Shown piece after piece: positions 1 through 24,666 of a stretch of 24,666 nucleotides of DNA. The notes below the pieces were generated by a model. It did no database searches and had not been told where the DNA came from. It worked only from the letters and a program-made list of their open reading frames with translations. How positions within the stretch are numbered: position 1 is the stretch's first letter; each line of letters begins with the position of its first letter. The stretch is from a virus. Location of the stretch: positions 1 through 24,666 of the IMG/VR virus record IMGVR_UViG_3300018046_000007; one strand, given 5' to 3'. Both the position numbers and the translations under genes were made by a program.

Positions 1-549
1 CAGTACCCCGCTCAACCACGTATCACTTAAAGGTGATGTTAGTCCAGACTGGGTAGCAAAATTAAGTGTTAGTGTTGAAGAACTATAAGCTAAACCAACT
101 GTAAGGGGGATTACATACGGACTTACAGGTATTGTTGTAGTGAGGGGAAATACAACGTTTGCAGATGATAGATAATAAGCATTTGGCTGGACAGCTGATG
201 CGGACGTTATGTTCATAGCTGCCGTAGTATTATTACCGTCAGATATGCATGAAAAAAATAAAGTTACTTGTGGACCAGAAATCAAATATCTAATATTAAA
301 ATTGCTGAGGTTTGTTCCCGACGCATTACCGGATAAGCTTGTAAATAGTCCCGTTACATCTGTAGCGAGATTGATTTGGCTGGCTATTCCATCTGCATAA
401 GGTCCATTTCCCGGGGCATAGCTAGCATTACCACCAATATGCTTAATTCCCCACGTAGTGTTTCCATTTATTGTGGTGGAATCTTGATATATTGTATTTA
501 AAAAAGTTGGTCCTAAAATAGTTCCTGACGTAAAATTTGTTTCTGCCAT
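1..549 (-). CDS. Tail appendage / fibre-like protein, partial (cut by window edge)
   Basis: An open frame starts with ATG at 547-549 and runs without a stop to base 1, so at least 183 residues of the N-terminal part are present. A good ribosome site (GGGAG, about 9 bases upstream) overlaps the stop of the preceding gene. The protein is rich in Ser, Thr, Gly and Asn with few charged residues and alternating hydrophobic positions, as expected of beta-rich receptor-binding or fibre proteins. It opens with MAETNFTSGTILGPTFLNTI. It follows the gp47- and gp48-position baseplate genes, the place where Mu-like phages carry their fibre gene. No family was recognised; the fibre role is inferred from position and composition. 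Confidence 0.6.
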   Translation of the reverse strand, partial: MAETNFTSGTILGPTFLNTIYQDSTTINGNTTWGIKHIGGNASYAPGNGPYADGIASQINLATDVTGLFTSLSGNASGTNLSNFNIRYLISGPQVTLFFSCISDGNNTTAAMNITSASAVQPNAYYLSSANVVFPLTTTIPVSPYVIPLTVGLAYSSSTLTLNFATQSGLTSPLSDTWLSGVL

Positions 550-554
550 AATTA

Positions 555-1430
555 TTAACTCCCTGTATATCCACTATAAGGTTGTCCAGACCCCGGTATA
601 TACCAATGAGGGGTTCCAGATCCACCATATAGGGTACTCCCCGGATAATGTGTACCTGACGTGTTATTGTAAAAATCATATCTCACCCATGCCGGGCAAG
701 TTTGTACTATATAGTTCTCAATAAAATCTATTCCTATTGCTCCTGATCCAATATTGTTTACTGATTGCACGTTTACAATCCATCGATTAGATGCATCATA
801 AACAGCAGAGTTTAAAGCCGTGGCATAAAATGATGCTGGTAAAGCAGGCCATATAGGACCACCAGGATGAGGACCTGGATAAACTTCATTATTATTTACA
901 TAAAAAAATGGAGTTTGATTTTCATATAAGTAAACATTCCAACCCCAAAGCGTCCCAGGGTACTCTCCTACATTTGATAGCATAACCCAACAAGCATTAT
1001 TTGATGGATCGGTGGAATTTCTTAACGACACTATTTCGTACTCGGTCTGATTATATGGCTGGACAGGGCCTTGTCCACCAAAATATCCCGGGGCGTATGG
1101 CAGCATCGATACTTGACCCCTATATGCATTTTTGGTTAAATTATAAACCAAATAACTTTCCATAGCAGATGGATTTAAATAGGTACTATCTGGCCCCGAC
1201 GTCGATGCGTCGGACGGTAACGTGTATGGAACAAATGCATTGACATAATCGTGTAAATATAAACCGTCCCCGCTATATCCATATGCTAAAGGTGTGTGTT
1301 CCGCTATATCTGATAATATAGTTGAATCAACTGCATCAAACTGAGACCCTATAATACCCCAGTTTGAGGAGAAGTCCCCAGCCATATTTGCCTGAGGATG
1401 TATTTGCATCATTTCGTTATATGCAGACAT
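555..1430 (-). CDS. Baseplate/tail protein in the Mu gp48 position
   Basis: A 291-residue protein of unrecognised family, starting with ATG four... bases after the stop region of the gp47-like gene (TAA then T then ATG, so probably translationally coupled; AGGTTAAT lies just upstream). It is unusually rich in Tyr, Gly, Pro, Ser and Asn. The last 30 or so residues (from about 260) form a Gly/Tyr/Pro/Ser tail. In Mu-like gene order the slot after gp47 holds gp48, a baseplate protein linking to the fibres. No clear gp48 (DUF2313) signature can be seen by eye, so the call rests on position. It could equally be a phage-specific baseplate or adhesin-adaptor protein. Confidence 0.5.
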   Translation of the reverse strand: MSAYNEMMQIHPQANMAGDFSSNWGIIGSQFDAVDSTILSDIAEHTPLAYGYSGDGLYLHDYVNAFVPYTLPSDASTSGPDSTYLNPSAMESYLVYNLTKNAYRGQVSMLPYAPGYFGGQGPVQPYNQTEYEIVSLRNSTDPSNNACWVMLSNVGEYPGTLWGWNVYLYENQTPFFYVNNNEVYPGPHPGGPIWPALPASFYATALNSAVYDASNRWIVNVQSVNNIGSGAIGIDFIENYIVQTCPAWVRYDFYNNTSGTHYPGSTLYGGSGTPHWYIPGSGQPYSGYTGS

Positions 1431-1431
1431 A

Positions 1432-2703
1432 TTAACCTATGGTTGTATTTATAGTTATAGTTCCGAGGCGAATTGCATGCCCAAAAGGTGGCTGCATAAA
1501 AGTTCCATCAAAGGATCCAGAACTGGAAAAAGTCCCGTCAGGACCCGCAATATAAGATGTAGTAGCGGAACTTGCCCCGTCCTGTGCACAAATTGATAAA
1601 AGATTAAAGCCAGATAATTTTTGTCCTACACCAAGGGACTCAAAATATGCTTGTATATCGGATGACATTTGTCCAATATTAGCCGTAACTGGACTTACAG
1701 TCAAAATAACATTTGTAATATCAAGGGTTTCCATCATCACAACATTATTATTAGCTGTTAATGGACGTCTAATATTTATATAATTATTAGTTACGTTTGA
1801 TAAAGCTGCTGTTGCTGGATAATAATTACTGGATTGAGTTAATATAGTTTCATCGTTTGGTTCCAACCACACAAACACTGATCCCGGTGGACAAGTGTTA
1901 CTAGGTGATGTAGGATATGATGGAGTAGATAATTGTACATCAGCTATATAAAACGAGTTTGGATCGTTAATTATACCAGCAGCGTGTTGAATGGTATGAG
2001 TTCCAGTGCCTTGATTTGTAATTAAAACAGCATTTTGGTTTTGTGGGTCTGAATGTATAAAAACTAACCACGCATAAGCACCACTACCGGTTGGCTGTAC
2101 ATAATTACACGTCACATAATAAGTTGTTCCTACAACAAGGGGGGAGGGTAAAGTTCCAGTAGTTGTAAACTGTACTGGATCTCCTGCGTTACCATATGGA
2201 GAGGCTCCGGCCCATCCCAGAGGGTTATATTGTTGTCCATTAGGCTGCAAAACACTTCCCAATTGTATACTATTTTTATACAAATTTCCTGCCGCATTAG
2301 TATTTACTTGCCCGGGAAGAAAAGGTTCTGCCAGATTAGCTGGAATTGGTGTTGTTGATGTTACTGCATTAAGAGCCCATTGTGTATAATCATTTATATT
2401 TCCACCTGATGCTGGCTGTAGTAAAGCAGCCGCTACACGAGCTGTATAAGCCTGATCTGATTCCCCTGTTTGTCGAGGTAGACCAAAGGCATTTCCCCAT
2501 TGATCAGCATATGTCCCAGTCGCTGTACCAGGTATAGCATTTAGATTTGCATTATCTATATATACCTGTTGATTGTAAATTTGTGCAGCAATTACCGATG
2601 CAGTTATAAAAGGTTGTGACCCTATACCTGTATCTGGGGCTGGATCTAAATTAGCATAATCCGTTAAGATTTCATTAAGTATTGTATCAAAATTTTGTGC
2701 CAT
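1432..2703 (-). CDS. Baseplate J / Mu gp47-like protein with an inserted beta domain
   Basis: A 423-residue baseplate wedge protein. The N-terminus (about 1-115) matches the Baseplate_J/gp47 pattern: a long helical start, the ADQWGNAFGLPRQTGESDQAY region, and ARVAAALLQPASGGNINDY leading to the conserved segment. The C-terminal part (about 275-423) has the usual ITNVILTVSP and 'IQAYFESLGVGQKLSGFNL' features of wedge proteins. Between them, about residues 120-245, sits an extra beta-rich module with PVQFTTTGTLPSPL, GTTYYV and TNQGTGTHTI, a module type seen as an add-on in many phage structural proteins. The start overlaps the preceding gene's end region (CCATAATATGG), with AGGA upstream. In Mu, gp47 joins gp46 and the hub to form the baseplate. 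Confidence 0.82.
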   Translation of the reverse strand: MAQNFDTILNEILTDYANLDPAPDTGIGSQPFITASVIAAQIYNQQVYIDNANLNAIPGTATGTYADQWGNAFGLPRQTGESDQAYTARVAAALLQPASGGNINDYTQWALNAVTSTTPIPANLAEPFLPGQVNTNAAGNLYKNSIQLGSVLQPNGQQYNPLGWAGASPYGNAGDPVQFTTTGTLPSPLVVGTTYYVTCNYVQPTGSGAYAWLVFIHSDPQNQNAVLITNQGTGTHTIQHAAGIINDPNSFYIADVQLSTPSYPTSPSNTCPPGSVFVWLEPNDETILTQSSNYYPATAALSNVTNNYINIRRPLTANNNVVMMETLDITNVILTVSPVTANIGQMSSDIQAYFESLGVGQKLSGFNLLSICAQDGASSATTSYIAGPDGTFSSSGSFDGTFMQPPFGHAIRLGTITINTTIG

Positions 2704-2704
2704 A

Positions 2705-3100
2705 TTATGGTCCTACATAAATCCACGTTGAAGTACCTGAGGCCACCGATTGTGCAAATTGATATTGTAAAGTTACACCATTTGCTTGGGTGACTGATAT
2801 TGTTAAATCATATCTATAAGAAGAATAAGGGTCTACTGAGGCTTGGGCTGTTATAGCTGTTGCCATTCCAGCCTGGATAATCCATTGTAAACAGTCTACA
2901 GCATATTGCTGTAACAACAGCAAATTAGCTTTAGTAACTGTTTTAACTTTAAATAATTGTGAACCAAAATCTAAATTCTGAAAGAAAGTTCCTTGACGAA
3001 TATTAAGGCTTGTCCCTATATCCGTGGTCAAGTCCGTGTTCTTGTTCCATGTCATATATCCCTGTGGATATGCAATGCTATATTGTACTTGATAATCCAT
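2705..3100 (-). CDS. Mu gp46-like baseplate protein (gp25/W-type)
   Basis: A 131-residue protein of the phage GP46 family, the small baseplate component structurally related to T4 gp25. Family features visible: the N-terminal region with a Trp-Asn core, the central FFQNLDFGSQLFK stretch (residues about 39-51), the helix LLLLQQYAVDCLQWIIQAG (about 60-78), and a C-terminal beta segment ending in a Trp-Ile-Tyr. Length is normal for the family. It sits between gp45-like and gp47-like genes, as in Mu. The ATG at 3098-3100 directly follows the stop of the gp45-like gene, so coupling is likely; no strong ribosome site is visible. Confidence 0.82.
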   Translation of the reverse strand: MDYQVQYSIAYPQGYMTWNKNTDLTTDIGTSLNIRQGTFFQNLDFGSQLFKVKTVTKANLLLLQQYAVDCLQWIIQAGMATAITAQASVDPYSSYRYDLTISVTQANGVTLQYQFAQSVASGTSTWIYVGP

Positions 3101-3101
3101 T

Positions 3102-3803
3102 TTACTGGCTCGTTAAAACTGATGTTGTAAATGGTTGATAAGGTTGTGGTATTATTGGGTGTCCTAAAGTAGATAGCGCTGCCATAACAGCCTCTACAAA
3201 ATAAGATGTTGCTAAGGGCGTGGCAAAAGGTGATGTTGATGGTCCTTGATCCTCTGTTAGCTCTCGCCCCATTTGTATTGTTGCTTCCGTACTATCAATT
3301 ATAAAACTTGCCCCTTCATTAGCCGTTTGTATAAATATTCCCCCACCATCCGAAACTGTAATTGTTGCTCCTCCTGCGTATATCATTACAACTGCATTAT
3401 TTTTTATGAGAGGATTTGGCATATTAGCTAGCCTGTTTTTTCCTTGGAGCCATATCCACGATTGAGTGTCACTATCAGTCCCATCATTATAAATAGACAC
3501 ATCACCAACCTGCATTCCATTTCCTGACAACTGGTCGTTAAAAATCAAATTTGGAATAATTCCATCATTTTCTGCCACGGACCACGTGCAATTTCCAAAA
3601 TTTAATGCTACTTTTTCCACCCCTGCTGGAGGTATCGATTTAAAACCATAATGTTGATTTTGTTTCTCCACTAAAATTTGATCAGGGCCTTTTCCTTGGT
3701 CCCCCGCGTCGGCATTTCCTAACCCAGAAGTTTTATTATAAATAGTTCCTGTAGTTTGTATAGGGGCTACTTGAGTGGTTTTTATCACATTTATATTACT
3801 CAT
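3102..3803 (-). CDS. Mu gp45-like baseplate spike protein
   Basis: A 233-residue protein in the gp45 (spike) position. Mu gp45 forms the trimeric membrane-piercing needle below the hub. Here residues about 98-125 carry GDVSIYNDGTDSDTQSWIWL, followed by KNNAVVMIYAGGATITVSDG (about 134-153). This is a pattern of short beta repeats typical of the OB-fold plus beta-helix spike architecture. No HxH iron-binding tip is seen at the C-terminus, which instead ends in a Pro/Thr/Ser-rich tail. The N-terminal 60 residues are longer and more polar than in Mu gp45. The GGAAGAACC ribosome site lies inside the end of the gp44-like gene. Confidence 0.72.
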   Translation of the reverse strand: MSNINVIKTTQVAPIQTTGTIYNKTSGLGNADAGDQGKGPDQILVEKQNQHYGFKSIPPAGVEKVALNFGNCTWSVAENDGIIPNLIFNDQLSGNGMQVGDVSIYNDGTDSDTQSWIWLQGKNRLANMPNPLIKNNAVVMIYAGGATITVSDGGGIFIQTANEGASFIIDSTEATIQMGRELTEDQGPSTSPFATPLATSYFVEAVMAALSTLGHPIIPQPYQPFTTSVLTSQ

Positions 3804-3804
3804 T

Positions 3805-5472
3805 TTATGGTTCTTCCTTTATTTCTGGATCTGCACTTCTAAACTCTGCATTTTGACTTGGATACATTTGATGTGAGGGAGAGGTTTGATTTACCACCGT
3901 TACATCAGATGGAGCTGATGTGAATGGGGGTGGAGGAGCCGGAATAATATTAGGTGTGTTAAATATTAACTTTTCTTCTTTTTTACCTTGTTCTATTGGT
4001 GGACTTGGCATATACTGACCAGGTTTTAAATAACCTCTAAAATTATTTGCAGATGTATAATCACTTATAATAAGTTTCATTTCTGTAGTTTGTCCCTCGG
4101 TCTTTGATCCTCTGTAAACTACTTCTGAAACAAAATAATTTGTATTAAGTTGTATATAATCATCATTTATAAATGCTAATCTTTTAGGAAGATAAGGTGT
4201 ATTACCACCATAATTTAAATTTTTAGTACTATGACCTTCCAAAGTATATTCTATTTTATATAAATTTCGCATTTGATTAATCATTATATTATTTAATATT
4301 TGTAGCCTATCTTTTGGACTATTCCAAATATTAAGATCCATTCCGCTTTCTATATGAGTTTTAAATTTGGGGAGTCCTTGAAAACCTATGTTTTTAATCT
4401 GTACATCAAAAGATCCCGGATTATCTGTGTATGTGGCTATTCCTTCTTCTTTTAAATAGCTTTTGGCCGTATTATTTTTTATGCCATAAACTTCTTCGTT
4501 GGTCGCTGCTCCTGCTTCTGATTCATTTTTTCCAGTGCCATATAACTCGTTCTCGGTTGCTGCCCCTGGAATATCTGGAGTCTCCTCGTTCATCGTATTT
4601 CCCAGTAATTTTATAAACATACAAAAATCTTTTATGTCTTCTGAAAAATTAAAATTTTTAACGTTGTTTGTTTGAGCTCCAACAGGATCTAAATCCCTTC
4701 TTTTATTTTGTATTAAATAATTTATGTCTAATACAGGCTCATATAATTTTGATATAGTTAGGGTAAGTGTTTCGTCGGGTTTGTGTTGAATTATTAAACC
4801 CATTTGGTTTGTGCATTTTGTTAAAAAATCGTATAATGATTCCCCGAGACTAGATTTTATTAAACTGAACTTAAAATTTAATAAAACATTTTCAACTTCA
4901 GTATATGCTTCTAGGGTCTCTCGTGGCAATTCAATTTTAAAATGATAGTCCGAATTTTGAATTTGAAAAAGACTACTATAATCAGTTATTGCCCCTTGAA
5001 ATATATTTAAAAAAGCTGGATCTTTTCCTTGACGAATAGGCTTTCTGGATTGATCCCAACTCCATATTGAATTAACCTGATTATTATCATTTAGGAAATC
5101 TACTAAAATTCCAGTATGGTTCTCAGGATTATAAAAATAACCAGAATAATTTTTTTCTGTTATAACAGAATTAGATGTTAAAATAAGTAATAAATCCCGA
5201 CCTTCAATAATTTTTTTTATACCTGAATGTTTATCCCCACTAACGCTAAACTTTTCTATGTGTCCATATTGTACTGATTTTCCATTTATAATCCATTGAT
5301 ATGTATGAATATCATTTGCTAAATATATATAATAGTTTTGGTGCATCTCAGCAGAAAAATAATCTGGACCCTCAAATAAGCAAGTTTCTATAGAGTAGTT
5401 TTTTACAAATTTAGTTACATCAATATTATCAATCAGTAGTTGTACTGTGTCTGGAAGAGCTATATTAGGCAT
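3805..5472 (-). CDS. Mu gp44-like baseplate hub protein (gpP / gp27 type)
   Basis: A 555-residue hub protein, longer than Mu gp44 (379 residues). The N-terminal half shows the expected pattern: a beta-rich start with VQLLIDNIDVTKFVKNYSIE, the GHIEKFSVSG and IIEGRDLLLILTS (about 71-100) segments typical of gp27/late-control-D hub domains, and a middle helical domain (SLYDFLTKCTNQMGLIIQHK, about 212-231). Residues about 295-340 form a polar insertion with an internal repeat. The C-terminal 60 residues are Pro/Ser-rich and probably disordered (PAPPPPFTSAP). The start overlaps the end of the gpN-like gene by 8 bases. The Mu equivalent forms the trimeric hub that the tube docks onto. Confidence 0.78.
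   Translation of the reverse strand: MPNIALPDTVQLLIDNIDVTKFVKNYSIETCLFEGPDYFSAEMHQNYYIYLANDIHTYQWIINGKSVQYGHIEKFSVSGDKHSGIKKIIEGRDLLLILTSNSVITEKNYSGYFYNPENHTGILVDFLNDNNQVNSIWSWDQSRKPIRQGKDPAFLNIFQGAITDYSSLFQIQNSDYHFKIELPRETLEAYTEVENVLLNFKFSLIKSSLGESLYDFLTKCTNQMGLIIQHKPDETLTLTISKLYEPVLDINYLIQNKRRDLDPVGAQTNNVKNFNFSEDIKDFCMFIKLLGNTMNEETPDIPGAATENELYGTGKNESEAGAATNEEVYGIKNNTAKSYLKEEGIATYTDNPGSFDVQIKNIGFQGLPKFKTHIESGMDLNIWNSPKDRLQILNNIMINQMRNLYKIEYTLEGHSTKNLNYGGNTPYLPKRLAFINDDYIQLNTNYFVSEVVYRGSKTEGQTTEMKLIISDYTSANNFRGYLKPGQYMPSPPIEQGKKEEKLIFNTPNIIPAPPPPFTSAPSDVTVVNQTSPSHQMYPSQNAEFRSADPEIKEEP
4471..4566 (-). repeat. Imperfect internal tandem repeat in the hub protein
   Basis: Residues about 303-320 (GAATENELYGTGKNESEA) are repeated at 321-334 (GAATNEEVYGIKNN): identical GAAT, a shared E-x-YG core and closing Asn. 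It lies in a polar, probably flexible insertion of the hub protein. Confidence 0.6.
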
Positions 5473-6766
5473 AAACGGTTATAGGTCCCACAACATTATT
5501 AGGGTCAAGGATTTGAGGATTTAGAGCTAAGATTCTTTCAGCGTTTTTATAGCTTTGTCCTAAAGCCATAAGTATAGACTGTATAGGTTGTTGAGAAACA
5601 TTTATAGTTTTGGTTGTAAACAACTGAAATTGAATTTGATTAATATAACTTTGCAAATTTCTTAAACCAGTTCTAAGCTGATAATCGCTCGGATTAAGCT
5701 GTATTGCTATATTTACATAGGTTCTAAGCTGATTCATTGATTGTGCCAATTGTGCTTGTGTCATAACACTAGTAGTAATATCAATATCATTTATCAAATT
5801 TCCAGCCGAATCAAAAGATGGATTATCCAAATTACTAACTACGTTTTGTCTGAGGTTTGTATCTGTTGAAACAATTGGACCAAAAGTTGAAATTAAATTA
5901 CTGGCAGAATAATCCGCCCACGCAGAACTAAGTATAGGTGCTGATGGGCCCTGAAATATTTGTCCAATTCTCTGAAAAGAACTAATTGCAGCTCCTATAT
6001 AAGAACTAGAAGATAATGGAGTTAAAGTTGCTTGTATTTTTTGTAAACCACCATTAAAAACATTTAAAATAAGAGTTGGTAAAGAAACAATATTATTTAC
6101 CGAAGACGTTATAGTACCAAAAGGATTTGTTAAATCATTTATAAGAGCATTAAAAGCATTTAAATTACTATCTAAAGAAGCCGCAAAAACTCTTATATTA
6201 TTTGCTGCACTTCCTAGAGCTGAAGAAATAGGTTGATTAATGTTAAATGTTGATTCCAATATGTTTCCAAAGCCAGATGATATAATATCTGAGGTCATTT
6301 GTTCTGATACTGATAAAGCAGCATCCCACGCTTGAGCATTTCCAAAAGAAGCAGGGACAGCCCCATTTTTTATGGTTATTAAATCTTCTACTAGTACAAC
6401 CTCCACCTCAACATAATTTTGTCTATCATCATGTAAAACGTGAAAACTTTCTACACGAACATTTAATGAACCATATTTAGGATGCGAGAAAACATGCGTT
6501 GTTTCGTTGGATAAAAGATCTAAAAAATTTAAATGTTCCGAGTATACAAAATCATCTAAAGGTCGTGTATTAGAATCAGACAAAGCTCCATACCAATAAG
6601 TTTTAAATTTTATTGTTCTGGGATGAGAGCCCATATCAACTAATAGAGCCCCATCTCTACCAATAAACTCATGCTTCACAAGAGAAAAATCTTGTGAATC
6701 CTCTATATCCAAAATGGATAAATTAATATAATCTAGTTGACAGGGAATTTGGGAAGATAAAGACAT
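5465..6766 (-). CDS. Mu gpN-like tail / DNA circularisation protein
   Basis: A 433-residue protein of the DNA-circulation (Mu gpN, gp43) family, a baseplate/tail component next to the tape measure. The N-terminal domain is recognisable: IEDSQDFSLVKHEFIGRDG (about 21-39), then PRTIKFKTYWYG (about 49-60), FLDLLSNETTHVFSHPKYGS and a beta strand rich in Val (YVEVEVVLVED) ending near residue 130. The rest is helical, rich in Ser, Asn, Ile and Leu, with probable long helices near 325-420. It starts with a good AAGGAAC site upstream, whose first A overlaps the tape-measure stop, and it overlaps the next gene by 8 bases. Confidence 0.78.
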   Translation of the reverse strand: MSLSSQIPCQLDYINLSILDIEDSQDFSLVKHEFIGRDGALLVDMGSHPRTIKFKTYWYGALSDSNTRPLDDFVYSEHLNFLDLLSNETTHVFSHPKYGSLNVRVESFHVLHDDRQNYVEVEVVLVEDLITIKNGAVPASFGNAQAWDAALSVSEQMTSDIISSGFGNILESTFNINQPISSALGSAANNIRVFAASLDSNLNAFNALINDLTNPFGTITSSVNNIVSLPTLILNVFNGGLQKIQATLTPLSSSSYIGAAISSFQRIGQIFQGPSAPILSSAWADYSASNLISTFGPIVSTDTNLRQNVVSNLDNPSFDSAGNLINDIDITTSVMTQAQLAQSMNQLRTYVNIAIQLNPSDYQLRTGLRNLQSYINQIQFQLFTTKTINVSQQPIQSILMALGQSYKNAERILALNPQILDPNNVVGPITVYA

Positions 6767-6774
6767 TTTGTTCC

Positions 6775-8409
6775 TTAATTATTATAATAACTTGATCTTC
6801 GCGAATCATTTTGAACATGAATAGGTTTATCGCTATGAATTGACACTTCTACTTTTGTTGGGTGAGTTGCTTTCTGCCTATCCAAAGCGGTCCCACTTTG
6901 CCACGCATAATCGTGGCTATGGTCAATATTTTTTGATTTTCTAGTGGTATTTAAAAAACCAAGATCCCACAAATATTTACCAAGAAGTCCGCCGCCAACC
7001 GCCGCCGCGGCTATAATGGCAACACTTAAAGCCGCAGGTACTTCTGTTACCATAAGTGCGCCCAGCTTAGACATCATTCCGCCTTCCGCAGATTTAGCAA
7101 TGGGATTTCCAAATTGGTCAAGAAGACCTCCTGCACCCTTTCCTTTTAAAAGACCACCTAAACCTACACCCCCGCCAATCTCACTAAAATTAACAACATA
7201 AACTGGAGTGACACCTATAGCAGCCATCCCTTTCCCTTCTGCAATGCCACGCCCTAAACCACCAAGTCCACCAAGTATACCCCCCTTTTTTCCAAGTATA
7301 CCTCCAATAATAGCAGCAGTGACACCAATTGCTCCTGCCCCGGCCAATTTAGGAATACCTATATCTGAAGATACCTGTGTCCAGATATTTTTCATATGAT
7401 TCATTATTCCTGGCCAAGATTTTTTTCGAATTTCATCTTGTTGCTTTACATCCCCTTCCGCTTTAGCAAAAACTCCAGGATCTGCAAGAAGTTTATGGTA
7501 CATGGCGTCCGCAAGATCTATTTCTTTTACCGTCCCCGCGCGTTGACCAACCATAAATCTCTTGCTATGCTCCACGGCAGCAGGACCAAATTTTTTAGCA
7601 TTCTCTACAACCTCGTCATAAAGTTCAAATATGTTATAATCAGGATGACTTTCTTTCCACCCATTGAATTCTGGCATGGAAAGAATTTTATCCCGTTGAC
7701 TCCAAAGTCTACCCATACCCATAATTAATTTATTTTGATTAAGCGCTCCTAACATGGCTGGAAGGGCTGTACTATATTTAGACATATCACCAGAACCCCC
7801 TGAAAAAAATTCTGCATATCTATCGGCATTCTTTGCTACATCTGAAATATTAGATAATCTTCCGGGGAAAAGGTCATGTCTTGCACTACCTAATACCATA
7901 AGATTATGCATAGCTCTACCGGCATCCTCTGGAGACTGTCCTTCTTCTTGATAAAGTTGTTGCATTTTTGAGAAAGCTTCCATAGCCGCTGGTGCATTAT
8001 CTCCTAGTTGATTGACATAACTAAGCATTTCCTTCATATGTTCATTAAAATAATTTAAATCTCCACCACCAGCCCTGAAAGCCTCTGCGAGATTAACCAC
8101 CTCATCCGCTCCCCTTCCGCAAGCATTAGCCGCCTGAAAAACCTCATTTTTAAATTTAGCGTATTCTTCTGTGGTCATTGTTGCAGCAACACGTAAATTT
8201 AACATTTTCTTTTCAAAGTCATATGCACTTTTAATCATCATTGCTGACGCGGCAACAAAAGCAGAAGCTGTACCAGCTATAGCTATTTGTGTTTTTGTAA
8301 GACCCTCCAAAGCGGTCCCGGTGAATAATTTTATGGCTTGGGTAGATTCGTTCATACCTGGAACTATCGAACCCAAAACTTTTAATCTTATAGATACATC
8401 ACGATCCAC
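6775..8409 (-). CDS. Tail tape measure protein (GTG start)
   Basis: A 544-residue tape measure protein, which sets tail length and is threaded through the tube. It has an Ala-rich N-terminal helix (about 28-60), a conserved-looking domain around FEKKMLNLRVAATMTTEEYA to GRGADEVVNLAEAFRAGGG (about 66-117), and hydrophobic Gly/Ala/Ile segments near 355-390 and 455-485 that could insert in membrane. The start is GTG at 8407-8409, sharing one base with the stop of the frameshifted chaperone (TAGTG), so translation is coupled. At this length the tail would be short for a myovirus if the usual roughly 0.15 nm per residue holds. Confidence 0.85.
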   Translation of the reverse strand: MDRDVSIRLKVLGSIVPGMNESTQAIKLFTGTALEGLTKTQIAIAGTASAFVAASAMMIKSAYDFEKKMLNLRVAATMTTEEYAKFKNEVFQAANACGRGADEVVNLAEAFRAGGGDLNYFNEHMKEMLSYVNQLGDNAPAAMEAFSKMQQLYQEEGQSPEDAGRAMHNLMVLGSARHDLFPGRLSNISDVAKNADRYAEFFSGGSGDMSKYSTALPAMLGALNQNKLIMGMGRLWSQRDKILSMPEFNGWKESHPDYNIFELYDEVVENAKKFGPAAVEHSKRFMVGQRAGTVKEIDLADAMYHKLLADPGVFAKAEGDVKQQDEIRKKSWPGIMNHMKNIWTQVSSDIGIPKLAGAGAIGVTAAIIGGILGKKGGILGGLGGLGRGIAEGKGMAAIGVTPVYVVNFSEIGGGVGLGGLLKGKGAGGLLDQFGNPIAKSAEGGMMSKLGALMVTEVPAALSVAIIAAAAVGGGLLGKYLWDLGFLNTTRKSKNIDHSHDYAWQSGTALDRQKATHPTKVEVSIHSDKPIHVQNDSRRSSYYNN

Positions 8410-9022
8410 TATTCTTCATCCTCTGATTTTGTTTCCCAAACATTTCCACCGGTTCTTTCAAATTCTAAATCTTTAATTTTTTCCTGCGCTATAGTTTTCA
8501 TTGTCCAAAAAGCAAGCCATTGTCCTGAGGTAAGGTCTTTTGCTGGCTTACCAAAATAAGCAAAAGCTTCTTGGCTTGCCGCAAGCTTGAAACTTTCTCC
8601 AAGGTTTCGTCTGGCTTTTTTTTTAAATTAGTGTAAAGTACATCAAATTCTTCTTGTGTCAAGTCATCTAAATTTGAGCAGGTTTCTTTTTCAAAATTTA
8701 GATATTCCATAACTAAATCCGTCTTTATTCCTTTAGTAAGAAATTCCCTGAATTCAGAAATATTAACAAAAATAGGTTTTGTAGTGTCTTCGGGATCTCT
8801 AAGAGATAGGAATAACATTTGAGTTAAAACTTCTTCCTCATATGTAGTCATAGTCATTAAAGCAGCTTCAATTTTCTGGGCTTTAAATAATCTTTCAGCA
8901 GCAAAATTTGCAGCCTGCCTATCAGACTCAGACAGAATTTTCATTGCAACCTGAACGTCCGAGCCCGGCCATTTTAATAGCTTTATATTGTCACTACCAG
9001 CTAATATCTGTTTAAGATTCAT
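8409..9022 (-). CDS. Tail assembly chaperone, -1 frameshifted long form (gp41/gp41' type)
   Basis: Reading from the ATG at 9022, a -1 slip on A AAA AAG (8615-8621) joins 136 residues of the short form to a 68-residue extension in the other frame. That frame is fully open from the slip site to TAG at 8409-8411. It encodes a charged helical segment including FGKPAKDLTSGQWLAFWTMK and ends in EDEE. The total is 204 residues. Its stop overlaps the GTG start of the tape measure gene by one base, which explains a stretch (8409-8497) that would otherwise be empty. Lambda G/GT, P2 E/E' and Mu gp41 use the same device just before the tape measure gene. The slip itself is inferred. Confidence 0.8.
8498..9022 (-). 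CDS. Tail assembly chaperone, short form
   Basis: The unshifted product has 174 residues and is mostly helical and acidic (for example TTYEEEVLTQMLFLSLRD, about 59-76, and TQEEFDVLYTNLKKK, about 122-136). It lies between the tube and tape-measure genes, the usual slot for the chaperone that coats the tape measure during tail assembly. After the lysine run at 134-136 the zero frame continues for 38 more residues to TGA at 8498-8500. The ATG is preceded by AAGGAG in the loop of a small hairpin (9024-9048). Family membership is inferred from position, length and the frameshift site; sequence similarity to Mu gp41 is not obvious by eye. Confidence 0.78.
   Translation of the reverse strand: MNLKQILAGSDNIKLLKWPGSDVQVAMKILSESDRQAANFAAERLFKAQKIEAALMTMTTYEEEVLTQMLFLSLRDPEDTTKPIFVNISEFREFLTKGIKTDLVMEYLNFEKETCSNLDDLTQEEFDVLYTNLKKKPDETLEKVSSLRQAKKLLLILVSQQKTLPQDNGLLFGQ
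8615..8621 (-). promoter_or_regulatory. Slippery site for programmed -1 frameshift
   Basis: On the minus strand the codons read TTA AAA AAA AAG CCA. A AAA AAG fits X XXY YYZ and is among the most slippery heptamers known in bacteria; it lies in a run of nine A. A 5-bp stem with a 3-base loop (8574-8586) follows about 29 bases later, further away than typical stimulators. Confidence 0.78.
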
Positions 9023-9023
9023 C

Positions 9024-9048
9024 TTAACCTCTCCTTTTCTTAGGTTAA
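9024..9048 (-). promoter_or_regulatory. Hairpin presenting the chaperone ribosome-binding site
   Basis: On the minus strand TTAACCT (9042-9048) pairs with AGGTTAA (9024-9030), a perfect 7-bp stem. The 11-base loop AAGAAAAGGAG contains the Shine-Dalgarno core. The ATG at 9022 begins one base after the stem, so initiation depends on this local fold. The rest of the 139-base gap (9049-9161) is AT-rich and shows no gene. Confidence 0.5.
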
Positions 9049-9161
9049 ATGTGGATTTTTACTACGAGGATTTTTTTTATTTTAAAACGAAATGGCGGGG
9101 TGTTATGGCAACAATACTAATAATTTTAGCCTCTGGAACGATAAAGTTTGAAACTACCTAC

Positions 9162-9461
9162 TCATATGACATTGCCTTTTAAAATATAGGCAAAACAATC
9201 ATAGCCACTAAGAGTAGTGACTGCAGTACGAACATACAAATCTTCCCAATCATCTAATTTTTCCATATCTTCTTGGTCAACTTCTACTAAATCACCAGAT
9301 ACAATACTTCCGGGAATAGGCTCTATAGTATAATAACCTTTACCTTTATATATTTTTTTCCAGTTTTGTAACCAGTCCTTTGCAAAAAGGATAGGGACAT
9401 GTCCAAGGACTTTATCATCCAAGGCCTCGTCCCTGAGAGTGCCATAAACAAAAATATACAT
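9162..9461 (-). CDS. Gamma-glutamylcyclotransferase-like (GGCT/AIG2 fold) protein
   Basis: A 99-residue protein with the hallmarks of the GGCT/AIG2/GGACT superfamily. It opens with FVYGTLR (residues 4-10), the substrate-binding loop, and has a GDLVEVD strand (56-62). It also has KLDDWEDLYVRTAV (68-81), matching the LDxxE...Y.R motif, so E73 is the predicted catalytic Glu. Known members turn gamma-glutamyl amines, gamma-glutamyl peptides or glutathione into 5-oxoproline plus the released amine. The start shares a base with the tube gene's stop (TAATG), so it is made with the tail proteins. Its role in the phage is unknown; it could modify a virion or host molecule. It is somewhat shorter than typical members. 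Confidence 0.78.
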   Translation of the reverse strand: MYIFVYGTLRDEALDDKVLGHVPILFAKDWLQNWKKIYKGKGYYTIEPIPGSIVSGDLVEVDQEDMEKLDDWEDLYVRTAVTTLSGYDCFAYILKGNVI

Positions 9462-9844
9462 TAGGCAGGAAGTAACTGATCACCAAAATTTCCATTACGT
9501 GATTCAGCAATCCATTTAATGGTCCTTTTGGCAACGGTTTCCATATCAAAATCAAGGTCGCCAATTTCTTTAAAATAAACATTTCCAAAATCAATTCTTT
9601 GGCCACCATCTATATCTATTGTAAGAGTACCACCGTTAAAGTTTTCAAAAATAACAGTCTCATCACTTTCATAAGGCTGTTCATAGACAAATTCCCCTGA
9701 ATAACGTTGTGTTTTCTGGGCCTCTCCAGTCCAGTACATTTGTTTTACCTGAACGAACTGCTCACGGGAATCTTCCTTGACCTTAGAGATTTTAATAGTC
9801 TTACCATTAAGCTCTAAATAAGCACGTGTTACATATCTCGACAT
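9461..9844 (-). CDS. Tail tube protein (Mu gpM type)
   Basis: A 127-residue protein immediately after the sheath gene, the standard place for the inner tail tube subunit of contractile tails. It is beta-rich: AYLELNGKTIKISKVKED (about 8-25), an acidic exposed stretch YESDETVIFENFNGGTLTID, and KEIGDLDFDMETVAKRTIKW at about 92-111. Length fits Mu gpM (118 residues). A strong AAGGAG site lies 7 bases before the ATG. Family similarity is moderate by eye; position and size carry the call. Confidence 0.75.
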   Translation of the reverse strand: MSRYVTRAYLELNGKTIKISKVKEDSREQFVQVKQMYWTGEAQKTQRYSGEFVYEQPYESDETVIFENFNGGTLTIDIDGGQRIDFGNVYFKEIGDLDFDMETVAKRTIKWIAESRNGNFGDQLLPA

Positions 9845-9854
9845 ATTTTACTCC

Positions 9855-11315
9855 TTATATATTTACCTGAATATTAACTGCAATTACATGTAATCCAACA
9901 ACGACATTAACCGGAACAGTTACATCTACACGACCTATTGTACCAGTATCAGGTACCGCTGTGATATTAGCACTATAAAGGGTGGTGTTTTGCAAAATTC
10001 CATTAGCCTCTAACGTATAAGTGGTTTGAGCCACGTTGGACACAATTGATTTTAAAATTCTTGGAGATAATTGTACCCGCTGGAAATTGTTGCTTAAATT
10101 ATCTACAATCTCTTCCGTGACATAATCAATTGTACGAATCGTGTTTATGTCCTTAAGAGTCGGGTCGGGAAGATCCTGTGCATTAACTGTATATGTACTG
10201 ACTGCCCTGCAAATGGCAACCTGTTCACCCGGTACCACTATAAGGGGTGTAACTCCACCTTGTAATAATGTTTGACAAATATTATTAAAAAATCTATCAT
10301 TTATTTCTGGAGGAACCACACTTGTAAGTACAAGATCATCATAAGGAACATTAACGTTTGTATTTGAACTCAACGGAATCGTTGCTCCATAAGCTCCAGA
10401 TAATTTAATGGAACTGTTTTTAGGATAACCGGTACCTGTTGCATAACTGATATATGCTAACGTTGTTCGGGCATCGTCCAGGGCCAGGGCAGCAGCCAAA
10501 ACGGCTGATGTACTTGAAAATTCCTTATCTGTATATGCAACAACCTGCACTGCGGGCCGCTGTTCCACGGGTCCAGATCTAAAAGCCAAAATGGTCTCAA
10601 TGTAGGCTGGAGTAGATGTATCATCTAGGGCATTAATAATTATGGTGTGACTTGAGGCAGCCAACGTAGCTGCATATGTGTTTGGCGTTAGGTAATTTGA
10701 AAAACCAGACGCATAAGAACCAGATCCACCAGAAAATGCTGAAAACGTAATATAAGTAGAATCTGTAGATATTCTGATATTATTACTCTGGGTCCCTGCA
10801 CAAACCGAGGTAAGTGTCACTCCTTCGGAGGCTACAGCAGTACACGGTATTTGTCCTGCATAAGAATTAATTATATTCACAATTGATATAGCAGAAATTC
10901 CTGTTGATGGAACTGAAACGGGAATCGTTACATCATCAATAAAAATATTAACATTGAAAGCTCCAGGAGCCGATACAGACGTCATTGTTGATGTAGCATA
11001 ACTATTAGTTGTTTTGTCAGCCACACAAAGGATACTTAAATCTACATTAGGATTAGCAGTATAAGCTGCTGTAGCAGCAAGGTGTGCTGGAGTTCCTAAA
11101 CCACAATACAAAATTACATCTGATATATCATTTACTTGCACAATGGAATTATCAGCTGCAATCCCGTTTGGGTTGGTTGAAGAATTAGTGTTTATTTGTG
11201 CTACTAGTAAACACTCATCATTGATTGGTGTTAAATTACTGGTGGTAACAGATTCCTGAGAGTAAACTCCCGGGACAACAACATTGTTTGGAACTGTTTG
11301 AAATGTAAAAGCCAT
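9855..11315 (-). CDS. Tail sheath protein (Mu gpL type)
   Basis: A 486-residue contractile sheath protein. The N-terminus has PNNVVVPGVYSQESVTTSNL (9-28), the typical 'PGVY' start of sheath proteins. The C-terminal conserved domain contains NDRFFNNICQTLLQGGVTP (about 333-351), then the AVSTYTVN, DPTLKDINTIRTIDYVTEEI (about 385-404) segment found in Mu gpL-like sheaths. A serine/glycine-rich middle (about 180-220) probably forms the surface-exposed insertion. Its presence makes the particle a contractile-tailed phage. GAGGATATAAATTATG provides the ribosome site. Confidence 0.92.
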   Translation of the reverse strand: MAFTFQTVPNNVVVPGVYSQESVTTSNLTPINDECLLVAQINTNSSTNPNGIAADNSIVQVNDISDVILYCGLGTPAHLAATAAYTANPNVDLSILCVADKTTNSYATSTMTSVSAPGAFNVNIFIDDVTIPVSVPSTGISAISIVNIINSYAGQIPCTAVASEGVTLTSVCAGTQSNNIRISTDSTYITFSAFSGGSGSYASGFSNYLTPNTYAATLAASSHTIIINALDDTSTPAYIETILAFRSGPVEQRPAVQVVAYTDKEFSSTSAVLAAALALDDARTTLAYISYATGTGYPKNSSIKLSGAYGATIPLSSNTNVNVPYDDLVLTSVVPPEINDRFFNNICQTLLQGGVTPLIVVPGEQVAICRAVSTYTVNAQDLPDPTLKDINTIRTIDYVTEEIVDNLSNNFQRVQLSPRILKSIVSNVAQTTYTLEANGILQNTTLYSANITAVPDTGTIGRVDVTVPVNVVVGLHVIAVNIQVNI

Positions 11316-11329
11316 AATTTATATCCTCG

Positions 11330-11890
11330 TTACGCAAGCTCTAAAATTGCTGCGGTTGTAGAATCCCCTGTTGGTGGTATACCTGCATTTGGTTCCAGCC
11401 AGTATGATAAATCGATACCTGTAAGAGGTCCAGTCGACATCTGTTCCGGTGGAAAATAATCTGTATTATATGACATCCAAAATTCTAAGTTAAACAAACG
11501 GAAACCAGCTTCTGCCAACTTTTTACTGGTTATATTTCTAAATTTTTTAGGAATCATCCTATTTTGTAAATCTAAACCAAAATCCTGCAAAATTAAATAA
11601 TCTTGTATTTTTTCAATCAGATTATAACAAATTTCCATTCTCTCAAAATCACCCTTCTTTTCCGCCTTCCCTACAAAAGATACTATTAAAAGCATTGATA
11701 CTGTTGTTTTCCAATTATAGGTTACATTATTTACTAATTTTCCCTCCGCCTCAGTAATTACAATATTACATGCAGGTATTGGAAAATTTATTTGCCCATC
11801 TATTAAATCTTTATATCCTATATCTTTTACGTCTAAACCTTGGGACTTTAACGATTTAGCAATCCTTTTTGTAAGTTCTGAAAGCAACAT
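11330..11890 (-). CDS. Mu gp37-like neck/tail-terminator protein (DUF1834)
   Basis: The ATG at 11888-11890 is preferred over an upstream in-frame ATG at 11926: it has AGGA 8 bases upstream and follows the gp36 stop by one base, whereas the upstream start would overlap gp36 by 35 bases. The product has 186 residues beginning MLLSELTKRIAKSLKSQG. It has a beta core (NIVITEAEGK, TTVSMLLIVSF), a helix with FERMEICYNLIEKIQDYLI (about 92-110) and FRLFNLEFWMSYNTDYF near 130-146. This fits DUF1834/gp37, which lies between gp36 and the sheath in Mu. The C-terminus (YWLEPN onward) looks flexible. Confidence 0.7.
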   Translation of the reverse strand: MLLSELTKRIAKSLKSQGLDVKDIGYKDLIDGQINFPIPACNIVITEAEGKLVNNVTYNWKTTVSMLLIVSFVGKAEKKGDFERMEICYNLIEKIQDYLILQDFGLDLQNRMIPKKFRNITSKKLAEAGFRLFNLEFWMSYNTDYFPPEQMSTGPLTGIDLSYWLEPNAGIPPTGDSTTAAILELA

Positions 11891-11891
11891 T

Positions 11892-12404
11892 TTAAATCCT
11901 GTACTGCTGCCAGCTATTTTGTCCAAAACCAGCTGCTGTATTAGGAGCTCCTACAACCTGAGGTTGAAAAGCTTGCCCTGTTCCAGCAGGTGCTGCTCGT
12001 GTAAAAACATCTGCCCAATGTGAACGATTAGATGCAAAAAATGTTGGTTCAGATGTGGTTGGAAAAGGATTTATTTTCCCTTGCTGTATAGCAACTAAAA
12101 GTTTTGTACAATAATTATAATCAGCCAAAACTGGTTCAGGTAATGTTCTTGTTAATTGTCTCTTGTATAAATAATATACAGATATTCTCGCACATAAATC
12201 CTGAATCATTGCTGGATAAGGCGCAACTATAGGAACTGTATACCTGCCTCTTACATAGCTATCTATCAGATCCGACGCTTGAGTAATTACATATGTAATC
12301 ATATCTTGATTAATCTGCTCAAGACCCGGGTCATCTGTAGTCTGCTCCAGAATCTCTGGTGGAGCATATACTATAAGATCTTGCAATGTACAATATAGTG
12401 ACAT
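11892..12404 (-). CDS. Mu gp36-like head completion/adaptor protein (DUF1320)
   Basis: A 170-residue protein with the DUF1320 pattern: TLQDLIVYAPPEILEQTTDD (6-25), a long helix with VITQASDLIDSYVRGRYTVP (about 39-58), then PAMIQDLCARISVYYLYKRQ (about 64-83). Such proteins form the adaptor ring under the portal. The C-terminal 60 residues are polar and Gln/Ala/Gly-rich. Start codon with AAGGATTACAA upstream. The 104-base gap from the capsid gene carries stem-loops rather than a gene. Confidence 0.8.
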   Translation of the reverse strand: MSLYCTLQDLIVYAPPEILEQTTDDPGLEQINQDMITYVITQASDLIDSYVRGRYTVPIVAPYPAMIQDLCARISVYYLYKRQLTRTLPEPVLADYNYCTKLLVAIQQGKINPFPTTSEPTFFASNRSHWADVFTRAAPAGTGQAFQPQVVGAPNTAAGFGQNSWQQYRI

Positions 12405-12430
12405 TTGTAATCCTTAAAAATTTAAAGGTT

Positions 12431-12454
12431 GGGACTCTATTTTAGTAGAGTCCC
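12431..12454 (-). terminator. Strong stem-loop 3' of the major capsid gene (possible partial terminator)
   Basis: GGGACTCTA (12431-12439) and TAGAGTCCC (12446-12454) form a perfect 9-bp stem with a 6-base loop. In the direction of transcription (leftward) the stem is followed by AACCTTTAAATTTTT, so the U-run is not immediate. It may attenuate transcription or protect the capsid mRNA 3' end; full termination would silence the tail genes. Confidence 0.5.
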
Positions 12455-12462
12455 GGGGACCC

Positions 12463-12499
12463 GCTACGAAAGTGAAAGGAGGGCGATAACTCCCGTAGC
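12463..12499 (-). other. Second stem-loop after the capsid gene
   Basis: GCTACG (12463-12468) pairs with CGTAGC (12494-12499). Inside it GGAG (12478-12481) pairs with CTCC (12490-12493), leaving a 9-base bulge and an 8-base loop. Together with the adjacent 9-bp stem it makes most of the capsid-gp36 gap a structured RNA. Confidence 0.4.
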
Positions 12500-12508
12500 T
12501 AACTAATA

Positions 12509-13543
12509 TTAGGCGATCGTCCTTGTCCAGAGATAACCTACATCGGCCTGTACTGGAACGACTTCGATCCACTCCGATGCCTCATACACGGTCTGGTGAT
12601 TCCATTCTTCGCGATAGGAAATCAACCGACGCCAGGTATTTCCATCATAAGCTACTCTATATTGATACCCAACAGAGAGCTGCTTTAATCCAGCGGCTGC
12701 GGGACGATAGAAAAGGAATGCCATCCCCTTACCGGAATTAGCCTGTGAATCCCAAATGGACTTCATAACAGGGCTATTTACAGTTGAGACGTTATCTTTC
12801 GATGGTGAAGTGATTGCCTTACCAACTATAACATTCTCGATACCTAGCATCTGAGCAAGAACGTTTGGTGTAACGATTGCAGGATTACCAGCTTCTTTCT
12901 GTGAAAATTTTATTCTTTGCAAAGTCGGTTCGTTCATCAATAGATTATAAAATGTTGCGTAATCCATTAATAGACTATTTGGATCTATACCAGTCTTTTG
13001 CTGAATGTTAAATTTAGCTGTAAGAATATCCTTAATAAAATTAGACGTAGTACTATCTGATGCACCAACTTCTAGCCAACTACCCGCACCATTAGTGGGA
13101 ACTGATCCGCCAGCTGTACCATCAGCAAAAACAGTTGTTCCACCGAGAATTGAGTTGGCGACGAGGACCTCACGATAAAGATCCAATTTATCGGACACAA
13201 GTAAAATTGTGTCTTGAATTGGCTGAATAGGAGCATTACCTGGTTGTTGAGATGCAAAGAAAAGCTCATCTACAACCACACCACCAGCAGCAATTTCAAC
13301 TGGATCCAGGTTTTGATAAGACAGCGACCAATCAACGCGCGGGGCAGTTGTACCGGGTGCTCTGATTTTTGCTGCGTTTGTAAACCACGGCTGTTTGTTG
13401 TATTTAGCAACTTTAGTCTGATAGTTTAAACCATTAATAAGCGGAAATACTGAGTCTGCAACATACTCTGCGTTGCGGTATAATGTAGATACGTTTTGCA
13501 GTGCACCACGTACAACTACACTGGAAATTACTGGAAAAGCCAT
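12509..13543 (-). CDS. Major capsid protein
   Basis: A 344-residue major head protein, in HK97-fold style. It has the N-terminal arm with SVVVRGALQNVSTLYRNAEY (8-27), VADSVFPLI (28-36), a beta segment with PRVDWSLSYQNLDPVEIA, a long helix with DTILLVSDKLDLYREVLVAN (about 109-128), and DSTTSNFIKDILTAKFNIQQ (about 161-180). It also has the ANSILGG and NVLAQMLGIENVIVGKAI segments common to the P22-coat-5-like or gpE-type phage heads. It follows the protease and the decoration-like gene, as expected. AACAGGAG supplies the ribosome site, in a leader duplicated in front of the previous gene. Length and order match Mu gpT (305 residues) approximately. Confidence 0.88.
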   Translation of the reverse strand: MAFPVISSVVVRGALQNVSTLYRNAEYVADSVFPLINGLNYQTKVAKYNKQPWFTNAAKIRAPGTTAPRVDWSLSYQNLDPVEIAAGGVVVDELFFASQQPGNAPIQPIQDTILLVSDKLDLYREVLVANSILGGTTVFADGTAGGSVPTNGAGSWLEVGASDSTTSNFIKDILTAKFNIQQKTGIDPNSLLMDYATFYNLLMNEPTLQRIKFSQKEAGNPAIVTPNVLAQMLGIENVIVGKAITSPSKDNVSTVNSPVMKSIWDSQANSGKGMAFLFYRPAAAGLKQLSVGYQYRVAYDGNTWRRLISYREEWNHQTVYEASEWIEVVPVQADVGYLWTRTIA

Positions 13544-13548
13544 ATTTA

Positions 13549-13575
13549 ACTCCTGTTAATTTACAAGTTTAAGTT
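13549..13575 (-). repeat. Duplicated 27-base leader, copy 1 (before capsid gene)
   Basis: The 27 bases here are identical to 13996-14022. On the minus strand each copy ends in AACAGGAGT and is followed by xxAATATGGC, so the repeat carries the ribosome site of the capsid gene. Confidence 0.9.
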
Positions 13576-13594
13576 TACTTTAATACTGATACAA

Positions 13595-13990
13595 TTACTG
13601 TGCTTTTGGGGCACCAATAGCATCAATTAGACGAACAGTTATAATATCACCTGAGGTAGTGGCCGCTTCAAGGGCAATAGCTCTTGCAAGACCGTTTACA
13701 CCCGATGTATCCAGCGCCAAGGTTGCCAGACCTGTTCCAGTCGCACCTCTAAGGATTGTTCCAACTGCATAAGAACTATCAGCTGTTACTTTGCATACAC
13801 CGGCGTAAGCGACCTCGCACGCACTGGCAAGGGGTGGAACAGAAACTGCAATACCAGCGATATTATTAGTACCGTCAGGCATATTACAAGATGTACCATC
13901 CGTAGTAATAACAAAAATTGGGGTGGTTGCAGCAGATACAGTTGAGTCTGCAAGTAAAGTCATAGACTGATAATTTAATACATAAGCCAT
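13595..13990 (-). CDS. Capsid decoration-like protein (DUF2190-type)
   Basis: A 131-residue small, beta-rich, nearly uncharged protein, rich in Ala, Thr, Val and Gly: AGIAVSVPPLASACEVAYAG (about 45-64), VCKVTADSSYAVGTILRGAT (65-84), and a C-terminal TTSGDIITVRLIDA (about 111-124). This is the pattern of DUF2190/head decoration proteins that sit next to the major capsid gene: a capacity for constant 'cement' on the head surface. The position between protease/scaffold and capsid genes supports it. Strong AACAGGAG ribosome site. Confidence 0.7.
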   Translation of the reverse strand: MAYVLNYQSMTLLADSTVSAATTPIFVITTDGTSCNMPDGTNNIAGIAVSVPPLASACEVAYAGVCKVTADSSYAVGTILRGATGTGLATLALDTSGVNGLARAIALEAATTSGDIITVRLIDAIGAPKAQ

Positions 13991-13995
13991 ATTCT

Positions 13996-14022
13996 ACTCC
14001 TGTTAATTTACAAGTTTAAGTT
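13996..14022 (-). repeat. Duplicated 27-base leader, copy 2 (before decoration gene)
   Basis: Exact copy of 13549-13575. It overlaps the last two bases of the upstream protease gene's stop region and supplies the ribosome site of the decoration-like gene. Confidence 0.9.
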
Positions 14023-15853
14023 ATCTAACAAAGGGTCCTGCAATATTTTCGAAACCTGATCGAATATAGTCTGCAGTTTCTTTTGGGTGTTTAATTCTTA
14101 CTATATCAAGTGCTTCATGATATTTAAAATCAGGATTTTTTTCCTGAACCTTTTTTATTTCTTCTTCAACAAAATTTGCTGGGGGTATTGGAGCTGGTGT
14201 CTTACCAACCAAAAGCTCTTCAAAAATCATTGTTTTAGGAAGAGATTCTAAATATTCTTTGTATTCCTGTAACTGGGAATCAGGTTGATTTTCAATTTTT
14301 CCCTCGGCAAAGTCCGAGGCCTGGGCCTTGTCATAATCTGCACGCAGTTTCATATTTTTAATATGTAAATCTACATCCTTAGGCATAATCTGACCTGTAC
14401 CAACTAATTTATCAATAAACTCCGCATACTCGCTGACAACGGTTCGTTCGGCCTTAGATTTTAATTCTTCATTAAAAGATATCTGTTTTGCAAGTGTATC
14501 TTTTAATGCAGCCATTTCCGCACGCAGTTCTGCAATAGCCTTATTTTCAGAAACCTTAACTTCCTCTGAATGATTTATATTAAGTTCTGGGGCTTTTGTT
14601 TCATCTTTTTTATCTTCTTTTTTAGAATAATTTCCAGATGTAATAGCCACCGGCGCAGGCAGTAATGAATCTGAATGTTTTATAATTGAAGAAAACATTT
14701 TTGAATAATTGCAATTATCCGATTTCCATTCCTTATCGGCATCGTCATCGGAACCATCATCTTTTGCATAACAATGATGCATCATAGCGAGTCGTGAAAA
14801 TTCTTCTAGTTTTGCACTGATATCAACTCCGCTCTCCCCAGCTACCGGACTTGGTGCTGGGCACAAAGCTTCGATGCCCTTGCTCGCATAGGACTTAGCG
14901 TATTTAGCGTGGTCTATTTTAGAAATAGTCTTTTTATCTTTGATTGGCTCTGCCATAGTTGCTCCTGCTGGAAATTTTTGGTCAATTGTTTCTACTGTTG
15001 GTTTATCTTGTGACATGATACTGCCAGGGGCAGATCCATCATTAGCTTCTTTAAAATCTCTTGAAAGTTCTTCATAAGATTTTCCTAATCCTACAACCTT
15101 TGTAAAAAACTTCCAAAACTTAGATTCTTCTCTCATATTTGTTAATTCCTGTTTCATCGCATTAATATCTTCCATATTTTCACCAAAATTATAGGTTGTG
15201 TATTTTTCATTGGTAGCGAACGAGTGTGGTATAAGCCCCGGAACTGCGGGTTGTTTTGCCCCTAAAAAACCAATATGTCTAATGTTAAGATCCGGATAAA
15301 GAGAAATACTCCGCGGCCCATAACGTTTTGCTTTTACTGCATCAACAAACTCCGGTTGCAGGTCGCGAAGTTTAAGCCACAAATCTTTTCCTACGGTTTT
15401 TACTTTATCAATCCATCCCGAAGCAGGCGCATCATTAGACTCAGGATGCCCTAAAACGACGGGGGCAATTTTACGATTTGGATTATCAGGATCCGAAACT
15501 TTATTATATTGCTGTGCAATCATTTTTAAATCTCGTAGGTCCCACGTATGCTTTTTACCGTCCGAATCAACATGCTCTCCAGCCCGAAAGGCCTTAATCC
15601 AAGTAGTTCCACTCTCAGGATTTTTAAGTTCTGGGTCATCAGTTTCAATGCCCTCGTTAGGAATTACTGATTCTTTTTCCGAATAAACAGGCTGATCCCT
15701 GTGCATCTGTATCTCGCCCTTTATATCCGCATGTATTTCTGACGCCGGAATTTGTGTTTTTCGTGGATCCTGTCCACCAAGTTGGGCTTCCGAACCCAAT
15801 CGAACAACTGGATCTGAAGGTTCAAACAAATATTCCTCGTTATTAATAGCCAC
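14021..15853 (-). CDS. Mu gpI-like prohead protease fused to a scaffold domain (GTG start)
   Basis: A 610-residue protein. Residues about 84-206 match the Mu-like protease (phage I-like) domain: TWIKAFRAGEHVDSDGKKHT, then PVVLGHPESNDAPASGWI (131-148), LWLKLRDLQPEFVDAV (158-173), YGPRSISLYPD (178-188) and LGAKQPAVPGL (197-207). H136 and S182 or S184 are the likely catalytic residues. The C-terminal half is charged and helical (coiled-coil-like at about 430-480: ENKAIAELRAEMAALKDTLA) and probably acts as scaffold. An in-frame ATG at 15175 (residue 227) could start a separate 384-residue scaffold, as in Mu I/Z. The GTG at 15851-15853 has GGAG 7 bases upstream. Confidence 0.82.
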   Translation of the reverse strand: MAINNEEYLFEPSDPVVRLGSEAQLGGQDPRKTQIPASEIHADIKGEIQMHRDQPVYSEKESVIPNEGIETDDPELKNPESGTTWIKAFRAGEHVDSDGKKHTWDLRDLKMIAQQYNKVSDPDNPNRKIAPVVLGHPESNDAPASGWIDKVKTVGKDLWLKLRDLQPEFVDAVKAKRYGPRSISLYPDLNIRHIGFLGAKQPAVPGLIPHSFATNEKYTTYNFGENMEDINAMKQELTNMREESKFWKFFTKVVGLGKSYEELSRDFKEANDGSAPGSIMSQDKPTVETIDQKFPAGATMAEPIKDKKTISKIDHAKYAKSYASKGIEALCPAPSPVAGESGVDISAKLEEFSRLAMMHHCYAKDDGSDDDADKEWKSDNCNYSKMFSSIIKHSDSLLPAPVAITSGNYSKKEDKKDETKAPELNINHSEEVKVSENKAIAELRAEMAALKDTLAKQISFNEELKSKAERTVVSEYAEFIDKLVGTGQIMPKDVDLHIKNMKLRADYDKAQASDFAEGKIENQPDSQLQEYKEYLESLPKTMIFEELLVGKTPAPIPPANFVEEEIKKVQEKNPDFKYHEALDIVRIKHPKETADYIRSGFENIAGPFVR

Positions 15854-15855
15854 TA

Positions 15856-16458
15856 TTAATCTCCACTATATGTAACATCATCATCATCATTATATGAGCT
15901 AGGAGGACTTCTTTGCAAACCGTATTTAGGTGGATATGTTTTTACAGCATATGGTTTAGCTGCAGTCCCATATGTAATACCTGTTGGATCGCGGGTCTCT
16001 TTTATATGTTCTAAAGTTGCTGGGTCATCAGGATGACCCGGGCCAACTTGCTTCTGCATAATTTCTTGATCTGTTAAAGAACTTTCTGGGTCCTTTACTG
16101 AAGGAAGAGGCATTGGACGATAATGTTCCCCAGCCCCTACTGGTATATCATTATTATGTTGCGATGGTTGTCTTGAATATCCCATCCCCACATCCTCTGG
16201 AACATATTGCCCGTGAGCCTGATTAAGTTTTTGATCCCGACGGGGAATTGACGATGGCATTATACCATACATCCTATAAGCTGCCTCAGAACCCACTAAT
16301 CTAATAAGTCGTTCCTCATCGGATGTTGCCCCGGCCATCGATGCGTCCATAAAATTTTTACATTTCTGAACCGACTTACCATCCAGCTGCGGGCCACCAC
16401 CGATAGAAAAACCGTTTTCTGCAATTCTTTCTACAGCCATAATTTTTTTCCGTTCCAT
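15856..16458 (-). CDS. Unknown first gene of the structural operon (Pro-rich, acidic tail)
   Basis: A 200-residue protein of no recognised family. It is polar, with many Pro, Gly, Asp and Gln, and looks mostly disordered apart from a helical part at about 28-75 (FMDASMAGATSDEERLIRLV). The C-terminus has a run of Asp (NDDDDVTYSGD). The ATG at 16458 is 5 bases after the TAA of the TnpB remnant. The in-frame ATG at 16440 has GGA 8 bases upstream and gives an MA- start like its neighbours, so it may be the true start. Leading the head operon suggests a head assembly or internal head protein, but nothing in the sequence proves this. Confidence 0.65.
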   Translation of the reverse strand: MERKKIMAVERIAENGFSIGGGPQLDGKSVQKCKNFMDASMAGATSDEERLIRLVGSEAAYRMYGIMPSSIPRRDQKLNQAHGQYVPEDVGMGYSRQPSQHNNDIPVGAGEHYRPMPLPSVKDPESSLTDQEIMQKQVGPGHPDDPATLEHIKETRDPTGITYGTAAKPYAVKTYPPKYGLQRSPPSSYNDDDDVTYSGD

Positions 16459-16463
16459 AAAAC

Positions 16464-16640
16464 TTACTCAAATCTAACATTGTTAGATTTGACGTTTACT
16501 TCCTGCTTCAAAGAAACAGCTTCTGAGTCACGTACCTCTTGAAGTCTTACACTTTCTCCACAGGCTTTAATTCCTCTCGAACTGAGAGTACTCAAACCAT
16601 ATTTTTCCTGACAAATAGATGCGTTTAAATCTCTGTCTAA
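16464..16640 (-). pseudogene. tnpB: 3' remnant of an IS200/IS605 tnpB (OrfB) gene
   Basis: One minus-strand frame is open for 58 codons from 16640 to TAA at 16464-16466, with no start codon and a stop (TAA, 16641-16643) directly before it. It begins LDRDLNAS, the RuvC-III motif of TnpB with its catalytic Asp. It continues GLSTLSSRGIKACGE, then SEAVSLKQEVN, the familiar tail of many TnpB/OrfB proteins (DRDxNA, then ACGE, then KQE). RuvC-I, RuvC-II and the first zinc-ribbon Cys pair are missing, so it cannot act as a nuclease. It lies in the gap between the divergent blocks and ends 5 bases before the first structural gene. An insertion followed by loss of the 5' part is the simplest history. 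Confidence 0.82.
16468..16492. repeat. Perfect 25-bp palindrome
   Basis: TCAAATCTAACA (16468-16479), a central T, then TGTTAGATTTGA (16481-16492). It overlaps the last codons of the tnpB remnant and lies 10 bases before the first structural gene. It could be the right-end hairpin of the former IS element, an operator, or a leader hairpin in the late mRNA. No U-run follows, so it is not a classical terminator. Confidence 0.85.
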
Positions 16641-16654
16641 TTAACAATTAATAT
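16638..16654 (+). promoter_or_regulatory. Degenerate copy of the 17-mer promoter motif
   Basis: TAATTAACAATTAATAT matches TAATAATCTCTTAATAT at 13 of 17 positions without gaps. TATAAATA begins 7 bases and TATATACA 13 bases further on. It could drive the terminase operon, but the AT-rich setting makes chance similarity likely. Confidence 0.3.
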
Positions 16655-16659
16655 TGCCT

Positions 16660-16750
16660 TATATAAATATATACACGCGAAAACCAAAATTTAATTAATT
16701 TTTTTTATATTTTAGTATTTTTTATCAATTGCCGTGTATATATTTATATA
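16660..16750. repeat. 18-bp perfect inverted repeat in the divergent promoter region
   Basis: TATATAAATATATACACG (16660-16677) recurs inverted at 16733-16750 with 55 AT-rich bases between. Each arm contains TATAAATA; the left arm reads rightward and the right arm leftward. It may hold two facing promoter boxes or an operator for a regulator that controls both operons. Confidence 0.75.
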
Positions 16751-16797
16751 GGGTTTTATATCAATTTTTTAACTTAAAGGGGGGTTAAAACACCATT

Positions 16798-17187
16798 ATG
16801 ATACCAAATGCACCTCAAAATGTGCCTGTAAGACGCAATCGCAAAACGCTGATGAAACAGTTCCTAGGTTGCTTTGCACAAAATTTATGTAATGTCCAAA
16901 AAACATGTGAGGATATAAAAATACCTCGAGCAATATACATGGAATGGATAGAAACATCCCCAAGTTTTCTTGGAGCGTGTGAAGCTATTCGTGGACAAAT
17001 CATTGATAAATGTGAAGCCAATCTCCTAGATGGAATTGAAAAAGGAGATATTGCACTATCAAAATACTGGTTAGAACACCAAAGTGATAGATGGAAAGCT
17101 CCAAAAATTCCTGGAAAGATGGATGGTGGAAATTTCAAAATTGAAATTGAACGCCAAAACATAAATCCTAAACCCACAGATAAATAA
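16798..17187 (+). CDS. terS: Terminase small subunit
   Basis: A 129-residue DNA-recognition subunit of the packaging motor. Its helix-turn-helix-type N-terminal domain reads KQFLGCFAQNLCNVQKTCED (19-38), then IPRAIYMEWIETSPSF (41-56). This is followed by the conserved second half with CEANLLDGIEKGDIALSKYW (74-93), typical of small terminases of the phBC6A51 kind. It lies directly upstream of TerL. The GGGGGG ribosome site is about 13 bases before the ATG, a long spacing. No other in-frame start is better placed. A long minus-strand frame opposite is a shadow. Confidence 0.78.
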   Translation: MIPNAPQNVPVRRNRKTLMKQFLGCFAQNLCNVQKTCEDIKIPRAIYMEWIETSPSFLGACEAIRGQIIDKCEANLLDGIEKGDIALSKYWLEHQSDRWKAPKIPGKMDGGNFKIEIERQNINPKPTDK

Positions 17188-17199
17188 AACATTCTCGAA

Positions 17200-18699
17200 A
17201 TGGTACATTCTCGCCACAAAACTCGTAGTTCCAAAAAATTTGCTGAACTATCTGGGGATAAAAAGCCTACAGGTGGCTTGCCAACTATCACACGTAATGG
17301 CAAACCACTCATTTTGCCGGAATTTACTCCCGCTCAACGGAAGGTTTTTGAAGACACAGAACATCAATTTATAGTCTTTTGCAAAGGTCGTCGAGTTGGA
17401 GGAACCCTGGGAGCTGCAATCTTTTGTATAGAACAGCTATTACGAGGAAAGCAAATTTTATGGGTTGATACACGCCAAGCAAACCTACCAGTCTATTATA
17501 TAAAATATTTTTTACCGTACCTTAATCAAATTAAAAAAGATGCTTGGAACTGGAAAAAATCCAAAAATGAACTACAACTATTAAATGGAAATATGTGCAT
17601 GGCCAGTGCCGAAAAACCAGAAGGTCTCGAAGGTATGGCCTACGATATTATAATATGCAACGAAGCAGGAATTATTTTAAAAAATGACTATCTTTGGTTT
17701 AATGCCCTATCTCCGATGGTAATAGACCGCGCATGTCGTTGCTTTTTTGTTGGGACACCAAAAGGTAAAGTCTCCGCGTCAGGTTCCGAACACCTATACT
17801 TTTCTTTCTATAAAAGAGGTTTATCAGATAACCCGGACTGGGCAAAATGGAAAACCTATACTGCTACCAGCTGGGATAATCCACATCTTCCCAAAGAAGA
17901 AATTCAGCGTTACATAGATGAGACCCCATCATTAATCAGGGATCAGGAAATCTATGCAAAATTTTCCGACATTAACAATGAAGTAATTTTTAAACCCGAG
18001 TGGTTTAGCTTTATATCTAAAAAAGATATAAAAGATCTAAAGTTTGATACAAAAATTATATCCTTGGATACAGCTTTTAAAGATAATGAAACAAACGACT
18101 TTTCGGTCGGGTCGGTTTGGGGAAAAGTTGGCGGAGGGGGTGGCGGCGGTGCTAAATATTACCTCTTGGACATGCTGGTCGAAAGATGTGCCTTTCCGGA
18201 CCTAATGCAAAAAACTATTGAACTTTACAATTTTTGGCTACCGGAAGTGGTCCTTATCGAGGACAGGGCCTCGGGACAGAGCCTTATCCAAATGCTACAA
18301 CATGAGACCACTATGCCTGTACGGCCTATCCCGGTTGATAGAGACAAAACAACACGCGCTGCAGCTACAACCCCGCTGTTTGAGCACGGACAAGTCCTTT
18401 TTGTTGTCCCGGGCCCTGCAGATGAATCAGCAGCATATCCAGACTATATAACAATGGCGGTAGATCAGCTAACAGTTTTCCCATTCGGGGAATTTGATGA
18501 TATCGTCGACTCCATCTCGCAAGCGTTAAATTTTTGGCGGGGTGATGCACCGTGGCAAGATATACCAAAAATATTTTCTACACCTATTCACAAATTTTCA
18601 GCCACCGTCGCTGGATATAATGCCAACGAAATAAATTTTGCACCTATCATTGGTAAATCAAAAGCAAAGACACAAATTTTAGAAGGATACTGGAAATAA
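17200..18699 (+). CDS. terL: Terminase large subunit (packaging ATPase and nuclease)
   Basis: A 499-residue motor protein that cuts and pumps phage DNA into proheads. The ATPase motif is a deviant Walker A, KGRRVGGT (62-69). The usual Lys before T is Gly and a Lys stands at the first position instead, as in lambda gpA. Walker B is DIIICNEAG (149-157), with E155. The RNase-H-like nuclease has IISLDTAF (D290), VLIEDRASGQSLIQML (351-366, E354/D355) and DDIVDSISQALNFW (433-446, D437). Residues 311-317 are seven Gly in a row, inserted in a loop of the nuclease domain. The start has no clear ribosome site and probably relies on coupling to TerS, 12 bases upstream. Confidence 0.93.
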   Translation: MVHSRHKTRSSKKFAELSGDKKPTGGLPTITRNGKPLILPEFTPAQRKVFEDTEHQFIVFCKGRRVGGTLGAAIFCIEQLLRGKQILWVDTRQANLPVYYIKYFLPYLNQIKKDAWNWKKSKNELQLLNGNMCMASAEKPEGLEGMAYDIIICNEAGIILKNDYLWFNALSPMVIDRACRCFFVGTPKGKVSASGSEHLYFSFYKRGLSDNPDWAKWKTYTATSWDNPHLPKEEIQRYIDETPSLIRDQEIYAKFSDINNEVIFKPEWFSFISKKDIKDLKFDTKIISLDTAFKDNETNDFSVGSVWGKVGGGGGGGAKYYLLDMLVERCAFPDLMQKTIELYNFWLPEVVLIEDRASGQSLIQMLQHETTMPVRPIPVDRDKTTRAAATTPLFEHGQVLFVVPGPADESAAYPDYITMAVDQLTVFPFGEFDDIVDSISQALNFWRGDAPWQDIPKIFSTPIHKFSATVAGYNANEINFAPIIGKSKAKTQILEGYWK

Positions 18700-18702
18700 C
18701 CT

Positions 18703-20193
18703 ATGGGACGATATCCAACATACGATCCAAACCAGGCCATTAATTGGTCCAAACCTGCCACAGAAAAACCCACAAATTTTTACGAACCGGATTTGTTATT
18801 AAGTCAACAGGGCGGAAACCCACTTAAAAACGAATTGATGATCCGTGAAACCGCTTGGAACTATTATCGAGTTCTGGGATATCTACCCAATCCGTCCGAG
18901 CTCCTACAAGGCATTGCCAAGGACATTTCGGAATTTAATTATATGCTGGAAGATCCTTTTGTAAATGGATTAATGTCCTCGAGAAAAGCAGGTACATTAT
19001 CCCGCCAGTGGAATTTGGATAGAGGAAAATGTCCAGAAAAACAATTTAAAATTATACACCAGATTTTTTCCGATTGGGATATTGAGTCAATAATTGACGA
19101 AATTTTATTAGCTAGTTTTTATGGCTATATGCCTGTGGAAATAAATTGGAAAAAAATCAAAAATAGTTGGTTACCAAAAGCAATGGTTCCAAAAGATCCT
19201 GATTGGGTTAGATTTTCAGATACAAATGAAGATAGATATTTAACAAAAAGGAATATGGTTACTGGTGAACCTTTACCACAATATAAAGTTTACATTGTGC
19301 GTTTCCGCGCAGGAAACTACAGCCGACCATATGGACGTCCACTGGCAGCTACCCTCTACTGGCCTTGCAAATTTGTACACGCTGGATTCAGGTTCTTCGA
19401 AACATTTATAGAAAAATATGGTATGCCCTGGATAAGCACCAAATACCCTCTAGGTACACAAGTGCAGCGCGTACAGCAGGTAATTGATATGCTCTCGTCA
19501 ACTACTCAAGATGGCGTCGTTGCAACACCAACTCAGTTCGAAACAGATTTACTAAATCTATCAGATAAAGCCTCAGCAGAAAACTATAAACTTTTTATAG
19601 ATCTGAATCACGAGGTCATGTCCATCAGTGTACTTGGACAGAACCTCACCACGAAAGTTGCTGGCGGTTCTTTTGCTGCCGCCAAAATTCATGGTGATGT
19701 TCGACAAGATATTATTATGGGTGATATACATATGGCAGAAATGCTTTTTAACACCACTATACGATGGATGTTTGATCTCAATTGGCCGGGATTACAACGC
19801 CCAAGATTTGAATTGATTGATAATCCAAAACCACAGGTCCAAGACGGACAAATGGCCCTGTACATTGCCCAGGCAGCACAATATAATTTCTTTTCAAACG
19901 AGTATTGGAAAAATAGATTTAATATGCTCGATGAGGAAATTAATCCTAATTTTGTTCCTATGTCCCCCGGTGGTGGAACAGGTGTTGGAACTCCGGGTGG
20001 AACCGATTCAAAAGTTCCCGGACCTGTAATGCCTCCAGTACAACCAATAGTACCTCATGCAGCCACAGAAGATACAGATTTTGATCCAGATCCAGAGATA
20101 GATGCGATGACGCATGATGTTACCGATGTCGCGCGTAACGAGGCTACATACGATAGTACTATTGACTCTGTTAAAAACTTAACTAGGCGTTAA
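18703..20193 (+). CDS. Portal protein (DUF935, Mu gp29-like)
   Basis: A 496-residue portal, the dodecameric ring at the head vertex through which DNA enters. It matches the DUF935 family over most of its length: ISEFNYMLEDPFVNGLMSSR (about 75-93), FYGYMPVEINWKK (about 138-150), PYGRPLAATLYWPCKFVHAG (about 206-225) with FIEKYGMPW, and RQDIIMGDIHMAEMLFNTTI (about 337-356). The C-terminal 80 residues are Gly/Pro- and Asp-rich and look flexible. The gene directly follows terL, as in Mu. No gpF-like minor head gene follows, which is unusual for a Mu-type head module. Confidence 0.9.
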   Translation: MGRYPTYDPNQAINWSKPATEKPTNFYEPDLLLSQQGGNPLKNELMIRETAWNYYRVLGYLPNPSELLQGIAKDISEFNYMLEDPFVNGLMSSRKAGTLSRQWNLDRGKCPEKQFKIIHQIFSDWDIESIIDEILLASFYGYMPVEINWKKIKNSWLPKAMVPKDPDWVRFSDTNEDRYLTKRNMVTGEPLPQYKVYIVRFRAGNYSRPYGRPLAATLYWPCKFVHAGFRFFETFIEKYGMPWISTKYPLGTQVQRVQQVIDMLSSTTQDGVVATPTQFETDLLNLSDKASAENYKLFIDLNHEVMSISVLGQNLTTKVAGGSFAAAKIHGDVRQDIIMGDIHMAEMLFNTTIRWMFDLNWPGLQRPRFELIDNPKPQVQDGQMALYIAQAAQYNFFSNEYWKNRFNMLDEEINPNFVPMSPGGGTGVGTPGGTDSKVPGPVMPPVQPIVPHAATEDTDFDPDPEIDAMTHDVTDVARNEATYDSTIDSVKNLTRR

Positions 20194-20206
20194 AAGGTGA
20201 TATGAG

Positions 20207-20575
20207 ATGGAAGAACGGCATAAAGAATCATTTCGAGATGAACTTGCGGACCGGGCAGCCTATTGTAACACTACCTGTGACCACGTATATGTCAAGAATG
20301 ACTCCTTGACAGAAAAGGTGCAAGAAATTGTGGAACCAATTTACCAGAAAAAAATCAAACCGTGGCAGCAGTTTATGGGAGTGTTTCTTATCGTCTGCAC
20401 AATCGGTGGATCCCTCTGGACTGGTATAAGTTCTTTCCAAAAACTCTCGGATCAGGTTACCACATTGGAGTCAGACCGGACCGTTAGAGACAGCAAAGTG
20501 GATTTACAATTGCAAAAACTGGATACATTGATAAGGTTGGAAACAAAATCAAATGGAGAAAAGGTATGGCGCTGA
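20207..20575 (+). CDS. Membrane-anchored coiled-coil protein, lysis-module candidate
   Basis: A 122-residue protein with a polar N-terminus containing two Cys (C20, C24), one clear membrane segment at about 56-76 (FMGVFLIVCTIGGSLWTGI), and a charged coiled-coil C-terminus (QKLSDQVTTLESD onward). It overlaps the holin-like gene by 10 bases, so it probably belongs to the lysis module as an XhlA-like or spanin-like accessory. No signal-peptide/lipobox pattern is seen. AAGG lies 9 bases before the ATG. The role is inferred from topology and neighbour. Confidence 0.62.
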   Translation: MEERHKESFRDELADRAAYCNTTCDHVYVKNDSLTEKVQEIVEPIYQKKIKPWQQFMGVFLIVCTIGGSLWTGISSFQKLSDQVTTLESDRTVRDSKVDLQLQKLDTLIRLETKSNGEKVWR

Positions 20576-20778
20576 AAACAATTGAAAAATTCTTGCTTAA
20601 TGAAGAGAAAAAAATCTCATTAACTAAACTCGGATCTTGGTTAATGGTCTTGGCAGGAGCAACCCTTTCAATCCTCACCGGACCCGTATGGTTGCTTATT
20701 GTTTGTAAATATGTCGTGGCAATCGGCGGCGGGACTGCTATTGCAGGGGCACGAGATGCCTATGCAAAAAAAGTCTGA
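20566..20778 (+). CDS. Putative holin
   Basis: A 70-residue protein with a charged N-terminus and two hydrophobic segments, about 22-38 (KLGSWLMVLAGATLSIL) and 42-62 (WLLIVCKYVVAIGGGTAIAG), ending in AYAKKV. Small size, two membrane segments and a basic tail are typical of holins, which pore the inner membrane and let the endolysin out. It overlaps the genes on both sides; GGAG lies 8 bases before the start. The endolysin gene is about 3.3 kb further right, so the lysis genes are split. Confidence 0.65.
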   Translation: MALKTIEKFLLNEEKKISLTKLGSWLMVLAGATLSILTGPVWLLIVCKYVVAIGGGTAIAGARDAYAKKV

Positions 20779-20929
20779 TTTGTCAGATTATGAAAGGGCC
20801 CAGCTCGATCGCATGTACGCGGACAGGGCCTTGGACATGACCTCTATCCCGGATGACAATGAATATTATATTTTGTGGATAGAAAAAAACTCGGAACTTT
20901 TCAGACGGGAGTGGGATAAAAATGTTTGA
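20756..20929 (+). CDS. Small acidic protein of unknown function
   Basis: A 57-residue product, starting MPMQKKSDLSDYERAQLDRM. The ATG at 20756 is chosen because AGGGG lies 6 bases upstream; an upstream ATG at 20699 would overlap most of the holin gene. It is rich in Asp, Glu, Arg and Tyr with no membrane segment. It overlaps the holin end by 23 bases and the next gene's start by 8 bases, so it looks like a coupled operon member. No family recognised. Confidence 0.55.
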   Translation: MPMQKKSDLSDYERAQLDRMYADRALDMTSIPDDNEYYILWIEKNSELFRREWDKNV

Positions 20930-21305
20930 ATTTGATATAGAAGATACTGCCACGCCACTTTTTGAAGATTTAATCCAAGCAGAAAACAACATGTCTGATC
21001 CGTTAAAACGGGCGGCGGACGAGGCCATAAAATCAGTCCACGAAAATTTTGAGGCTGGTGGGCGTCCTGCATGGCAACCACACAAAAAAGAAGTTCCGTG
21101 GCCCCTGCTTATGGATACAATGTCGCTGTACGATTCCATCGACGCAGAAATTCACGATAAAGAAGTATGGGTCCTTTCAACCGCCGAATATGCCCCCTAT
21201 CAAGATCTCGGGACGGAACATATCCCCGCGAGACCATTCCTGGTAATTCAAAATTCCGACGCGGACGAAATCGAGAAAATTATAGCCCAACATTTCGATC
21301 TGTAA
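20922..21305 (+). CDS. Virion morphogenesis protein, Mu gpG-like
   Basis: A 127-residue protein of the phage virion morphogenesis/tail completion family (Mu gpG, P2 gpS-like). Visible features: the helical N-terminus, FEAGGRPAWQPHKKEVPWPL (43-62), LLMDTMSLYDSIDAEI (62-77), WVLSTAEYAPYQDLGTEHIP (83-102) and ARPFLVIQ (103-110), then a closing helix. These correspond to the 'R.aWqp', 'll.dTg.L..Si', 'YA..q..G' and 'pARPF' signature. It acts in joining or completing tails. Here it is far from the other tail genes, on the opposite strand, behind the holin-like genes. Confidence 0.8.
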   Translation: MFEFDIEDTATPLFEDLIQAENNMSDPLKRAADEAIKSVHENFEAGGRPAWQPHKKEVPWPLLMDTMSLYDSIDAEIHDKEVWVLSTAEYAPYQDLGTEHIPARPFLVIQNSDADEIEKIIAQHFDL

Positions 21306-21339
21306 TAATCTCTTAATATTATTATTTAAAGTATAAATA
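21303..21339 (+). promoter_or_regulatory. Repeated two-part promoter motif, copy A
   Basis: TAATAATCTCTTAATAT (21303-21319), 12 bases, then TATAAATA (21332-21339), 17 bases before the ATG at 21357 with AAGGAG between. If TATAAATA is the -10 box, the 17-mer covers about -43 to -27. The 17-mer begins inside the stop of the preceding gene. Confidence 0.65.
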
Positions 21340-21356
21340 TTTTTTAAGGAGATACC

Positions 21357-21659
21357 ATGTATATTACAACTGATGTCGGGCTATTTGTAAAACATAACCA
21401 TAACCTAAATATGTGGATCATCCACCGCCACTATCCTACGATACAGCATGATGATGCACAAGACATACTGGGCCAAGTTTATCTTTATTTCGTGGAAAAG
21501 GATATTTTACGTCAGTATGATGCATCCAAAAGTAAATTTGATACGTGGATTACAAGTATAATTAAAAATAGATGTAAAAATTTTTTTAGAAATAACATGA
21601 CCCTAGCTTTTATAAAAATGGACGAAAATCTGGTTTATTTAGAGCAAGACGATGCTTAG
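21357..21659 (+). CDS. Sigma-factor region-2-like protein (minimal sigma candidate)
   Basis: A 100-residue protein whose middle matches the sigma-70/ECF region 2 layout. It has a helix ending in IQHDDAQDILGQVYLYFVEK (29-48), as in 'xxAEDLvQevFl', then LRQYDASKSKFDTWITSIIK (51-70) and NRCKNFFRNN (71-80), as in 'fdp.kgsf.tWl..Ia.Nr..d..R'. No region 4 helix-turn-helix follows, so it could only contact the -10 region, like phage T4 gp55. AAGGAG lies 7 bases upstream, and promoter copy A directly precedes it, which suggests autoregulation. A non-sigma role in DNA binding cannot be excluded. Confidence 0.6.
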   Translation: MYITTDVGLFVKHNHNLNMWIIHRHYPTIQHDDAQDILGQVYLYFVEKDILRQYDASKSKFDTWITSIIKNRCKNFFRNNMTLAFIKMDENLVYLEQDDA

Positions 21660-21879
21660 TTCCGAAGAAAAACGGGCCCGTTTTAATGCATATAGAAAAA
21701 AAAGAACTGCCCGCAATCAGGTTTTAAAAAATTTGCCCAAAGCCCGTGATTGCTTTATAGGAGATGATATAATATGCTTTCGCCTCGTGTGTATACACCC
21801 ATTTTGTAAAGATGATATAAAAAAGCACTGGAAAAATCCATATATACCTGATTATAGCGAGGATGAAAAAAATGACTGA
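21652..21879 (+). CDS. Small basic protein, unknown
   Basis: A 75-residue product overlapping the previous gene's stop by 8 bases (ATGCTTAG). The N-terminal 30 residues are very basic (EEKRARFNAYRKKRTARNQV), suggesting nucleic-acid or RNA polymerase contact. The middle has three Cys (CFRLVCIHPFC, about 42-52). It is translated with the sigma-like protein and could be its partner, but this is inference. No family recognised. Only a weak GAG-type ribosome site is seen. Confidence 0.5.
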   Translation: MLSSEEKRARFNAYRKKRTARNQVLKNLPKARDCFIGDDIICFRLVCIHPFCKDDIKKHWKNPYIPDYSEDEKND

Positions 21880-22231
21880 CGAAGAAAAAATCCTTAAAGA
21901 AATTGAAGACCAAATTGTTGCCGGGGAAGAAAAGGCTCTTAAAATTCCAGGGCTCATTGCCCTGTCCAAGTCCCGGGCCTTTATCCTACTAACAATCGAC
22001 CCCCACGGAAACCACACATCCCACTTATGGCTGCACAACTTAAATGCAACAGAACAACTGGGGGTAAAACATTACTTAACAGAAATATTAGGCTCATTAG
22101 TGGAAAGAGTCCTATTGCCAGAAGTTAAGCCCGTGATTTGTCCGCATTGTGGAAAGGAAGATCCAACGCACATGATACCTAATATCATAATTTTAGAATC
22201 TCCACCGGATGATGATGGATCCGTGTATTAA
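21872..22231 (+). CDS. Unknown protein with a Cys-pair (zinc-ribbon-like) motif
   Basis: A 119-residue product starting MTDEEKILKEIEDQI. The ATG at 21872 is preferred to 21863 because GAGG lies 9 bases before it but abuts the other. Acidic N-terminal helix, central hydrophobic segments (RAFILLTIDPHGNHTSHLWL, near 35-54), and ICPHCGKEDPTHM (near 87-99), a CxxC plus His arrangement like half a zinc site. It overlaps the preceding gene by 8 bases. Function unknown. Confidence 0.6.
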   Translation: MTDEEKILKEIEDQIVAGEEKALKIPGLIALSKSRAFILLTIDPHGNHTSHLWLHNLNATEQLGVKHYLTEILGSLVERVLLPEVKPVICPHCGKEDPTHMIPNIIILESPPDDDGSVY

Positions 22232-22265
22232 CAAAAGATTATACCCCTGTTACTTCAGGAACTTT

Positions 22266-23198
22266 ATGATTCTATCTTATGGAAGTGTTTGTAGCGGAAT
22301 AGAAGCCGCCTCAGTAGCTTGGAAGTCCTTAGAATGGAAACCTGTTTGGTTTTCCGAAATAGAGCCATTTCCCTCAGAAGTTTTGAATTTTCATTATCCA
22401 CAAATACCTAATTTAGGAGATATGAAAAAAATTTATGATACGAAAATATTCAAAGAGAAAAAAATTGATCTCCTCGTTGGAGGAACCCCTTGTCAATCCT
22501 TTAGTCTCGCAGGATCAAGAAGGGGATTGGAAGATCCAAGGGGAGACCTTGCTCTTGAATTCCTCAAAATTGTTAATGTCAAAAAACCAAAATGGTTTAT
22601 CTGGGAAAACGTTCCAGGGATCTTGTCCAGTAATAAAGGAAAAGATTTTGAAACCTTTTTTAAAGAAATTCAAAAACTCGGGTATGGGTTCGCCTACAGG
22701 ATTCTTGACGCTCAGTACTTTGGAGTCCCCCAAAGACGTCGTAGAGTCTTCGTTGTCGGACATTATAGAGGATGGCTTATGCCAACAAAAGTATTATTTG
22801 ACGGCACAGACGTGTTGTGGGATACTTCGACGCTCAAAGAAGGGATCAAGAGCAAGACTCTCCTCGGATTTGGAGGAATCATTGAAAGTAATAATAAAGC
22901 AAGAGAAAAAAGAAAAGTAGCCTCTACTATTAAGGCTGGATATTATAAATGTTATAATGATAGCGAAAATCTTGATAATCTAATTATTTCCAAAAATGGA
23001 AAAACTATGATTCGAAGATTAACTCCTGTTGAATGTGAACGTCTTCAGGGATTTCCAGACAACTATACCAAAATTTCTTGGAAAGGAAAAGATCCTAATC
23101 ATTGTCCAGATGGTCCACGTTATAAAGCAATAGGGAATTCGATGGCAATTCCCGTAATGCAGTGGATTGGAAAAAGAATATCCGAAAATTCCACTTGA
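22266..23198 (+). CDS. C5-cytosine DNA methyltransferase
   Basis: A complete 310-residue m5C methyltransferase, which transfers a methyl group from SAM to cytosine in a short DNA site. Motif I is YGSVCSGIEAAS (5-16), motif IV GGTPCQSFS with C76 as the nucleophile, motif VI WENVPG (113-118), motif VIII QRRRRVFVVG (156-165), motif IX RRLTPVECERLQGFPD (250-265) and motif X AIGNSMAIPV (288-297). The target-recognition region (about 166-249) is short, so a single site is likely. The ATG at 22266 has AGGA 5 bases upstream; an upstream in-frame ATG at 22209 lacks a ribosome site and overlaps the previous gene. It may guard phage DNA from host restriction. No cognate restriction enzyme is seen. Confidence 0.94.
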   Translation: MILSYGSVCSGIEAASVAWKSLEWKPVWFSEIEPFPSEVLNFHYPQIPNLGDMKKIYDTKIFKEKKIDLLVGGTPCQSFSLAGSRRGLEDPRGDLALEFLKIVNVKKPKWFIWENVPGILSSNKGKDFETFFKEIQKLGYGFAYRILDAQYFGVPQRRRRVFVVGHYRGWLMPTKVLFDGTDVLWDTSTLKEGIKSKTLLGFGGIIESNNKAREKRKVASTIKAGYYKCYNDSENLDNLIISKNGKTMIRRLTPVECERLQGFPDNYTKISWKGKDPNHCPDGPRYKAIGNSMAIPVMQWIGKRISENST

Positions 23199-23229
23199 CT
23201 TTTTTCGTGGCAGTAATGAAAACATTTTG

Positions 23230-23266
23230 TAATAATCTATTAATATAGTTTGTAGTAGTATAACTA
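23230..23266 (+). promoter_or_regulatory. Repeated two-part promoter motif, copy B
   Basis: TAATAATCTATTAATAT (23230-23246), 12 bases, then TATAACTA (23259-23266), 22 bases before the HNH gene's ATG with AAGGAGG between. The copy differs from copy A by one base in the 17-mer and shares TG before it. Confidence 0.65.
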
Positions 23267-23288
23267 ACTAAACAAGGAGGGATTATTT

Positions 23289-23762
23289 ATGTATCTACAA
23301 AATTTAGGTGCTGAGCAAATCAACGCAATCAGGGGTCGGTTCCAGAAAAAAGTTTTTGAAACACCTACGTGCTGGCTATGGAAAGGTAAACAAAAAGCAG
23401 ATGGATACGGGCTATTTTGTCTCAACCAAAAACGAGTCCGGGCGCACAGACTCAGTTTTGAGCTTTACAGGGGAGACATACCTGCTGGTATGATAATTTG
23501 TCATACGTGTGATAATCCATCGTGCGTCAATCCCGCCCATCTTTTTGTAGGTACAGATGCCATCAATGCATGTGACCGAGATGTAAAAGACCGCGGCGCG
23601 AGCGCGCTGACTTATCGCCAAGTTGCTGCCATCCGAGCCCTGAAAGGACAGGGAATCACCCACAAGGAGCTCGGACGGATCTATGGCGTGGGACGTAGCT
23701 GTATAACCAAAATTCTAAACCATCGCCGCTGGAAAGCCAATAAATACTCGGCGATAAAATAA
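23289..23762 (+). CDS. HNH endonuclease with C-terminal helix-turn-helix (homing type)
   Basis: A 157-residue nuclease. It has CWLWKGKQKADGYGLF (28-43), then AHRLSFELYRGDIPAG (52-67), then the HNH metal core ICHTCDNPSCVNPAHLFVGT (70-89) with H72 and C71, C74, C79 and H84. The C-terminal part, LTYRQVAAIRALKGQGITHK (107-126) and YGVGRSCITKILNHRRW (132-148), is a helix-turn-helix for DNA binding. This domain order is usual in phage free-standing homing endonucleases. It has its own promoter-like motif and a strong AAGGAGG site. Its C-terminal half is visibly richer in G and C than its neighbours, which suggests recent acquisition. Confidence 0.88.
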   Translation: MYLQNLGAEQINAIRGRFQKKVFETPTCWLWKGKQKADGYGLFCLNQKRVRAHRLSFELYRGDIPAGMIICHTCDNPSCVNPAHLFVGTDAINACDRDVKDRGASALTYRQVAAIRALKGQGITHKELGRIYGVGRSCITKILNHRRWKANKYSAIK

Positions 23763-23963
23763 ATGGACGCATACAAAGATCCGGGTATAAATGATCAAAT
23801 GTTTGACAATGTAGATTATACAACCCCAGTATTTAATATTTCGGGTTGGAAATTTACAGCTAAAGAAAAAATTGACTTAAAGAATCTTAATATCAAGGAG
23901 GAACCAAATGGATCAGGAAAAAATGTCGGAAGAGGAATTTACAAACCTTATAAAAATGTATGA
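23763..23963 (+). CDS. Small unknown protein
   Basis: A 66-residue frame starting with ATG directly after the HNH gene's TAA, with no clear ribosome site, so only coupled translation would express it. The product is acidic then basic (MDAYKDPGINDQMFDNVDYT at the start, KNVGRGIYKPYKNV at the end). Its last 56 bases overlap another small gene in a different frame. No family recognised. The frame could be a chance opening. Confidence 0.4.
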   Translation: MDAYKDPGINDQMFDNVDYTTPVFNISGWKFTAKEKIDLKNLNIKEEPNGSGKNVGRGIYKPYKNV

Positions 23964-24063
23964 CATTGACAGAATGATTGATCGAAAAAAGTCTTATAAA
24001 AATGTATGGGATAACATGGCTAAAGAAAATAAAGAATCTAAATCCAAATATCATACACCATAA
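23908..24063 (+). CDS. Small highly charged protein (51 residues)
   Basis: An ATG at 23908 has a near-perfect AAGGAGG site 6 bases upstream. The 51-residue product begins MDQEKMSEEEFTNLIKMYDI and is helical and strongly charged, ending KESKSKYHTP. Its stop (24061-24063) lies just before the AGGGG site of the endolysin gene, so the two are probably translated together. The ribosome site and packing make it more convincing than the 66-residue frame it overlaps. No family recognised. Confidence 0.62.
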   Translation: MDQEKMSEEEFTNLIKMYDIDRMIDRKKSYKNVWDNMAKENKESKSKYHTP

Positions 24064-24073
24064 GGGGATGCCA

Positions 24074-24607
24074 ATGAACAGTGTAAATTATTTCCCAATA
24101 GCCCTTAAATTTGTACTCGATGCCGAGGGAGGGTTTGTTGATAATTTCAACGACCCGGGCCAAGCGACCAACCAAGGCGTGACCCAGGCAGTTTATGACA
24201 CATACAGGTCATCCATAAATCAACCTCCCCAGTCCGTGGCTGATATAACTCCTTTCGACGTGACACAAATATATCGAGTTAATTACTGGCTGGCTGGATC
24301 CTGTGATAAAATATTATCTCAAGTTTCTGTTTGTCACTTTAACGTATGTGTAAACTCGGGCGTTGAACAAGCAGGAAAACTGCTCCAGCGGGCAGCAGGC
24401 GTGGCACAGGTCGATGGCATAGTAGGTCCAAACACACTAACAGCTGTAAATGCCATCAATCCAGTTGACCTATGTAATCAATATATACAAGAAATAAAAG
24501 ATTTTTACAATAGGCTATGTATCAATGCCCCAAATTTTCAAGAATTTTTACAAGGATGGCTTAATCGTACAGCAGATCTTAATAATCTCTTAATATCTTT
24601 AGAATAG
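24074..24607 (+). CDS. Endolysin, glycoside hydrolase family 108-type
   Basis: A 177-residue muramidase-type endolysin that cuts the glycan strands of peptidoglycan. The catalytic-domain start reads ALKFVLDAEGGFVDNFNDPG (10-29), then QATNQGVTQAVY (30-41), the GH108 'EGGyvndp.DpGg.Tn.GiT' motif, with E18 the likely acid. The C-terminal part has LLQRAAGV, DGIVGPNTLTAVN (about 112-130), a peptidoglycan-binding_3 pattern. Such enzymes are common in phages of Gram-negative hosts. No signal or SAR segment is seen, so a holin is needed. The ATG at 24074 has AGGGG 6 bases upstream; an earlier in-frame ATG at 23978 lacks one and overlaps the small gene before it. Confidence 0.85.
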   Translation: MNSVNYFPIALKFVLDAEGGFVDNFNDPGQATNQGVTQAVYDTYRSSINQPPQSVADITPFDVTQIYRVNYWLAGSCDKILSQVSVCHFNVCVNSGVEQAGKLLQRAAGVAQVDGIVGPNTLTAVNAINPVDLCNQYIQEIKDFYNRLCINAPNFQEFLQGWLNRTADLNNLLISLE

Positions 24608-24615
24608 TAATAATA
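24580..24615 (+). promoter_or_regulatory. Repeated two-part promoter motif, copy C
   Basis: TAATAATCTCTTAATAT (24580-24596), identical to copy A, then 11 bases and TAATAATA (24608-24615), 26 bases before the ATG at 24642. The 17-mer lies inside the last codons of the endolysin gene. Both A and C are preceded by GATCT. Confidence 0.62.
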
Positions 24616-24641
24616 AAATTTTTTATAAAGGAGAGAAAATA

Positions 24642-24666
24642 ATGGCAAAAATAATCGACCGAGTTA
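24642..24666 (+). CDS. Start of a further gene, cut by window edge
   Basis: ATG at 24642 with AAAGGAG about 8 bases upstream and promoter copy C before it. Only MAKIIDRV can be read, too little to name. Confidence 0.6.

Follow-up and report, generated by a model that had tools for sequence, protein, structure and literature searches.

A sigma region 2-only protein and the conserved promoter element before its gene in a group of uncultured tailed phages

A fragment of an uncultured tailed phage encodes a protein of 100 residues that qualifies as a true sigma region 2 and consists of this region only. Its gene lies behind a 17-bp element that comparison with related phages marks as a conserved promoter element of the group, held at a fixed distance from a -10 box and tied to the sigma-like gene. 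We tentatively explain the two together, with just under even confidence, as a minimal, autoregulated phage sigma factor working with a second DNA-reading protein. The protein would be a phage sigma factor descended from extracytoplasmic function (ECF) sigmas and reduced to domain 2, which would dock on the clamp helices of the host's core polymerase and would read and melt a TATAA-type -10 box. Because domain 4 is missing, another DNA-binding protein, sitting on the 17-bp element, would read the -35 region of the target promoters. Since the sigma-like gene itself stands behind a 17-mer promoter, its product probably drives its own synthesis and the expression of a few early or middle genes. 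We infer the binding to polymerase, the role of the 17-mer promoters as targets, and the second reader protein.

The stretch of DNA analyzed here, called the window, is the entire IMG/VR record IMGVR_UViG_3300018046_000007, a linear fragment of 24,666 bases. The source is a tailed phage, whose genes include those for a Mu-type portal (Portal_Mu, 4e-68), large terminase, tail completion protein, and major capsid protein, besides tail genes. From 16.46 kb the structural genes are oriented leftward; from 16.8 kb the genes for packaging, accessory functions, and lysis are oriented rightward. The closest portal matches among phage records share only about 30% identity, indicating that the window represents a member of an uncultured group. 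Scans that used alignments of the portal, capsid, and terminase led to related contigs, about 129 of them nonredundant. Several other features of the group were observed along the way. The window carries a GGACT (gamma-glutamyl cyclotransferase-like) gene within the tail gene cluster (9162-9461, minus strand) and a duplicated 51-nt stretch (13525-13575 and 13972-14022, 86% identical) that surrounds the start of the capsid gene and that of an adjacent small ORF. The large terminase of L002 is split by a long insertion with an intein-like sequence and an overlapping HNH-like ORF (5584-7911), and the portals of L011 (9959-12058) and L012 (9863-12007) have a C-terminal extension resembling a phosphoglycerate mutase domain (RHG motif). 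A 22-nt unit is repeated in tandem at the contig end of L008 (14799-14935). L012 holds two identical 52-nt copies with a strong hairpin (1062-1113 and 3201-3252; CCACGGGC...GCCCGTGG); these are probably terminators, or else a small mobile repeat.

Table 1. Positions of the features discussed (window coordinates unless a contig is named)
Feature	Position	Strand	Remarks
Inverted repeat, left arm, between divergent operons	16657..16677	.	TATAAATA at 16662 (+)
Inverted repeat, right arm	16733..16753	.	TATAAATA at 16741 (-)
Equivalent inverted repeats	L008 5727-5802; L010 8184-8245; L012 7855-7899; L225 15216-15254		position conserved, sequence not
17-mer upstream element, copy A, promoter of sigma-like gene	21303..21319	+	about -41 to -25; exact triplicate
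-10-like box TATAAATA of copy A	21332..21339	+	29 nt from element start
Sigma region 2-only protein	21357..21659	+	100 aa; Pfam, home-made HMM, AlphaFold2, PDB fold matches
75-aa ORF, considered as partner	21652..21879	+	overlaps sigma-like gene by 8 nt
17-mer, copy B, before HNH and lysozyme genes	23230..23246	+	
-10-like box TATAACTA of copy B	23259..23266	+	
17-mer, copy C	24580..24596	+	inside lysozyme gene 3' end, before ORF starting at 24642
-10-like box TAATAA of copy C	24608..24613	+	offset 28
Tandem sigma-4-like HTH protein, L013	gene 609-1379, element 1565	+	PF08281 9e-7; just upstream of element
Tandem sigma-4-like HTH protein, L049	gene 586-1200, element 1266	-	divergent; element between this gene and sigma-like gene
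Ribbon-helix-helix-like small proteins	L222:5899-6084, L225:4720-4938	-	open leftward early operon, facing DNA polymerase operon

The sigma-like ORF starts with ATG and has AAGGAGA in front of it. The original prediction had read its product as a sigma region 2 without region 4, and the searches bear this out. Residues 11 to 80 matched Pfam Sigma70_r2 (PF04542) with 31 bits against a cutoff of 24 (E = 2.2e-7), the NCBIfam ECF sigma superfamily matched at 4.6e-6, and a home-made HMM of ECF region 2 ranked the protein first (4.9e-8), followed by those of L011 and L012. Neither Pfam nor a home-made HMM found region 4 in the protein, and the home-made HMM found nothing similar to region 4 of ECF factors in any ORF of at least 30 aa in the window, L011, or L012. 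The predicted structure of the protein alone also resembled sigma region 2. AlphaFold2, run with a three-row alignment, gave a pLDDT of 81 overall (the mean over the five models ranged from 81 down to 41) and above 90 for about residues 1 to 75, with helices at residues 7 to 25, 31 to 48, and 61 to 84 and predicted disorder from 82 to 100. Among solved structures, Foldseek placed region 2 of Escherichia coli sigmaE first (4lup, 2map, and 5or5; probability of 1.0 but E only 0.08 to 0.1). VIA-align returned almost only sigma factors, with Z up to 8.9, a modest value for helical bundles. Absence from the Foldseek or VIA lists was never counted against kinship to any family. The region 2 assignment is firm because the sequence profile and the fold matches stand together.

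Other parts of the original prediction did not hold. It had proposed a minimal sigma of the T4 gp55 type, and the HMM searches agreed with sigma region 2 but not with gp55: gp55 matches its family, phrog_234, at 3e-69, whereas the window protein has no match to it. Pairwise similarity to gp55 was likewise absent (BLASTP E of 8.3). The model does match the gp55 structure 7d7c (VIA Z of 6.4), but this is a general fold match, and the closest folds are those of ECF region 2. Kinship with gp55 is therefore rejected on sequence.

A region 2 by itself could also serve as a decoy, occupying the clamp of the host RNA polymerase and shutting off host transcription with no promoter-specific function. 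A lone region 2 could compete for the core clamp, and neither a region 4 nor a known partner accompanies this one. However, the promoter-reading segment 2.3-2.4 (KFDTWITSIIKNRCKNFFR) is retained as in ECF sigmas, and a dedicated promoter before the gene recurs across phages, so that we regard a decoy as very improbable.

The protein belongs to a family of distant homologues. No match was found in a first viral scan with the single 100-aa protein as the query, and INPHARED phages and PLSDB plasmids held no close relatives, only weak matches (E of 0.01 or worse); the weak phage matches that were examined were full-length ECF factors. A three-member profile (window, L011, and L012) recovered six homologues with E values of 6e-4 to 1e-45, all in phages whose genes for head and packaging are related. 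The values for L011 and L012 follow by construction because both sat in the profile; those for L049, L132, L055, and L184, outside it, were between 7e-15 and 6e-4. Identity to the window protein is 19 to 27%, and the core-binding helix pattern DxxDhhQxFaL and the motif FsTyI are kept across the family. A recognizable region 4 is absent from all seven members. Against Pfam, the relatives scored below the window copy (E of 4e-6 to 0.04), and their assignment to region 2 therefore rests on the family profile and shared position.

Five of the homologues (L011, L012, L049, L055, and L132) are longer and share a C-terminal domain, about 60 aa in size, which is absent from the window protein and from that of L184. 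It has no similarity to sigma-4 (hhalign probability of 0.3%), and the AlphaFold model of the longer L012 protein was too uncertain (mean pLDDT of 58) for a fold search with it. The presence of this domain in five relatives would fit a window protein that is the truncated remnant of a longer sigma-like protein. Against this, the window gene has a good start site, an intact promoter, and the family's best Pfam region 2 score, L184 provides a second, independent short member (110 aa), and no trace of the domain was found in any frame of the window. We consider a remnant extremely improbable.

The promoter of the sigma-like gene carries a 17-mer, TAATAATCTnTTAATAT (written TAATAATCT[CA]TTAATAT), which occurs three times on the plus strand of the window; none of 60 order-2 Markov sequences contained any 17-mer three times. 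The conserved 17-bp element reads TAATAAT-CTn-TTAATA(T/C) and holds two TAATA units 11 bp apart. With one mismatch allowed, the pattern TAATAMYCTNYTAATAY matched 11 times, in 8 of 15 related records, compared with none for the reversed control pattern, and strong weight matrix sites (at least 22 bits) were found only in eight of the related contigs. Over the 11 sites, the mean score for a TATAA-type box peaked at 4.5 bits for boxes starting 28 to 29 nt from the element start, compared with about 0 elsewhere, and 0 of 5,000 shuffles reached the peak. This is an independent test because the sites had been picked by the upstream element alone, and the spacing places the element at about -41 to -25 relative to the start of transcription. 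The box TATAAATA alone is weak evidence, since its nine copies in the whole window, mostly inside genes, compare with 3.6 expected, and 3 of 100 shuffles reached nine. When the collection was scanned for the 17-mer followed by GTA, six contigs matched, of which three were nearly the same at the site. One of the six, L049, was a relative, and it has the homologous gene directly behind the element.

The element and the gene are linked. Five phages (the window, L049, L055, L132, and L184) have the element 54 to 206 nt ahead of the sigma-like gene and on its strand; in L049, L132, and L184, a small nonconserved ORF separates the two. The proposal that the gene has its own promoter is thus upheld, as four other divergent phages retain the 17-mer and TATAA box before their sigma-like genes. 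Among 97 nonredundant contigs, 8 bear the element, 7 bear the gene, and 5 bear both (hypergeometric P of about 2e-5, with shared ancestry ignored). Three contigs have the element and no detected sigma-like gene (L008, L013, and L181, the last of 32 kb), and L011 and L012 have the gene and no element; these mismatches are not decisive because all five contigs are fragments.

The layout also fits a different mode of control, in which a phage activator acts on the 17-mer together with host sigma-70 on the TATAA box and the sigma-like gene is a member of the regulon whose product acts on other promoters. T4 middle promoters have a phage-specific box overlapping the -35 region and a -10 box, and MotA works there with host sigma-70 (sigma appropriation by MotA/AsiA). 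The element described here, centered near -33 and followed by a TATAA box, is arranged in the same way, and L008, L013, and L181 would be accounted for. However, the linkage of element and gene is fixed in five divergent phages, and no activator gene was identified that all the element-bearing contigs share. The MotA box differs in sequence and length, and MotA is not known to have sigma-2 homology, whereas the element described here goes with a sigma-2 gene. We judge control of this kind somewhat unlikely.

The element might instead be an operator, with a phage repressor, such as the ribbon-helix-helix protein whose gene comes first in the leftward early operon of L132 and L184 or the tandem helix-turn-helix (HTH) protein discussed below, covering the -35 region of ordinary host sigma promoters and the sigma-like gene being a repressed early gene. 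Direct TAATA units one helical turn apart are consistent with this, as are the elements of L184, where one copy precedes the ribbon-helix-helix gene and a weaker one, facing the other way, precedes the DNA polymerase operon, and the tandem HTH genes that adjoin the element in L049 and L013. In contrast, copies A to C have no TTGACA-like -35 at normal spacing, so that an unaided host promoter at these sites would be weak, and no ribbon-helix-helix gene is seen in the window fragment. An operator is, in our judgment, unlikely.

Returning to the preferred reading of a minimal sigma factor with a second reader, the positions of the element bear on the timing of its regulon. Besides the sites before the sigma-like gene and in L184, the element precedes a primase-helicase-like gene in L008 and, in L013 only, the terminase gene; in the window, further copies stand before the HNH and lysozyme genes and before a right-end ORF. 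Because most sites in the relatives lie before the sigma-like gene and replication genes, the 17-mer regulon looks early or middle and not late. This distribution does not favor the late-transcription switch put forward in the original prediction.

Nor does the inverted repeat near 16.7 kb add support for a sigma target, as had been argued from the TATAAATA box in both of its arms. The window, L008, L010, L012, and the L132 contig all have perfect repeats of 14 to 18 nt (14 to 17 nt in the relatives) where the structural and packaging operons diverge, and in each case 0 of 200 shuffles matched this. The arms in the relatives contain TATAAT or TATATT reading outward, and the window's TATAAATA is the inward reading of an A/T-rich arm. 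Of the repeat-bearing relatives, L012 and L132 have the sigma-like gene and L008 and L010 have none detected. These equivalent repeats in relatives without a detected gene indicate that the repeat is a feature of the group's divergent late promoters, and we rejected its arms as paired target promoters.

Several proteins were considered as the second factor. The co-translated 75-residue protein had been suggested for this role, but this was not supported: it has no homologue in more than 100 related contigs, and different small ORFs adjoin the sigma-like gene in the relatives. It matched phrog_32879, a family of unknown function, weakly (0.0037) and showed no Pfam match and no sigma-4 signal with the home-made HMM. 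The HNH protein encoded at 23289-23762 has a C-terminal HTH with a subthreshold Sigma70_r4 match (0.0053); HNH_3 proteins commonly carry an HTH, and this protein was rejected as not common to the relatives (one weak match). No sigma-4 partner was found among ORFs of at least 30 aa in the window fragment. The best candidates for the 17-mer reader are possibly the tandem sigma-4-like HTH proteins of L049 and L013, which may alternatively be late regulators. Recognition of the paired TAATA units, which lie 11 bp apart, could fall to their two sigma-4-like HTH units. They are treated as a lead only because no such protein was detected in the other gene-bearing contigs, including the 32-kb and 40-kb records. 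A full split sigma, in which the domain 2-only subunit and a separately encoded tandem HTH protein reading the 17-bp direct-repeat element would together control their own gene and replication operons, strikes us as rather unlikely. The ribbon-helix-helix-like proteins of L222 and L225 are further candidates for binding the element.

Among known systems, the window protein is closest in region 2 sequence and fold to ECF (group IV) sigmas such as E. coli sigmaE (4lup and 2map). ECF sigmas, however, carry sigma-4 on the same chain. In function, SigO-RsoA and T4 gp55-gp33 are the nearest parallels. In the SigO-RsoA system of Bacillus subtilis, RsoA is a separate small protein with sigma-2 only, and the partner supplies sigma-4 (PMC8103513, PMC10141391). 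The window protein likewise has sigma-2 on a separate small protein, but SigO-RsoA is cellular and has a recognizable sigma-4 partner next door, whereas the phage fragment has no sigma-4 protein and the 75-aa neighbor is not one. With T4 gp55, which acts with gp33 and gp45, the window protein shares the region 2-only architecture: gp55 is a phage sigma of this kind that needs separate proteins, and gp55-gp33 is a split sigma in which gp33 does not read DNA sequence and the late promoters have no upstream element (PMC2988020). The fragment carries no phage clamp gene with which the predicted disordered C terminus (residues 82 to 100) could be compared for a gp55-type clamp-binding motif. T4 late promoters thus consist of a -10 box alone, in contrast to the promoters linked to the window gene, its putative targets, which carry the conserved 17-bp upstream element.

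The recurrence of the protein family and its promoter in distant relatives suggests a stripped-down way of redirecting the host RNA polymerase. If the preferred reading is right, these phages would provide a third natural route, beside gp55/gp33 and SigO/RsoA, to transcription initiation without a full sigma chain. Recognition of the -10 and -35 regions would then reside on two proteins, both testable in a tiny system, and the promoter class can be searched for in uncultured phages.
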